Shown here one piece after another: positions 1 through 57,844 of a stretch of 57,844 nucleotides of DNA; position 1 is the stretch's first letter, and each line of letters opens with the position of its first letter. The DNA comes from Betaproteobacteria bacterium (GTDB lineage Bacteria; Pseudomonadota; Gammaproteobacteria; Burkholderiales; SG8-41). The notes under the pieces are model-generated. The model saw nothing but the letters and a program-made list of their open reading frames with translations, was not told the origin of the DNA and made no database searches. The DNA is taken from assembly GCA_900299145.1 (NCBI GenBank), contig OMIN01000084.1, positions 1-57,844 of the forward strand. The letters run 5' to 3'. The translations under genes and the position numbers were made by a program.

Positions 1-102
1 GAAGTGCGGCCACGTGTCTGCGGCTCGCTGGTGGGTTTGCTGGCGGCGGCGCGCCGCCGCCAGCAAACCCACCAGCGAGCCGCAGACACGTGGCCGCACT
101 TC
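1..102. repeat. Perfect 102-bp palindrome at window edge
   Basis: Bases 1-51 are the exact reverse complement of 52-102, with no loop; the centre is at 51/52. A perfect hairpin of this length that begins at the first base is typical of a fold-back at a contig end. Bases 52-102 continue the coding frame of the neighbouring gene; bases 1-51 are probably an inverted copy of them and not genuine flanking sequence. Confidence 0.95.
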
Positions 103-321
103 ACGCACGCCGCCCGGCGCTTCACCCGCCAAGCGCCAGCGCACGAACCAGCGAAACGGCGTATCTGTCCCCGCGCGTTCCACCCATACCAAAGCACCGC
201 TGGCGGCACGAATCTCGGCGACCACTGGAACGGCAGCTCCATGCACCGTGCCGGGCACTTGCCACAACGCAAGACTCTCTTCGAGCAAAGCGCGAATTCG
301 CGTATCTTCCACTGAAGCCAT
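1..321 (-). CDS. Partial hypothetical protein cut by left edge
   Basis: An ATG at 321-319 opens a frame (MASVEDTRIRALLEES...) that runs off the left edge after 107 codons. It starts 17 bp downstream of the amidohydrolase stop on the same strand, so it is probably the last seen gene of that operon. Residues such as VRWRLAGEAPGGVREVRPRV look like real protein, but I do not recognise the family. Only codons from about 102 up to 321 are trustworthy. The part within 1-51 lies in the inverted copy and probably does not represent the true continuation. Confidence 0.5.
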   Translation of the reverse strand, partial: MASVEDTRIRALLEESLALWQVPGTVHGAAVPVVAEIRAASGALVWVERAGTDTPFRWFVRWRLAGEAPGGVREVRPRVCGSLVGLLAAARRRQQTHQRAADTWPHF

Positions 322-338
322 CGCGCAATTCACGCCGC

Positions 339-1766
339 TCACAACATCGCACCACTGCGTATGTCTTCGGAAATTTTACGCGGCAAAAATCTGCCGTCCG
401 TCAAATCGCCACAATACTGCCCGCCGTCGACCACCACCTTCCCGCGCAACACCGTGGTTGACGGCCACGCCAGCATTTCATGGCCTTCCCACGGCGAGTA
501 ATCCGATTCGTGCAACATGTCTTTCGTCAGCACAAAGCGCCTCGAAGTATCCAGCACCACCACGTCCGCGTCCGAGCCGACGGCAAGCGCACCCTTACGC
601 GGATAGAGGCCCATGATTTTCGCCGCGTTGGTGGAAACGAGATCGACGAATTTCTCGACTGAATAGCCGCGTCGTCCCACCATTTCGGAATACATCAGCG
701 ACACGCGCGGCTCCACGCCGACGTTTCCACCGGTCGTGTCGTCCACTCGTTTACCCTGAATCTTGTCTTTCAGGGAGCAACACACTTCGTCGGTAGCAAC
801 CGAGTGTATCGTGCCGTTCGCCATGCCAGTCCATAACGCGTCTTGATCCGACTGTGCCTTGATCGACGGATAGGTGTGATAGATCTGCCCGTTGGGCCGC
901 TTGTAATCCTCGGACGTATACATCAGATATTGATGCAGCGTTTCGCCATAGATGGGCAGTCCTTTCGCGCGCGCCTCGCGAATCGCCTCCACACCAAACG
1001 CCGCACTGACGTGCATGAAATACAGCGCGATACCCGGCACGTTTTTCGCCAGCCCCAACACGCGGCGGAACGACAAATCCTCGGACATGGCGTTGTGCAC
1101 CTCGGCCATGTTCTCGAAGCCCGCGCGGTTTTCGCGAATCACCTTGTCGTACATGTGCATCACGATATCGTTGTCTTCGCCGTGAATCACGCACAGGCCA
1201 TGCGCATCTGCCACCACCTTGAACACTTCCCAGATGTCGCCAAAATCCACCATGCGCCCGCGCCGGCTGGGCGTGATGTCGGTAGTAAACATTTTTACCG
1301 TCGGGTAGCCTGCGCGCAGCACTTCGGCGAGCTGTCCGAAAATCTCAGGCGGCAACGCGCCTTCCACCATCACGTGAAAACTGTAGTCGCACTGGCATTG
1401 GCCGGTCCAATCCCGGTGCCGGTCATCAATGGCCTGCCGGATGGTTTTGCCATGCGTCCAGCGCACAAAGTCGATCATCGTCGTGGTGCCGCCACACAAA
1501 GCTGCGCGCCCCACCACCGAGGGCGGATCGGTATACGTCACGCTGCCGTCAGGGTGCGGCGAATACCATTTGAGATGCACATGCGGATCGATACCGCCGG
1601 GCATGACGATCTTGCCGGTGGCGTCGATCAGCCGTTGGGTGGTTTCCGCGCCGAACGAACCCGCCGCACCCACCGCTACGATTTTCTCACCACGTATCGC
1701 CAGATCGCACGCCGCCAACCCCGCCGGCGTCACCACGCGGTCACTGCGTATCACCAGATCGAACAT
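339..1766 (-). CDS. Dihydropyrimidinase/D-hydantoinase-like amidohydrolase
   Basis: A 475-residue cytoplasmic metal-dependent amidohydrolase, the usual length for hydantoinases and dihydropyrimidinases, which open cyclic amide rings of hydantoins and dihydropyrimidines. Visible ligands are the HxH pair H62 and H64 in GGIDPHVH, a probable carbamylated lysine K158 in TVKMF, H195 in VIHGED, H252 in FMHVSA and D326 in VATDEV. An AAAGGG ribosome site sits six bases before the ATG. It follows an MmgE/PrpD gene after 28 bp. The expected Thr after the first His (DPHTH) is Val here. Context suggests a cyclic amide or imide substrate linked to carboxylate uptake; the exact substrate is unknown. Confidence 0.88.
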   Translation of the reverse strand: MFDLVIRSDRVVTPAGLAACDLAIRGEKIVAVGAAGSFGAETTQRLIDATGKIVMPGGIDPHVHLKWYSPHPDGSVTYTDPPSVVGRAALCGGTTTMIDFVRWTHGKTIRQAIDDRHRDWTGQCQCDYSFHVMVEGALPPEIFGQLAEVLRAGYPTVKMFTTDITPSRRGRMVDFGDIWEVFKVVADAHGLCVIHGEDNDIVMHMYDKVIRENRAGFENMAEVHNAMSEDLSFRRVLGLAKNVPGIALYFMHVSAAFGVEAIREARAKGLPIYGETLHQYLMYTSEDYKRPNGQIYHTYPSIKAQSDQDALWTGMANGTIHSVATDEVCCSLKDKIQGKRVDDTTGGNVGVEPRVSLMYSEMVGRRGYSVEKFVDLVSTNAAKIMGLYPRKGALAVGSDADVVVLDTSRRFVLTKDMLHESDYSPWEGHEMLAWPSTTVLRGKVVVDGGQYCGDLTDGRFLPRKISEDIRSGAML

Positions 1767-1768
1767 AG

Positions 1769-1788
1769 TTAACCCTTTGTTTTAATTG
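1769..1788 (-). repeat. AT-rich 20-nt word, copy 1
   Basis: Reads CAATTAAAACAAAGGGTTAA on the minus strand. It is a divergent copy whose centre has become the ribosome site of the amidohydrolase gene. It lies between the stop of the MmgE gene and the next start. Confidence 0.5.
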
Positions 1789-1794
1789 ACTTTT

Positions 1795-3144
1795 TTACAA
1801 ACCACGCAAGAGTTCAGCGAATTCACTGACGCTCGTCCACTTCTCGCATTCATCAACGGCCTGCTCCACTTGCGCAACCGCCGGCGCATTCAAAACATGC
1901 CCGGCCAGTTCGCGAAACTTGCCGCGCAATACACTTTCGGCGTACGGCTGATGAAAATCCCCTTCGTGACTTTCGCATGCATGCGTGAATGTGCGCCCGT
2001 CCTTAAGCGTCAACGTCACGCGCGCGGGCTTTAACCGCGGTACCTGTGCGCTCATCGCCGGGTCTTCAGTGACACTCACGCGCGCGCGCAAGGCCGAAAT
2101 CGCCGGATCGGCGAGCGCACTGTCGTCAATATCCGCATGCCGTGCATGGCCGCGCACCACCATCACGGCCGCGGCATGGGGCAACGAGTATTTTGAGGCA
2201 AAAAAGTTTGGCGGATTCGGCCCGCGCATCACCGAGGCAAATCGATAGGTAGAAAACTCAATCCGTTCGATATCCTCGGCGGCGCGCGGCTTACATTCCG
2301 TCAGCACGGCTTTCAACGCATCCAGCGCCGGGTGAATCGGATTACAACAGGCATGCAGCCGAAAATAATTGCGCGTGATTTCCCAGCGTGTGCCGAGATC
2401 ATCCAGCAAGTGTTCGGTGCTGAACCCATCGCCTACCATCTTGCCCAGCGCTTCCTCGATGGCATCGTCCTTGGACTCGATGCCTGCCAGTGCGAGATCA
2501 GGGGCCAGCGCACCGGCGAATCCGCTCATGCCACCTGCGATATTAAGTGCTGTGGCACCCGCCCCCGTGTTCATGTAACTCGGCGTCATCATCAGTACCG
2601 CCGAAATGCGCATGGCACGGCTCACGCCTGCCGCATCCAGCCCCCGCATGCGCGCCCCAGCTGCGGCAGCAGCCAGCAGCATCGCCTGCCCGTTCTGATG
2701 GGCCAGCGGCCGCGGCGTAAACGCCATGCCAATGCGCGCGGCAACGTCGTAGCCCGCCGCCAGCGCCGCAAGCAGTTCCTTCCCGCTGGCCTTTGCATGC
2801 TCTCCCACTGCCAACATGCCGGGCAGAATTTGGATTGCCGGCTGCCCTGACGCCAGCCGCAGCCCTTCGCACAATTCAATGGCGCGGCCCGCAATCCCAT
2901 TGAGCAACGCTGCCGTGCGCGGGTCCTGCGTCGGCCAGCCCTTTGCGTACACCGTAGCGCCCGTGCCGGCGGTGGCCGCCATCCGTTGACGTACGGCACT
3001 CACTTCGGGGCGCACTGAACCGGCGAGAACCACGCCCAGCGTATCCAGCAGCACCAGTTTTGTCTGCTTTTGCACCGGCGGGGGAACATCCTCCCAACGT
3101 GTTTCAGCAACAAATTTCGCCAGAGCTTCAATTTCACGTCCCAT
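1795..3144 (-). CDS. MmgE/PrpD family protein
   Basis: A 449-residue member of the MmgE/PrpD fold, known from 2-methylcitrate dehydratase PrpD and cis-aconitate decarboxylase. The family acts on small di- and tricarboxylates by dehydration, decarboxylation or isomerisation. The N-terminal helical region (LAKFVAETRWEDVPPPV, then LVLLDTLGVVLAG) is characteristic. It starts 6 bp after the stop of a Bug-type binding protein and precedes the amidohydrolase by 28 bp, so it belongs to the same transcript. No substrate can be read from the sequence. Divergence from the other four copies in the window argues for a different substrate and against recent duplication. Confidence 0.88.
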   Translation of the reverse strand: MGREIEALAKFVAETRWEDVPPPVQKQTKLVLLDTLGVVLAGSVRPEVSAVRQRMAATAGTGATVYAKGWPTQDPRTAALLNGIAGRAIELCEGLRLASGQPAIQILPGMLAVGEHAKASGKELLAALAAGYDVAARIGMAFTPRPLAHQNGQAMLLAAAAAGARMRGLDAAGVSRAMRISAVLMMTPSYMNTGAGATALNIAGGMSGFAGALAPDLALAGIESKDDAIEEALGKMVGDGFSTEHLLDDLGTRWEITRNYFRLHACCNPIHPALDALKAVLTECKPRAAEDIERIEFSTYRFASVMRGPNPPNFFASKYSLPHAAAVMVVRGHARHADIDDSALADPAISALRARVSVTEDPAMSAQVPRLKPARVTLTLKDGRTFTHACESHEGDFHQPYAESVLRGKFRELAGHVLNAPAVAQVEQAVDECEKWTSVSEFAELLRGL

Positions 3145-3150
3145 GCCGCG

Positions 3151-4137
3151 CTACTCCAGCCGGATGCCCGCATCGCGGATAATCCGCGTCCACTTGGCGA
3201 TTTCGTCTCGCACAAATCGGTCGAACTGCGCCGGCGTACTACCCATGGGCTTCGCGCCGTCCTGCACCGTACGGTCGCGAATCACGGGCATGGCCATGGT
3301 TTTCGCCACCTCACCGCTGATTTGCTCGACCACTGCCGACGGCGTATTAGCCGGCGCAAACACACCAAACCATCCAGCTGCCTCGAACTCCCTGACCCCC
3401 GCCTCTATCGCCGTGGGCACATCGGGCAGCGCGACAGCCCGCTCGCGTGTCGACACCGCGAGCGCACGCAGGCGCTTTGATCGCAAGAGCGCCATGACCG
3501 TTTCCGAGGTGTTAAACGCGGACGTGGTTTCACCGCTCATGACAGCGACAGCCGCCTGAGAGCCACCCTTGTAAGGCACGTGCCCCAATTGTGTCTTGGT
3601 AACTACCGCAAACAGGGCGCCCGCCAGATGCATCGCGCTGCCCGGCCCGGAAGAGGCATAAAACACCGAGCCCGGCTGTTCGCGCGCAAGCCGAACGAAC
3701 CCCTGCAAGTCCTTCACCGGCAATGTCGGCAATACGCAAAGCACGTAAGGCGCACTGACAATCTGCGATACCGCTGCAAAATCTTTAACGGCATCAAATC
3801 GCAGTTTCGGATACAGCCCAGGCGAAAAGGCGAAAGACGCCGACGTCACCAGAAATGTGTAACCGTCGGGTGCGGACCGGGCTACAAATTCCGTGCCCAC
3901 AGTGGAGCCCGCGCCGGGACGGTTATCAACGATGAACTGCTGTGCATAAACCTCTGAAAAACGCTGTGCAAGCAGCCGGGCAAAAATGTCTGCACCACCG
4001 CCCGGCGTAAAGGGCACCACCAAACGCACGTTTTTTTCGGGATATTTTTGCGCGGCGGCATGCCTTGCGACCATCAATCCCGGACACAGCAAGGCAGTGG
4101 CGACGGCAACAAACGAATAAACCCGAACACCTGTCAT
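3151..4137 (-). CDS. Bug/TctC tricarboxylate-type substrate-binding protein
   Basis: A 328-residue periplasmic receptor of the Bug family (tripartite tricarboxylate transporter binding component). It has a signal peptide ending near ARHAAAQ, then the family hallmarks VPFTPGGGADIF, VDNRPGAGS, SAPDGYTFL, HVPYKGGSQ and LPDVPTAIEAG. The start at 4137 is preferred over a longer frame to 4170 because a GAGGAAAAG ribosome site precedes it and it begins directly at the signal peptide. It lies between two MmgE/PrpD genes. No TctA or TctB membrane subunits are nearby, as is usual for Bug proteins, so it either shares a distant permease or acts in sensing. Confidence 0.9.
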   Translation of the reverse strand: MTGVRVYSFVAVATALLCPGLMVARHAAAQKYPEKNVRLVVPFTPGGGADIFARLLAQRFSEVYAQQFIVDNRPGAGSTVGTEFVARSAPDGYTFLVTSASFAFSPGLYPKLRFDAVKDFAAVSQIVSAPYVLCVLPTLPVKDLQGFVRLAREQPGSVFYASSGPGSAMHLAGALFAVVTKTQLGHVPYKGGSQAAVAVMSGETTSAFNTSETVMALLRSKRLRALAVSTRERAVALPDVPTAIEAGVREFEAAGWFGVFAPANTPSAVVEQISGEVAKTMAMPVIRDRTVQDGAKPMGSTPAQFDRFVRDEIAKWTRIIRDAGIRLE

Positions 4138-4212
4138 GATGCTTTTCCTCGATGAACACGCTTTACACACGCTTTACTCAAGCGAAAACCCAATCGTTCA
4201 CATTTCATGCTC

Positions 4213-5583
4213 TCATAGGAGCATCTCGCCCGCCAGCACGCCAAAATCTGCAATCCCCTCGATTTTCATCAACCGTTCGTGGAGTTGATGCGTGACGGGC
4301 TTGCCCCATACCGCCTCACCCAATTCGAAAAATTTGCCACTCAAGTCTTCCGGCGTGTGCGGGTTGGCCGGCTCCCCCTTGGTGACGGTGCAACGTCCTT
4401 CCATCACCGTGCCATTTTTCAGCGTGATGCGCACATGCACCGGCTGCTCGGCCGGGAAACGGGCGGTAAACGCAGGCTCTTCGTGCACGAACACGCGCTG
4501 CACCAGCGCCTGCACTTGGCGGTTGGCCACGGCTTCGTCATCAAAGCTTTTCAGGCCGGAACGTCCGTGGTACAAAATGCTCGCCAGCGCAAACGGCACG
4601 GAAAAACGCGCGCCGAAACTCGACACGATGTTCTTGCCGTTCAGGCTCGCCGCCAGCATGTAGGCGGCAACGTCGATGCGCTCAATACCATCCGCATCAA
4701 GCCGCCCGCCGGGCGCCCTGGCCAGTAAATCCTCCAGTGCATCAATAACAGAATGTGCGTAACGGCCTATCGGATGCAGCTTGAAATAGCTTTTCGCAAT
4801 CAGCCATTCGCTGCCCAGGCCGTCGACCGCAAGCGCCGGATCAAAACTGTCCGAATACAGGCCCTTGCCGTAGACCGTGCCCACGCTGTCGATCTCACCG
4901 GTGAAACCGCACTCGACCAGCCGCGCCGCCGTCAGGCCCATGTAGCCCGAATGGCCGGTGAAAATATTGCGCACTGTCGCGCCGTCAAGCAAAGTTTGCC
5001 GGCTGCTCGCCATGCCCATGGTCGCGGCGCAGTTGATGAGCTCCAGCATTTGCGCGGCGTCAAAGTGCTGCAACACGCCCGCAGCGATGGCCGCGCCGAT
5101 CACGCCATAGGTGCCGTGCGGATGAAACGTAAGACGCATTTGCGCCGCGCGGCTGATGCGCGCAGACACTTCGTAGCCCAGCGCCACCGCGCGCAACACT
5201 TGCGCGCCGTTGCTCCCCAACGCCTGCGCCAGCGCAACCGCCGCCGGAACCACCTGGATACCCGGATGCCCCTTGGCGAAGAGGTTGCCTTCGTCAAGCT
5301 CCAGCCAGGTACCTGCAGTGCCATTGAGCAACGCCGCGTCGAGCGCGCTGGCACGCCGGCCCGCGCCGATTACCCAAGCCGCGCCCGGCGCTGCGCCGGC
5401 CAGTTGCATGGCCACGAACTTTTTCATCTCCGGCTGCTGCATGCCCGCGGCGATCACGGGGATGCAATCCGCTGTCACCCAGCGCGCGCGTTCACGCGCC
5501 GCCGTGCTGATATCCTCAAGCCGCGTATGGGCGGCAAATTCAGCAAGTGTGACGAGGTACGGCGGCGGCGTGCGGTCAGACAT
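4213..5583 (-). CDS. MmgE/PrpD family protein
   Basis: A 456-residue MmgE/PrpD protein. It shows the LAEFAAHTRLEDI start, a glycine/alanine-rich helical middle (AAIAAGVLQHFDAAQ), HPHGTYGVIGAA, and a C-terminal part with ITLKNGTVMEGR and EDLSGKFFEL typical of the PrpD second domain. A strong GGAGGAAA ribosome site precedes the ATG. It is the first gene of the leftmost minus operon and is divergent from a Bug gene over a 100-bp gap. The substrate is unknown. Confidence 0.88.
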   Translation of the reverse strand: MSDRTPPPYLVTLAEFAAHTRLEDISTAARERARWVTADCIPVIAAGMQQPEMKKFVAMQLAGAAPGAAWVIGAGRRASALDAALLNGTAGTWLELDEGNLFAKGHPGIQVVPAAVALAQALGSNGAQVLRAVALGYEVSARISRAAQMRLTFHPHGTYGVIGAAIAAGVLQHFDAAQMLELINCAATMGMASSRQTLLDGATVRNIFTGHSGYMGLTAARLVECGFTGEIDSVGTVYGKGLYSDSFDPALAVDGLGSEWLIAKSYFKLHPIGRYAHSVIDALEDLLARAPGGRLDADGIERIDVAAYMLAASLNGKNIVSSFGARFSVPFALASILYHGRSGLKSFDDEAVANRQVQALVQRVFVHEEPAFTARFPAEQPVHVRITLKNGTVMEGRCTVTKGEPANPHTPEDLSGKFFELGEAVWGKPVTHQLHERLMKIEGIADFGVLAGEMLL

Positions 5584-5683
5584 GGCATTTCCTCCGGAGA
5601 GTATTTTAATCCTGCTTGAATCCTGTCACACGGGAAGCAGCGGTAGAATGCCGGCTCCATCATTTGAAGCCGCCGGGGATGCC

Positions 5684-6658
5684 ATGACCGTAACTCCGCT
5701 ACGCCTGCCTTGGGTCGCCGTACTGTGTGCCTGTGCCGGTGCCCCAGCCGCCGCGCAAAGTGATTATCCCAACAAGCCGATACGCCTGATCGTGCCTTTT
5801 GCGCCGGGCGGCTCGAACGACATCATGGCGCGCGTCATTGGCCAAAAAATCGGTGAGAGCGTGACGCAGCAATTCGTCATCGACAACCGCGGCGGCGCCA
5901 GCGGCATCATTGGCACCGATCTGGCGGCCAAGGCAGTGCCCGACGGCTACACGCTGCTGATGATGAGCCTCACCTTTGCGGTCAACCCCAGTCTTTTCAA
6001 AAAGCTGCCCTACGACACGGAAAAGGACTTGGCGCCCGTCAGTCTGGTGGCCTCGGCGCCACTGATTCTGGTGGTGCATCCCTCATTGCCGGTTAAAACC
6101 CTGAAGGACTTCATCGCCCACGCGAAAGCGAATCCCGGCAAACTCAATTTTGGTTCAGGCGGCCCAGGCACCACGCCGCATCTGGCGGGGGAGATGCTGA
6201 AATCCATGGCCGGCCTGCAAATGACGCACGTGCCCTACAAGGGCGGCGGGCCGGCGCTCGCCGATCTCGCGGGTGGGCAATTGCAACTGATGCTGGAAAA
6301 CATTCCGAGCACGCTGCCGCACGTCAAATCCGGCAAGCTGCGCCTGTTGGCATTGAGCGGTCTGAAACGCTCGGCGCTGTTGCCAGACGTACCCACGCTC
6401 GACGAAGCGGGTCTAAAGGGTTACGACATCGTCGGCTGGAACGGATTGTTCGTGCCCGCGGGCACGCCGAATGCCATCGTGTCGCGGCTGCATGCCGAAA
6501 CCGTCAAGGCGCTGGCGCTGCCCGATATCAAGGAGCGTTTGTCGGGCATGGGTGCAGAAGGCGTTGGCAGCGCGCCCGCGCAATTCGCGGCGTTCGTGAA
6601 GGCGGAAATCAAAAAATGGGCGCAGGTGGTACGCGCCGCCGGCTTGCGTATTGAATAG
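5684..6658 (+). CDS. Bug/TctC substrate-binding protein
   Basis: A 324-residue secreted receptor with a short signal peptide (MTVTPLRLPWVAVLCACAG, cut near AAAQS) and the hallmarks VPFAPGGSNDIMAR, DNRGGASGIIG, HVPYKGGGPA and LPDVPTLDEAG. The open frame extends far upstream, but that part overlaps the divergent MmgE gene. The ATG at 5684 leads straight into the signal peptide and is chosen. An ATG at 5649 in the same frame is possible. It is followed after 57 bp by an alpha/beta hydrolase. Confidence 0.88.
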   Translation: MTVTPLRLPWVAVLCACAGAPAAAQSDYPNKPIRLIVPFAPGGSNDIMARVIGQKIGESVTQQFVIDNRGGASGIIGTDLAAKAVPDGYTLLMMSLTFAVNPSLFKKLPYDTEKDLAPVSLVASAPLILVVHPSLPVKTLKDFIAHAKANPGKLNFGSGGPGTTPHLAGEMLKSMAGLQMTHVPYKGGGPALADLAGGQLQLMLENIPSTLPHVKSGKLRLLALSGLKRSALLPDVPTLDEAGLKGYDIVGWNGLFVPAGTPNAIVSRLHAETVKALALPDIKERLSGMGAEGVGSAPAQFAAFVKAEIKKWAQVVRAAGLRIE

Positions 6659-6674
6659 CATTGAATAAAAACCC

Positions 6675-6694
6675 AAATTAAAACAAATACTTAT
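6675..6694 (+). repeat. AT-rich 20-nt word, copy 2
   Basis: Reads AAATTAAAACAAATACTTAT. A partial copy (TTGAATAAAAAC) precedes it at 6661-6672. It sits between the Bug stop and the hydrolase start, about 20 bp before the start codon. Confidence 0.65.
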
Positions 6695-6715
6695 ACATAT
6701 CACTTAGGAGCAGTC

Positions 6716-7594
6716 ATGCCTTACGCAAAATCCGGCGACGTGAATCTGTATTACGAAGAATGCGGCAAGGGCACGCCCATTGTGTGGGTGCACGAATTTG
6801 CCGACGACCTTAACGGCTGGGAAGCGCAACTGCAGTACTTCAGCCGCCGTTACCGTTGCATCGCCTACAACGCGCGCGGCTATCCGCCGTCAGATGTGCC
6901 CAAGGCCGCGTCGAAGTATTCGCAAGCCATCGCCACCGACGACATCGCCAACGTGATGAAGCATTTGAAAATCCGCAAGGCGCACGTCATCGGCTGCTCG
7001 ATGGGTGCATACGCGGCGTTACATTTTGCGTTGCGTTATCCGCGCCTGGCGATCTCGTGCACGGTGGTCGGCGCGGGCTATGGCTCTGACCCGGACAAGC
7101 GCACGCAGTTTCTCAACGACAATAACGTGATGATCAAGCGCTTCCTGGAACTCGGCACGGCGGAAGCGGTCAAGCCCTATCAGATTGGCCCGGCACGCGT
7201 GCAGTTTCAGAACAAGAATCCGCGCGGCTTCGAGCATTTTTGCGCTGAATTCGCCAAGCACTCGGCACTGGGTTCCGCCAACACCCTGACCGGCGTGCAG
7301 GGCAAGAGCCCAACAATCTACAGCCTTGAATCGGCGTTACGTAAATGCCGTGTGCCGCTGCACATCATGAGTGGCGATGAAGACGACAACTGTCTTGACC
7401 CCGGCGTATTCATCAAGCGCGTCTGCCCCAGCGCCATGCTGACCGTCGTGCCCAACACCGGTCACGCGGTAAATCTGGAAGAGCCGGTGCTATTTAACAG
7501 CATAGTCGCCGAGTTTCTGGCACAAGTGGATTCCGGCCGCTGGCGCAGGCGGGATCCACGGTCGCTGAACAAATCTACGATGGCGAAATCTTAA
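6716..7594 (+). CDS. Alpha/beta hydrolase
   Basis: A 292-residue alpha/beta-hydrolase-fold enzyme. The nucleophile elbow is GCSMG with Ser95, the catalytic histidine is H250 in NTGHAVNLEEP, and the acid is probably D221 or D223 in SGDEDD. The oxyanion-hole region is WVHEFADDLNGW, where the usual HG is HE. An AGGAG site precedes the ATG. It follows a Bug gene on the same strand and probably hydrolyses an ester, enol-lactone or C-C bond in the same catabolic route. It ends three bases before the convergent NMT1-like pseudogene. Confidence 0.87.
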   Translation: MPYAKSGDVNLYYEECGKGTPIVWVHEFADDLNGWEAQLQYFSRRYRCIAYNARGYPPSDVPKAASKYSQAIATDDIANVMKHLKIRKAHVIGCSMGAYAALHFALRYPRLAISCTVVGAGYGSDPDKRTQFLNDNNVMIKRFLELGTAEAVKPYQIGPARVQFQNKNPRGFEHFCAEFAKHSALGSANTLTGVQGKSPTIYSLESALRKCRVPLHIMSGDEDDNCLDPGVFIKRVCPSAMLTVVPNTGHAVNLEEPVLFNSIVAEFLAQVDSGRWRRRDPRSLNKSTMAKS

Positions 7595-7597
7595 GTG

Positions 7598-8524
7598 CTA
7601 GATCTTGAGCGGCGGCAAATCTTCTGACATCACCTGCCGCGCAAACCGCATGTCCGACAGGTCTTCGTACGTCGCCGTTCTGCGTATCGCACCGCAGGCG
7701 AGCATCGCATCGCGCAGCCATTCCAGCCCCGCGCGCTGTTGCAGCGGATCGGCGTTCCAGATGCCGCTCGCCTTGTAGCCTTCGCAACTGGCCGCGAGCA
7801 CCGGCAGCGGAATATCCGGAAAACAGGATGCGACCAATTCCGCCAACGCGCGACCGTCGTGTGCGGCGATCCAGCGCTGCGTGCGGTACATGGCGCGCGT
7901 CATGCGCAACACCGTATCTTCGTTTTTTGCAATGAACGCGCGCGTGGTGTTCAGCGTGGTGTACGTCGCGGGCCCGCGACTGGCGGCGGTGTACCACACG
8001 TGGCCCGCACCGCTTTCCACGAGTTGCCGCGCAAACGGCTCGAACACCTGAATCACGTCGACTTCGCCGGCGCGCAGCAAGGCCACATTCTCCGCCATGC
8101 CGCGCGCGGGGGTGCGGCGTATCGTGGCCGGGTCAATACCCGCGAGGCGGATGTCGTGCTGCAAACAATACCAGGGGGTAGGCACTTCACTCACCACCGC
8201 CACGCGCTTCCCGGTGAGATCGCGCATGTGAAACGCCGGATTCGCCTTGCGCCCCAGCAGATAAAACGGGTCGCGCCCCACCACCTCACAAAACACCACC
8301 AGCCCGTTATCGGGGTTGTCGTCTCACGCGTGCAATAGCCGCATCGGGCCGCCCCACGACACCTGCCCCGTGCCGCTTAACACGGCGTTAAGCGTCTGGT
8401 CTGCAGACGTCGAAGTTTGCAGCCGCACCTCGATGCCTTCGGCTTCATAGGCACGCAGCGCGAACGCCGCGTAAAAGGGCGTGTAAAACACCGCGCGGAA
8501 GTTTTCGATTAACGTAATGGCCAT
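7598..8524 (-). pseudogene. NMT1/THI5-like ABC substrate-binding protein with in-frame TGA
   Basis: The frame encodes a roughly 308-residue periplasmic-type binding protein (NMT1/THI5-like fold). It begins MAITLIENFRAVFYTPFY and continues through GQVSWGGPMRLLHA, then a TGA at 8326-8324, and resumes in the same frame with DDNPDNGLVVFCEVVGRD to the end. Only codon 67 is broken; there is no frameshift. A CGA to TGA change would explain it. The weak stem downstream (CCCG-ATAA-CGGG) has no G or U in its loop and is too close to the stop, so selenocysteine insertion is unlikely. No signal peptide is seen. It lies 63 bp downstream of a Bug gene. Options are a recent nonsense mutation, a base error, or two separate fragments. 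Confidence 0.75.
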
Positions 8525-8587
8525 ATCGCCCCGACTGTTGTGTGAACCTTGTCCGGATGAACCGGGCTTGCCTGTAATTTCTTGTGC

Positions 8588-9532
8588 TTATTCGCCCTTG
8601 ATGCCGGGGTCGCGTATCACTTGAGCCCACATCGCAGTTTCACGCTGGATGCGTGCGGCGAGTTCACGCGGCATGCCGGTGTCCGGCTCCAGGCCCTGAC
8701 GCGACATCGCCTGCTGCACATCCGCGGACGCGACGGCCTTGAGCATTTCGCCTTGCACGCGGTTCACAATCGCCACCGGGGTTTTGGCCGGCAGCAACAA
8801 TGAGTACCATGAACTCACGTCAAAGCCGGCGTAACCCTGCTCGGCAATGGTCGGCAATTCGGGCGCGACTTTCGTACGCTGGATGCCGGTGGTGGCCAGC
8901 GCCTTCAAGCGGCCGGTTTTTACGTGCGGCAGCGACGAGGCCACGCTGCCGAACAGCACCTGCGTTTCACCCGCAAGCACCGAAGCGGCCGCCGGCCCGC
9001 CACCCTTGTAAATAATGTGTGCCATGCTGATGCCCGCGCGCTTCTGGAAAAGCTCCGATGCCAGATGCAGCGGGCTGCCCACACCCGCCGACGCGTAGTT
9101 GAAGCCACCGAGTTTCGCTTTGGCCAGCGCAACGAATTCCTTGAGATTGCCCGCGGCGACGCTTGCATGCAGCACCAGAATATATTGCGCCGTGGCAAGC
9201 AGCGTCACCGGTGCAAGATCCTGCTCAACGCGAAACGGCAGCTTGTACAGCGCGGGGTTCACCGTGAGCGCCGAGCTGAAACCCATCAGCGCGGTGTGGC
9301 CGTCCGGCGCCGCAGTCACCACGATTTCGGTCGCAAGATTCCCCGCCGCCCCACCCCGGTTATCCACCACCCAAGCCTGTCCCATGGCCGCGTGCAACTT
9401 CGGTGTGAGTATGCGCGCGAGCGTGTCAGCGCCGCCGCCGGGGGCGAAGGGCACGAGCAGACGGATAGGGCGCGTGGGGTAGGCGTCGGCGGCCTGGGCG
9501 TTCGTTGGGGAACCGAAAGCCCAACCAAGCAT
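8588..9532 (-). CDS. Bug/TctC substrate-binding protein, start uncertain
   Basis: A Bug receptor with VPFAPGGGADTLAR, VDNRGGAAGN, AAPDGHTAL, IIYKGGGPA and LPTIAEQG. The N-terminus is hard to place. The ATG at 9532 (MLGWAFGSPTNAQA) gives only 14 residues before the mature part and has no ribosome site. The frame stays open to ATGs at 9676 and 9688, where the 9676 ATG overlaps the MmgE stop as ATGA. That extension, however, is made of a dispersed inverted repeat (9589-9650) and an AT-rich word (9546-9565), which would encode the hydrophobic stretch YFVSICFYSVFFS. The original start may have been displaced by these repeats. Confidence 0.8.
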   Translation of the reverse strand: MLGWAFGSPTNAQAADAYPTRPIRLLVPFAPGGGADTLARILTPKLHAAMGQAWVVDNRGGAAGNLATEIVVTAAPDGHTALMGFSSALTVNPALYKLPFRVEQDLAPVTLLATAQYILVLHASVAAGNLKEFVALAKAKLGGFNYASAGVGSPLHLASELFQKRAGISMAHIIYKGGGPAAASVLAGETQVLFGSVASSLPHVKTGRLKALATTGIQRTKVAPELPTIAEQGYAGFDVSSWYSLLLPAKTPVAIVNRVQGEMLKAVASADVQQAMSRQGLEPDTGMPRELAARIQRETAMWAQVIRDPGIKGE

Positions 9533-9545
9533 TGAAAAAAATACT

Positions 9546-9565
9546 GAATAAAAACAGATACTTAC
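9546..9565 (+). repeat. AT-rich 20-nt word, copy 3
   Basis: Reads GAATAAAAACAGATACTTAC on the plus strand, opposite to both flanking minus-strand genes. It lies just before the Bug start at 9532. Confidence 0.75.
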
Positions 9566-9588
9566 GAAATAACCTCGAGTACCATCAT

Positions 9589-9650
9589 CCGGGATCGCAG
9601 GCGTCTCGCTCGCAGTGGTACGACGGTGGCCGGGACGCACGCGATCCCGG
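9589..9650. repeat. Hyphenated inverted repeat (REP-like)
   Basis: The left arm CCGGGATCGCAGGCGTC (9589-9605) is nearly complementary to the right arm at 9634-9650, with 2 mismatches in 17. It sits in the gap between an MmgE gene and the Bug gene and would form a strong RNA hairpin there. Confidence 0.75.
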
Positions 9651-9672
9651 CACCGTTGGGAAAGCAACCGAC

Positions 9673-11037
9673 TCATGCGATCATCCATCGCGGAATTTCA
9701 CCCGCGTCAGAAATATTCTCCAGCTTCCACAACCGCGCAAGCAGTTCGTCGATTTTCGTGTCGGGCAATACCTTGCGCGCGAGCGTACGAAATTTCTTCT
9801 CGATATCGGTATCGTCCATCGGGTTCTTCCAATGGCCTTTGTGATGGTCAACGACGGTTTCAAACGTCTGCCCTGATTTCGTGACGAGCTTGAAAAACAC
9901 CCGCATCGCATGCGGCATGTGCTTGTCGGCTTCGGCAGAAGGCTTGATCTTGATCTTGCGCGTCAACGCACGAATTGCCGGGTCGAACACATGCGCGTCG
10001 TCGAAGTGCTCCTCCTGCACGTCGCCATGAATCAGCGCCACCGCCACCGTGTAGGGCATGCTGTGGTCGGCCGTCTCACGATTGGGCGGCTCCCATTTCT
10101 CCGGCGTGTCGGCCATCAACACACAGGCCGTGGTCACGGTTTCGATAAAAATTTCAGCCACATCATCGGGCGAGGTAATCTTCTCGCGCAATTGCAAAGC
10201 CGCCTCGCATACCGTCTGCGAATACTGCCCCAGCGGAAAGCGCTTGATCAAACACTCCATGATCTTGAACGGCGCGTTGTTCACCCCGCCCCAAGTATCC
10301 ACCGTCAATGTTTTGCGCGCCACCGCCTTGAAATAGCCGCCCACACCCTCGAAAATCGGCGACGGCCCCGTCATGCCGCGCTGTGCGAGCATGGCCGCGA
10401 ACATGGCATTGCGTGAGGCGTTGGCATAGGCGCAGCCCTTCCACATCGACACATTGCCGATGCGCGTTTGATACAGCGCGTTGTTGGGCGCAATGCCAAG
10501 CTGCATGCAATGCTCAAACTGCTTGCCCGTGAAACCGAACAACCAAGCCGCCGCCGCCGTGCTCGCCATACCGCCGACCGTGACGTGATCGTAGCCCAGC
10601 GGCTTCAAATCCACGGTGTCGCAAATGCGGCAAAACATCTCATACGCCAGCACCGTGGCGGTGATCACATCTTTGCCTGAACGCCTGTTGATCTCCGCGG
10701 CCGTCAGCACCGCAGCAATGCTGTCGCTCGGATGCCCGGATTCGCCGGTGCTGGTGTAGCCGTCGTTGTAATCAAGAAAGCGGATCATCACACCGTTGGC
10801 GAAGGTCGCTAGATCGGGCGAGGTTTGCAGGCCACTAACCATCACCGTGGCGGGTTGCCTGCTGCTGGTCATGCCCGCCAGATCGCGCGCGATCTTCTCC
10901 GGTGCGCTATCGTAGCCACCCAGTGCGCATCCGATGGAATCAATGATGACGCGCTTGGCGGTCTTGATCACCTCCGGCGGCAAGGATTCGTAGCGCAGGT
11001 TGGTCGCGTATTGGGTGATTTTCTCGACGAGGGTCAC
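9673..11037 (-). CDS. MmgE/PrpD family protein
   Basis: A 454-residue MmgE/PrpD protein. Motifs include IIDSIGCALGGY, FLDYNDGYTS followed by ESGHPSD (a conserved dehydratase-type segment), and MPYTVAVALIHG in the C-terminal domain. It resembles the copy at 28683-30044, which has LDFNDTYIS and GSGHPSD at the equivalent place. Both belong to the branch closest to true 2-methylcitrate/aconitate-type dehydratases by these motifs. It lies downstream of the crystallin J1-like gene and upstream of a Bug gene on one transcript. Confidence 0.9.
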   Translation of the reverse strand: MTLVEKITQYATNLRYESLPPEVIKTAKRVIIDSIGCALGGYDSAPEKIARDLAGMTSSRQPATVMVSGLQTSPDLATFANGVMIRFLDYNDGYTSTGESGHPSDSIAAVLTAAEINRRSGKDVITATVLAYEMFCRICDTVDLKPLGYDHVTVGGMASTAAAAWLFGFTGKQFEHCMQLGIAPNNALYQTRIGNVSMWKGCAYANASRNAMFAAMLAQRGMTGPSPIFEGVGGYFKAVARKTLTVDTWGGVNNAPFKIMECLIKRFPLGQYSQTVCEAALQLREKITSPDDVAEIFIETVTTACVLMADTPEKWEPPNRETADHSMPYTVAVALIHGDVQEEHFDDAHVFDPAIRALTRKIKIKPSAEADKHMPHAMRVFFKLVTKSGQTFETVVDHHKGHWKNPMDDTDIEKKFRTLARKVLPDTKIDELLARLWKLENISDAGEIPRWMIA

Positions 11038-11089
11038 ACAAATTATCCTTTAAAAACAATATGTTAAGCACATATAAGCAACCACAATT

Positions 11090-11431
11090 TCATTTGAACT
11101 CAGCAATGACTTCAATTTTGCCCACAATGTTTCGATTGAACTCTTCCAGTTCTTCAGCTGGCACCCAAAGCTCTTTGCAGATCGCGCCACCAACAGTCTG
11201 CTCCTCGAACTTGGCGACGTAGTTCTTATTTACCTGAAACCGCGTGACATAGCCTGAGCCACTTTCCTTCACGTTCCAGTCGCGAGCGATCATCGTGGCA
11301 TATTCTTCGTTCATCACCGGGTAGAAGATCGGTTGATGAAAAAGACGCGGCGGGAAAGCTGCAAACCCTGACTGTTTGATGAGCTCAAGTTCCTTGGGGC
11401 CGACAGGACGATAGAGTGTCAATGTTTCCAT
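11090..11431 (-). CDS. ADP-ribosylation/crystallin J1-like protein
   Basis: A 113-residue protein starting METLTLYRPVGPKELELI, with FPPRLFHQPIFYPVMNEEYA, GYVTRFQV and WVPAEELEEFNRNIVGKIEVI. This pattern matches small bacterial proteins labelled ADP-ribosylation/crystallin J1; their biochemical activity is not established to my knowledge. There is no signal peptide or membrane segment, so it is cytoplasmic. It lies between two MmgE/PrpD genes with gaps of about 50 bp on each side and is likely cotranscribed. Confidence 0.65.
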   Translation of the reverse strand: METLTLYRPVGPKELELIKQSGFAAFPPRLFHQPIFYPVMNEEYATMIARDWNVKESGSGYVTRFQVNKNYVAKFEEQTVGGAICKELWVPAEELEEFNRNIVGKIEVIAEFK

Positions 11432-11480
11432 TCAGCAGATCTCTTGTCTACGTTCAGCTGCGGCTAAATCGTCTAAGAAG

Positions 11481-12872
11481 TTAACCTTTAAGAAAATCCC
11501 GCACACTCCCCTCATCCCGCAACCGCCAAACCCTTTGTATCACCCGCCCCATTTCCGACTCACCCGCACCACCGCTGTAACCCGCCAGCCGCACAGCCTT
11601 GTCCTCAATCTCCGGACGCGACAGCGTGTTGTCCGGATCGCCCTTGGGTGACGACACCTTACCTTCGAGCTTGCGGCCATCCTTGGTGGTCGCGGTGACA
11701 TGCCCCAGCCAGCGTTTGGGGTAGGCGCCATCGACCACCGGATCGAGCGCCATTTTCACCTTGTCGTGGAAGGCGCGCGTGTCTTTGTCTTTCAGCGCGG
11801 CTTCGGTGAAATCCGCCAATCCCGCGCGTCCGTGCAGCGCGGCCAGCGCCAGCACAAAGCCCATGGAGAATTTGGATTGATGGATGGTCTGCGGGTCGGT
11901 CACCGGCCCGAGCACGTCAATCGCGCCCTGATGCACGTGCGCGGTCACGGCGGTGATGTCGTCGTGCTTCAACTTGTTGTCCTGCATCACTTTCAGCAGT
12001 GCATCGGCCGCCGGGTGCGTGTGGCGGCACGAGGCGTGAAACTTGAATGAGGTTTCGGCCAAACCCCAGCGCGTGCCGAGGCCATCGATGAGTTTTGCGG
12101 GATCGGCATCGCTGCTCATACCCGCTGCCATGCCCTGCGCCCCTTCGAGGATACGTTGCGCGCCAGTGAAGCCATCGCGCGCAATATAGGCTGCCATCAG
12201 CCCATCAGCCGCAGCTTTGGCGGTGTGCAATTGTTTGGAGTCTGCCGCATCGCGCAAAAACTCCCACAGCCCTGCCGCCATGGTGCCCGCCGAGCCGATG
12301 CAATGCTGCATCTGCTTTGCGTCGAGCTTGAGGATGTGCGCCACTCCCGCCGCCGCCGCCAGCTTGCCGGCGGTGCCGGTGGTGTGAAACACCTTGTAGT
12401 GCGAGCGCCCGAGAAACTCGCCGACGCGCACGCCGCACTCATAGCCAGCGACCGAAGCGGCAATTAAATCCTTACCCGTCGCGCCGACTTCCTGCGCCGC
12501 CGCCAGCACTGCCGGAAACACCACCGTGGCCGGGTGATAGACCGAGCCGTTGTGCACGTCGTCCTGCTCCACCACGTGCGACGCCGCGCCGTTGATCAGC
12601 GCCGCAAAAAACGGGCTGGTGCGTCCGCGCGTGGTGAGTATCTCCGACGGGCCAGTGGCCGGCCCCATGGCCTTGGCGAATTGCTCCAGCACCAGCACCG
12701 GGCGCGAGCCCTTGCCCGCAAGCCCGGAGCCCAGCCAATCCAGAAAAAAATCCTCCGTGCGCGCCACCACGTCGAGGGGTATTTGCTCATAGCGCAGGCC
12801 GGCGAGAAATTCGCACAGCGTTTGGGTTTCACTTTTGGCGCCAGCCAGGGAATTAACGGTGTTTTGGTCCAT
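11481..12872 (-). CDS. MmgE/PrpD family protein
   Basis: A 463-residue MmgE/PrpD protein. The open frame extends to 13127, but the extra part overlaps the Bug gene. The ATG at 12872 has a GAGGAG ribosome site and gives the normal N-terminus (LCEFLAGLRYEQIPLDVV, DFFLDWLGSGLAG). Other motifs are VEQDDVHNGSVYHPATVVFPA and FKFHASCRHTHPAADAL; the second matches the FKLHACCNPIHPALDAL of the copy at 1795-3144. The VEQDDVHNGS form belongs to a different branch from the LDYND copies. It directly follows a Bug gene (32-bp gap), a pairing seen repeatedly here. Confidence 0.88.
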   Translation of the reverse strand: MDQNTVNSLAGAKSETQTLCEFLAGLRYEQIPLDVVARTEDFFLDWLGSGLAGKGSRPVLVLEQFAKAMGPATGPSEILTTRGRTSPFFAALINGAASHVVEQDDVHNGSVYHPATVVFPAVLAAAQEVGATGKDLIAASVAGYECGVRVGEFLGRSHYKVFHTTGTAGKLAAAAGVAHILKLDAKQMQHCIGSAGTMAAGLWEFLRDAADSKQLHTAKAAADGLMAAYIARDGFTGAQRILEGAQGMAAGMSSDADPAKLIDGLGTRWGLAETSFKFHASCRHTHPAADALLKVMQDNKLKHDDITAVTAHVHQGAIDVLGPVTDPQTIHQSKFSMGFVLALAALHGRAGLADFTEAALKDKDTRAFHDKVKMALDPVVDGAYPKRWLGHVTATTKDGRKLEGKVSSPKGDPDNTLSRPEIEDKAVRLAGYSGGAGESEMGRVIQRVWRLRDEGSVRDFLKG

Positions 12873-12904
12873 GATGATTACTCCTCGTTGATGCGTGCAT
12901 TTTA

Positions 12905-13906
12905 TTACTCCGGTCGCAGATCCGCCGATTTCGCCAGCTTGCCCCACTTTTCGCGCTCCGCGACGATGTAGGCGCCAAACGCGGCTGGACTTGAACTCGC
13001 CGAGTACATGCCCGCCACCTGATACAGGTTGCGCACCTCCGGCAGCGCCAGTATGCGCACCACTTCGGCGTTGAGCTTGTCCACGTTGGCCTGCGGCGTG
13101 CCCGCCGTGGTTAACAGCCCGTACCACGCGCGCATGTCGTAACCGGGGACGCCGGATTCCGCAATGGTGGGCGCTTCGGGAAATTGCGGATCGCGCTTGT
13201 CCATGGTCGTCGCCAGCAGCCGCAAGCGGTTCGTTTTGATGTGCGGAATCACATTGGCCATGCTGGCGAACGCCAGTTCCAGCCGCCCGGTGAGCAGATC
13301 GATCACGTATTGCGGGCTGCCCTTGTAGGCGACGTGGATCATTTTGGTGTTGGTCATCGACAGAAAAAGCGCCGCCGCCAGATGCGGCGTGGTGCCCGCC
13401 CCGGATGACGGATACGTGAGCTGCGCGGGCCGCGCGCGCGCCAGCGCAATGAGTTCCTTCACGTTATTTGCAGGCGTGGAAGGGTGCACCACCAGCAACA
13501 TGCCTGTGGTGGCCGTCTGCGTCACCGGCGCAAACGCGCGCTGCGCGTCGAAGGGCATTTTGATGTAAAGAAATGGATTCACCGTGAGTATGCCGACGGT
13601 GCCCATCAACAGACTGAGCCCATCGGGCGGCGCCTTGGCCACGATGTCGCCCGCGAGATTACCGCCCGCGCCCGGCCGGTTGTCGACAACGACTGGCACT
13701 CCCCACGCTTCGGTGAGCCGCTGCGCCAATGGCCGCGCGATGAGATCGGTGACGCTGCCCGGCGGATTGGGCGCGACAATGCGCAACGGCTTGTCGGGAT
13801 ACGCCGCATGGGACGGCAAACTTGCCGCGCCCAAAACACACAGCACGCACAGCAAGCGCACCGACCATTGCCACAAGCATTTGATTTTATTAAATTTTTT
13901 TCGCAT
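12905..13906 (-). CDS. Bug/TctC substrate-binding protein
   Basis: A 333-residue receptor with an N-terminal basic stretch MRKKFNKIK, hydrophobic core SVRLLCVLCVLGAASLP and cleavage near SHAA. Hallmarks are DNRPGAGGNLAG, APPDGLSLLM, HVAYKGSPQ and FPEAPTIAESG. The first loop is APNPPGSVTDL, where most family members have VPFAPGG, which may mean a different ligand. The start at 13906 is chosen because the signal peptide begins there. It is divergent from the gene at 13958 with a 51-bp gap. Confidence 0.88.
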   Translation of the reverse strand: MRKKFNKIKCLWQWSVRLLCVLCVLGAASLPSHAAYPDKPLRIVAPNPPGSVTDLIARPLAQRLTEAWGVPVVVDNRPGAGGNLAGDIVAKAPPDGLSLLMGTVGILTVNPFLYIKMPFDAQRAFAPVTQTATTGMLLVVHPSTPANNVKELIALARARPAQLTYPSSGAGTTPHLAAALFLSMTNTKMIHVAYKGSPQYVIDLLTGRLELAFASMANVIPHIKTNRLRLLATTMDKRDPQFPEAPTIAESGVPGYDMRAWYGLLTTAGTPQANVDKLNAEVVRILALPEVRNLYQVAGMYSASSSPAAFGAYIVAEREKWGKLAKSADLRPE

Positions 13907-13957
13907 GACGCAATGGCGCGATAATAAGCCTTTCAACGAAGCCAACCGGGAATCTTC

Positions 13958-14596
13958 ATGCAAGGCCAAACCATTGTTTACGATGCCATCACCGTCAAGC
14001 GCGAAGGCGGCTTCGCTTTCGACGTGTGGCATCAGAACCACTATGTTCCTTCACTGCTTGCCGCGGGTCAAATGCTCAATGTGCAGTGCTACGGCAGCCC
14101 GCTGCGTGCGACCTATGTCGCGGTGTTTGAATCGAACGCCGGTGCCGCTGCCCTGCACGGCAAACTGCCCGCGCCCGTACACGAATCAATTGTCACCAGC
14201 GAGCGCCACGTCGCCACCTTCATGAATCAGCAGCAGGCGCCCAACACGGGCAATCCCTTTGCCGACGCGCCGATTCTGTATCCCGTGTTGTTCGGCGTGC
14301 CGCCCGATGACAGGGAGGGCGAAAAGGATTTCAACGCCTGGTACGACGAAGAGCACCTGGGCATTTTGCTGAAAAGTCCGCACTGGCCGATGTGCCGCCG
14401 CTTCAAAATCCACGCACCCGCGGCCGGCGGCTGGACACATATTGCGCTGCATTACCTTAACGATTTACGCGCGCTGGAATCGCCAGAACGCGACGAAGCG
14501 CGTGCCACGCCGTGGCGCGCACGGCTCGCGCAACAAGCGTGGTTCAAGGGCGACTACCGCGTATTGCACAAGTTCGGCGTGCGGCGGAGTAAATAG
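13958..14596 (+). CDS. Hypothetical protein with EthD/DUF4286-like WYDEEH motif
   Basis: A 212-residue protein of unknown function. It begins MQGQTIVYDAITVKREGGFA. The C-terminal half carries FNAWYDEEHLGILLKSPHW, a pattern typical of small dimeric alpha-beta-barrel proteins (EthD/DUF4286-like). The neighbour at 14650-15291 has the related FNDWYDMEHVPDR, so the two are distant relatives facing each other. There is no signal peptide. Such proteins often accompany catabolic dehydrogenases; a specific reaction cannot be assigned. Confidence 0.6.
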   Translation: MQGQTIVYDAITVKREGGFAFDVWHQNHYVPSLLAAGQMLNVQCYGSPLRATYVAVFESNAGAAALHGKLPAPVHESIVTSERHVATFMNQQQAPNTGNPFADAPILYPVLFGVPPDDREGEKDFNAWYDEEHLGILLKSPHWPMCRRFKIHAPAAGGWTHIALHYLNDLRALESPERDEARATPWRARLAQQAWFKGDYRVLHKFGVRRSK

Positions 14597-14613
14597 TTTT
14601 CTGAAATTTTTAT

Positions 14614-14633
14614 TAATAAAAACAAATAGTTAC
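14614..14633 (+). repeat. AT-rich 20-nt word, copy 4
   Basis: Reads TAATAAAAACAAATAGTTAC. It lies in the 53-bp gap between two convergent genes, so it cannot be a promoter of either in the usual sense. Confidence 0.8.
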
Positions 14634-14649
14634 GATACCCCCTGAAACG

Positions 14650-15291
14650 CTACTTTTTGTCGCCATACACGCCCGCCAGCGGCCCGCGCGTCCAGTACGG
14701 CACGTATTCGTTGACGATATCCAGATAGCGGGCGGCGTCGCCAAACAGCGTCACGTCTATCGGCGCGTTGAACGGCGCGCAAGCCTCAATCCAGCCGATG
14801 TAATCGATCTGGTTGTTGTAATTCGAGCGCAGCACGCGAACCTGTAGCGTCTCCGGGCGCTTCTCAAAATTCGCACGCACGCCTTGCGTAATACGGTCGG
14901 CCAGCGTGTCGGGCGCGTTGTGAAAGCGCAAAAACGTCAGCCGCGCAAAATGCCCGGTCAATGCCTGCCCCGGGTAAATCTGCGTGCCGCTGCCGCGCCA
15001 CTGCCCGCGCACCTTGCCCAGCATGCGCTTGGTCCAGGCCGAGAAGCCGTTCCACGCGCGGCTCTTGTAGGCGTCGCCTTCGAGCACATCGATGCTCGTC
15101 AGGTCATACATCGACAGATAACGCGGCCAGCCGTTGATGCACACAAAGCGCAGCCCCGTCTCAAAGCCCGGTATCGAGGTGCGATCCGGCACGTGCTCCA
15201 TGTCGTACCAATCGTTGAAATCCTCGTCGTACGCGGGTGTGGGTTCCATCGTCACCATCAGAAAGCCCTTGCCCTGTTTTTGTTCTGCCAT
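14650..15291 (-). CDS. Hypothetical protein with EthD/DUF4286-like WYDMEH motif
   Basis: A 213-residue protein with FNDWYDMEHVPDRTSIPGF near residue 25, the conserved W-Y-D-x-E-H-V pattern of dimeric alpha-beta-barrel proteins, then RYLSMYDLTSIDVLEGDAY. Related proteins are found next to oxidoreductases in catabolic clusters. It lies downstream of the flavoprotein and Bug genes on the same strand, separated from the flavoprotein by a BIME-like repeat. Cytoplasmic; function unknown. Confidence 0.6.
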   Translation of the reverse strand: MAEQKQGKGFLMVTMEPTPAYDEDFNDWYDMEHVPDRTSIPGFETGLRFVCINGWPRYLSMYDLTSIDVLEGDAYKSRAWNGFSAWTKRMLGKVRGQWRGSGTQIYPGQALTGHFARLTFLRFHNAPDTLADRITQGVRANFEKRPETLQVRVLRSNYNNQIDYIGWIEACAPFNAPIDVTLFGDAARYLDIVNEYVPYWTRGPLAGVYGDKK

Positions 15292-15321
15292 TTCAGTTTG
15301 TCCTTGGATAAATCGTTACTT

Positions 15322-15407
15322 GTAGGGCGGGAGAAACTAAGTGAATCCCGCCAACCTGTCGTATACCACCAATTCGGCGGGATGCGCTTACGCTCCTCCC
15401 GCCCTAC
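15322..15407. repeat. BIME-like pair of REP palindromes
   Basis: The outer arms GTAGGGCGGGAG (15322-15333) and CTCCCGCCCTAC (15396-15407) are perfectly complementary. Inner arms ATCCCGCC (15345-15352) and GGCGGGAT (15376-15383) also match. The layout is two REP-type units head to head. The right end overlaps the last codons of the flavoprotein gene: its TAG stop is the TAG inside the repeat. Confidence 0.85.
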
Positions 15408-16924
15408 GATACTTGTTCCGCACGTGGCGCCAGCGCTGCCGCATACTGGCCCGCCAGCCGTCCCGACGTAAAGCCCCAGCCGATGTGGTTGCCATGGCCC
15501 TTTAACAGCAAGCCACCCTGCCCTGTTGCGCCGGCCGCGTACAGGCGCGGAATCGGCACATCGTTTTTACCAAGCACCTGCAATTGCGAATTCACCGCCA
15601 GGCCGCCATCCGTATAGTTGATGTAATTCTTCACGGGCCCGAGCACCACATAAGGGCCATCACCCACGGGTGGGCGCTCATCTCGTCCTATCGCGCGCCC
15701 TGGCAGGCCTTCACCACGATTGTACGCGGCAATGGTTTGCATGAGCACGCCAACATCCATGTTGAGCAAACGCGCTACTTCATCCAGCGTCGCACCGCGA
15801 TGAAACAAATCCGGCCGCGTGCGTTCGTAGTCACTCAAATACGCAAACGCCACGCCCGGCGCGGTTGACACATAATTTGGCCATTGGTTGAATTTTTTCG
15901 CGGTAGCCGCGTCGAGCAAAATGTAGCCCACGCCCTCCGGTTGCAGGGCAAGTTCAAACACCATCCGCTGATTCTCATCGGCGAAGCGCTCGCCGCGCGC
16001 ATTGATAAGTATTGCGCCCTGCTGGAACATTTTCCGCTCCGGCACCATCACTGTGGTCATGAAACTCATGATGAAATGGCGCACCAGCGACTGCGGCGCG
16101 TGGCGCATCACGGCATTGCAGAGGCGCATCAACCAAGCCGACGGCGGCAGCCGGCTTTGCCAGGCTGGCGTGGCAGGCCGCACAAAGCGCATGCCGCCGC
16201 CGTACATGTCCGGGTTAATAATGCGCGCGCCCAAATCCAGCGCCATGCGGTGGCCGTCGCCCGTGTTCGTGGGATTCACCGCTTCGGTGGCCGCAACTGC
16301 TTCGCTCACGAATTGCGCCTTGAAGCCGGGGTCGGCGGCATAGTCGCCGCTGGCGAGGATCACACCCTTTGTTGCTTCTATGGCCTTTATTGCTTCTGCA
16401 TTGCCGTCGCGTTGCATTTCCACGCCACTAACCTCGCCATTTGCCGTGAGGAGCTTGCGCGCGCGGGCGTTGGTCAGTATTTCAACGCCGATTTTGCGCG
16501 CATGCTTTTCCGCGTGAAAGATATATGCCGCCGAATTCGGCATGATCTGATGCATGCGCGGCTTGCGGTGCGGCGGCTCGTCCATAGGCCCCAGGAACAC
16601 GGCCCCCCATTCCTCCAGCAGCCGCACTGATTCCGGCACATTGTCACACAGGATACGCGCGAGTTCGCCATTGTCGGGCCGGTCGGCGTGATGCTGCGAA
16701 AACTTGCCCATGTCTTCGAAATGCTCGGCAGGCGTGTCGACGATGCCCACGCGCTTTTGGTCGGCCGTTTGCGTCGCACTGATGGAGCCGATCGAACGCG
16801 CGGTCGTGCCACCCAACGTGGCGTTTTTCTCCAGCAAAACCACGCTCGCGCCCGCGGAACGCGCGCCTATCGCCGCTGCCACGCCCGTGCCGCCGCCACC
16901 CACCACCACCACGTCAAATTTCAT
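15404..16924 (-). CDS. FAD-dependent oxidoreductase, fumarate reductase/3-ketosteroid dehydrogenase-like
   Basis: A 506-residue flavoprotein. It starts MKFDVVVVGGGGTGVAAA with the Rossmann dinucleotide loop (GxGxxG) and the acidic end of the second strand in VVLLEKN. NPTNTGDGHRMAL, TDGGLAVN and GATGQGGLLLKGHGNHIGW match the FAD_binding_2 family (succinate dehydrogenase/fumarate reductase flavoprotein and ketosteroid dehydrogenase). The start at 16924 overlaps the upstream Bug stop as ATGA, so the two are translationally coupled. It is a paralogue of the protein at 26086-27600. Likely role: desaturation of a ring or acyl chain next to a carbonyl. Confidence 0.87.
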   Translation of the reverse strand: MKFDVVVVGGGGTGVAAAIGARSAGASVVLLEKNATLGGTTARSIGSISATQTADQKRVGIVDTPAEHFEDMGKFSQHHADRPDNGELARILCDNVPESVRLLEEWGAVFLGPMDEPPHRKPRMHQIMPNSAAYIFHAEKHARKIGVEILTNARARKLLTANGEVSGVEMQRDGNAEAIKAIEATKGVILASGDYAADPGFKAQFVSEAVAATEAVNPTNTGDGHRMALDLGARIINPDMYGGGMRFVRPATPAWQSRLPPSAWLMRLCNAVMRHAPQSLVRHFIMSFMTTVMVPERKMFQQGAILINARGERFADENQRMVFELALQPEGVGYILLDAATAKKFNQWPNYVSTAPGVAFAYLSDYERTRPDLFHRGATLDEVARLLNMDVGVLMQTIAAYNRGEGLPGRAIGRDERPPVGDGPYVVLGPVKNYINYTDGGLAVNSQLQVLGKNDVPIPRLYAAGATGQGGLLLKGHGNHIGWGFTSGRLAGQYAAALAPRAEQVS

Positions 16925-17943
16925 CAATCGATCCTGGCTTTGGAAAACTCGATGATCTTCGCCCACTTGGCGATTTCAGACTTGATAAATTGCGCAAGGA
17001 ACTCCGGCGAACTGCCGATCAAATCCGCCCCAATCGCTGACAACCGCTCGCGCACGTCGGGCAACTGCAGGGCCTGCGTAAAATCCGCATGCAACTGGTT
17101 GATCACCACGCGTGGCGTGGCTGCGGGCGCCACCACCGCATACCATGTCGCCGAGTCGTAGCCCGGCACGCCCGATTCGGCGATGGTGGGAATGTCTGGC
17201 ACCGTCGCGCTGCGCCGGGCCGTGGTTACCGCCAGTGCGCGCAAACGGCCCGTGCGCACATGCGGCATCGCCGAACCGGGGATGGTGAACATGACCTGTA
17301 TTTGCCCAGCCAACAAATCATTCATCACCAGCGCCACGCCCTTGTAGGGCACATGGGTCAACTGGATGCCGGTCATGGCCTTCAGCATTTCGGTCGACAA
17401 ATGCGACGGGCCGCCGTTGCCGGACGAGGCATAAGACAGCTTGCCGGCCTGCGCCTTGGCCAGCGCGATGAATTCCTGCAAGTTGGTGGCCTTGAGTGAC
17501 GGATGCACCACCAGCACAAACGGCGACGATCCGAGCAGCGTTACTGCCGCAAAATCACGCACCGGATCGAAGTTAAGCTTCTTGTAAAGACTCGCCGAGA
17601 TGGCATTGGCGATGTTGTACTGATAAAGGGTGTGCCCATCCGCCGGCGCAGCGGCGGCAAGCTCCGCCGCAATGTTGCCGCCCGCACCCGCGCGGTTGTC
17701 AACCACGACCTGCTGCCCCCATTTGTCGGTGAGCTTTTGCCCCAACACGCGGCCGAAGACGTCCGCGCCGCCACCGGGCGGGAAAGGCACGATAAAACGC
17801 ACCGGTCTTGCCGGAAACACGGGCTTTGCGCCTTGCGCCTGCGCACTCGTGCTCGCGCACAGTGAGAACACTGAAAACAACAGGGCCAACACCAGAAGGC
17901 CGCAATGCCTCGCCCGCCGCCAAACACATCGAATGGAAGTCAT
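16924..17943 (-). CDS. Bug/TctC substrate-binding protein
   Basis: A 339-residue receptor with a long signal peptide (basic MTSIRCVWRRARHC, core GLLVLALLFSVFSL, cleavage around SAQAQG). Hallmarks are VPFPPGGGADVFGR, VDNRAGAGGN, APADGHTLYQ, HVPYKGVALV and VPDIPTIAESG. Its stop overlaps the start of the flavoprotein gene (ATGA), which suggests that the ligand is the flavoprotein's substrate or a precursor. It is divergent from the catabolic operon at 18016. Confidence 0.9.
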   Translation of the reverse strand: MTSIRCVWRRARHCGLLVLALLFSVFSLCASTSAQAQGAKPVFPARPVRFIVPFPPGGGADVFGRVLGQKLTDKWGQQVVVDNRAGAGGNIAAELAAAAPADGHTLYQYNIANAISASLYKKLNFDPVRDFAAVTLLGSSPFVLVVHPSLKATNLQEFIALAKAQAGKLSYASSGNGGPSHLSTEMLKAMTGIQLTHVPYKGVALVMNDLLAGQIQVMFTIPGSAMPHVRTGRLRALAVTTARRSATVPDIPTIAESGVPGYDSATWYAVVAPAATPRVVINQLHADFTQALQLPDVRERLSAIGADLIGSSPEFLAQFIKSEIAKWAKIIEFSKARID

Positions 17944-17953
17944 CCGCCTATTC

Positions 17954-17959
17954 TATAAT
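17954..17959 (+). promoter_or_regulatory. Candidate -10 box for catabolic operon
   Basis: A perfect TATAAT lies about 57 bp before the Bug start at 18016, in the 72-bp gap between divergent genes. No convincing -35 box stands at the right distance, so an activator may be needed. Confidence 0.35.
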
Positions 17960-18015
17960 CCCGCACCACGCCGGTGTCCTGCGTTCCACAGTATGTCATT
18001 CCGAGGAAACCTTCC

Positions 18016-18984
18016 ATGCCAGTCTCGCGACTTTTTCTGATTCTTAGCACGTTCGCGTGCGTGAGCGCCGGCGCCCAAACGCAAACCTTTCCCTCCAAGC
18101 CCATCCGCATCATCGTCGCTTTCCCGCCGGGGGGTGGCACCGACATCGTCGCGCGCATGATCGCGCCCAAAATGGCCGAAGCGCTGGGACAGCAAGTGGT
18201 GGTTGACAATCGCGCGGGGGCGCAAGGCATCGTCGGCACTGAAATCGCCGCCAAATCACCGCCCGACGGGCATACGCTGTTCATGGGCACGCTCGGCAAT
18301 ATCGCGGTCAACCCGGTGCTTTGGGGGAGCAAGCTGCCATTCAGCATGGAACGTGATTTCGCGCCGCTCTCGCAAGTGGTCGACGTGTGGTTCGTGCAAA
18401 TGATTCACCCATCGTTGCCGGCGAAAACGCCGCGCGAACTCATTGCACTCGCCAAAGCCAAGCCGGGTGAATTGAATTACTACTCCAGCGGCGCGGGCGG
18501 CGCGCCCCATCTGGCAGCTGAAATGTTCAATGCCATGGCCGGCGTCAAAACCACGCATGTTCCCTACAAAGGCAGCAGTCCCGGCATGACCGATCTGATG
18601 GCGGGCCAAGTGCAAATCGGTTACGACAGCGTGGTGCAGTCGCTCCCCTTTATCAAATCCGGCAAGCTGCGCGCGCTGTCGGTAATGGGCGCCCGGCGCA
18701 CGCCACTGCTGCCCGACACACCGCTGATGAAGGATTTTCTGCCGGGCTTTGAACTCACCAACTGGTTCGGCCTGATGATTCCCGCCGCCACGCCCGCGGA
18801 CATCCGCAACCGGCTGCACGGCGAAGTGGTGAAGGCCCTGCGCGCGCCGGATATCAAGGAGCGCCTGCTCGCCATGGGCGCAGAACCGGTGGGCAGCACG
18901 CCGGACCAATTTGGCACATTCATCAAATCCGAAATGGCCAAGTGGGGCAAGGTCATCCGCGACGCCAATATCAAGCCGGAATGA
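18016..18984 (+). CDS. Bug/TctC substrate-binding protein, first gene of catabolic operon
   Basis: A 322-residue receptor. The ATG at 18016 follows a GAGGAAA ribosome site and begins the signal peptide MPVSRLFLILSTFACVSAG, cut near AQTQ. Motifs are VAFPPGGGTDIVAR, VDNRAGAQGIVG, SPPDGHTLFMG, HVPYKGSSPG and LPDTPLMKDF. It heads a run of nine same-strand genes and probably captures the acid that the next gene activates to a CoA thioester. Confidence 0.9.
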   Translation: MPVSRLFLILSTFACVSAGAQTQTFPSKPIRIIVAFPPGGGTDIVARMIAPKMAEALGQQVVVDNRAGAQGIVGTEIAAKSPPDGHTLFMGTLGNIAVNPVLWGSKLPFSMERDFAPLSQVVDVWFVQMIHPSLPAKTPRELIALAKAKPGELNYYSSGAGGAPHLAAEMFNAMAGVKTTHVPYKGSSPGMTDLMAGQVQIGYDSVVQSLPFIKSGKLRALSVMGARRTPLLPDTPLMKDFLPGFELTNWFGLMIPAATPADIRNRLHGEVVKALRAPDIKERLLAMGAEPVGSTPDQFGTFIKSEMAKWGKVIRDANIKPE

Positions 18985-19009
18985 TGGCGGGTTTTGGGAT
19001 GATGCCTTC

Positions 19010-20620
19010 GTGACGACGCCATTCTTGTCGGGGCTGCCGCTGTCGCAGCAAGTCGCCGCACACATCCTGCGCCAACAGGCGCAGCGTATCGGCGAGCGCG
19101 TATTTGCGGTTTGCGGGGATGAGCGTATCACCTACGCTGAAGCCGACCGCCGCGCAGACCGCGTGGCGGCGGCCCTGCACGCGCTGGGTATCGGCAAGGG
19201 TGAGCGTGTGGCGCTGCTCTTGCACAATCGGCTGGAATATCTGGATTTGTGGTTTGGCCTGTCGCGCATCGGGGCGATTCAGTTGCCACTCAACACGGCC
19301 TACAAAAGCGCGCAACTGCTGCACACGCTGAAACGGGCGCCGGTCGCTGCCGTGGTCGTTGAAGACGCACTGCTGCCGGAACTGGAAACCATCATCGGCC
19401 AGCTTGCTCCGCTGAAGGCGCTGGTCGTACTCGGTAGTGCCCAGCCGCGAGTCAAACATAAGTATCTGTTTTATAAGGATATTTTTTCAGGCACCCCTGC
19501 GCCTGCTGTCACCGTCCACGGCGCCGACGTGGGTGCGATCATGAACACCTCCGGCACCACCGGCCCGTCGAAGGGCGTGTTGCTGTCGCATGCGCAGCAG
19601 TACATCCTGGGCCGCAATATCGTCAACGACATGGCGCTGACCGAGGCCGATGTTTACTACAACTGCTTTCCGCTGTTTCACAACACCGCGCAGGCGATGA
19701 TCACGCTGCCGGTACTGCTCACCGGCGCACGCATGGTACTGGTTGAGCGTTTCAGTGTCACGCGCTTCTGGTCTGACGTTCGCGTGCACGGCTGCACGGC
19801 GTTTTACTACATTGGCGAAACATTGCGCATATTGCTCAAATCCACAAGCGCTGCCGACGGAGCCGGAAGCAGGCTGCGCATCGGCTGGGGGATCGGCGCG
19901 TCCGCCGCCGACTTCACGGCATTTGCCTCGCGTCATGGCGTTGAAATGCGCACCGGTTATGGCTCGACCGAGGGGAATGTTGGCGTCTATTTACCGCACG
20001 ACAAGCCCAATCTCGCCAGCGTTGGCCGTCCCCTGCCGGGCTTTGAGGTGCGCATCGCGGATACCAGCAACGATCCGCTGCCGCCGGGTGAGAGCGGCGA
20101 GATTCTGGTGCGCGCCAGCGAACCGTGCACATTGATGCTGGGCTACGACGGAGATGATGCCGCCACCGTCGCCGCTTGGAAGGATTTGTGGTTTCACACG
20201 GGTGACTCGGGATACCTCGACGCCGAAGGTAATCTGTTTTTTACCGGCCGCGTGAAGGATGCCATGCGCGTGCGCGGCGAAAACGTGTCGGCCTTCGAGG
20301 TGGAACAGGCGATTGCCGAAGTCGAAGGTGTCATGGAAGTAGCTGCCATTGCCGTACCCTGTGAACTGGGCGGCGACGATATTAAAATCGTGGTGGTGGC
20401 GCGGGCCGGTACGACACCCAAGCTTGAAACACTAATTCAGCATGCGGAACAACGCTTGCCAAGATTTGCCGTGCCGCGCTATGTAGAGTTTGTCGCAGCG
20501 CTTCCGAAGACGGAAACCAACAAGGTGCGCAAAAATGTGTTGCGGGAAGCACCGTTTACACCCGCGACGTGGGATAGATTCGCCAATGAAAAAAATAACC
20601 GTAGGGCGGGAGCAGCGTAG
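19010..20620 (+). CDS. AMP-forming acyl-CoA synthetase (class I adenylate-forming)
   Basis: A 536-residue cytoplasmic ligase that makes an acyl-adenylate and then an acyl-CoA. Core motifs are the phosphate loop NTSGTTGPSKGVLLSH, YGSTEGN, the hinge region GDSGYLDAEGNLFFTGRVKD and the C-terminal lysine motif TETNKVRKN. The GTG at 19010 is chosen because the open frame upstream overlaps the Bug gene. The last residues (NNRRAGAA) are encoded by a REP palindrome, which also supplies the TAG stop. By position it should activate the carboxylate brought in with the Bug protein; the acyl substrate is unknown. Confidence 0.88.
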   Translation: MTTPFLSGLPLSQQVAAHILRQQAQRIGERVFAVCGDERITYAEADRRADRVAAALHALGIGKGERVALLLHNRLEYLDLWFGLSRIGAIQLPLNTAYKSAQLLHTLKRAPVAAVVVEDALLPELETIIGQLAPLKALVVLGSAQPRVKHKYLFYKDIFSGTPAPAVTVHGADVGAIMNTSGTTGPSKGVLLSHAQQYILGRNIVNDMALTEADVYYNCFPLFHNTAQAMITLPVLLTGARMVLVERFSVTRFWSDVRVHGCTAFYYIGETLRILLKSTSAADGAGSRLRIGWGIGASAADFTAFASRHGVEMRTGYGSTEGNVGVYLPHDKPNLASVGRPLPGFEVRIADTSNDPLPPGESGEILVRASEPCTLMLGYDGDDAATVAAWKDLWFHTGDSGYLDAEGNLFFTGRVKDAMRVRGENVSAFEVEQAIAEVEGVMEVAAIAVPCELGGDDIKIVVVARAGTTPKLETLIQHAEQRLPRFAVPRYVEFVAALPKTETNKVRKNVLREAPFTPATWDRFANEKNNRRAGAA

Positions 20621-20632
20621 CGTATCCTGCCC
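20601..20632. repeat. Single REP-like palindrome
   Basis: GTAGGGCGGGA followed by TCCTGCCC forms a stem with one G-T type mismatch. Its first bases match the outer arms of the element at 15322-15407. It overlaps the end of the ligase gene and provides its C-terminal residues and stop. Confidence 0.75.
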
Positions 20633-20680
20633 TGCGTTTCAGCAGTTTCGCCAAAAGTAGTTTAACGTTTGAGGAAGAGC

Positions 20681-21433
20681 ATGTTTGATTTAAAAGGTAA
20701 GGCCGCATTCGTCACCGGCGCCAGCCGCGGCATCGGCAGAAGCGTGGCGGTTTCCCTCGCACAGGCGGGCGCGGATGTGGCGCTGATCGGTCGTGACACC
20801 ACTGCGCTCGAAGAAACGCTGGCGGCGGTCAAGGCCACGGGTCGCCGCGCATTGACACTAAAGACCGATGTCACCAACGCCGACAGCATCGCCGCTGCGG
20901 TGGCACAAACCGTAAAAGAATTCGGCAAGATCGACACGCTGGTGTGCAATGCTGGCGTGCAGAAGCTGAAGCCCTTCCTCGACATGAAGCCCGAAGACTG
21001 GCGCGGCCTCATCAGCACCAACCTCGAAGGCGCGATTATGACTATGCAGGCCGTGGGCAAAGGCATGGTCGAGCAAAAAAGCGGCTCCATCATTACCATG
21101 TCGTCGATCTACAGCTTTGTCGGGGCGCCGTGGAATTCAATTTACTGCATGACCAAAGGCGGGATGGCACAATTGTCCAAAGCGCTGGCGGTGGAATGGG
21201 CGCGCTATAACGTGCGCGTCAACGCGATCTGCCCGGGCTGGATCGAGACCGATCTCACCAAGCCTTATATGCAGGACCAGAAGACTGTCGATGCCGGATT
21301 GCGGCAAATTCCGCTCCGGCGCTTCGGCAAGCCGGAAGATATTGGGCCGATGGCCGTGTATCTCGCCGCCGATGAGTCGTCATTTGTCACGGGGCAGGCT
21401 TACGTGATTGATGGCGGGCAGATAGCGCACTGA
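20681..21433 (+). CDS. Short-chain dehydrogenase/reductase
   Basis: A 250-residue classical SDR. TGASRGIG at residues 12-19 binds NAD(P), NAG follows at 90-92, and the catalytic residues are Ser141 or Ser142, Tyr155 and Lys159 (YCMTK). The start at 20681 has a GAGGAAGAGC ribosome site. It is a hydroxyacyl or alcohol dehydrogenase candidate in the catabolic operon, following the acyl-CoA ligase by 60 bp. The acidic/basic pattern after the second strand (LIGRD) does not settle NAD versus NADP. Confidence 0.9.
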   Translation: MFDLKGKAAFVTGASRGIGRSVAVSLAQAGADVALIGRDTTALEETLAAVKATGRRALTLKTDVTNADSIAAAVAQTVKEFGKIDTLVCNAGVQKLKPFLDMKPEDWRGLISTNLEGAIMTMQAVGKGMVEQKSGSIITMSSIYSFVGAPWNSIYCMTKGGMAQLSKALAVEWARYNVRVNAICPGWIETDLTKPYMQDQKTVDAGLRQIPLRRFGKPEDIGPMAVYLAADESSFVTGQAYVIDGGQIAH

Positions 21434-21440
21434 TTGAATG

Positions 21441-21473
21441 CGTGAGGCGTGAAGCGTGAGACGTGAGGCGTGG
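21441..21473 (+). repeat. GTGAGGC-type repeat, left arm
   Basis: The arm consists of CGTGAGGCGT-like units in tandem. It is inverted relative to the right arm at 21562-21594, with 27 of 33 positions complementary and an 88-bp spacer between them. It lies just after the SDR stop. Confidence 0.75.
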
Positions 21474-21561
21474 TTTCGTAGCATGCGGGTCGCCCCCTTT
21501 CTCGTTAATCGCAGCCGTAAACGCTTGAATTCGACAAATTGAATTAACCTTTAGTCTGGTG

Positions 21562-21594
21562 TTACGCCTCACCCCTCACGCCTAACGCCTCACG
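21562..21594 (-). repeat. GTGAGGC-type repeat, right arm
   Basis: The inverted partner of the 21441-21473 repeat. It ends nine bases before the ATG of the CoA-transferase alpha gene, so an RNA hairpin between the arms would sit next to its start. Confidence 0.75.
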
Positions 21595-21603
21595 GAAAAA
21601 CCT

Positions 21604-22509
21604 ATGAGTGACACCCCACAACGCAAGAAGCGCATCATCGAACTGGACGATGCCCTCGCCCGCGTCAAGGATGGCATGACCATCGCCATCGGCGGCTTCA
21701 TCAACGCCGCACATCCCATGCTGGTGGTTCGCGGGCTGATCAAACGCGGATTGAAAAACCTCACGGTGGTCGGCCCGGCTTCGTCCGGTCTCGAAATTGA
21801 CCTCCTGATCGCCGCAGGCGTGGCAAAGAAAGTCGTCGCGCCCTATGTCGGCGGCGAAGTGCTGGCGCCCATCGGCCCGGCATTCCGTGCCGCCGCCGAG
21901 CGTGGCAAGGTGGAGATTTTCGAACTCGATGAAGCCATGTATTACGCGGCACTGCGCGCTGCCGCGCAGCGTGTGCCGTTCAACCCGTGGCGCTCCGGCG
22001 TGGGCACCTCGTTCCCGCAGATGAACCCGGCGATCAAGGAATTCAAGGATCCGATCAACGGTGAAACCTTGCTGGCAATACCGGCCGTGAACATCGACAT
22101 CGCATTTCTGCACGCCGCGATGTCCGACCCTTACGGCAACGTGCAATACATCGGGCACGGCTACGGCGATCGCGCGATTTACGCGGCCGCTGACGAGACG
22201 TATGTTCAGGTGGAACAGGTCGTTTCCAACGAACAGATCAAGGCCGACCCGCTTAGAACGGCGATCCCCGGCGCGGACGGCATCATCCGTGCCGCATTTG
22301 GCGCGCACCCGTATGCCAGCCCCGGCCACTACGTGGAGGACAAAGAACACATCAAGCGCTATGTGCAGGCCGCAACGGCCTGGGCGAAGTCTGACGACTT
22401 TGGCCCGCTAAAGGCCTACCTCGACGAGTTTGTATTCGGCCCGAAGGACCACGTGGAGTATCTGGAACGCGTGAGCCTGCGCAAACTGCTATCGCTGAAT
22501 GAGTATTAG
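21604..22509 (+). CDS. CoA-transferase family subunit alpha (GctA/IpdA-like)
   Basis: A 301-residue class I CoA-transferase alpha subunit. It has IAIGGFINAAHPMLVVRGLIKRG near the start and IDIAFLHAAMSDPYGNVQY in the middle, both typical of the glutaconate/3-oxoacid CoA-transferase fold. The beta subunit follows after 6 bp. Related pairs include IpdAB of steroid-degrading bacteria, which open a ring in a CoA ester instead of transferring CoA. The choice between transferase and ring hydrolase cannot be made from the sequence. No good ribosome site is seen; the start abuts an inverted repeat. Confidence 0.85.
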   Translation: MSDTPQRKKRIIELDDALARVKDGMTIAIGGFINAAHPMLVVRGLIKRGLKNLTVVGPASSGLEIDLLIAAGVAKKVVAPYVGGEVLAPIGPAFRAAAERGKVEIFELDEAMYYAALRAAAQRVPFNPWRSGVGTSFPQMNPAIKEFKDPINGETLLAIPAVNIDIAFLHAAMSDPYGNVQYIGHGYGDRAIYAAADETYVQVEQVVSNEQIKADPLRTAIPGADGIIRAAFGAHPYASPGHYVEDKEHIKRYVQAATAWAKSDDFGPLKAYLDEFVFGPKDHVEYLERVSLRKLLSLNEY

Positions 22510-22515
22510 GAGACC

Positions 22516-23301
22516 ATGATGAACGCGACAACAAAAGAAATCATGGCCACCGTACTCGCGCGCGACCTGGTCGATGGCGAGTGGGTGGAGGTCGGCGCCA
22601 ATCTGCCGGTGCCGCGCGCCGGTGTCCTACTGGCGCACCTGATGTGGGGCGCGAACATGACGGTGATGATCGCCATGACCAAGGCCAACGTGTTGAACGA
22701 GCCGGTGATCGAGGAATTCGAGCTCATCACCGATCAACGCGCCACCCGCTGGGCCGAGGCTTATTATTTGCACAACGATCTGGTCGAGAACATGAAGTTC
22801 CGCAAGCGCGGCGTGTTCTTCGCGGGCGCGTTGCAGATTGACCAGTACGGCAACAGCAATCTCATTGGCATCGGCAAGGATTACAAGGCGCTCAAGTTCC
22901 GCGGCCCGGGTGCCATTGGCGTGTGCAACGCAACGGTGATGAACAGCCGCTTTCATCTGGTGGTGAACTCGCACGATCCGCGCATCTTTGTGCCGAAGTG
23001 CGATTTCATCTCGGCCTTGGGCTGGGGCAGTGGCGGCGATGATGCGCGCACAAAGTTGGGATTACCTGGTGGTGGCCCGCGCTATGTGGTCACGCCGCTA
23101 TGTGTGATGGATTTCGAGGACGGCAGCAAGCGCATGCGGCTCAAATCGTTACATCCCGGCGTCAGTATCGATGAAGTGAAGAAGAACACCGGCTTTGAAC
23201 TGGTGATCCCGTCCTCAGTACCGACCACGGAACCGCCGACGTCCGCACAGTTGCAGGTGCTGCGCACGCGCATCGACGCCCAGGGCGTGTTACGTAAGTA
23301 A
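22516..23301 (+). CDS. CoA-transferase family subunit beta (GctB/IpdB-like)
   Basis: A 261-residue beta subunit. VDGEWVEVGANLPVPRAGVLLAH, then FFAGALQIDQYGNSNL, place it with glutaconate-type CoA-transferase beta chains. The catalytic Glu of true transferases is normally in an ENG-type motif in this subunit; I see only VNSHDPRIFVPKCDF here and no clear match, which leans towards an IpdB-like non-transferase role. An AGGAG site lies before the start at 22516. It is cotranscribed with the alpha chain. Confidence 0.83.
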   Translation: MMNATTKEIMATVLARDLVDGEWVEVGANLPVPRAGVLLAHLMWGANMTVMIAMTKANVLNEPVIEEFELITDQRATRWAEAYYLHNDLVENMKFRKRGVFFAGALQIDQYGNSNLIGIGKDYKALKFRGPGAIGVCNATVMNSRFHLVVNSHDPRIFVPKCDFISALGWGSGGDDARTKLGLPGGGPRYVVTPLCVMDFEDGSKRMRLKSLHPGVSIDEVKKNTGFELVIPSSVPTTEPPTSAQLQVLRTRIDAQGVLRK

Positions 23302-23311
23302 TAAAATAATC

Positions 23312-23331
23312 CAATAAAATCAGATAGTTAG
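23312..23331 (+). repeat. AT-rich 20-nt word, copy 5
   Basis: Reads CAATAAAATCAGATAGTTAG and runs straight into the GGAG ribosome site of the citryl-CoA lyase-like gene. It sits between two genes of one operon. Confidence 0.75.
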
Positions 23332-23339
23332 GAGTCTCC

Positions 23340-24125
23340 ATGGCACACGAATGGGCCACCAAGATCAGCCGAGTAATGGATGGCAAAGTCATCATTCACG
23401 GCTATTCACACGAAGGACTGATTGGCGATTACACCTACGCTGATGGCGTGTTCCTCACGCTGCGCGGCGAACTGCCCACCAGGCAGGAAAGCGTGATGAT
23501 GGACGCCATGCTGAACAGCCTGCTGGATCACGGCTTCGTTGCAGCCAGCGTGCTGGCGGCGCGCTATGCAGCATCCGGCAATCCGCAACTGGTGCCGGGT
23601 ACGGCGGCCGGCCTACTGACCGCCGGCTCGAACACCATCTCGCCGCAGCACTCCGCCGAGTTTCTCGATAACGCGGTGAAAATGATGAAGGCCGAGAACA
23701 TCACGATGGAGGAAACCGCCAAACGCGTGGTGGCCGACATCCGCGCGAAGAAAAAGCGCATTCCCGGCCTTGGCCACCCCACGCACAAAGGCGATGATTT
23801 CCGTGCCGTGAAACTGCGCAAGATCGCAGCAGACAACGGCTTTCTCGGCGACAAGATCAAGATGTTCGAATCGATCCACGCCGAATTTGTGCGCGTGACT
23901 AATCGCCAGGGCCTGTGCATCAACGTCGACGGCATGCTGGGCGCGATCATGAGCGAGATGGGCTTCCGGCCGATGCAGATGGCGGCGGTTGCGCTGATTG
24001 CCGTGGTGCCGGGCATCATGGCGCACGTGATCGAGGAAATCGAGGAAGGCAAGCCTTTACGTATCGTGCGTGATGAAGATTGTGATTACACCGGCAAGGC
24101 AGAACGGCCGGTGCCCAAGAAGTAA
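23340..24125 (+). CDS. Citryl-CoA lyase-like (citrate synthase domain) protein
   Basis: A 261-residue protein with only the core of the citrate synthase fold, the size of citryl-CoA lyases. Conserved active-site positions are H146 in GLGHPTHK and D197 in INVDG. It starts after TTAGGAGTCTCC, a good ribosome site. Family enzymes cleave or form C-C bonds between acyl-CoA and an oxoacid. In this operon it follows the CoA-transferase pair and precedes a BKACE enzyme, so a C-C cleavage step on a 3-hydroxy-3-carboxyacyl-CoA type intermediate is plausible. The substrate is unknown. Confidence 0.82.
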   Translation: MAHEWATKISRVMDGKVIIHGYSHEGLIGDYTYADGVFLTLRGELPTRQESVMMDAMLNSLLDHGFVAASVLAARYAASGNPQLVPGTAAGLLTAGSNTISPQHSAEFLDNAVKMMKAENITMEETAKRVVADIRAKKKRIPGLGHPTHKGDDFRAVKLRKIAADNGFLGDKIKMFESIHAEFVRVTNRQGLCINVDGMLGAIMSEMGFRPMQMAAVALIAVVPGIMAHVIEEIEEGKPLRIVRDEDCDYTGKAERPVPKK

Positions 24126-24188
24126 GGCGTCAGGGGCGAGCCGCAAGGCGCAACCCCGTCAAACAGAAAAGCATTTGAGGAGAACGTT

Positions 24189-25223
24189 GTGAGCGACGAC
24201 AAGATCAAATGGGATCAGGTCAACAAGTGGGTCAGCCGCGCCGGCCTGAAAACCAACTGGCAGACCTATGGCATGCCCGAAGTGCTGGATCCATTTACCA
24301 GCCGCTTCGCCGACATCGACCCGATGCCCAAGTGGGACATCCCGCAAAAGGTGATGATCTCTACCACCATTACGGGGGCGTTCTTCAGCAAGCGCAGCAA
24401 TCCAAATCAACCGATCACCGTCGAAGAAATCCGGAATTCCGCCGAGGAATGCATCAAGGCCGGCGCGCCCAACATCCACATCCATGTGCGCGACGATGGC
24501 GGCTGGAACGCACTGGACCCGCAGCGCTTTCACGATGTCATCGCGCCGCTACGCGAGAAGTATCCCGGCACGATGTTCGACGGCTGTCTGGTCGCAGTGA
24601 ACGACAAGGAATCGGCCGTAATGGAATCGACCATGAAAACCGGCCTCTTCGACGCCCTGCCCGTCAACACCACGGCCATCTGCTGCGGCGACAGCATGTT
24701 TTTCAAGGCTCCGCATGTGGTCATCAAAAAAGCGCAGCTCGCGCAGGAATACGGCGCCAAGCCCATCATCTCGGTCTACGATGATGGCGATATCGACAAC
24801 GCGCGGCGCTTCCTCGTTGAAAGCAAATTGCTCAAGCCGCCGTACTACTGGCTGATCCTGCCGGCCCTGCCCGGTTGCAGCCCCATGCACAACCCGCAGC
24901 AGATGGTGGATGCGCTGATGCGCATGGTGCGCACCATTCGTGATATCGATCCCAACTGCTTCATACTCGTGTGTGCAGCCGGGCGCGCGAGTACCTATCT
25001 CGCCACGTTCGCCATGTTGCTGGGCCTGCATGTGCGCGTGGGCATGGAAGACACGCTGTGGCCCTACCCGCACCGCGACGACATCATCCAGCGCAATGTC
25101 GATCACTTTTTGCAGATGAAGCAAATCGCACAACTCTTGGGCCGTGAGCTAATGACTCCTGCTGAGTATCGTGAGGCGCTGGGCATGTCCCCGACTTCAA
25201 CGTACGTAGCCAAATCCGCATAG
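24189..25223 (+). CDS. BKACE family beta-keto acid cleavage enzyme
   Basis: A 344-residue member of the 3-keto-5-aminohexanoate cleavage enzyme family (Kce/BKACE, PF05853), which condenses a beta-keto acid with acetyl-CoA and splits it to acetoacetate and a new acyl-CoA. The zinc-binding HxH is H97 and H99 in IHIHVRDD; VRVGMEDTLW carries the conserved C-terminal Glu. It starts with GTG after a GAGGAG site. It has about 50 extra N-terminal residues (KWVSRAGLKTNWQTYG) compared with the short Kce form. In context it would release acetoacetate late in the pathway. Confidence 0.87.
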   Translation: MSDDKIKWDQVNKWVSRAGLKTNWQTYGMPEVLDPFTSRFADIDPMPKWDIPQKVMISTTITGAFFSKRSNPNQPITVEEIRNSAEECIKAGAPNIHIHVRDDGGWNALDPQRFHDVIAPLREKYPGTMFDGCLVAVNDKESAVMESTMKTGLFDALPVNTTAICCGDSMFFKAPHVVIKKAQLAQEYGAKPIISVYDDGDIDNARRFLVESKLLKPPYYWLILPALPGCSPMHNPQQMVDALMRMVRTIRDIDPNCFILVCAAGRASTYLATFAMLLGLHVRVGMEDTLWPYPHRDDIIQRNVDHFLQMKQIAQLLGRELMTPAEYREALGMSPTSTYVAKSA

Positions 25224-25232
25224 GTGGCCTAA

Positions 25233-26075
25233 GTGAATGATTTTAAAGGAAAAATAGCGCTGGTGACCGGCGGTGGCCGCGGCCTTGGCCAAGGCACCTG
25301 CGTCGAGCTTGCGTCACGCGGCGCACAGGTCGCCATAGCTGACCGCAAACTGGAAATGGCGGAAGAAACCGCAGCGTTGTGCAACAAATCGGGCTCGGGA
25401 AGTAAGGCCTTCGTATTCGATCAAGCCAAGGGCGAAAGCGTCGAGGCGATGGTCGCCGAGGTCGTCGCGCACTACGGACAGATTGATCTGTTGTTCGCCA
25501 ATGCCGGCACTGGCAAGTTTGTGCCCATCGTGGATATGAAAAAGGCCGACTGGGATTTCATCATGCAGGTGAATCTCAATGGCACGTTCTATGTCTGCCA
25601 GGAGGTAGCCAAGCGCATGATTGCGCGCGGCAAGGGCGGCAAGATGGTGCTGACGGCGTCCTCCGGCGCCAAGGTCATTGCCGATCAGCTGGGCGCCTAC
25701 TGTGCCTCCAAGGCGGCGGTGGAAATGCTGATGAAGCATATGGCGGCCGAACTCGGCAACTACCGCATCAACGTCAACGCCATCCTGCCCGGCGTTGTGG
25801 AAACCGGCATGACCACGCCCATGCTGCGCGATGAGCGCATGAAGCGCATGCTGATTCGTGAAACGCCCGTGGGGCGCTGGGGCAAGCCGCAGGATGTCGC
25901 CAAGCTCGTCGCGTTCTTGCTGTCCGATGATGCCGGCTACATCAACGGCGAAGGCATCATGATCGACGGTGGACAAACGCTGCACGGCTTCCCGCGCTGG
26001 TATGCGCTGGATTACACCAAAGAAAACGAGTGTGACTGGGAAGAACGTTTTAACGAATATCCGTACAAGCCGTGA
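25233..26075 (+). CDS. Short-chain dehydrogenase/reductase with C-terminal extension
   Basis: A 280-residue SDR. TGGGRGLG at 12-19, NAG at 90-92, and catalytic Ser143 or Ser144, Tyr156 and Lys160 (YCASK). After the usual end (IMIDGGQTLHG) it continues with about 27 residues rich in aromatic and acidic residues (PRWYALDYTKENECDWEE), which is longer than typical SDRs. GTG start, 9 bp after the BKACE stop. A second oxidation or reduction step in the operon is the likely role. Confidence 0.87.
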   Translation: MNDFKGKIALVTGGGRGLGQGTCVELASRGAQVAIADRKLEMAEETAALCNKSGSGSKAFVFDQAKGESVEAMVAEVVAHYGQIDLLFANAGTGKFVPIVDMKKADWDFIMQVNLNGTFYVCQEVAKRMIARGKGGKMVLTASSGAKVIADQLGAYCASKAAVEMLMKHMAAELGNYRINVNAILPGVVETGMTTPMLRDERMKRMLIRETPVGRWGKPQDVAKLVAFLLSDDAGYINGEGIMIDGGQTLHGFPRWYALDYTKENECDWEERFNEYPYKP

Positions 26076-26085
26076 GGCTTGAGCC

Positions 26086-27600
26086 ATGAGGCACGAAGCC
26101 GATGTGGTGGTCGTGGGCGGTGGCGGGGCGGCCCTCGCAGCCGCCAGTTCAGCCCGCAGCGCAGGCGCTGAAGTCATACTCCTCGAAAAAAACCCGCAAC
26201 TCGGCGGCTCAACGGCGTGGTCAGTAGGCTCCGTCACTGCCACACAAACCCCGCATCAAAAAAAAGCGGGCATCACCGACAACCCGCAAGATCACCTCGA
26301 AGACCTCAGGCTTTTTTCACGCGCGCTCAAGCTCGAACACCGCGACAACTTCGAGCTGGGCCGCCTGCTGTGCGATCACTCGCCAGCGATGTTCGAGTGG
26401 CTGCTCTCCACCGGCCTTGAATTCGTCGGTCCGTTTCCTGAACCACCGCACCGCGTGGCACGCATGCACAATGTGCTACCCAATTCGCGCGCGTTTCCGT
26501 GGCTGCTGGGGCGGCATTGCCGCAAGCAGGGCGTGGATATACACCTGAACACCGAAGCGCAACGCCTTATCTTGGATAAATCGAATGGCGGCCGCGCGCT
26601 CGGCGTGGTCGCGCGGGAAGCGGATGGTTCGAACACCGAATACATCGCCCGCAAGGGCGTGGTACTGGCTGCAGGTGACTACAGCGGCGGACGCGAGCTC
26701 AAGGCACGCTTCTCGTCGGAACTCATCGCCAACGTCGATGCCATTAACGTCACCAACACCGGCGATGGCATCCGCATGGGAATGGAGACCGGCGGCACGG
26801 TGATCAACGGCGACTACATCCGCGGCCCCATATTGCGCTTTGTGCCGCCCATGCACACCACGCTGGAGCAACGCCTGCCGCCCCACCCTGCGATCACCAA
26901 GCTGTTGCACTGGGGTTTTGATCACCTGCCCAAGCGCATCCTGCGGCCGGTGCTGATGAACTACCTCACCACCGCACTGGCCCCCGAGAAAAGCCTTTAC
27001 GAACATGGCGCCATCCTTGTCGATAAAGACGGCCTGAGATTTGGCGATGAACGCGACCAGCCCGCGCGCAGCGCAGCACTGCGTCCAGACGGGTTGGCGT
27101 GGATAATTTTCGACAGCACCGTGGCGAATCAATATCAACAATGGCCGCACTTCATCTCCACCGCGCCCTCCATCGGCTATGCCTACCTGGAAGACTACCG
27201 CCGTACGCGCAAGGATATTTTTCATTGCGCGAATACATTGGGGGCGCTGGCTGACAGCATGAAGCTGCCGCGCGGTGCATTTGAAAAAACCCTCGCCGAT
27301 TACAACGCAGGCCGTACCCATACGGACGCGCCTGCGCGCGGAGATCGCCCCGCCATCGTCAAACCGCCGTTCTACGCGCTAGGGCCTGCCAAGGCCTACA
27401 TTATCTTTACCAATGGTGGCCTCAAAGTCACGCACAATCTTGAAGTCGTGCATGAAAAGGGGCATGTCATTCCCGGTCTGTATGCCGCAGGTGCGAACGG
27501 GCAAAGCGGCATGTTGCTCGAAGGACACGGGCATCATTTGGGATGGGCGTTTGTGTCAGGGCGTATCGCCGGCAAAAATGCAGCACGAAACCCCGTTTAA
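26086..27600 (+). CDS. FAD-dependent oxidoreductase, fumarate reductase/3-ketosteroid dehydrogenase-like
   Basis: A 504-residue flavoprotein with ADVVVVGGGGAALAAASSA at the N-terminus, VTNTGDGIRMGM in the middle and GANGQSGMLLEGHGHHLGW near the C-terminus. It is a paralogue of 15404-16924 (shared GSxxAWSVGSVTATQT / GTTARSIGSISATQT region and MHNVLPNS / MHQIMPNS). It ends the catabolic operon, 10 bp after the SDR. A desaturase role on a cyclic ketone or acyl-CoA is inferred from family only. Confidence 0.87.
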   Translation: MRHEADVVVVGGGGAALAAASSARSAGAEVILLEKNPQLGGSTAWSVGSVTATQTPHQKKAGITDNPQDHLEDLRLFSRALKLEHRDNFELGRLLCDHSPAMFEWLLSTGLEFVGPFPEPPHRVARMHNVLPNSRAFPWLLGRHCRKQGVDIHLNTEAQRLILDKSNGGRALGVVAREADGSNTEYIARKGVVLAAGDYSGGRELKARFSSELIANVDAINVTNTGDGIRMGMETGGTVINGDYIRGPILRFVPPMHTTLEQRLPPHPAITKLLHWGFDHLPKRILRPVLMNYLTTALAPEKSLYEHGAILVDKDGLRFGDERDQPARSAALRPDGLAWIIFDSTVANQYQQWPHFISTAPSIGYAYLEDYRRTRKDIFHCANTLGALADSMKLPRGAFEKTLADYNAGRTHTDAPARGDRPAIVKPPFYALGPAKAYIIFTNGGLKVTHNLEVVHEKGHVIPGLYAAGANGQSGMLLEGHGHHLGWAFVSGRIAGKNAARNPV

Positions 27601-27640
27601 CCGCGGGTAAATCACACGGAACACCGTTCCTGTAGACAGG

Positions 27641-27889
27641 CTACTTCGGCAACAGCATATCCACAATTACCCGCACCAATTCCACGAACGCGCGCATCAG
27701 CAAAAACATAAACCCGCTGGCGCCTGCGCCCGCAACAATCACCCAAGGTGTCATCGGGCAAATCAGCATCGCGCCAATCGCCGCGATCAACGGCAACAGC
27801 CCGCAGACAATGGCAATCCAGTCACCGTGCTTGACGATGAAATGCAGCATCCAGTACGGCGAAGGCGGGGTTTCGATGATATCGTTCAT
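27641..27889 (-). CDS. Small two-segment membrane protein
   Basis: An 82-residue protein with two or three hydrophobic helices: roughly residues 24-45 (WIAIVCGLLPLIAAIGAMLI), then WVIVAGAGASGFMFLLM, and a weaker C-terminal helix. I do not recognise the family. It lies downstream of the racemase-like gene on the same strand and converges with the flavoprotein gene. Probably an inner-membrane protein. Confidence 0.55.
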   Translation of the reverse strand: MNDIIETPPSPYWMLHFIVKHGDWIAIVCGLLPLIAAIGAMLICPMTPWVIVAGAGASGFMFLLMRAFVELVRVIVDMLLPK

Positions 27890-27906
27890 GCTTGCAAGGT
27901 TTACTA

Positions 27907-27926
27907 TAAGTAATTGATTTAATTAA
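27907..27926 (-). repeat. AT-rich 20-nt word, copy 6 (divergent)
   Basis: Reads TAATTAAATCAATTACTTAT on the minus strand, between the racemase stop and the small membrane protein start. Confidence 0.5.
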
Positions 27927-27930
27927 TATT

Positions 27931-28686
27931 TTAAAATTCGGTCAGCAGCGAGCCATAGCCCAGTACGGCGTCGTTCACGCCCGCCGCGCGCAGGAGTTTC
28001 CACAGCGTTGCCTGCGTCGACGTCACCACCGGTTTACCGGTTTCATGTTCGATGCGCGACACCACATCCTGCGAATTCATGTTCAAACAGGTGATCAGCG
28101 AGGCATCCACCGCGCCAGCGTTGCCACTGGCTTGCCACGATTTTTGCCACAGTGCGTAAATCTCTTCCGCCGTGGGGTCGGCGAGCCTGAACGAATCGGC
28201 AATGCCCAGATGCGCCGAACCGGCAATCTCAAACCCCGCAGCGGTAAAAAATTCATGCTCGGCATCATCAATCGCCTGGGTATATGGCGAACACACGGCG
28301 ATACGTTTTGCACCCAATGCCTTTAACGCTTCGATAATGGCGCCGGTTGCGGTGAAGGCGGGTACTCCCGCCGCATGCTGCAACTCATGATTCAACCGTC
28401 CATCGTATTCCAGCCCCTGCACAATGCTGGAAGCCGTGCAGCAATACGCCACTGCGGCGGGCTTGCAGCTCATCAATTGCTTCAAGCCCAGCATGCCTTC
28501 TTCGCGATCCATGCGCACCAGCGCCTCTCGCGTGAGATTGGCATCGAGGAACATGCGCGAGGCATGCACCGTCACGCCCTGCGGTACAGCACAGCCAAAC
28601 CACGGCTCGACCACGGTATTGACACTCGGCAAAATCACGCCGAGGCGCGCGCGCGCGGTTTTGACGTTGACCGAAACGGCACTCAC
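27931..28686 (-). CDS. Asp/Glu racemase / maleate isomerase-like protein
   Basis: A 251-residue protein of the Asp/Glu racemase superfamily (maleate isomerase and arylmalonate decarboxylase branch). It begins RLGVILPSVNTVVEPWF. The two catalytic cysteines expected in the family are in AYCCTAS (Cys82 or Cys83) and LITCLNMN (Cys200). The GTG start at 28686 overlaps the MmgE/PrpD stop as GTGA, so the two proteins are translationally coupled and may act on consecutive dicarboxylate intermediates. Isomerisation of maleate-like acids is the best guess. Confidence 0.82.
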   Translation of the reverse strand: MSAVSVNVKTARARLGVILPSVNTVVEPWFGCAVPQGVTVHASRMFLDANLTREALVRMDREEGMLGLKQLMSCKPAAVAYCCTASSIVQGLEYDGRLNHELQHAAGVPAFTATGAIIEALKALGAKRIAVCSPYTQAIDDAEHEFFTAAGFEIAGSAHLGIADSFRLADPTAEEIYALWQKSWQASGNAGAVDASLITCLNMNSQDVVSRIEHETGKPVVTSTQATLWKLLRAAGVNDAVLGYGSLLTEF

Positions 28687-30044
28687 TTGCCCGGCACCAG
28701 CAATTCAAACACGCGATTGAGATTCGGCGCCTGATCCACGCTCCACAACGCATTGCGCAAACTATCGCGCTGTGCCGCCGGCATCACGCCTTCGCACACC
28801 ATGGCGAACTTGTTGTTGACGTCCTCGTCGGTCATTGGATTCTTGCGGTGCCCCTTCGGGTATTCCGCGACCTCGATCATGCGCTGCCCTCCCTTCGTCA
28901 CCACCTCGATGCGGGTCGTCAGGGCTTCCGGGAATGCCGCCGTGAAAGCCTTGTTTTCGCTGATCTTGATACGCGCCATCAACGCGTGCAGCGCCGGATC
29001 GGCAATGCGCTCTGGCGTAAAACTGTTCAGCTTGACACCGCCGTCGATGAAGCCCAGTGACAACAAATACGGCAAACTGTGATCCGCGGTCTCGCGGGTT
29101 TTCGGATGCCATTTCTCCGGCTCGCTGCCAATTTCGCTCCACGCGGTGAAGTAGGTTTCAACGTTGACGGCTTCGATATCCGTCACCGCTACCTTCTTTC
29201 GCAGTTCCAGCGCAATCCACATCGGCGCCTGCGAGTGATACTCCGACGGGAAAAACTTCAAATTGGTACGCTCAATGCCGAAGGGCTTTCCGTTGCCCCC
29301 AAGTTCATTCAATGTAAATTTTCCCGTGACTTTATCCCAGATGCCATCCTTGCCCTCGAACGCCGCCGTCGGCCCTGTCATGCCCGCTTGCGCCAGCAGC
29401 ACCGCCTGCACTGCGGAACGCGCCGCAGCGGCAGTCGCCACGCCCTTCCACATCGCCAGCTCACCTGCGCGCGACTGGCGCGTGGGTACGTTGGCCGTCA
29501 CGGTAATAGCTATTGCGTTCGCCGTTTGTTCGAGATTCAGCTTGAGCATTTTCGCTACGCCCGCCGCCACGCTCATGCCGAGGAAAAAGCCCTGATCCCA
29601 GCCCTTGTCACGCAGGCCGATCTGGTCAGCCATGGCGGTGAACACCTCATAGCCCGTCGCTATACCCAGCAGCAATTCCTTGCCGCCCAAATGATGCGCA
29701 TCGGCCACCGCCAGCATGGCCGGAATCATGTCGCTGGGATGCCCGGAACCGATGGAAATATAGGTGTCATTAAAATCGAGATAGCGCACCATGGTCGCAT
29801 TGGTAAAGGCCGCCATGTCGATCGAGGTGGTCTTGCCGGTATTGAAAATACGCGCGGCGGGCGTGCCGCTGACGTTGGCCGAGACTTTGCGCGCAATGTC
29901 CGCGGGCTCGCTGGCATACCCGCCAATGGCGCAAGCGATGGCATCGACCAGACGCTTTTTGGTTTCATGCACAGCCTGTGCTGACAGTGCGCTGTAATCC
30001 AGACGCGTGATGTATTCAGCCAGTTTTCTGGTCGTGTTATCCAT
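28683..30044 (-). CDS. MmgE/PrpD family protein
   Basis: A 453-residue MmgE/PrpD protein with LVDAIACAIGGY, YLDFNDTYIS followed by GSGHPSD, and TADHSLPYLLSLGFIDGG. It is closest in motifs to the copy at 9673-11037. It is coupled with the racemase-like gene by a 4-bp overlap and preceded by the class III CoA-transferase after 45 bp. Hydration or isomerisation of an unsaturated dicarboxylate fits the neighbours. Confidence 0.9.
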   Translation of the reverse strand: MDNTTRKLAEYITRLDYSALSAQAVHETKKRLVDAIACAIGGYASEPADIARKVSANVSGTPAARIFNTGKTTSIDMAAFTNATMVRYLDFNDTYISIGSGHPSDMIPAMLAVADAHHLGGKELLLGIATGYEVFTAMADQIGLRDKGWDQGFFLGMSVAAGVAKMLKLNLEQTANAIAITVTANVPTRQSRAGELAMWKGVATAAAARSAVQAVLLAQAGMTGPTAAFEGKDGIWDKVTGKFTLNELGGNGKPFGIERTNLKFFPSEYHSQAPMWIALELRKKVAVTDIEAVNVETYFTAWSEIGSEPEKWHPKTRETADHSLPYLLSLGFIDGGVKLNSFTPERIADPALHALMARIKISENKAFTAAFPEALTTRIEVVTKGGQRMIEVAEYPKGHRKNPMTDEDVNNKFAMVCEGVMPAAQRDSLRNALWSVDQAPNLNRVFELLVPGK

Positions 30045-30089
30045 TGCTCTCTCTCAAAATTTACGCGTGCTTTCAGACACTCCGAACCA

Positions 30090-31274
30090 CTACACCACGC
30101 CTTCGGCTCTTAACCGCGCGATGTCTGCGTCGCCATAGCCGATGCCCCGCAGCACCGAATCCGTATGTTCGCCGACGGCAGGCACTTTACCCATGGTCGG
30201 CTCATATTCAGACGACGTCATCGGCGGCAACAGCGCCGGAACACGGCCCTTGGGCGTCTCCACTTCGCGCCAGCGATTGCGCGCCTTCAGCTGCGGGTGA
30301 TCCCATACCTCCTCCGGCGTATTCATGCGCGCATTGGCGATGCCGGCTTCGTCGAGTTTGGCGACGACCTGTTCCGCCGTCATATTGGCAAATATTTTCG
30401 TGATCAATGCGACCACCTCGGCACGCGCGGCATTACGCTTGGTGTTGTTGTTGTAACGTTCGTCAGTGGCCAGTTCCGGCTGGCCCAGCACGATCTTGCA
30501 GAACGACGCCCACTCGCGTTCATTCTGAATGCCGAGCATCACATCCTTGCCATCGCCCGCCGTGAAGCGGCCATAAGGCACCACGATGGCGTGATCGGTG
30601 CCGGTGCGCTTGATCGGCGTGCCGCCGAAATGGTTATACATGATGGGATGATTCATCCACTCCACCATCGCCTCGAACATGGTGACCGAGACATGTTGCC
30701 CCTTGCCCGTGCGCTCGCGCTGATACAGTGCACCCATGATCGCGGAATACGCATACATGCCCGTGCCGATATCCGTCATCGACACGCCGACTTTCGCGGG
30801 AAAATCCGGCGTGCCCGTCACGCTTAACACGCCGGCCTCGCTTTGTATCAAAAGGTCATATGCCTTCTTTTTCGCATAAGGCCCGCTGTCGCCGTAACCG
30901 GAAATATCGCAGACAATCAGCCGCGGATGCTTCGCCAGCAACTCATCCGCCCCCAGCCCCAGACGCTTGGCCGCGCCGGGTGCGAGGTTCTGCAGAAAAA
31001 TATCCGCCCCCGCAATAAGTTTCGCAAGTATCTGTTTTGCTTCAGGTTTTTTAACATCCAGCGAAAGGCTTTCCTTGCCGCGATTGAGCCACACAAAATA
31101 CGCCGACTGCCCATAAACCGACTGATCGTAACCACGCCCAAAGTCCCCTACGCCGGGCCGCTCGATCTTGATCACGCGGGCACCCTGCTCCGCCAGTTGC
31201 CGCGCGCACAGCGGCGCAGCTACGGCTTGATCCATGGAAATTACGGTGAGGCCGGAGAGGGGTAAGGCGGACAC
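30090..31274 (-). CDS. Class III CoA-transferase (CaiB/BaiF family)
   Basis: A 394-residue CoA-transferase that moves CoA between carboxylic acids. The start is the GTG at 31274 (VSALPLSGLTVIS) with an AAGGAA site. The open frame continues upstream, but that part is not family-like and overlaps the metallopeptidase gene. The catalytic Asp is D140 in AYDLLIQSEAG, and GYGDSGPYA is typical. It is the first gene of a three- to four-gene unit with MmgE/PrpD and racemase-like enzymes. Confidence 0.88.
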   Translation of the reverse strand: MSALPLSGLTVISMDQAVAAPLCARQLAEQGARVIKIERPGVGDFGRGYDQSVYGQSAYFVWLNRGKESLSLDVKKPEAKQILAKLIAGADIFLQNLAPGAAKRLGLGADELLAKHPRLIVCDISGYGDSGPYAKKKAYDLLIQSEAGVLSVTGTPDFPAKVGVSMTDIGTGMYAYSAIMGALYQRERTGKGQHVSVTMFEAMVEWMNHPIMYNHFGGTPIKRTGTDHAIVVPYGRFTAGDGKDVMLGIQNEREWASFCKIVLGQPELATDERYNNNTKRNAARAEVVALITKIFANMTAEQVVAKLDEAGIANARMNTPEEVWDHPQLKARNRWREVETPKGRVPALLPPMTSSEYEPTMGKVPAVGEHTDSVLRGIGYGDADIARLRAEGVV

Positions 31275-31345
31275 GGGATTGGTTCCTTGTCTATGCAAAA
31301 AATTGTGCGCCACAGTATACGACCAAGTCAGACCGATTGCTGCGC

Positions 31346-32062
31346 TCACTCCCGCCAGAGTTCCGCACTGAGCGGTAACTCGTTCAGTTCCGCCCGAGCT
31401 TCGCGCCACGATGGGTAATGTCTGCCAAGCAGCGATACAAAACGCTCACTGTGCGTAGGCTCCAGTAGGTGAATCATCTCGTGTACCAATACGTATTCGA
31501 GAAGATCGCGCGGCTTTTTGACCAGTTCTGTGTTGAGGCGGATGTGTCCCGCCCTTACATTGCAGCTGCCCCATCGTGTTTTCATGCGCTGTAGAAAATA
31601 GGCTTTGACTTTGACGCCCAGCTTTGGCTCCCATTTGGCAATCAGCTCGGGTAACAAACCATGCAACAGTGTTCGGTGCCATGCATGAAGCACCTCGGCG
31701 CGCTTGTCCGCATCGGTTCCAGACCTCACCGTCAGCAGGATCCGGCGATGATCCAGCACCACGGTTGGTTTGGCCGCCTCGGTGCGCAGTTCCAGCAAAT
31801 AACGCCGTCCCCACACGTGATGCGTCTCGCGCCCAACGAACCGCCGTGGCGCCTCGCGTGCCTGTGCACGCAGCAAGGCCTGCTGCTTGCGTATCCAAGG
31901 CAACTTGGTGACTGCAAACGCGCGCGCGACCTCCAATCGCGTATGGGTTGGCGCTACCAGCGTCACGCGCCCACCGGGTGGATGTACCGACAAGTGCACA
32001 TGCTTTACGGCCTTGCGCGTCACTGAGATGGCAATCTCACCCAACCGGATCGTATCGATCAT
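31346..32062 (-). CDS. YgjP-like M48-type metallopeptidase
   Basis: A 238-residue protein with RWGSC at 163-167 and the zinc motif [12 protein letters not shown] (H194, E195, H198, third ligand H204), the signature of YgjP/DUF45 proteins. Its start overlaps the hsdR stop as ATGA, so it is translated with the restriction subunit. YgjP-like genes are frequent companions of type I restriction loci; their function there is not established. Cytoplasmic, no signal peptide. Confidence 0.85.
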
Positions 32063-35000
32063 GCGTATCCGGGTTGCTGCTTGATAAGTTCAAACAAGGC
32101 TTGTGTCGCTTCGCGGTTGCGATCCATGATCGGAAACAGCGCATCGCGCACCTTCGCTTCGCGAGCGGGATCGCCCTTCCAGCGCGCGGGCGCCTGCACG
32201 CGCATGGCTTGGTCGATTTTCAGCGCCAGTTCGGCGTGTGCTCTACGCTCCCACGCCGGCTCCTGACGGGCAACGTTGGCCGTACCGGAAAGTATCATCG
32301 GCAAGTTACGAAAGATAACGATGGCTTCTGGATGCCCATGCAGTTCGGCCGGCACACCAGCCACGTCGTGCTTGTCGGCCAGCTTGCGCACCAGCGCCTC
32401 GGCATCTTTCAGAAACTTCTCGTAAGCCACCGCATCATCGCGCGCCTGCTTGATCAGGTCCTGCAGCAACTTGGACATTTGTTCGTAAAAGCGTGGATCG
32501 GTCAGCCGCTCCTGAATGATCACCTTGCGCACATTATTGATGATGCCCTCGGCAATCGCCTTGTTCGACAGCTTGCCCTTCTCATTGAGCTTGCGGGCAA
32601 TCGCGTCATGGATGCCGGTCTTGATGATCAGTTCGGTCAACGGCAAGGCGCTCAGGTTGCCCAAATCATCAGCCGGATCGGCCTGCACATAGGTATTGAG
32701 CAGATGCCGCATATCCGCCTCAAACGGCTTGATGTCCAGCTCCTCTCCCGAATGCTTCTTGATGGCGTTGCGCGTGTCGCCGTAAAACGCCACCTCCTGC
32801 TTGAGCGATTCTGCGTCCGCTGCGCTGTAGCCCGCCTCCTCCAGATCCTGCGCAATGTCGGCAAAGGCGCGCACAAAGGTCGTTACCGTCTTGTAGAACG
32901 CGATGCGCAAGGGCTCGGTTTCATTCAGAGCCTCGGCGTTCTCCGCATCGCCGCAGAAGTAGTGCAGGTATTGCTCCACCTCTCGCGGCAAGGGTACCGG
33001 TTCGCACAGATAACGCAGCGCCTCGCGTGCAGCATCCAACTGCCGCCGGCCTTCCTTCAGCCAGTCCTTCAGCGTAACGTTGTTGCTGCCGCCCCCGCTT
33101 TCATCAATATCCAGCTCGTCCGAGCTATAAACCGCTATCGCCTGCTGCACGTCCTCGAACAATTTTTTGAAATCAACGATATGGCCGTAATCCTTGTCTT
33201 CGCCATCGAGACGATTGGTGCGGCAGATCGCCTGAAACAGGTTGTGGTCGTGCAAATCGTTGTCGAGGTAGATGAAGGTGCAACTCGGTGCATCAAAACC
33301 GGTCAGCAACTTGCTCACCACCACCAGCAACTTCATGTTGGCCGGCTCTTTGATGAACCTTCGCTTTACTTCGTCCTCGTAGGCCTTGGTAGTCTGGTCT
33401 TTCTTGAGGACATGCTCGGTATAGGTGTCGAACTTGTAGCGTTCGTCGCTGTTGGCCGGCTCGCGCGAGATGGCGTTGTGATTCGGCTCGTACGAGGTAA
33501 CGATGCCGCAGTGTTTCCCGAGGGGCGTATTCTGCAGCAACCGGAAGTAATGGCAGGCATCGTAAATGCTGGCCGCCACCAGGATGGCCGTGCCGCGATC
33601 ATTGTTCAGCCGTTCCTTCAGATCGAAGTCCTGAACAATGCTGAAAATGATGCGTTGCTTGCGTTCGCCCGCGCTCATCAGCTCCTGCATGGTGGCCCAG
33701 CGCTGCCGCAAGACCGCTTTCTGGAAGTTGTTCAGCGAACGGGTTTTCTTCGCAAAATACGCCTCGATCGCCGCAGGCGTAGTGATGCGCTGCGGCACAT
33801 CGCGCGCCTCATACTTGAGGTCGAGCACCACCTTGTCCGCCACCGCTTCGTGGAACTTGTAGGTGTGGATGTAAGTGCCGAACACCTCGCGCGTGGTCTG
33901 CCGGTCCTTGCGCAGCAGCGGTGTACCGGTGAAGCCGACAAAGATCGCCCCTTCCAGCCAGCGCTTCATCTGCTTGTTCATGTCACCACCCTGGGTGCGA
34001 TGACATTCGTCGACAAACACGTAAAAGCGCCCGTGAATCGGCGGCGGCGGGCCTTTCAGGTCGGCCGGGTCGAACTTGTGGATCAGCGCGCACAGCAGGC
34101 GCGGCGACGTCGCGCCCAACTTGGCGACGAACTCGGCCCGTGTGGTAATGCGCGGGCTGGGCGAATCCTCGGCCACCACCCCAGCATCTTTCATCACCCC
34201 TTCGATCTGCTTGTCCAGTTCGTCGCGATCGGTGACGACCAGAATGCGCGCCTCGGGGTCGGTCTCCAGCAGCCACTTGGCGAGCAGCACCATCAAGATG
34301 CTTTTGCCGCTGCCCTGTGTGTGCCAGATGACGCCGCCCTCCCGGCGCCGCATGCGCTCCTGCGCAGCCTTGACGCCCGCAAACTGATGCTGACGCGGCA
34401 CCTTCTTGATGCCATTGTCGAACAGCACAAAGTGGCGCATCACGTCCAGCAGCCGCGCCTTGTCGCACAACTCGGCCAGCGGGCGATCCAGCAGCGCACC
34501 CGGCGGCACGGGTGCGCCCGGCGTACCTTCCGGCAGCGGCGCCGCCTTCCACGCCACGAAAAATTCCTCGCGCGTGGTCACCGTGCCGTAGCGCAAGCCC
34601 TGCGTGTCGTTGCCCGCCAGCAGCAGTTGCACCGTGGGGAAAAACGCCTGATTGAAAATCCCTTCCTGATTGGTAATCAACTGGCGGATGCCGTCGGCCA
34701 CCTCCACCGAGCCGCGCTTGAATTCCATCACGCCGATGGCGATGCCGTTGAGGTACAGCACGACATCCGGCCGCCGCTCGTGGCCGCCCTTCAGCGTCAC
34801 CTCTTCGGCCAGCGCGAAATCGTTGCTATCCGGTTGCGCCCAGTCGATCAGATGCACCGTCTCGAAAGACCGGCCCACCGCCACCTGCACCTCGACCCCA
34901 TAGCGCAGCAGCTTGTAGCAGCGCAGCGACGCCTGATACAGCGTGGTGCCAGTCACATCCGCCGCGGCCAACAGCTTTTGCAGCGCGCCGGCGATATGCG

Positions 35001-35184
35001 CGTCGGAATAGCCGCGCGCCTGCAAGTTGGTCCGCAGCAACTCGGCTTCGATGCCGCGGTTATTGTCGCGCTTGCTCCACTCGCCAAGGTAACGGTAGCC
35101 AAGTCCATCCGCACGCGCGGCGTCGGTGAACAGCGCAACCACGCGGTTCTGCGTCCGGCGCTCGGAGCGGGCGCGCTCAGCCAT
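32059..35184 (-). CDS. hsdR: Type I restriction enzyme R subunit
   Basis: A 1041-residue translocase and nuclease. The N-terminal nuclease motif is D140 and E154-x-K156 in PDVVLYLNG and VMEFKRG. The helicase part has the phosphate loop HTQGSGKS (288-295), DECH (392-395), VGFTGTPL and QAICRTNRL. All key residues are intact, so it should be active. It cuts unmodified DNA after ATP-driven translocation together with HsdM and HsdS. It is 42 bp downstream of fic and overlaps the YgjP-like gene. Confidence 0.95.
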
Positions 35185-35226
35185 GATCGTGTTGATTCAT
35201 GGCGAAACCCGCGCAGGCACAGATTT

Positions 35227-36387
35227 TCATGGCACGGGTCTCAGGGTTTGCGGAATAAAGCCTTCCTCGGACAACGCGCGAATGATGCCGCGCATCAGAT
35301 AGTTGTTGCTGAAACCCAGCGTGTACTGCCGTGCGCCGCTTTGGATCGGCTGCAGCATTTTGCGCTCCACCAGCTTCTTGATCTGGTAGGTGCGCTGCGT
35401 CGCCGTCATGCCGGGCATGGCGGCGGCGAAGTCCGCCGCCTTGGCCACGCCCTTTTTGGCGGTGATGCGCAATATCGCCTCTTCCTGCGCGGTAACAAGC
35501 TGGCGCTCCTTCGCATGGGCGAGCGTGGGCGCGAGTATCTTTTCGCTCAGATAGTCATAATCGGTCAACCGGTCCACCTTGCGCAGTTCCTCCAGAATGC
35601 CCTGCAGCACGTAGATGCACCAGTCTTCCAGGCCCTGCGCTGTGCCCGCGTCCGCGCGCGCCAGCATGGCGTAGTAGCGATCGCGGTCGTTGCAAAACAC
35701 CGCTGTCGGGTTCAGCACCCGGCCGCCGGCCTTCACGTTAAAACCGTATTTGATCAGCAGCGCATACGTCAGCAAGCGCACCACCCGCCCATTGCCGTTG
35801 CCGAACGGGTGTATCCAGCCGAAGCGGTGATGCGCCAGCGCCACCTTGATCAGATCGTACTTCGCGTTGTGCGGCTCGTTGATGAAGGCCACCAGCGCCT
35901 GCATGTACTGCGGCACCTGGATCGCTTCCGGCGGCAGATGCTCGGCCTGCGCGATGCGCACCGCCGTCTGGCGATACGCACCGGGCGTCGCATCGCCCTC
36001 GCGCACCAGCCCCTGCACCGTCAGCGTGTGCACCTCGCGGATGAAATGCTCGGTCAGCGCCGCGCCGGGCGTCATCGCCTCCTCGACGTAACCCATCGCC
36101 GCCTCGATGTTTTCCATCTCGCGCAGTTGGTCCGAGGCGGCATGCGGCGCACCATCGAGCTTGCTCTCCACATAATCGGCGAGCGTCGTGTGATTGCCCT
36201 CGATGCGCGCCGACCCCAGGCTTTCAAGCATGTGGAAAATGGTCTTGATCTGAACAAACACCTGCTCGGGCGTGGTGCCCTGCAGTTGCAGGCGGCGCAG
36301 ATGCTCCAGTTCCGTCACCACGTCCACCAGCGGCGAATCGAAAGCCGGGTTGAGCAACGTCAGATCGTTGTGGCGAAAGGCGGGCAT
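35227..36387 (-). CDS. Fic family protein, self-inhibited class II
   Basis: A 386-residue Fic protein that probably transfers AMP or another nucleotide group onto a target. The Fic motif is [12 protein letters not shown] starting at H193; the acidic residue usually found after HPFx is Asn here. An inhibitory helix with SARIEG (S59 to G64, pattern S/T-x3-E-G/N) lies before the core, so it is a class II enzyme kept inactive until relieved. A winged-helix-like C-terminus follows ([16 protein letters not shown]). It sits between hsdS and hsdR on the same strand. Confidence 0.9.
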
Positions 36388-36445
36388 GGCGCTAGTTTAT
36401 CTGTGATTCCACCAAAAGACATCTGTAATTCTTAAACAATAAATT

Positions 36446-36465
36446 TAATAAAATCAATTATTTAA
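36446..36465 (+). repeat. AT-rich 20-nt word, copy 7 (divergent)
   Basis: Reads TAATAAAATCAATTATTTAA. It lies in the non-coding gap upstream of fic, on the opposite strand to it. Confidence 0.45.
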
Positions 36466-36597
36466 AATATTAACGACAAAAGGATTATGTCTAAAACCCG
36501 CGCCGGCCGATGTGGAATGCCGCGGGCTGCGGCGCGCCGCGCGCGGGGCGAGCCACGGTTGCGGCGGCTGCGGCAGCCACCGCCTCGCCGGGAACGC

Positions 36598-36639
36598 CAG
36601 CGTCCAATTGCCTATTACAGCAGCGTCCAATTGCCTATT
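36598..36639 (+). repeat. 19-bp direct repeat
   Basis: CAGCGTCCAATTGCCTATT occurs at 36598-36616 and again at 36621-36639, four bases apart. The copies are identical. Confidence 0.9.
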
Positions 36640-36742
36640 GGTACCTCAGGGCGCCTCAGCCAGACGCAGCGCCAGCAGGTCGGAAAGGTTTTGATTATCT
36701 GCAATGGCGATTTCCGGCATCTTGAACGAGAAACAATTTATT

Positions 36743-36762
36743 CAATAAAAACAGATACTTAT
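36743..36762 (+). repeat. AT-rich 20-nt word, copy 8
   Basis: Reads CAATAAAAACAGATACTTAT, one base from the consensus (A to G). It is not next to any gene start. Confidence 0.8.
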
Positions 36763-36834
36763 AAAACTCAAGCGAAATCAACACGTTGAAATAAAAGCCA
36801 GGCGATAGGGACGCGTGGCTTGCGCCGATCCGCA

Positions 36835-36919
36835 GGGTACAACAAGCGCAGCACATTGCACCAATGCCGGGAATGGAATATCCCATACGGCGCATTGCGC
36901 TGCGCTTAATGCGCCCTAC
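36835..36919. repeat. Two REP-like palindromes
   Basis: The first unit (36835-36862) pairs GGGTACAA with TTGCACC imperfectly. The second (36885-36919) pairs GGCGCATT with AATGCGCC perfectly around an 11-base loop. It ends in GCGCCCTAC, the same kind of end seen in the REP units at 15322 and 20601. Confidence 0.7.
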
Positions 36920-36940
36920 CGAGGACCCGGGGGCGATGAC

Positions 36941-38119
36941 TCAGACCAGCCGCGTGCGGCCGGTAAGCAGTTCCTGCATCATCGCCTGCTTGAGCGCGCG
37001 GGTCTTGTCGCGGCGGGCTTCAAGCGCGGCGAGTTCGGCGTCCATGTCGGAGAGGACGGCGGCGATGGCGGTTTGCTCAGGAAGCGATGGCATCGTCACC
37101 TCGATATTCTCGATAGTTTTGGCGTTCAGGCTGGGCACGCCAGAAGCCTCGTTGTAACTGCGCCAGCGAATCATTGTGAACTTGTAGAAAACAAACTTCG
37201 CGTTCGCTTCGCTTGAGATTTCTGTGAAGAACAACGTATCCACCGTCCAGAATGGCCTATCTACATACTGGGGAGAATCAATCGTTCCCTTTCGGCCAAT
37301 CAAAACGGAGGGCTGGTCATAAATGTAGGTGTTCGTTCTTCCGATTTCTCCGCCGGATGCGAGAATTGGATACTTCCCGTCAGACGCGGTGATATCGTGC
37401 TGGCTCTTTCCGTGGCGAACTTTGAGCACATCCCCCAACCGCTTCACCTCCCACTCGCCGGTGAAACCGGGAAGGCGGGTTTGGCCGGTGAGGAGTTGCT
37501 GCATGGCGGCCTGCTTGAGGTCGCGCTTCTTGGCGATGAGCCGATCCAGCCCGCCCAGCAGTCCGTCCACATCGCTCAACGCCTCCGCGATGGCACGTTG
37601 TTCTTTGGCGGTTGGTGGCAGTGCGATTAGAAGCTTCTTTAAATTGTCCTGATTGATGTTTGTGTTTGCGCTGACCGAGCTCGCACCAATCAACTTGCTT
37701 CTGAAATTTTCAGAATAGAAACAGTGCCTTTTGAAAGCAATGTCCAGTGCATCGTTGTCACGAAATCGAATTAGGAATCCTGAATAGACCGTATTTGGAA
37801 GGTCTGCCTCCACAACAGCAGTTAGTCCAATCCCCGATGGCTTCACCGAAGATCGAATGAAAATTACATCGCCACGCTTGAGGTCGTATGTTTTCTGTTC
37901 TGCCTCGCTTGTTTTGACAAGGCCAAACCCATCGCCAGATTTGATGCTGCTCACTCCAAAGACATCCATCAGGTTCACGAATGGCGACCCGCGCCCAAAA
38001 GCTTCGCTGTCTTTGTTAATGCCGTTCTTAAATTGTCCAACTCTGCTCAACGGAACAGCGTCCCACTCTTCCGGGATAATCCCCACCTCCGTCTGCTTAT
38101 AGCCCGACCTCAGTTCCAC
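36941..38119 (-). CDS. hsdS: Type I restriction specificity subunit S
   Basis: A 392-residue protein with the two-domain plan of HsdS. The first target-recognition domain runs from residue 1 to about 160, a conserved helix carries EQRAIAEALSDVDGLLGGLDRLIAKKRDLKQ-like sequence, then a second recognition domain and a matching helix (EQTAIAAVLSDMDAELAALEA) ending in LLTGRTRLV. The repeat of QxLLTGxTRL after each half is typical. The GTG start overlaps the hsdM end by 10 bp. The target site cannot be predicted from sequence alone. Confidence 0.93.
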   Translation of the reverse strand: MELRSGYKQTEVGIIPEEWDAVPLSRVGQFKNGINKDSEAFGRGSPFVNLMDVFGVSSIKSGDGFGLVKTSEAEQKTYDLKRGDVIFIRSSVKPSGIGLTAVVEADLPNTVYSGFLIRFRDNDALDIAFKRHCFYSENFRSKLIGASSVSANTNINQDNLKKLLIALPPTAKEQRAIAEALSDVDGLLGGLDRLIAKKRDLKQAAMQQLLTGQTRLPGFTGEWEVKRLGDVLKVRHGKSQHDITASDGKYPILASGGEIGRTNTYIYDQPSVLIGRKGTIDSPQYVDRPFWTVDTLFFTEISSEANAKFVFYKFTMIRWRSYNEASGVPSLNAKTIENIEVTMPSLPEQTAIAAVLSDMDAELAALEARRDKTRALKQAMMQELLTGRTRLV

Positions 38120-40632
38120 ACCGCCCCCATCTTCTTGAGATGCTCCGTAACGCGGGCGGCGATCGTCTCCACTTCACCCTCAAGCTCAGGCATCGGCATC
38201 GCATAACGTTCCGCCAGTTGGCGTATGCGCCCGGTCAGCGTTTGTGACACACGATCCAGTTCGCCCTGCACGGCAGCGGCGAGCGTCGCCAGCCACTTGT
38301 CGTCCACCACCAGCGTTTTCACCTCGCCCTCGCTGAGCTTGCTGTATTTCGCTGCGAGTTTTTCTTCCAGCGCTTCCTCGGCCGCCCTGATTGCCGCTTT
38401 GCTGTCGGCCTGCTGATCGAGCAGCTTGTCATAGGCCATTAGCGCCGCGCGCTCCTCGGCATCGTCCGCGTTCTTGCCAATGTCCTTGAGCCGCGCCTTG
38501 ATCGCCTTGGCGGAGATCTTTTGTTTGTCGCCCTCGCCCTCAACCACTTCGGCGAGCAGGCCGCTTTCATCCCCATCTGTGCCGCTTTGCTCCTCGCGCT
38601 GTTCGTCGAGTTGCTGCTCGATGGCCGCGAGTTCCGCTTCCAGCGCCGCGATGGCATCGCGCTCGGCGGCAAAATATCGGTCGATCACCAGCACCGCCGG
38701 CACCAGGTCGGCCTTGAAGCGCCGCTTGCCGCGCCGGAAATCCTCCTTCTCCGGCCACACCAGTTTGTTGTCCTTGTTCTTCACCTGCCGGATCTCGCGC
38801 GGCTTCGCCCCTTCCTGCCAGCCGACGGCGGCGATGAGGTAGGCGTCGTCCTGCAACGATTCAGCGCAGTAGTCCATCAGGTGCTGGTAGATGTCGTAGG
38901 CATCGACCAGCGGCGCGGCCTTGAAGTCGGCCAGCAGGCTTTCGGACAGGGTTTCGATCAGCGCCTTGGGGTGGCCGTCCTTGCCGAAGGCTTTCATCGC
39001 AGGCGTGTGGGTGGCGCGCCACTGCGCAAACAGCCCGGTTACGCGCTGATGAAACGCGGTGAACTCGTCGTGGCCGAAGATCGCGGCTTTGACTTCGTTC
39101 AGCGGCAGCTTCAGTTTTGAATAGCCGGGGCGCTCAGTTGCGTGCACCTTCTCAAACAGCGCAGCGCGCAGCGCCGGCATGACCTTCCAGTAGTCCTTGA
39201 ACACATCGAGGTCGCGCTCGGGTATGCCGCCGCGCAGGTGGCCGTCGATGTCCTGCAGGTCTTCGGGCTCGCTGCTGTCGATGTAGCGCGGCAGGTTGAG
39301 GTTGTAGTCGTTTTTGGGGTCGGCGATTTCGTCGCGGGGCACCATCCGCGCATAGCGCGGGTCGCTCTCGTCCTGCTTGCGGAAGGTGTCAACGATTCGG
39401 TGGATATCCTGATCGCGCAGGCGGTTCTTGGGGCCGTCCTTGCGGAAGCCCTTGCTGGCGTCAATCATTAACACGCCACGGCGCGCGGCGGCATTTTCCT
39501 TGTCCAGCACCAGGATGCAGGCGGGAATGCCGGTGCCGTAAAACAGGTTCGCGGGCAGGCCGATGATGCCTTTGAGCAGGCCCGACTGAACGAGATTCTT
39601 GCGGATGACGGCCTCGGCGTTGCCGCGAAACAGCACGCCGTGGGGCAGAATGCACGCGGCCTTGCCGCTGCTTTTCAGGCTGCGGATGATGTGCAGCAGG
39701 TAGGCGTAGTCGCCCTGCTTTTTGGGCGGCACACCCCAGGTGAAACGCTGGTAGGCATCGCCTTCGCCGCTGTCGCCCAGCGTCATGCCGGTGGACCAGG
39801 TCTTGTCGGAGAACGGCGGATTGGCGACGACGTAGTCGTAGGTGCGCAGTTGTGCGCCGTCGAGAAAGCGCGGCTTGACCAGCGTGCCCTCGCCGCCGGA
39901 GGCGATGTTGGCGGTGGGGAAGTCGTGCAGGATCATGTTCATGCGCGCCAAGCCGGCGGTGGTGCTGTCCTTCTCCTGCCCTTCGAGCGTGAGGTGCCTG
40001 CCGGCCTCGGCGGCGACTTTCAGCAGCAGCGAGCCCGAACCGCAGGTGGGGTCGTAGGCGGTGGTGGCGGCCACGGTGTTGTCGGGCGAGATGCCGATCA
40101 CTTTGGCGATGATGCGGCTGACCTCGGACGGGGTATAAAACTGGCCCTTGCTCTTGCCGCTTTCGCTGGCGAAGTGGCGCATCAGGTATTCGTAGGCGTC
40201 ACCGAGAATGTCGTCGTGCTCGGCGCGGTTCTGCGCGAAGTCGAGCGCGGGGTTTTCGAAAATGGCGATCAGGTTGCCCAGCGTCTCGACGCGCTTCTGG
40301 CCGTCGCCCAGCTTGTTCGGGTCGTTGAAATCCGGAAAATCGCTGCGCGCCAGGCGCGTGTTGGCGTCGATCAGCGGCTGGATGACTTGCGTGTTGATCT
40401 TGTTGCCGATGTCGGCGTCGCCCTTGAGCGCGACCATGTCGCGAAAGCCCGCGCCCTTGGGAATGAAGATCGGCGGCTCAAAGCCGTCGTAGTCGGCGTA
40501 CTTGTCGGACACATACTTGATAAACAGCATGAACAGGACATAGTCCTTGTACTGGCTGGCATCCATGCCGCCGCGCAGTTCGTCGCACGAAGCCCAGATC
40601 GAGGAATAGAGGTCGGATTTCTTGATGGCCAT
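38110..40632 (-). CDS. hsdM: Type I DNA methyltransferase subunit M
   Basis: An 840-residue adenine methyltransferase. The SAM-binding motif is DPTCGSGSLL (194-203) and the catalytic motif NPPF (271-274); GQFYTPSEVSRI is typical of the family. It is longer than classical HsdM (about 500-550 residues) because of a C-terminal region after about residue 570 with a highly charged coiled coil (about 640-790). First gene of the restriction operon. A 14-bp inverted repeat lies 120 bp upstream. Confidence 0.95.
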   Translation of the reverse strand: MAIKKSDLYSSIWASCDELRGGMDASQYKDYVLFMLFIKYVSDKYADYDGFEPPIFIPKGAGFRDMVALKGDADIGNKINTQVIQPLIDANTRLARSDFPDFNDPNKLGDGQKRVETLGNLIAIFENPALDFAQNRAEHDDILGDAYEYLMRHFASESGKSKGQFYTPSEVSRIIAKVIGISPDNTVAATTAYDPTCGSGSLLLKVAAEAGRHLTLEGQEKDSTTAGLARMNMILHDFPTANIASGGEGTLVKPRFLDGAQLRTYDYVVANPPFSDKTWSTGMTLGDSGEGDAYQRFTWGVPPKKQGDYAYLLHIIRSLKSSGKAACILPHGVLFRGNAEAVIRKNLVQSGLLKGIIGLPANLFYGTGIPACILVLDKENAAARRGVLMIDASKGFRKDGPKNRLRDQDIHRIVDTFRKQDESDPRYARMVPRDEIADPKNDYNLNLPRYIDSSEPEDLQDIDGHLRGGIPERDLDVFKDYWKVMPALRAALFEKVHATERPGYSKLKLPLNEVKAAIFGHDEFTAFHQRVTGLFAQWRATHTPAMKAFGKDGHPKALIETLSESLLADFKAAPLVDAYDIYQHLMDYCAESLQDDAYLIAAVGWQEGAKPREIRQVKNKDNKLVWPEKEDFRRGKRRFKADLVPAVLVIDRYFAAERDAIAALEAELAAIEQQLDEQREEQSGTDGDESGLLAEVVEGEGDKQKISAKAIKARLKDIGKNADDAEERAALMAYDKLLDQQADSKAAIRAAEEALEEKLAAKYSKLSEGEVKTLVVDDKWLATLAAAVQGELDRVSQTLTGRIRQLAERYAMPMPELEGEVETIAARVTEHLKKMGAVWN

Positions 40633-40754
40633 AATGATTCTTTAGATTTCAGATATTGTTGTTATAGCCTGTCGTCGGCCTCTTGGGGCCATCATTTCCG
40701 GTCCGTCGCCTCCTTTGCGGACACGCCTGTACGGCCAATCGTGAAATAAGCAAC

Positions 40755-40794
40755 GGCGCTAATTTACGTTCGGGGCTTATCGTAAATTAACGCC
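40755..40794. promoter_or_regulatory. Inverted repeat upstream of hsdM
   Basis: The arms GGCGCTAATTTACG (40755-40768) and CGTAAATTAACGCC (40781-40794) are complementary at 13 of 14 positions with a 12-base spacer. There is no T-run, so an operator or an mRNA-end hairpin for the upstream acyl-CoA dehydrogenase transcript are both possible. Confidence 0.55.
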
Positions 40795-40829
40795 GCCTTC
40801 AGACTACAGCACCTGCCGAAATGAACTTC

Positions 40830-40849
40830 TTAAGTATTTGTTTTTATTG
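40830..40849 (-). repeat. AT-rich 20-nt word, copy 9
   Basis: Reads CAATAAAAACAAATACTTAA on the minus strand, right after the acyl-CoA dehydrogenase stop and in the same direction. Confidence 0.8.
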
Positions 40850-40855
40850 ACTTAT

Positions 40856-42028
40856 TTAAAACGACCGCGGCATCCCCAGCACATGCGCGCCAATATACGA
40901 AAGAATCAAGTTCGTGGAAATCGGCGCCACCTGAAACAACCGCGTCTCGCGGAATTTGCGCTCGACGTCGTACTCTGCCGCAAAGCCATAGCCGCCGTGG
41001 CTCTGCAAGCAGGTGTTGGCTGCCGTCCATGAAGCCTCGGCGCCGAGCATCAGCGCCATGTTGGCCGCCGCGCCGCAGTCTTTGTGTTCATCGAACAAGC
41101 CCGCCGCTTTGTAGCGCATGAGGTTGGCGGCTTCCACGCCCGCGTAGGCCTTGGCGATGGGGAACTGGATGCCTTGATTCGCGCCGATGGGTTTGCCGAA
41201 CACCACGCGTTCGTTGGCGTATTTCACCACCTTGTCGATGAACCAGTAGCCGTCGCCGATGCATTCCGCCGCGATCAGGATGCGCTCGGCGTTCAAGCCA
41301 TCAAGAATGTGCTTAAAGCCCTTGCCCTCGGTGCCGAGCAGGTTCTCGGCGGGAATTTCGAGGTTGTCAAAGAACAACTGGTTGGTGTCCTGATTCACCA
41401 TGTTGCGGATCGGCGTGATGGTGAGGCCCTTGCTCTTTAACGCTTCGCGAACGTCAACGAGGAAGATCGACATACCCTCGGATTTGCTTTTCACCTGATC
41501 GATGGGTGTGGTACGCGCGAGCAGAATCATGAAATCGGTGTGGTTCATACGCGAAATGTAGACCTTCTGCCCGTTCACCACGTAGCGGTCGCCTTTTTTC
41601 ACGGCCATGGTTTTCAACTTGGTGGTGTCGGTGCCGGTGGTCGGCTCGGTCACGCCCATCGATTGCAGACGCCATTCACCGCTGGCGATTTTCGGCAGGA
41701 ATTTTTTCTTTTGTTCCTCCGAGCCGTGCCGCAGCAACGTGCCCATGTTATACATCTGGCCGTGGCAAAATCCGGCGTTGCCGCCATTGCGATTGATTTC
41801 TTCCATGATGACCGTCGCGGCGGTGAGCGACAGACCGGAGCCGCCGTACTGTTCCGGAATCAAAGCCGACAACCAGCCCGCCTTGGTCAACGCCGTGACA
41901 AATTCGTCGGGAAAGGCATGCTCCCGGTCGATTTTCTGAAAGTATTCGCTGCCAAATTCTGCGCACAGTGCACGAACGCCGTCGCGGATATCCTCGTGCG
42001 CGTCAAGATCGGAAATGCCTTTGAGCAT
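40856..42028 (-). CDS. Acyl-CoA dehydrogenase family protein
   Basis: A 390-residue flavoenzyme. MGVTEPTTGTDTTKL and LQSHGGYGFAAEY are typical acyl-CoA dehydrogenase segments. The start at 42028 (MLKGISDLDAHEDIR) is taken because the longer frame overlaps the divergent Bug gene and its extra part is not family-like. Where medium-chain enzymes have the catalytic Glu in IYEGT, this one has VAPIS, so the base is elsewhere or the reaction differs. It is divergent from a Bug gene, which may supply the acid oxidised here. Confidence 0.88.
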   Translation of the reverse strand: MLKGISDLDAHEDIRDGVRALCAEFGSEYFQKIDREHAFPDEFVTALTKAGWLSALIPEQYGGSGLSLTAATVIMEEINRNGGNAGFCHGQMYNMGTLLRHGSEEQKKKFLPKIASGEWRLQSMGVTEPTTGTDTTKLKTMAVKKGDRYVVNGQKVYISRMNHTDFMILLARTTPIDQVKSKSEGMSIFLVDVREALKSKGLTITPIRNMVNQDTNQLFFDNLEIPAENLLGTEGKGFKHILDGLNAERILIAAECIGDGYWFIDKVVKYANERVVFGKPIGANQGIQFPIAKAYAGVEAANLMRYKAAGLFDEHKDCGAAANMALMLGAEASWTAANTCLQSHGGYGFAAEYDVERKFRETRLFQVAPISTNLILSYIGAHVLGMPRSF

Positions 42029-42076
42029 GATATAAACCGGTAAAAGACAGAGTGGAAAAAGAAAGGGTGGGCACAA

Positions 42077-42085
42077 ATTATAGCA
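42077..42085 (-). promoter_or_regulatory. Extended -10 promoter for acyl-CoA dehydrogenase
   Basis: TGCTATAAT on the minus strand matches an extended -10 box (TGnTATAAT) about 49 bp before the ATG at 42028. No good -35 box is needed for this class. Confidence 0.45.
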
Positions 42086-42176
42086 AGCGGCCTGTTGTAC
42101 CGTTGCCGCCCCGCGACAGCGCGCGAGGCGAATGGCACAAGGCCCACAATTTACGCCTGCTTTTGCAACATCGACC

Positions 42177-43169
42177 ATGCTTGAACAACAACTCAAACAC
42201 TTGAACTGCGCCGGTTTCCTCGCGGCTACTCTCGTGCTGCACGGATTGGCACACGCGCAAGCGCCCTCTTCCACCTATCCCACCCGCCCGGTGCGGCTGG
42301 TGGTGCCATTCGCCGCCGGCGGCACCAATGACATTTTGGGCCGCATCGTGGCGGAAAAATTCGCCGAAAAGTTCACCCAGCCGTTTGTCGCGGACAACCG
42401 CGCCGGCGCCAATACCGTGGTCGGCTCCGAAATCGTCGCGCGCGCCGCGCCCGACGGCCACACTTTATTGATGGTGTCCGCCAGCATTGCGGTCAACCCC
42501 AGCCTCGTGCGCAAACTGCCTTACGATACGCTGCGCGATTTTGCGCCGGTGGGCATGGTCGCCGGCGGGCCCTATTTGATGGTGATCCACCCCGGCGTGC
42601 CGGCAAAATCCGTCAGTGAATTTATCGCATGGGCCAAATCCAAAGCAGGGCAAATCAATTATGCCTCCACCGGCACCGGCGGCCCGCCGCATCTGGCCGC
42701 CGAGTTATTGAAAATCACCGCCGGGCTGAATATGCAGCACGTGCCGTACAAAGGCGGCGGCGCGGTGCTACCCGATTTGATCGCGGGACGCGTTTCCATG
42801 TTTTTCGGCTCCATCGCCACGTTAAAACCGCATGTGGACAGTGGCCGGCTACGCGCAGTTGCCATGAGTACAAAGCAGCGCGCGGCTTCCATGCCCGATG
42901 TGCCGACGTTCATGGAATCCGGCCTCGCGGGTTACGAAGTCAACGGCTGGTATGGTTTGTTCACCGCCGACAAGACACCACGTGCCGTGATCGAAAAGCT
43001 CAATACCACGCTAAGACAAATTTTGAGTGAGGCCGACACGCGCGCACAATTCTTCCGCAATGGGCTGGATCCCGCGCCCACGACCGCCGATGAATTCGCG
43101 CAGTTGCTGCGCTCGGAGATCATGAAGTGGGCCAGCGTGGTGAAGGCCGCCGGCATCAAGCCCGAATAG
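42177..43169 (+). CDS. Bug/TctC substrate-binding protein
   Basis: A 330-residue receptor. The signal peptide is CAGFLAATLVLHGLAHAQA. Motifs are VPFAAGGTNDILGR, DNRAGANTVVG, APDGHTLLMV, HVPYKGGGAV and MPDVPTFMESG. The ATG at 42177 is chosen over 42132 because it gives a normal signal peptide length. It is followed by the TauD-like gene after 63 bp. Confidence 0.9.
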   Translation: MLEQQLKHLNCAGFLAATLVLHGLAHAQAPSSTYPTRPVRLVVPFAAGGTNDILGRIVAEKFAEKFTQPFVADNRAGANTVVGSEIVARAAPDGHTLLMVSASIAVNPSLVRKLPYDTLRDFAPVGMVAGGPYLMVIHPGVPAKSVSEFIAWAKSKAGQINYASTGTGGPPHLAAELLKITAGLNMQHVPYKGGGAVLPDLIAGRVSMFFGSIATLKPHVDSGRLRAVAMSTKQRAASMPDVPTFMESGLAGYEVNGWYGLFTADKTPRAVIEKLNTTLRQILSEADTRAQFFRNGLDPAPTTADEFAQLLRSEIMKWASVVKAAGIKPE

Positions 43170-43198
43170 CCGGGCCGTAATTCTTACTCAAAAATATT

Positions 43199-43218
43199 CA
43201 ATAAAAACAAATAGTTAT
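43199..43218 (+). repeat. AT-rich 20-nt word, copy 10
   Basis: Reads CAATAAAAACAAATAGTTAT, identical to the consensus. It lies between the Bug stop and the TauD-like start. Confidence 0.85.
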
Positions 43219-43232
43219 ATGTTTCTTTACGG

Positions 43233-44120
43233 ATGCACTCTGGTTCGTTGCATAAGGTACGCGGTATGCTGAACTTGCGAGACCTCACGCCACATACGGG
43301 CGTGGAAGTGAGCAACGTGGATTGCGCACAAAACCTGCCGCCTTCAACCGTGGCTGAATTGCTGCGTACGCTGGATGAACGTGGCGTGGTACTCCTGCGC
43401 GGGCAAACACTGACCATGGCAAAATTCATGGCGTTTGCACGTGCACTCGGCCCGCTGGTAGCGCATCCCTATCCGCACCTGTCACACGGTGATTTTCCTG
43501 AGCTCATCCTCAACAGCAACGTTGCCGACGACGGCAAACCTGGCGCCGTGCCGGAAAGCGGGCGTCACTGGCAAAGCGATGGCGCGCACCAGAAAATGCC
43601 GCACCGGCTGACGGTGCAGTACGCCGTGGAAATTCCGGCACATGGCGGCACACCGCTCGGCGATACCGTGTTCGCGCACACCGGGGCCGCATACGATGCG
43701 CTGCCGCCCGATTTACGCCAACTGCTACCCGGCATGCACGCACAACACACTGGCGGCCCGGTGCACAAATGGCGCACGACGCCCTACTTTGCCGATGCCG
43801 GCATGACACGAATATTCCGCGGCGGCGCGGTGCATCCCGTGGTGCGTACGCATCCTGTCACCCGGCGCAAATGCCTTTTCGTCGCGCCGGCCAGTGCCGT
43901 CAGCGTCCGCGGCATGCACGACCGCGACAGCCGAGAACTGCTCGCGCAGCTACACGAGCATCTTGCAAACCCGGCATTTCACTATCGCCACGTGTGGCAG
44001 GTTGGAGACGTGCTGCTGTGGGACAACTGCAGCATGCAATATCGCGTTGACGACAACTACGCACCGCCGCTGCGCCGCGTGCTGTATCGCGCGATGGTCA
44101 AAGGCGCGCCCGCGCATTGA
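43233..44120 (+). CDS. TauD/TfdA-family protein lacking both iron histidines
   Basis: A 295-residue protein of the TauD/TfdA 2-oxoglutarate dioxygenase family (GVVLLRGQ, AVHPVVRTHP, LRRVLYRA with the oxoglutarate Arg). The iron motif HxD should be WHxD; here it is WQSD, with Gln114 in place of His and Asp116 kept. The second histidine, normally in WDNxxxQH, is Tyr270 in WDNCSMQYR. With one of three ligands left, ferrous iron binding and normal oxygenase activity are unlikely. It may be a pseudoenzyme, use another metal, or need resequencing. It follows a Bug gene. Confidence 0.85.
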   Translation: MHSGSLHKVRGMLNLRDLTPHTGVEVSNVDCAQNLPPSTVAELLRTLDERGVVLLRGQTLTMAKFMAFARALGPLVAHPYPHLSHGDFPELILNSNVADDGKPGAVPESGRHWQSDGAHQKMPHRLTVQYAVEIPAHGGTPLGDTVFAHTGAAYDALPPDLRQLLPGMHAQHTGGPVHKWRTTPYFADAGMTRIFRGGAVHPVVRTHPVTRRKCLFVAPASAVSVRGMHDRDSRELLAQLHEHLANPAFHYRHVWQVGDVLLWDNCSMQYRVDDNYAPPLRRVLYRAMVKGAPAH

Positions 44121-44169
44121 AGGAAATCAACGCGGCCACTGCGGCCATCAGCTATTTCAGCTATATCAG

Positions 44170-45156
44170 CTATTGTGGCTTTATACCCGCCGTTTTGGCC
44201 ACGTTTTTCCAGCGCGCGATTTCATTGCGCACCTGTGCGGCAAACTCATCGACCGGCTCGCCGCTGGGTTCGCCGCCAATGTCCAGCAGCCGCTTGCGCA
44301 CTTCGGCGATCTGCAAAACAGCGGCCACGTCGTCCCGTATGCGCATGACCAGCTCACGTGGCGTGCCGCGCGGTGCAAACATCGCAAACCAGGTATCCAC
44401 GTCAAAACCCGGCACGTCTCTTGAGATCACGGGCACGTCGGGAAACGTCACCGATTTCGACGTCACCCCCAGCATCGACACGCGGCCGGTACGCACCGCC
44501 GCCTGCACCGAACTTACAGCACCTATGGCGAGCGGCACATGCCCACCCGCCACGTCCACCATCATCGGCCCCGCGCCTTTATACGGAATGGTTTCAATTT
44601 TGACTTTGGCCAGAATGTTGAAATAGTACGTGGGCAAGGAATTCCCTGCGTTGGCCATATTGAGCTGACTGGGTCTCGCACGCGCCAGTGCAACCAATTC
44701 GCGGATATTCTTCACCGGCAACTGGGGATGCGCGACTATCACCTGTGGCGTGCGCATGATGCGCGTGATCGGCACCAGATCATTTACCGGGTCGTAGGGC
44801 AGCTTCGCCATCAGCGCGGGGCTTTGTGTGAACTGAGTGGAATTGACCATCAGCGTATGGCCATCCGGCGGGCTTTTCGCCACGATGTCCGTGCCCACCA
44901 CCGTGGCGGCACCCGGCCTTGGGTCGATAATCACCTGCTGTTTCCAGCGCTCTGTCAGAAACGGCGCAACAATGCGCGCGCTGGCGTCACCGCTGCCGCC
45001 CACCGCAAACGGAATCACCAACCGCACTAGCTTGGATGGGAACGCTGCCTCACCCCCCGGGGTTTGCGCCTGAACAGCGCTCATCGGCATCAGTACACCG
45101 GAAAAACCCCATATCACCGCTACCCACTTCGCGCGCACCATCGGCCCTCCCGCCAT
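44170..45156 (-). CDS. Bug/TctC substrate-binding protein
   Basis: A 328-residue receptor with a signal peptide (WVAVIWGFSGVLMPMSA, cut near VQAQ). Motifs are IPFAVGGSGDASAR, IDPRPGAATVVG and SPPDGHTLMV; the usual HVPYKGGGP is TIPYKGAGP. An in-frame ATG at 45141 is an alternative start. It is the last gene of the selenoprotein transcript and converges with the TauD-like gene. Confidence 0.88.
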   Translation of the reverse strand: MAGGPMVRAKWVAVIWGFSGVLMPMSAVQAQTPGGEAAFPSKLVRLVIPFAVGGSGDASARIVAPFLTERWKQQVIIDPRPGAATVVGTDIVAKSPPDGHTLMVNSTQFTQSPALMAKLPYDPVNDLVPITRIMRTPQVIVAHPQLPVKNIRELVALARARPSQLNMANAGNSLPTYYFNILAKVKIETIPYKGAGPMMVDVAGGHVPLAIGAVSSVQAAVRTGRVSMLGVTSKSVTFPDVPVISRDVPGFDVDTWFAMFAPRGTPRELVMRIRDDVAAVLQIAEVRKRLLDIGGEPSGEPVDEFAAQVRNEIARWKNVAKTAGIKPQ

Positions 45157-45219
45157 TTACGCTTCACCGAAATCGCGGCCAATGTAGCGCCGGCCAGCGC
45201 GCCGCGTCAATGCGTAAGG

Positions 45220-46194
45220 CTACTCTGCCTTGGCGCCGGTGGCCTTCACCACGTCCGCCCAGCGCGTCACTTCTTTCTGCACAAACGCTTCAAACTGCGC
45301 GGGCGTGCTGCCAACCGGCTGCAACTGCAAATCCTCAAGCCGTGCGCGCAGCTCCGGTGCTTTCAAGGCACGTGCAATCGATTCATACAGGCGATTGACG
45401 ATTGTCGCTGGTGTGCCCACTGGGGCGTTTAATCCCCAGAACGCTTCGACCGCCACCGGCACGCCTGCCTCGCGCAGTGTCGGCGTTTGCGGCAACGCCG
45501 GCAGGCGCTTTTCCCCGGAAGTCGCCAGCGCGCGCATGCGTCCGGCCTTGATGTGTGTCAGCAGCGCCGGCGGCACCGACAGCAGCATCGACACTTCGCC
45601 AGACAGCAACGCGGTGATCTGCGGCGCGCCGCCCTTGTACGGCACGTGCACCATGTCAACGCCAGCGACGTGCCGGATCTGCGCGAACGCCAGATGCCCG
45701 GTGGTACCGCTGCCGGTGCTGCCATAGGTCAGCCGCCCCGGCTGCGCCTTCGCCAGCGCGAGCAGTTCCTTGACTGATTTCGCCGGTACGGACGGATGCA
45801 CCACCCACACCGACGAAGTCATTGCCAGCATGGTGATGCGCACAAAATCCTTCAGCGTGTCGTACTGCAAATTGACCTGCACGCTCGGGCCTATGGTGTA
45901 GGCGTTGTCCACCGTCAGCAGCGTATAACCATCGGGCGCTGCGCGCGCCACCAGATGCGTGCCAATGGTGGTGTTGCCACCCGCGCGATTATCGACAATG
46001 GTGGTTTGCCCCATGTCGGCGATGGCTTTCGCCAGCACCGTGCGCGCGAGAATGTCGTTTGACCCGCCGGGGGTGTACGGCACGACGATTCGAACCGGCT
46101 TTACCGGATAGGTTTCCCCAGGCGTTTGCGCCTGCACGGCGGCCGCAAGGTACATGCCCATGCAGGCCCCGACGATGCACATGATCGCGTGCAT
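45220..46194 (-). CDS. Bug/TctC substrate-binding protein
   Basis: A 324-residue receptor. The frame is open far upstream but overlaps the SDR gene; the ATG at 46194 begins the signal peptide MHAIMCIVGACMGMYLAAA, cut near VQAQ. Motifs are VPYTPGGSNDILAR, DNRAGGNTTIG, APDGYTLLTV and HVPYKGGAPQ. It starts 13 bp after the SDR stop. Confidence 0.88.
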   Translation of the reverse strand: MHAIMCIVGACMGMYLAAAVQAQTPGETYPVKPVRIVVPYTPGGSNDILARTVLAKAIADMGQTTIVDNRAGGNTTIGTHLVARAAPDGYTLLTVDNAYTIGPSVQVNLQYDTLKDFVRITMLAMTSSVWVVHPSVPAKSVKELLALAKAQPGRLTYGSTGSGTTGHLAFAQIRHVAGVDMVHVPYKGGAPQITALLSGEVSMLLSVPPALLTHIKAGRMRALATSGEKRLPALPQTPTLREAGVPVAVEAFWGLNAPVGTPATIVNRLYESIARALKAPELRARLEDLQLQPVGSTPAQFEAFVQKEVTRWADVVKATGAKAE

Positions 46195-46207
46195 GGGCTT
46201 CGACTCG

Positions 46208-46987
46208 CTAAGCGGTCGTTCCGCCGTCCACCGGCAGCGCAGCCCCGGTAACGAACGACGCTTCATCCGACAGCAGAAACAGCGCGGCGTTGGCAATTTC
46301 CTCCGGCCGAGCCGGACGGCCCAGTGGATTGACGCCGCCGCGCTTGGCCACCAATTCCTCCGGGTCCTGCCCCACGGTCGAGGGCTGATCGGGCCGCGCG
46401 ACGAATGTACGCAGCATTGGCGTGTCCGTGGCGCCGGGGCACACCACGTTAAAGCGGATGCGGTCGCGGCCATAACGCTTGGCGAGCGAGCGCGCCAGGC
46501 CGATCACGGCGAACTTGCCCGCCGAATACGTTGGTGAAAACGGCGACCCCACCAGCCCCGATGTCGAAGCGGTGAACAGCACGCTGCCGCCGCCCCGCTC
46601 GCGCATCAACGGAATAGCCTCGGTGACACTGACAAATACCGAACGTAGATTGAGATTCATCGCGAGATCAAACTGCGCAAAATCTAGGCCCTCCACGCTC
46701 GCCGCACCCGGATGGCCTGCGTGCGCCCACATAAAATCCAGTGCGCCGAAATGCCTGGCGGTATCGCGCACGATGCTGCGTGCGAAGGCTTCTTCGCAAA
46801 GATCGCCCGTCAGTGCCAGCGCGCGACCACCGGCTTGCTCAATTTCACGCGCGGTGTGGCGTGCGCCTTCCAGATCGATATCGACTACCGCTACCGCTGC
46901 GCCTTCCTTCGCAAAGCGCAGCGCTCCAGCGCGGCCCATGCCGGACGCCGCAGCGGTAACAATGCCAACTTTGTTCCCCATTCTCAT
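46208..46987 (-). CDS. Short-chain dehydrogenase/reductase
   Basis: A 259-residue SDR. The cofactor loop is TAAASGMG at 11-18 (Ala where most have Gly), the NNAG motif is replaced by AHAG, and the active site is a Ser in TASTSG (about 141-143), Tyr154 and Lys158 (YSAGK). AVVDID after the second strand suggests NAD preference. It lies between two Bug genes with 12-13 bp gaps, so it is part of one transcript. Confidence 0.88.
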   Translation of the reverse strand: MRMGNKVGIVTAAASGMGRAGALRFAKEGAAVAVVDIDLEGARHTAREIEQAGGRALALTGDLCEEAFARSIVRDTARHFGALDFMWAHAGHPGAASVEGLDFAQFDLAMNLNLRSVFVSVTEAIPLMRERGGGSVLFTASTSGLVGSPFSPTYSAGKFAVIGLARSLAKRYGRDRIRFNVVCPGATDTPMLRTFVARPDQPSTVGQDPEELVAKRGGVNPLGRPARPEEIANAALFLLSDEASFVTGAALPVDGGTTA

Positions 46988-46999
46988 ACTGATGTTTCC

Positions 47000-48025
47000 T
47001 TACTCGGGCTTGATGCCTGCAGCGGCAATAATGGTTTTCCAGCGCTGCGTTTCTTCCGCGAAATAGCGGTTGGCATCTTCCGGCGTGCCGCCCATCGGGA
47101 TGCCGTGCAGTTGCTTGAAGCGCTCCTGCATCTGCGGCGTGCGCAAGGCATTGCCCGCGACCTCGTTGATACGCCGCACGATATTTGCCGCTGTCGCGCG
47201 TGGTGCAGCCATTGCGTACCAGACCGAGGATTCATAGCCTTTTACGCCCGCTTCGTCGAGCGTCGGAATATCCGGCCAGCCTGGCAACCGCGACTTGGTG
47301 CCCACCGCCAGCATGCGCACCGTGCCGCTGGTCAATTCGCTGAGATAACCGGGAATATTGTCGATTGCCACCTGCACACGCCCGGCGGCGAGATCGATCT
47401 TCGACAACGCCGCGCCTTTGTAAAACACGTTTTGCATCTGCACGCCCGTGAGCGCCTTGAACATTTCCAGCGACAGGTGGCCGGAAGAGCCGCTGCCGGA
47501 AGACGCGCCGTTCAGTGCGGTGGGATTTTTCTTCGCATAGCCAATGAGGTCGCCAACCGTTTTCACCGGTAAGTCGCGATACACCATCAGCGCATTGGGA
47601 AATTGCCCCAGCAGAATAACCCCGGCAAAATCCGCCGGCTTGTAATTCATTTTCTGGTACAGAAACTGATTGGTGGCAAAAGCGCCGGGGTTGGTCCCCA
47701 TCAGCGTGTGGCCGTCCGGCGTGGCGCGCGCCACCAGTTCGGCGCCGATGTTGCCGGCAACGCCCGCACGGTTATCGACAATAAAGGGCTGTCCGAACGA
47801 TTGCGCCAGCCGCTCGGCCGTCAGCCGCGCGAGGACGTCGGTGATACCGCCGGGTGCCCACGGTACCACGACGCGCACGGGACGCTGGGGCCACGCTTGC
47901 GCGAGCGCGGTGGCAGGCAGCGCAAATGTCATCGCGCAGGGCAGCGCACACACGCTTACGCGCAGCCACCTGCCGCAATGTAGCAAAAAACTATAACTAT
48001 TTGTTTTTATTGAATATTTTCCCAC
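47000..48025 (-). CDS. Bug/TctC substrate-binding protein
   Basis: A receptor of up to 341 residues. Motifs are VPWAPGGITDVLAR, DNRAGVAGN, ATPDGHTLMG and PDIPTLDEAG; HVPYKGxGP is replaced by NVFYKGAAL. The GTG at 48025 has a GGGGAGG site, but its first residues (YSIKTNSY) are encoded by the AT-rich word. Downstream starts (TTG before LLHCGRWLRVSVC, or a GTG) would also give a full signal peptide. It begins 16 bp after the selenoprotein gene stop. Confidence 0.85.
   Translation of the reverse strand: MGKYSIKTNSYSFLLHCGRWLRVSVCALPCAMTFALPATALAQAWPQRPVRVVVPWAPGGITDVLARLTAERLAQSFGQPFIVDNRAGVAGNIGAELVARATPDGHTLMGTNPGAFATNQFLYQKMNYKPADFAGVILLGQFPNALMVYRDLPVKTVGDLIGYAKKNPTALNGASSGSGSSGHLSLEMFKALTGVQMQNVFYKGAALSKIDLAAGRVQVAIDNIPGYLSELTSGTVRMLAVGTKSRLPGWPDIPTLDEAGVKGYESSVWYAMAAPRATAANIVRRINEVAGNALRTPQMQERFKQLHGIPMGGTPEDANRYFAEETQRWKTIIAAAGIKPE
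47993..48012 (-). repeat. AT-rich 20-nt word, copy 11
   Basis: Reads CAATAAAAACAAATAGTTAT on the minus strand, identical to the consensus, at the very start of the Bug frame. Confidence 0.85.
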
Positions 48026-48041
48026 GCAGCAGCCCTCCCCT

Positions 48042-49748
48042 TTAACCCTTCGGCAACTGCTCCCAACGCGCGGGCAACTTGATGGCCTTGGTGGTCAGCA
48101 GCGTGTATCCCGAATCAAACGTCTTGATGCGATTGCGCCCCGGGTCGCCGCACACCACCAGGTTGATGAGATCTGGGCTGGGGATAATCGGCACGGTGTC
48201 GTCAGAACCCACGTCGAAGTCTTTGGTAAACAAGCCGAGTTCAACCTTCTCGCGCACGGTGTGCACCTCGGCCAAGCCATAGCGCAGCTCCCATTCCAGC
48301 TCGCGCAGCGGCACGCGGGCGTTGCGCCATACGTAATCCTTGATTGCAGCTTTGCTAAGGCCGCCCGCAGCGAGTGCTTTTGCCACCGGCGGCGCGATCA
48401 GAAACGTGATGTCGTTGATGAAACTTTTCGGCCCGCTCTCGGCAAAAAGGCTCAGGCATGGTTTGCGCCGCGCCTCGATGCAAAAGAGTTCCAGCGCGGT
48501 TTGCGCCCCGGCGCGATCCTCGCGCGTGTAGGGTGACGGTGAAAACCCCCAGTTCAATGTCGAGCCGATGCTGACCGTGCTCGTATTACGCTCAAAGCCG
48601 CGTTCGACATGCAATGGCTCCCACGGATTCGCTGCTTCGTTTTCGGCAAACGCAAACGGCAGCGGGTAGCCGAAGGTGCCCATCTGGCTGCGCCCCGGCT
48701 TGTAGCCCCCGATGTTGCGGATGATGAGGCCCATGGCACGGCCCAGCGCCGGATTCGGCCCGCGCGAGACGAGGCCCTCTTCCGAATGAATGCCGAGCTC
48801 CTTGACGATAGGCCCGTTGATGATGAGATACGGCACGATGCCCCAGGTGGTGCCGATGTTGTTGAGGTTATAGCGCTCGTCACCCAGCGCTTCGGTTAAC
48901 GCCACCAGAATCGGCATGTGCTCGGGCCGGCAGCCTGCCATTACGCCGTTGGCGGCGATCACGCGCGGCGTGGCGCGCAAGTTTGCCTGCGGCAGAATGG
49001 CAATGGTTTCATCCGCGTCGCGGTCGGTGTATTTCAGGAATTCATCAATCGCCTGCGGCGTCGGTGGAATAATCGGGAGTCCGTCGGTCCATTCACGCTC
49101 GGCAAAGTAGCGGTTGATCTCGGCAAGACTGCCCTTGCACACAATTTCGCGCGCATTCCACGCCGCAGGGGATGCCGTGCGCTCCTCGTTCACCGGATCG
49201 GTCAGCGCCGCGACAATCTGATCGAACAGCGACGACTTCACCTTGGCGCGTATCTCGGCGTGATCGATGCCCACCGCGCCCGGATATTCCGCCAGGCGTA
49301 TACCCGGCACGCCAGCACCGCGCGCGGCCGCTTTCGCCACGTTGATAAAACCCGGCACCGTCACCACCACGCTGGGAATGCCCAGCTTTTCCGCTTCTGC
49401 AGCCGGCCGCACCGCGGCCGGAGTGCAGGTGCCTCATCCCCCGTTGCCGGAGATCACCGCGTCAACACCCTTGTGTTTGAGCTGACGGGCAATTTCAGCC
49501 AGCACGTCGCGCTGATACGCGGGCGTGCCTTTCAGCACGCCGTGCGGCAATTCGGTGTAAGGCACGATTTTGATGTTGGGGTATTTCGCCTTGAGCAGCT
49601 CGCGGTACGCCGGAAACATCACGTCGCCCTTGAAATCCTCGTTCCAGATTTCGCCGATGGTCTTGCCATCCAGACTGGCCGGCCGCGCTGCAAGGCCCGT
49701 TTTGCCGACGGTCTCACCGCCGACGGGGCTGATTACGGAATCTTCCAT
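48042..49748 (-). CDS. UGSC-family selenoprotein (TGA read as Sec105) with C-terminal domain
   Basis: One continuous frame of 568 residues, broken only by a TGA at 49436-49434. The context is ISGNGG-U-GTCTPA, matching the U-G-S-C signature of the UGSC selenoprotein family (here U-G-T-C, Sec105 and Cys108), a UxxC redox motif. A SECIS-like hairpin follows the TGA. The N-terminal domain (1 to about 190) includes VDAVISGNGG and GIPSVVVTVPGF, similar to Asp/Glu racemase-type folds by inference. A long second domain starts near EREWTDGLPIIPPTP and is of unknown function. An AGAAGG site precedes the ATG. It is the first gene of a transcript with Bug and SDR genes. Without Sec, a 104-residue fragment would result. 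Confidence 0.85.
49397..49428 (-). promoter_or_regulatory. SECIS-like selenocysteine insertion hairpin
   Basis: On the minus strand, CCGGCCGC (49421-49414) pairs perfectly with GCGGCCGG (49410-49403) around a three-base GGU loop (49413-49411). A 5-bp outer stem, CTGCA with TGCAG, flanks it. The loop begins 20 bases after the TGA. Bacterial SECIS elements have a small loop with G in the first two positions about 16-37 bases after UGA, so spacing, stem and loop all fit. Confidence 0.8.
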
Positions 49749-49872
49749 TTCGGTGTACCTTCTCTCAAATGTTGTCCGGCAGCATGCATCTTACCGCAAC
49801 CCTACGGCTGCCCCTGGGTGGATTGCTGTCGTGCGAGTCCAAAGGCTTCGCAAATTGGAATACAAAATAATT

Positions 49873-49892
49873 AAATAAAATTAAATACTTAT
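49873..49892 (+). repeat. AT-rich 20-nt word, copy 12
   Basis: Reads AAATAAAATTAAATACTTAT. It lies in the 180-bp divergent gap, 37 bp before the gene at 49929. A TATACT at its end could be a -10 box. Confidence 0.65.
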
Positions 49893-49928
49893 ACTAATGC
49901 TCTACCACGACAATCCGCACTCACGCCC

Positions 49929-50792
49929 ATGCTGACCCTGCAGCTAATTGTGCCGCGTGACCGCAGCGGCTGCGCCGAGGCGACGTTGATCGAGTATGAC
50001 CAATCGGTGCTGTATCGTGGTTTCGCCGTGGCTTCAGCTTCACTCGTAATCGGCGCGCGTCACGGTAATGCGGATTGCGATACACACAAGCCGTGGGGAC
50101 ACCCGCCCTGTGGCGCATATGACTGTACGGGGCGCTTGCAGGCCACGCCCGAACAGGCAGCCGAGTATGGCCTCGAGTTGTGGGTATTCCGTGGCGAGTA
50201 CGGCGCGGCGGCGCTCGCGGGCATGAATGGCCGCCCGGCGTTTCTGGCCTATGGCGGCGCGGCGGGCGCCGATGGCCTGATGCGACGCACGCAAGGCGGC
50301 TTTCGTCTGACCGATGAATTGATGGCGGCGATACTCCGCGCGCTCACCAAAGGCAATGAGCCGCCTGACATGAAGCGGCTCAGAATCCGTCTGGAAGAAG
50401 CCGAGCCGCCCCCCGCATGGCAATTCTGGAAACGCAAAATCGTGGCGCCGCCGCTATCCGCAACAGAACCAACGTTGCTCACCCCCGCCGACGAAGAACC
50501 GAGTCTGGCTGTGGCGCTGCTCAAGCGACTCACGTCAAAAGAACCGTATGGCTACGGCGGCGCCAGCGGCGCGGATGCCACGCCGGCAGGCCGGCACGCC
50601 GGGTCTTCGGAAAGCGCATCATCCAGTTTCAATGACTCGCACGATTCAAACGCCACGAGCGCAGGGACCAGTTCATCCGGCGGGGAAAGCGGTGGCGGTG
50701 GCGCGAGCGGGGACTGGAGCAACGCCAGCAGCGAATCCACGGGCAGCGGCGATTCAGCCGGAAGCAGCAACAGCAGTAGTCATCCTGATTAG
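49929..50792 (+). CDS. Hypothetical protein with Ser/Gly-rich C-terminal tail
   Basis: A 287-residue protein of unknown function. The first 130 residues are a folded domain with GHPPCGAYDCTG and LMRRTQGGFRLTDELMAAIL. The second segment loosely resembles the L,D-transpeptidase end motif, but with Gly instead of the catalytic Cys, so any such relation would be to an inactive form. Residues 200-287 are low-complexity Ser/Gly/Asp/Asn with four or more GGGASG-like runs. No signal peptide. Divergent from the selenoprotein gene. Confidence 0.6.
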   Translation: MLTLQLIVPRDRSGCAEATLIEYDQSVLYRGFAVASASLVIGARHGNADCDTHKPWGHPPCGAYDCTGRLQATPEQAAEYGLELWVFRGEYGAAALAGMNGRPAFLAYGGAAGADGLMRRTQGGFRLTDELMAAILRALTKGNEPPDMKRLRIRLEEAEPPPAWQFWKRKIVAPPLSATEPTLLTPADEEPSLAVALLKRLTSKEPYGYGGASGADATPAGRHAGSSESASSSFNDSHDSNATSAGTSSSGGESGGGGASGDWSNASSESTGSGDSAGSSNSSSHPD

Positions 50793-50939
50793 CCCATTGC
50801 CTTTGCCGGCTGGTCCGAACCCGACGCCACCTCGCGCAAGCCCTTGACGTTACGTCAACACGAGGCATACATTGATACCAGCGAGCAGGCGTCGCACCAG
50901 CATAAAATTCGATCCAGCAACGCGAGGGGAAACGAGACG

Positions 50940-51809
50940 ATGGTCACAAATTTTCTGAATACGCCCAAGCGCGCGCGCAAGCCACGTGATATCGGCGTCA
51001 CGTCGCTGATCGACAACGGCGTGCCGACACGCTATTTCGAGGATGTCATCGAGAGCACGCCGGAATTGGTTGACGTGGTGAAGTTCGGCTGGTGCACGGC
51101 CATGGTGACGGACGATCTAGGGCGCAAGATCGAGTGCCTGAAAAAGCACAATGTCGCCTACTATTTCGGCGGCACGCTGTTCGAGAAAGCCCTTTCGCAG
51201 AAAAAGCTTGATGCGTTTTATCAGTTTGTGAAACAGCATGACTGCCAGATCGTCGAAATCTCCGATGGCACGTTAGATATCGCCATGGCGGAGAAGGCAC
51301 GGCACATCAAGGATTTCGCCAGGGAGTTTCACGTCATCAGCGAAGTCGGCAAAAAGGACATCGACAAGGCGGACAACATGCCGGTGTCGGCGTGGATCGA
51401 AGCCATTCTCAACGACCTTTACGCCGGCGCGGAAAAGGTGATTCTCGAATCGCGGGAATCTGGCATGAGCGGCATTTGCGATGCCTCCGGCAATCTGCGC
51501 GCGGGGCTGGTACAAAGCATCGGCAGTTCGCGTTTTCGTATCACCGACGCCATCTGGGAAGCACCCACCAAAAAACTGCAAACCACACTGATCTCCACCT
51601 TTGGCCCGAATGTGAATCTCGGCAACATTGCTTTCAGTAACGTGATCGCACTGGAAACACTGCGGTTAGGCATACGTTCCGACACTTTTCATCTTTACGA
51701 CACGACGGGCGAGGATTTTGCCGTCGCCATCGAGGGCCGTGCGCCATTTCGCAAGCCCGACAATCGGCGCACCGCCGGCTTTCTGGCAGATCGCAAGACA
51801 CGTGCCTGA
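50940..51809 (+). CDS. comA: Phosphosulfolactate synthase (ComA family)
   Basis: A 289-residue TIM-barrel protein of the ComA family, which adds sulfite to phosphoenolpyruvate to give phosphosulfolactate. Typical segments are TSLIDNGVPTRYFEDVIES, VDVVKFGWCTAMV, GGTLFEKAL, VEISDGT and VILESRESG. The ATG at 50940 has a GAGGGGAAA site; the open frame upstream is not used. ComB follows 24 bp later, so the two first steps of sulfolactate/coenzyme M synthesis are present. The remaining coenzyme M genes are not in the window. Confidence 0.88.
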   Translation: MVTNFLNTPKRARKPRDIGVTSLIDNGVPTRYFEDVIESTPELVDVVKFGWCTAMVTDDLGRKIECLKKHNVAYYFGGTLFEKALSQKKLDAFYQFVKQHDCQIVEISDGTLDIAMAEKARHIKDFAREFHVISEVGKKDIDKADNMPVSAWIEAILNDLYAGAEKVILESRESGMSGICDASGNLRAGLVQSIGSSRFRITDAIWEAPTKKLQTTLISTFGPNVNLGNIAFSNVIALETLRLGIRSDTFHLYDTTGEDFAVAIEGRAPFRKPDNRRTAGFLADRKTRA

Positions 51810-51833
51810 TTGTTCTGAATTACAGCGCTTACC

Positions 51834-52541
51834 ATGCCTGCACCTGCGATTCGCATCATTCAGGGCACCGACGCCCCCTACCCCGCCGCCACGGTCAGTG
51901 TGGTAATCGACGTCATCCGTGCGTTCACGGTGGCGCAAATTGCCTTTTTGCGAGGCGTGCGCGAGATCTATCTCGTCAACACCGTCGAAGAAGCCCACGC
52001 CTTCAGGAAACTTCACCCCGATTATCTGCTCGCCGGTGAGGTGGACGGGCTGCCCATCGCCGGATTTGACCTCGACAATTCACCGCAGCGGTTTTCCACG
52101 GCGGATATCCATGGCAAAACGCTGATCCAGAAAACCTCCAATGGCGTCAAGGGCACGCTGCTCGCGCTGGCGGCAGACAACGTGCTGGTCACCGGATTTT
52201 CCAATGCACGAAACACCGCGCAATACGCGCGCGCGCTGACAGCGGGCAAGTCCGGCGCAACCATCAACATCGTGGCGACTCACCCCAGCGATGATGATGA
52301 CCTCGCCTGCGCGGAATATATCCGGGACATTGTGCTAGTCGAAAACAAAGTCAGCGCCAGCGACATCGCGCGCCGCATCCTCGCCGCGCGTTCCGCAGTC
52401 AAATTTTATGGCCCTGGCAAACCCGCCGCGCTCGACGCGCGCGACCCTGAACACTGCGCGCGTGAAACACCGTGCAATTTTGTGATGCAAGTCGATAAAA
52501 GCGTGTCGCCGCCGCGGGTGTTAGGGCACACACTTGCCTGA
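51834..52541 (+). CDS. comB: 2-phosphosulfolactate phosphatase (ComB family)
   Basis: A 235-residue member of the ComB family, a Mg-dependent phosphatase that gives sulfolactate from phosphosulfolactate. VVIDVIRAFTVAQIAF near residue 22 and GEVDGLPIAGFDLDNSP, then QKTSNGVKG, are characteristic. Gene order comA-comB supports the call. Cytoplasmic. Ends 58 bp before the convergent transporter gene. Confidence 0.88.
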   Translation: MPAPAIRIIQGTDAPYPAATVSVVIDVIRAFTVAQIAFLRGVREIYLVNTVEEAHAFRKLHPDYLLAGEVDGLPIAGFDLDNSPQRFSTADIHGKTLIQKTSNGVKGTLLALAADNVLVTGFSNARNTAQYARALTAGKSGATINIVATHPSDDDDLACAEYIRDIVLVENKVSASDIARRILAARSAVKFYGPGKPAALDARDPEHCARETPCNFVMQVDKSVSPPRVLGHTLA

Positions 52542-52558
52542 CATGAGCCTTAAAAATT

Positions 52559-52578
52559 CAATAAATTCAAATACTTAT
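52559..52578 (+). repeat. AT-rich 20-nt word, copy 13
   Basis: Reads CAATAAATTCAAATACTTAT, in the gap between the convergent comB and transporter genes. Confidence 0.7.
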
Positions 52579-52599
52579 ATTATCCCCGTTTTCATAAGC

Positions 52600-53442
52600 T
52601 CACCCCAGCTTCATCGCCGCTGCACCCGCCACCACCAGCCCGGCCGCGATCCAGCGCATGCGCCCGAATTTTTCATGCAACAGCAGTGCGGCAATCGCCG
52701 TGCCGAACAGCACCGAGGTTTCACGCAACGCCGCCACCAGAGCAATCGGCGCACGGGTCATGGCCCACAGTGCAATGCCATAAGCCGCGATGCTGCAAGC
52801 CGCGCCGAGCGCCCCTTTGCCCCACGTGGCAAGCGGCAACGCCAGCATCGCGCGGCCGCGCAGTGCAAAGCTCATCACCATCAGTGGCGGGCCAGTCAAC
52901 GCGAACAGCCATAAGACGTAGCTCCACGCGTTACCCGACAGGCGCACGCCCGCGCCGTCGATCACGGTGTAAGCAACAATAATCACCGCATTGGAAAAGC
53001 CGATAACCCATGCGCGCGCGGGTACGTTGGCCGCACGATGGCCGTCGAGCGCAAGCGTAATCACGCCCACGCACAACAGCGCCACGCCCAGCCAGCCGCT
53101 TAATTTGGGCGCTTCCCCAAGCAGCGCGAATGCAAGGATCGCGGTAAAGAGCGGCGCGGAACCGCGTGTCAGCGGGTAAATAAAACTCATGTCCGCACTG
53201 CGGTAGCCCAGCCCCACCAGCGCAAAATACAGCACGTGAATCGCCACCGACGCCGCGAGATAAGGCCAGCTTGCAGGCGCAGGCGCCGGCAACCACACAA
53301 GCAGCGGCCACGCCAGCAGCGCGCCGGCCGCGCACAGCACAATGACATCCAGCAGCTTGTCGCCACCGGATTTGATCAGGGCGTTCCACGTGGCGTGCAG
53401 CAGCGCGGCCAGCAGTACGGCGAGCAGTACGTCTGTCGTCAT
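52600..53442 (-). CDS. EamA/DMT family transporter
   Basis: A 280-residue membrane protein with about ten hydrophobic helices in two EamA repeats, the drug/metabolite transporter plan. The first helix is VLLAVLLAALLHATWNALIKSGGD, with the conserved Trp-Asn. The second repeat has VAALRETSVLFGTAIAALLLHEKFG. It converges with comB. Export of a small anion such as sulfolactate is a guess from proximity only. Confidence 0.87.
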   Translation of the reverse strand: MTTDVLLAVLLAALLHATWNALIKSGGDKLLDVIVLCAAGALLAWPLLVWLPAPAPASWPYLAASVAIHVLYFALVGLGYRSADMSFIYPLTRGSAPLFTAILAFALLGEAPKLSGWLGVALLCVGVITLALDGHRAANVPARAWVIGFSNAVIIVAYTVIDGAGVRLSGNAWSYVLWLFALTGPPLMVMSFALRGRAMLALPLATWGKGALGAACSIAAYGIALWAMTRAPIALVAALRETSVLFGTAIAALLLHEKFGRMRWIAAGLVVAGAAAMKLG

Positions 53443-53532
53443 GGCGTCTAACGCTTAAAGGCGCACTGTACGATGCAGTGACTGCCACGCGCGCGTGGTT
53501 TCCCCCCGCAGTCCCCCGCATCCGCCCCGGCG

Positions 53533-54486
53533 CTAATTCTTGATGCCCGCCGTTTGAATCAAGCGCCCATAACGCTCGAAGTCCTTGCGCATCAATTCGC
53601 CGAATTGCGCTGGCGTGGTGGAAACAATATCCATGTTCTGTGCGGCCCACAGCTCTCGCACTTCCTGTGAGGCCAGTACCTTGGCTACGGCGGCATTCAA
53701 ACGCTCAACAATGTCGCGCGGGGTTGCCGCGGGCGCGAGCATGCCGTGCCAGCCCAGCATTTCGTACCCGGGCAAGCCGCTTTGCGCGATGGCGGGTACG
53801 TCGGGCAACACAGCCACGCGCCGCGTGCTGGTCACGCCGACGGCTTTCAACTTGCCGGCGAGCAGCTGCGGGCGCACCACCGCAAGCGCGTCCCACATCA
53901 GATCCACCCGTCCGCCCACCAGATCGGTAATCGCCACCGCGCCACCGCCACGATACGGCACATGCAGCATTTTCACGCCGCTCATGCTGCAGAACATTTC
54001 GCCGGCCAGGTGAAAACCGGTGCCGACACCCGGTGAGCCGTAGGTCAGCATGCCAGGTTTTGATTTTGCCAGCGCCACCAGATCTGCCGCAGTTTTCACC
54101 GGCACTGCCGGGTGCGCCACCAGCACGTAAGAAAACGCCGTGGTCTGCACTATCGGTGCAAAATCACGCAGCGGATCGAAGCGCACCGCCTGTAAATGCG
54201 GTGAAGCGGTCAGCGATCTGCCGGGGGCCGTGAGCAATGTGTAACCATCGCCAACGCTTTTGGCGACAAATTCATTGGCAATACCGCCGGTGGCGCCGGG
54301 GCGGGCATCGACAATGACTTGCTGCCCGAGCACATCGGTGAGTTTTGCCGCCAGCGGACGGCCCATGACGTCGATCGCGCTGCCCACCCCGAACCCATGC
54401 ACCAGACGTATCGGACGCGAAGGATAAGATTGTGCATGCACCTGAAAAGCGAGAAGTAACGTTAGCGGCAACAGGAATTTAAGCAC
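53533..54486 (-). CDS. Bug/TctC substrate-binding protein
   Basis: A 317-residue receptor with a clean signal peptide (MLKFLLPLTLLLAFQVHAQ). The first ligand loop is HGFGVGSAIDVMGR, not VPFAPGG, an unusual form. VDARPGATGGIA, HVPYRGGGAV and LPDVPAIAQSG are present. It stands alone between the transporter gene and the RTX protease. Confidence 0.9.
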   Translation of the reverse strand: MLKFLLPLTLLLAFQVHAQSYPSRPIRLVHGFGVGSAIDVMGRPLAAKLTDVLGQQVIVDARPGATGGIANEFVAKSVGDGYTLLTAPGRSLTASPHLQAVRFDPLRDFAPIVQTTAFSYVLVAHPAVPVKTAADLVALAKSKPGMLTYGSPGVGTGFHLAGEMFCSMSGVKMLHVPYRGGGAVAITDLVGGRVDLMWDALAVVRPQLLAGKLKAVGVTSTRRVAVLPDVPAIAQSGLPGYEMLGWHGMLAPAATPRDIVERLNAAVAKVLASQEVRELWAAQNMDIVSTTPAQFGELMRKDFERYGRLIQTAGIKN

Positions 54487-54703
54487 GGGCAGCTTTCGGA
54501 CAAAGGGTTGCGGCTACTGTGAGGGCAGCCTCATCCGCGGCAGCAACAAGGGAACAATGTAATGGCGACAAACAGAGGCGTCAACGGTTTGCGCCACTTT
54601 TCGCTACCACCGCCACCGCAATTCACTCCGGGAACATACCATCCAACAATAAAAGACCTGCAGCCCGGCAAGAGGTTGCTTCCAGCAACAACCGCGATTC
54701 AAT

Positions 54704-56524
54704 CTACTGAAACAGAAAGTAGTTGTCAGTAATCGATGTCGCGGTGACGCCCACCAAGGAAACTAACGTGACATACGCCTGAGGCCCAGGGGCGCCATCA
54801 GGATCGATTTGCACTAGGGCATCTGCTCCGGACTGCACAACTCGAAGCATTTCAGTACCCGCAGCGCGAGGCGTCGTACCAGCATAACCCAATGCGTCGA
54901 ACAACCCCCGCAAATCAAGTCCATCCGTATCTCCGGCACGGGTATCGAAACCAAAAATGCTATCACCAGAATCCCCCATGGACTGATACACGAACAAGTC
55001 GCTTCCCGTGGTTGGTCCGCCATACGCCACGGCATTGCTACCTAGCATGATATCCGCACCCGGGCCACCCACGATATAGTCGTTGCCGTGATCACCATCA
55101 ATGACGTCGTTGCCGTTACCACCGAAAATAGCATCATCTCCACCGCCGCCATCCAGCAAATCATTACCATCCTCGCCGTAAATGGCATCACCACTACCCG
55201 ATGTGCTGTTCTCCCCAGCTTCTCCCATCATGATGTCGTTACCAGGGCCGCCAAAAAGACTGTCGTTGGCAAAACCGAAGATGTAGTAGTAGCCGTCGCC
55301 AAAGATGATGTCGTCTCCACCTTCGCCATACAACACATCACTGCCCTGACGTCCATCAATGGCATCAAATTCACTGCCACCATAAATTAAATCATTGCCA
55401 AGTTCCCCAATCAGAAAATCTATTCCGGCACCGCCAAACAACAAATCGTTGCCTGCCCCGCCCAATATGGTGTCATTGCCATTTTCGCCGTTCAGGTTGT
55501 CGTTACCCGCCACCTGGCCAACTGGAAGCGGATCATTTCCAGTTTCGCCTTCGATCCAGTCATCGCCGTCGCTGCCCGCAATCGTGTCAGCCCCCCCAAA
55601 TCCACGCAAACTATTCGAGACGCTGTTGCCAATAATATTGTCCGCAGTGGTGGCGCCTGTCGCATTTTCAATCACGGTTGAAAATGCAATCGCGATTTTT
55701 GCGCCACTGACCAGACTGAAACTGCCTTGAGTCAGATTAATATTGCCGCTTCCGGTAATTGTGTCAGTGCCTCCGGCGTCCCACAAAGTCAGCACCTCGG
55801 AACCGGTAAAAGTGTAATTGTTGTTGCCGGCGTTATATGACATGTTCGCGCCGTAGAGATATTGGATGGCCAGAATGTCGTCGAGCATGGGGGTCACCGG
55901 ATAAAGATAGCCATTCGACGTATAGCTCATCACAGTGTATTGCCAGTTGTCCTGGCTGGCAGGTAGCGTGGGTTGGTCAGAAAAGGGGTGCTTCAAACCA
56001 AGTGCGTGCCCAATTTCATGTACCAACGTCTGAAAACCATCCGTATCCAGCGCGGGCGAAAAGTTCGAGGAATCCAAACTGTTAAGCCACACATCCCCTG
56101 CGGATGGATTCGTCTGAACGGCAATACCGGTAGCCGGGTTATAAATACCGCCTGGAAAGTAGGCGTGGCCACTTTCACTAGCTGCCCCCCGATTCAGCGC
56201 AATACGTATATCACCAACGACAGTTGCATTGTCTGCAATTTCAGTGAATGTGATGTTGGCGACATTGGCCCACGCCTGAAGCGCAAGGCGCGCAGCAGCT
56301 TGTTGCGTCGCGTTCAAGGATGAATAGCTACTTACCTCGCTACCCGAGGGGTAATCCCCAGTGTCGAAAAAGGCTGTTCCCGACGGGAAGCTGAAAGTCA
56401 ACGCGACAGGTGATCCCGCCCCACTGGTACCCCATCGTACCCCCGAACTCAATGCATCAATGACAGTACTTCCACTCTCGGAAACGAACTGCCACAGTGA
56501 ACCGCCACCAGTAGGAGTTGCCAT
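54704..56524 (-). CDS. Serralysin-like M10 metalloprotease with RTX repeats
   Basis: A 606-residue secreted protease. The zinc motif is LVHEIGHALGLKH (H169, E170, H173, H179) with the Met-turn VMSYTS around 199. From about residue 310 to 500 it has GGxGxDx-type calcium-binding repeats (GGAGNDLLFGGAGIDFL, GGNGNDVIDGDHGNDY), ending in a hydrophobic C-terminus like type I secretion signals. There is no N-terminal signal peptide, as expected for that route. No hlyB/hlyD-type exporter genes are near. An AGGGG site precedes the ATG. Confidence 0.92.
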   Translation of the reverse strand: MATPTGGGSLWQFVSESGSTVIDALSSGVRWGTSGAGSPVALTFSFPSGTAFFDTGDYPSGSEVSSYSSLNATQQAAARLALQAWANVANITFTEIADNATVVGDIRIALNRGAASESGHAYFPGGIYNPATGIAVQTNPSAGDVWLNSLDSSNFSPALDTDGFQTLVHEIGHALGLKHPFSDQPTLPASQDNWQYTVMSYTSNGYLYPVTPMLDDILAIQYLYGANMSYNAGNNNYTFTGSEVLTLWDAGGTDTITGSGNINLTQGSFSLVSGAKIAIAFSTVIENATGATTADNIIGNSVSNSLRGFGGADTIAGSDGDDWIEGETGNDPLPVGQVAGNDNLNGENGNDTILGGAGNDLLFGGAGIDFLIGELGNDLIYGGSEFDAIDGRQGSDVLYGEGGDDIIFGDGYYYIFGFANDSLFGGPGNDIMMGEAGENSTSGSGDAIYGEDGNDLLDGGGGDDAIFGGNGNDVIDGDHGNDYIVGGPGADIMLGSNAVAYGGPTTGSDLFVYQSMGDSGDSIFGFDTRAGDTDGLDLRGLFDALGYAGTTPRAAGTEMLRVVQSGADALVQIDPDGAPGPQAYVTLVSLVGVTATSITDNYFLFQ

Positions 56525-57844
56525 GGATTTGCCCCTGAATTCCTGACCTGTTACGTCAAGAAGTAGACTTATTGCTTTGCCGAAGCTGTTGTCAGCGCGA
56601 AGAGTTACTAGCTAGGTACACCTCTTTGCCTCGTTAACTTGCCTTTATTCCCCTGCCCGCGGAACACTTCTTCAACTGGCCTCGCATAGCCCCATCATTC
56701 TACATACTATTGACTCATAGCCGCATATTGTATTTTCTTGCCCACGCTTCCTCGAGAAACCGCTTTCATATTAGCTGTTGATAAGAGTTAATAGCTTTCT
56801 GAAACATACCGAAGCTATCCATTTTCGGTCGCACCAATCCCAATCAAATCCAATTCAATTGGTCGCAGCATTCACCTCAGCGAAGGCCGGGTTGGTCGGA
56901 CCACCGGCAAATCAGTTCTCGTCCTTAACGTGGATCGAGTAAACATTTGCGGCGACGGCCTCCAAATAGGTTCCATTCGGTAATGCAATATTGCCGTAAG
57001 CATTTGTTTTTAATAGAAATTTTTTCTCTTAGTCAACGCTGAAAGTCATTTGCGATTCTCGATACGATATATCTGCTGGAATGAGAAGCTCGGGTTACAC
57101 CGATTATTTTCCACTACTCTGTCGTCAGAGGTATTGACCCGCGTGAAGAGAAATATTCAATGCCTGTTGCACGGTTATTCACCTAGCTCTTGCAGGTAGT
57201 CGGCTCACGCGGTTGATGTGAATCGCAGTTGCGCTACGTGGCGACGATAGCTGCCCATGCCAAGCGGTACCGTATCCGACAACAGCAGCACTCGTGATTG
57301 CGATTCCGCCTACTTGATCGCCACTAGCGCGTAATACGCCAATAGATCCATCACCATGCAGCACCCGTGTACGCCCACTGTCTCGCTTGAGCACTTTCCG
57401 TGCGCGAATTTAACAGGGCTGCCTATCGGGGAATGCGACATGTTTCCCCCAAAAATGGTGGGGCAAATCACCCATCCGCACTTCTGTTAAGGCGGCAGGG
57501 ATGATTGTCTAGGACATTTTTCCGAATGCCAGAAATAAAATCCATTCTAAATCATATAGTTATCGATCGTAGCTAGTTCTACTTACCTTCGCGCTCGCTT
57601 TGGCCCGGTTGATGCTACTCCAAATGCATCGACGCATCGTGGCGGTCTTGCACCAACGGAATTGCTCTGGGCGCAGGGAGCAGCCATTGGCCCCAATGTA
57701 GTCAGAATGATTTCGCACTAGGTATCTCGCATTCGACAAGTTAATGAATCTTCACGCCCACAGCGAAGCTGCAGTTGCCACTGCCCAAGATGAAGTGGTT
57801 TGCCCCGTGAGCCCACTGCTACCCCGGAGGACACTCGCAGGACA
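56525..57844. other. Right-end region without convincing genes
   Basis: About 1.3 kb of visibly more AT-rich sequence than the rest. No frame longer than 71 codons looks like protein; the frame at 57179-57394 (minus) is Arg/Ser/Gly-rich without a ribosome site. It contains word copy 14 at 56996-57015. A short inverted repeat, CCCC-AAAAATGGT-GGGG, lies around 57453. It could hold the promoter of the protease gene or remnants of decayed genes. Confidence 0.6.
56996..57015 (-). repeat. AT-rich 20-nt word, copy 14
   Basis: Reads TATTAAAAACAAATGCTTAC on the minus strand, in the gene-poor right end. Confidence 0.65.

Follow-up and report, generated by a model that had tools for sequence, protein, structure and literature searches.

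The presented results indicate that the minus-strand gene at 49748-48042 of the analysed stretch of DNA (the window, 57,844 nucleotides of a Betaproteobacteria bacterium assembly) encodes a UGSC-family selenoprotein, and the reading of its in-frame TGA (49436-49434) as selenocysteine, within a 568-residue protein of two domains, is held with high confidence. The source genome holds 19 UGSC places, each with exactly one TGA. The second domain and this expansion, both absent from the first-pass annotation of the window, are the most interesting part of the findings. The frame of the window gene comprises 568 codons, and the only in-frame TGA is codon 105, which stands in the context SGNGG-TGA-GTCTPA. 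That a frame of this length is broken by this TGA alone had been noticed in the first-pass annotation, with coordinates that proved exact. The split which it foresaw under ordinary gene calling, into a 104-aa stub and a falsely started 456-aa protein, agrees with the listing of open reading frames, where the stub occupies 49748-49434 and the second frame, opening with GTG, 49412-48042. The N-terminal UGSC domain covers residues about 5-183 (49200-49736), and the C-terminal domain, here called DGLP, residues about 200-568 (48045-49151). The AF2 model of the protein (pLDDT 93.1, pTM 0.94) gives the UGSC domain an alpha/beta fold, and the conserved U-x-x-C sits just ahead of a helix. The two-domain protein of 568 residues is probably cytoplasmic, and its N-terminus contains no signal-peptide-like stretch by eye.

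The assignment to the UGSC family, which had been proposed from the sequence, stands with Pfam, where PF24696 gives 91.5 bits over residues 5-183 against a gathering cut-off of 25. It does not extend to the NCBIfam equivalog NF041046, whose cut-off of 125 bits is not reached (53.7 bits over the whole 147-position profile), and the window protein therefore represents a diverged branch of the family. NF041046 is matched at E <= 0.001 by all 76 aligned fused proteins. At the motif of Sec or Cys followed by G-x-C, the window protein reads UGTC. Of these 76 fused proteins, 75 have Sec or Cys at position 105, and 75 have Cys at position 108 (codon 49425-49427, minus strand), the candidate resolving cysteine of U-G-T-C; the single exception at both positions is a copy from L094. 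Cys108 occurs also in 18 of the 19 copies of the source genome. It is not absolute, because the short copy C110b of that genome reads UGSS and the Cys form L145 reads CGTS, both lying outside the 76-row alignment. On the Lachnospiraceae contig L094 (3458-3997 and 8068-8616), one UGSC copy reads GGGASG and lacks both Sec and Cys; perhaps a non-catalytic paralogue, it lies beside a normal TGA copy.

Relatives were found by scanning genome contigs with the DGLP domain, which gave at least 567 confirmed stretches, and the best 80 loci were kept. A UGSC domain is present in the fetched stretch of 78 of these 80 loci, in most of them with TGA at the site; L075 and L122 gave no UGSC match in theirs, and the DGLP match of L122 begins at base 7 of its stretch. 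The 78 loci contain 94 UGSC matches, 67 of them fused and placed in alignment A3, and 27 left out. Cysteine replaces the TGA at exactly that position in some relatives, a comparison which the first-pass annotation had called for. There are 20 such Cys forms, from Bacteroidota, Verrucomicrobiota, Kiritimatiellota, Lentisphaerota and Bacillota, and in a tree of 111 UGSC domains they make up one clade (support 100/100) lying among the TGA forms. The root of this tree is a midpoint used for drawing only, and its deep joins are unsure because some long branches meet. Judged by eye, the Cys forms open with signal-peptide-like stretches. Three further Cys forms (L145, L146 and L147) come from the window's own order; five matches without TGA were fetched, three with Cys at the site and two with a degenerate motif. 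The UGSC-like proteins of L148 and L149 (genome G050) have the degenerate ALCNAGITQPT and no TGA, and adjoin DGLP genes with an intact MAGC.

The source genome (5.5 Mb, 158 contigs, 99.7% complete) possesses all of the selenocysteine machinery whose search had been proposed, each component over its curated cut-off: tRNA-Sec (74.5 bits, cut-off 47), selB (442.7, cut-off 242), selA (568.6, cut-off 268) and selD (422.6, cut-off 125), the last being itself of the Sec type, with its own frame reading GGGUGCK. Contig C110 groups selA, selB and tRNA-Sec; on it a UGSC gene runs divergently from selA, and selB is directly followed by a thioredoxin-reductase-like gene. Elsewhere, too, UGSC genes have such neighbours, namely a relative of selB at L059 (by sequence cluster) and selA at L095. 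The presence of SelB follows the form of the protein. In the search, which covered 50 of the 80 loci (49 genomes), SelB was over cut-off in none of the 20 genomes with a Cys form and in 24 of the 29 with a TGA form (Fisher p 2e-9, related genomes being taken as independent), where absences on either side may be assembly gaps. The five TGA-form genomes without SelB over cut-off are G025, G029, G033, G041 and G048, and G048 contains a partial match of 208.5 bits.

The hairpin downstream of the TGA, CCGGCCGC-GGT-GCGGCCGG (49421-49403, minus strand), is a SECIS-like element with a perfect 8-bp stem and further outer pairs; with the CTGCA/TGCAG pairs obtained by folding it extends over 49397-49428. 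Sequence and folding both agree with the earlier description of a perfect 8-bp stem with a GGU loop 20 bases from the TGA, and this small G-containing loop (GGT) at 20 nt falls inside the range of 16-37 nt taken from the same source. A 20-base pattern of the TGA context and downstream bases, composed after the site had been seen, matches once in the window against 0.02 expected. By itself, the window hairpin is not decisive, because 7.3% of 20,000 synonymous recodings of the window peptide attain its stem score (p 0.07). The hairpins taken as a set are far from chance. A stem score of at least 6 was reached by 16 of 19 copies of the source genome and 53 of 72 other TGA forms (69/91 together), and by 1 of 20 Cys forms, with one row left out of the scoring, the first L094 copy, which has neither Sec nor Cys (Fisher p 3e-9 for TGA against Cys, related sequences being treated as independent). 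Compared with their own synonymous recodings, 12/19, 34/72 and 1/20 of the respective groups reached p <= 0.05, with mean z values of 1.98, 1.82 and 0.27; the recodings applied the window's codon usage to every genome, and the Cys genomes differ from it in composition. The SECIS-like hairpin thus accompanies TGA and not Cys. Within the source genome, a single hairpin is found in 18 of 19 copies (C110a is without one), and the loop lies at 17-20 nt in 15 of them, the copies outside this interval being C114 (12), C110b (15) and C100 (26). Among the copies with a best stem of at least 6 and a loop at 16-21 nt, the stem positions show several pair types each, a count in which unpaired cells cannot appear because only strong-stem copies entered it; the loops of these copies are mostly GTG, CGTGTT, GTA, GGT or GGC.

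The Sec machinery, the Cys-containing relatives and the hairpin linked to TGA together give good support to the original reading of the TGA as selenocysteine in a UGTC redox motif. That the TGA is an ordinary stop, arising by nonsense mutation or sequencing error in a gene coding for Cys or another residue, has a negligible probability: TGA is a stop by default, the genome is an assembly and a single hairpin like that of the window could be chance, but one TGA stands in all 19 copies of the genome and in nearly all matches listed in relatives, the machinery is complete, and TGA, hairpin and SelB co-occur.

The DGLP domain, of about 370 aa, contains a near-invariant MAGC motif. In the searches, neither Pfam nor NCBIfam offered a model for the domain, and the comparison with PDB folds gave no clear match. 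The cysteine of this motif (Cys273, codon 48930-48932, minus strand) is conserved in 75 of 76 fused proteins and in 109 of the 110 rows of the DGLP alignment A4, which is composed of 93 of 96 domains from relatives and 17 of 18 from the source genome; the own copy C44 has Gly in its place. DGLP occurs 20 times in the source genome, a 21st row being a fragment, and two of these genes have no UGSC match in the 8.5 kb fetched round each. Nine of the 19 UGSC copies are fused to the second domain like the window gene and ten are short. A separate DGLP gene adjoins eight of the ten short copies, one of these with two DGLP copies, and no DGLP was present in the stretches fetched for the other two (C76 and C89). 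As short UGSC and separate DGLP proteins are made elsewhere, the two domains are best read as parts of one enzyme. The DGLP gene at L147:129-1130 (minus strand) has an in-frame TGA at the position where the 110 aligned copies all have Trp, next to a UGSC partner with Cys; the gene may represent a pseudogene, an error or recoding.

The 19 copies amount to a large expansion of this selenoprotein family. In the tree of 111 UGSC domains they need 16 label changes, compared with 17.8 for shuffled labels, which indicates old, dispersed paralogues and no recent burst. In the sample from the window's family, every one of the 60 genomes contains UGSC, with 1 to at least 48 places each among the matches listed. 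Searched fully, genome G050 of the same family (5.7 Mb, 98% complete, 2% contaminated) gave 58 UGSC matches. TGA is present in 54 of them, and in 51 one TGA is the only stop; a few of these 51 are partial. Full searches gave 40 matches in G080 and 35 in G095. Counts in multi-contig assemblies like G050 could be inflated by strain mixing. Across the order, 16 of 150 sampled genomes had a match, 15 of them over the cut-off, and 4 of the 16 belong to the window's own family. For comparison, the largest total bacterial selenoproteomes given in a 2026 review comprise at least 57 and 63 selenoproteins (PMC13188914). Such expansions can stay hidden, since a standard caller stopping at TGA would split all 19 genes. 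The literature, as judged from listings and passages, with most subscription papers outside reach, yielded no UGSC expansion joined with Burkholderiales or with TctC. In the view of the review, selenoproteins are seldom retained by aerobic bacteria, and rich selenoproteomes occur mostly in anaerobes (PMC13188914). Genes of O2-using enzyme families (TauD, Rieske ring-hydroxylating) occur in the window and at another locus of the source genome. The UGSC expansion beside them, in a bacterium that may be aerobic, bears on this view.

The selenoprotein gene is followed on the same strand by genes which suggest a metabolic context. A TctC-type solute-binding protein gene (47000-48025) starts 16 nt after it, and the two form a probable operon; next on this strand are a short-chain dehydrogenase gene (46208-46987) and a second TctC-type gene (45220-46236). 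The proximity of TctC genes to UGSC genes is only a modest, twofold enrichment, because TctC genes are very common in the source genome: their density is 2.23 per 10 kb in the neighbourhood of UGSC genes and 1.10 in a 400 kb background (44 genes; p 0.001), a background of 20 stretches of 20 kb on large, hand-chosen contigs taken largely from the TctC list itself, where broken TctC genes sometimes count twice (e.g. C76). TctC adjacency was also considered as strong functional evidence, and this background control weakened it. The TctC family as a whole is hugely expanded in this genome, with 707 first-look candidates, of which 150 were scored and all 150 were over the cut-off.

Possible electron donors are encoded near UGSC genes outside the window's stretch. 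A thioredoxin-reductase-like flavoprotein with CxxC is found at 7 of 79 TGA-form loci, which include the own C110 and contigs of Acidobacteria, Alphaproteobacteria and Lachnospiraceae. The profile TIGR01292 gave 231-320 bits, below its cut-off of 343, for the three such proteins scanned. DsbD-like membrane genes adjoin two Bacillota Cys forms, one of which has also a ResA-like gene. Other genes of the window include a ComA-like phosphosulfolactate synthase gene (50844-51809, plus strand), upstream of the selenoprotein gene and on the other strand, with a 2-phosphosulfolactate phosphatase (ComB-like) gene in tandem (51834-52541, plus strand). The minus-strand gene at 54704-56524 shows, by eye, a zinc-protease-like HEIGHALGLKHP motif and RTX-like glycine-aspartate repeats; its codon bias is weak relative to its neighbours, and it was possibly acquired. 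Minus-strand frames at 36941-40632 read by eye as S and M subunits of a type I restriction-modification system.

The window protein is most likely an enzyme that works on imported organic acids through its selenol and is recycled by thiols, and the substrate-specific reductase chemistry proposed for it is plausible at somewhat less than even chances. The active site Sec105-Gly-Thr-Cys108 lies in the N-terminal UGSC domain and the near-invariant Cys273 in the DGLP domain. The selenolate of Sec105 would attack a small electrophilic organic acid positioned against the DGLP domain, and the resulting selenium intermediate may be resolved by Cys108 or Cys273, with electrons returning through a thioredoxin-reductase-like flavoprotein or thioredoxin. 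Since the gene order suggests it, the substrate is proposed to enter through the TctC-type binding protein and the product to pass to the dehydrogenase. The substrates would differ among the 19 diverged copies.

A general thiol-disulfide or peroxide-type redox enzyme, that is an antioxidant or disulfide reductase and not a substrate-specific catabolic enzyme, appears rather unlikely. The conserved U-x-x-C just before a helix and the thioredoxin-reductase-, ResA- and DsbD-like neighbours are consistent with such a role, and a thioredoxin-like fold with a redox role was proposed for a UGSC fusion in 2008 (PMC2398784). However, 19 diverged copies, and 51 single-TGA copies elsewhere, are difficult to reconcile with a housekeeping antioxidant, and the large conserved DGLP domain, together with the probable operon with TctC and dehydrogenase genes, points to small-molecule metabolism. 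In the structural comparison, the UGSC domain was moreover matched best by PurE-like rows and not by thioredoxins, though it may have a thioredoxin fold.

Improbable is a mechanism like that of glycine reductase protein B or fluoroacetate reductase, in which Sec would attack a C-X bond (X being N, halogen or S) next to a carboxylate, form a selenoether and free X. Weak profile matches to PrdB, GrdH, GrdF and GrdB (E 1e-6 to 7e-5) over the U-G-T-C-T region argue for it, and the GrdB-like FarB/FarE offers a precedent for C-F cleavage (PMC10838667). Against it, all curated family cut-offs are missed by far (22-28.5 bits versus 65.45-800 for TIGR04483, NF040795, NF040794, TIGR01918 and TIGR01917), and each profile is matched by only 2 to 7 of the 76 members. 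In the UxxCxxC motif given for GrdB/PrdB reductases (PMC13188914), the first Cys has its counterpart in the UGTCTPA of the window protein and the second is absent. GrdA gave no match in the source genome, in a search which matched in no control genome either, and the genome carries the O2-using enzyme families.

Returning to the selenol-dependent enzyme on organic acids, it is a tentative possibility that UGSC and DGLP represent an unrecognised two-component class of selenol-dependent reductases with a new partner fold, diversified in oxygen-using Burkholderiales into dozens of copies per genome, each with its own substrate, linked to organic-acid uptake and served by a dedicated thioredoxin-reductase-like recycler encoded with the selenium machinery. 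If true, this would be among the largest single-family selenoprotein expansions, in a group of organisms believed to have few selenoproteins. In marine and freshwater metagenomes, UGSC belongs to the most common selenoproteins (PMC2398784, PMC9402790) and is listed in the 2026 review among those of largely uncharacterised function (PMC13188914). The function of this common unexplained selenoprotein becomes testable through its expansion, its partner domain, which is uncharacterised, and the neighbouring genes for candidate electron donors. It can be approached by way of the invariant residues of the second domain, the forms encoded by two separable genes and the candidate donors, and further by the Cys-form homologues, which can be produced without selenium.

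Among known systems, the glycine, sarcosine, betaine and D-proline reductases (GrdB/GrdF/GrdH and PrdB) show local similarity to the window protein round the Sec motif, and several substrate-specific copies per genome have also been reported for GrdB-type reductases. They differ in that their profiles give no match to the DGLP part and the window protein lies far below every family cut-off. The fluoroacetate reductase FarB/FarE of Cloacibacillus, likened here by its published description only, combines within a single operon a GrdB-like Sec protein, its partner subunit and a transporter; in this description FarB is without CxxC and FarE is not a pro-protein (PMC10838667). With the UGSC family (PF24696/NF041046), the window protein shares U-G-x-C, the TGA with a SECIS-like hairpin and Cys-containing relatives, but unlike NF041046 it falls below the equivalog cut-off and is fused to a 370-aa C-terminal domain. 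A further likeness is the fusion of UGSC to a domain named "Unknown_1", reported in 2008 from Global Ocean Sampling data (PMC2398784). The accessible passages of that report contain no two-gene form, electron donors or genomes of 19 or 51 copies. Both systems combine a UGSC selenoprotein with an unknown conserved domain, Unknown_1 and DGLP being likened by description only, and the window gene is a new UGSC-family selenoprotein whose fusion architecture is of a kind already reported.
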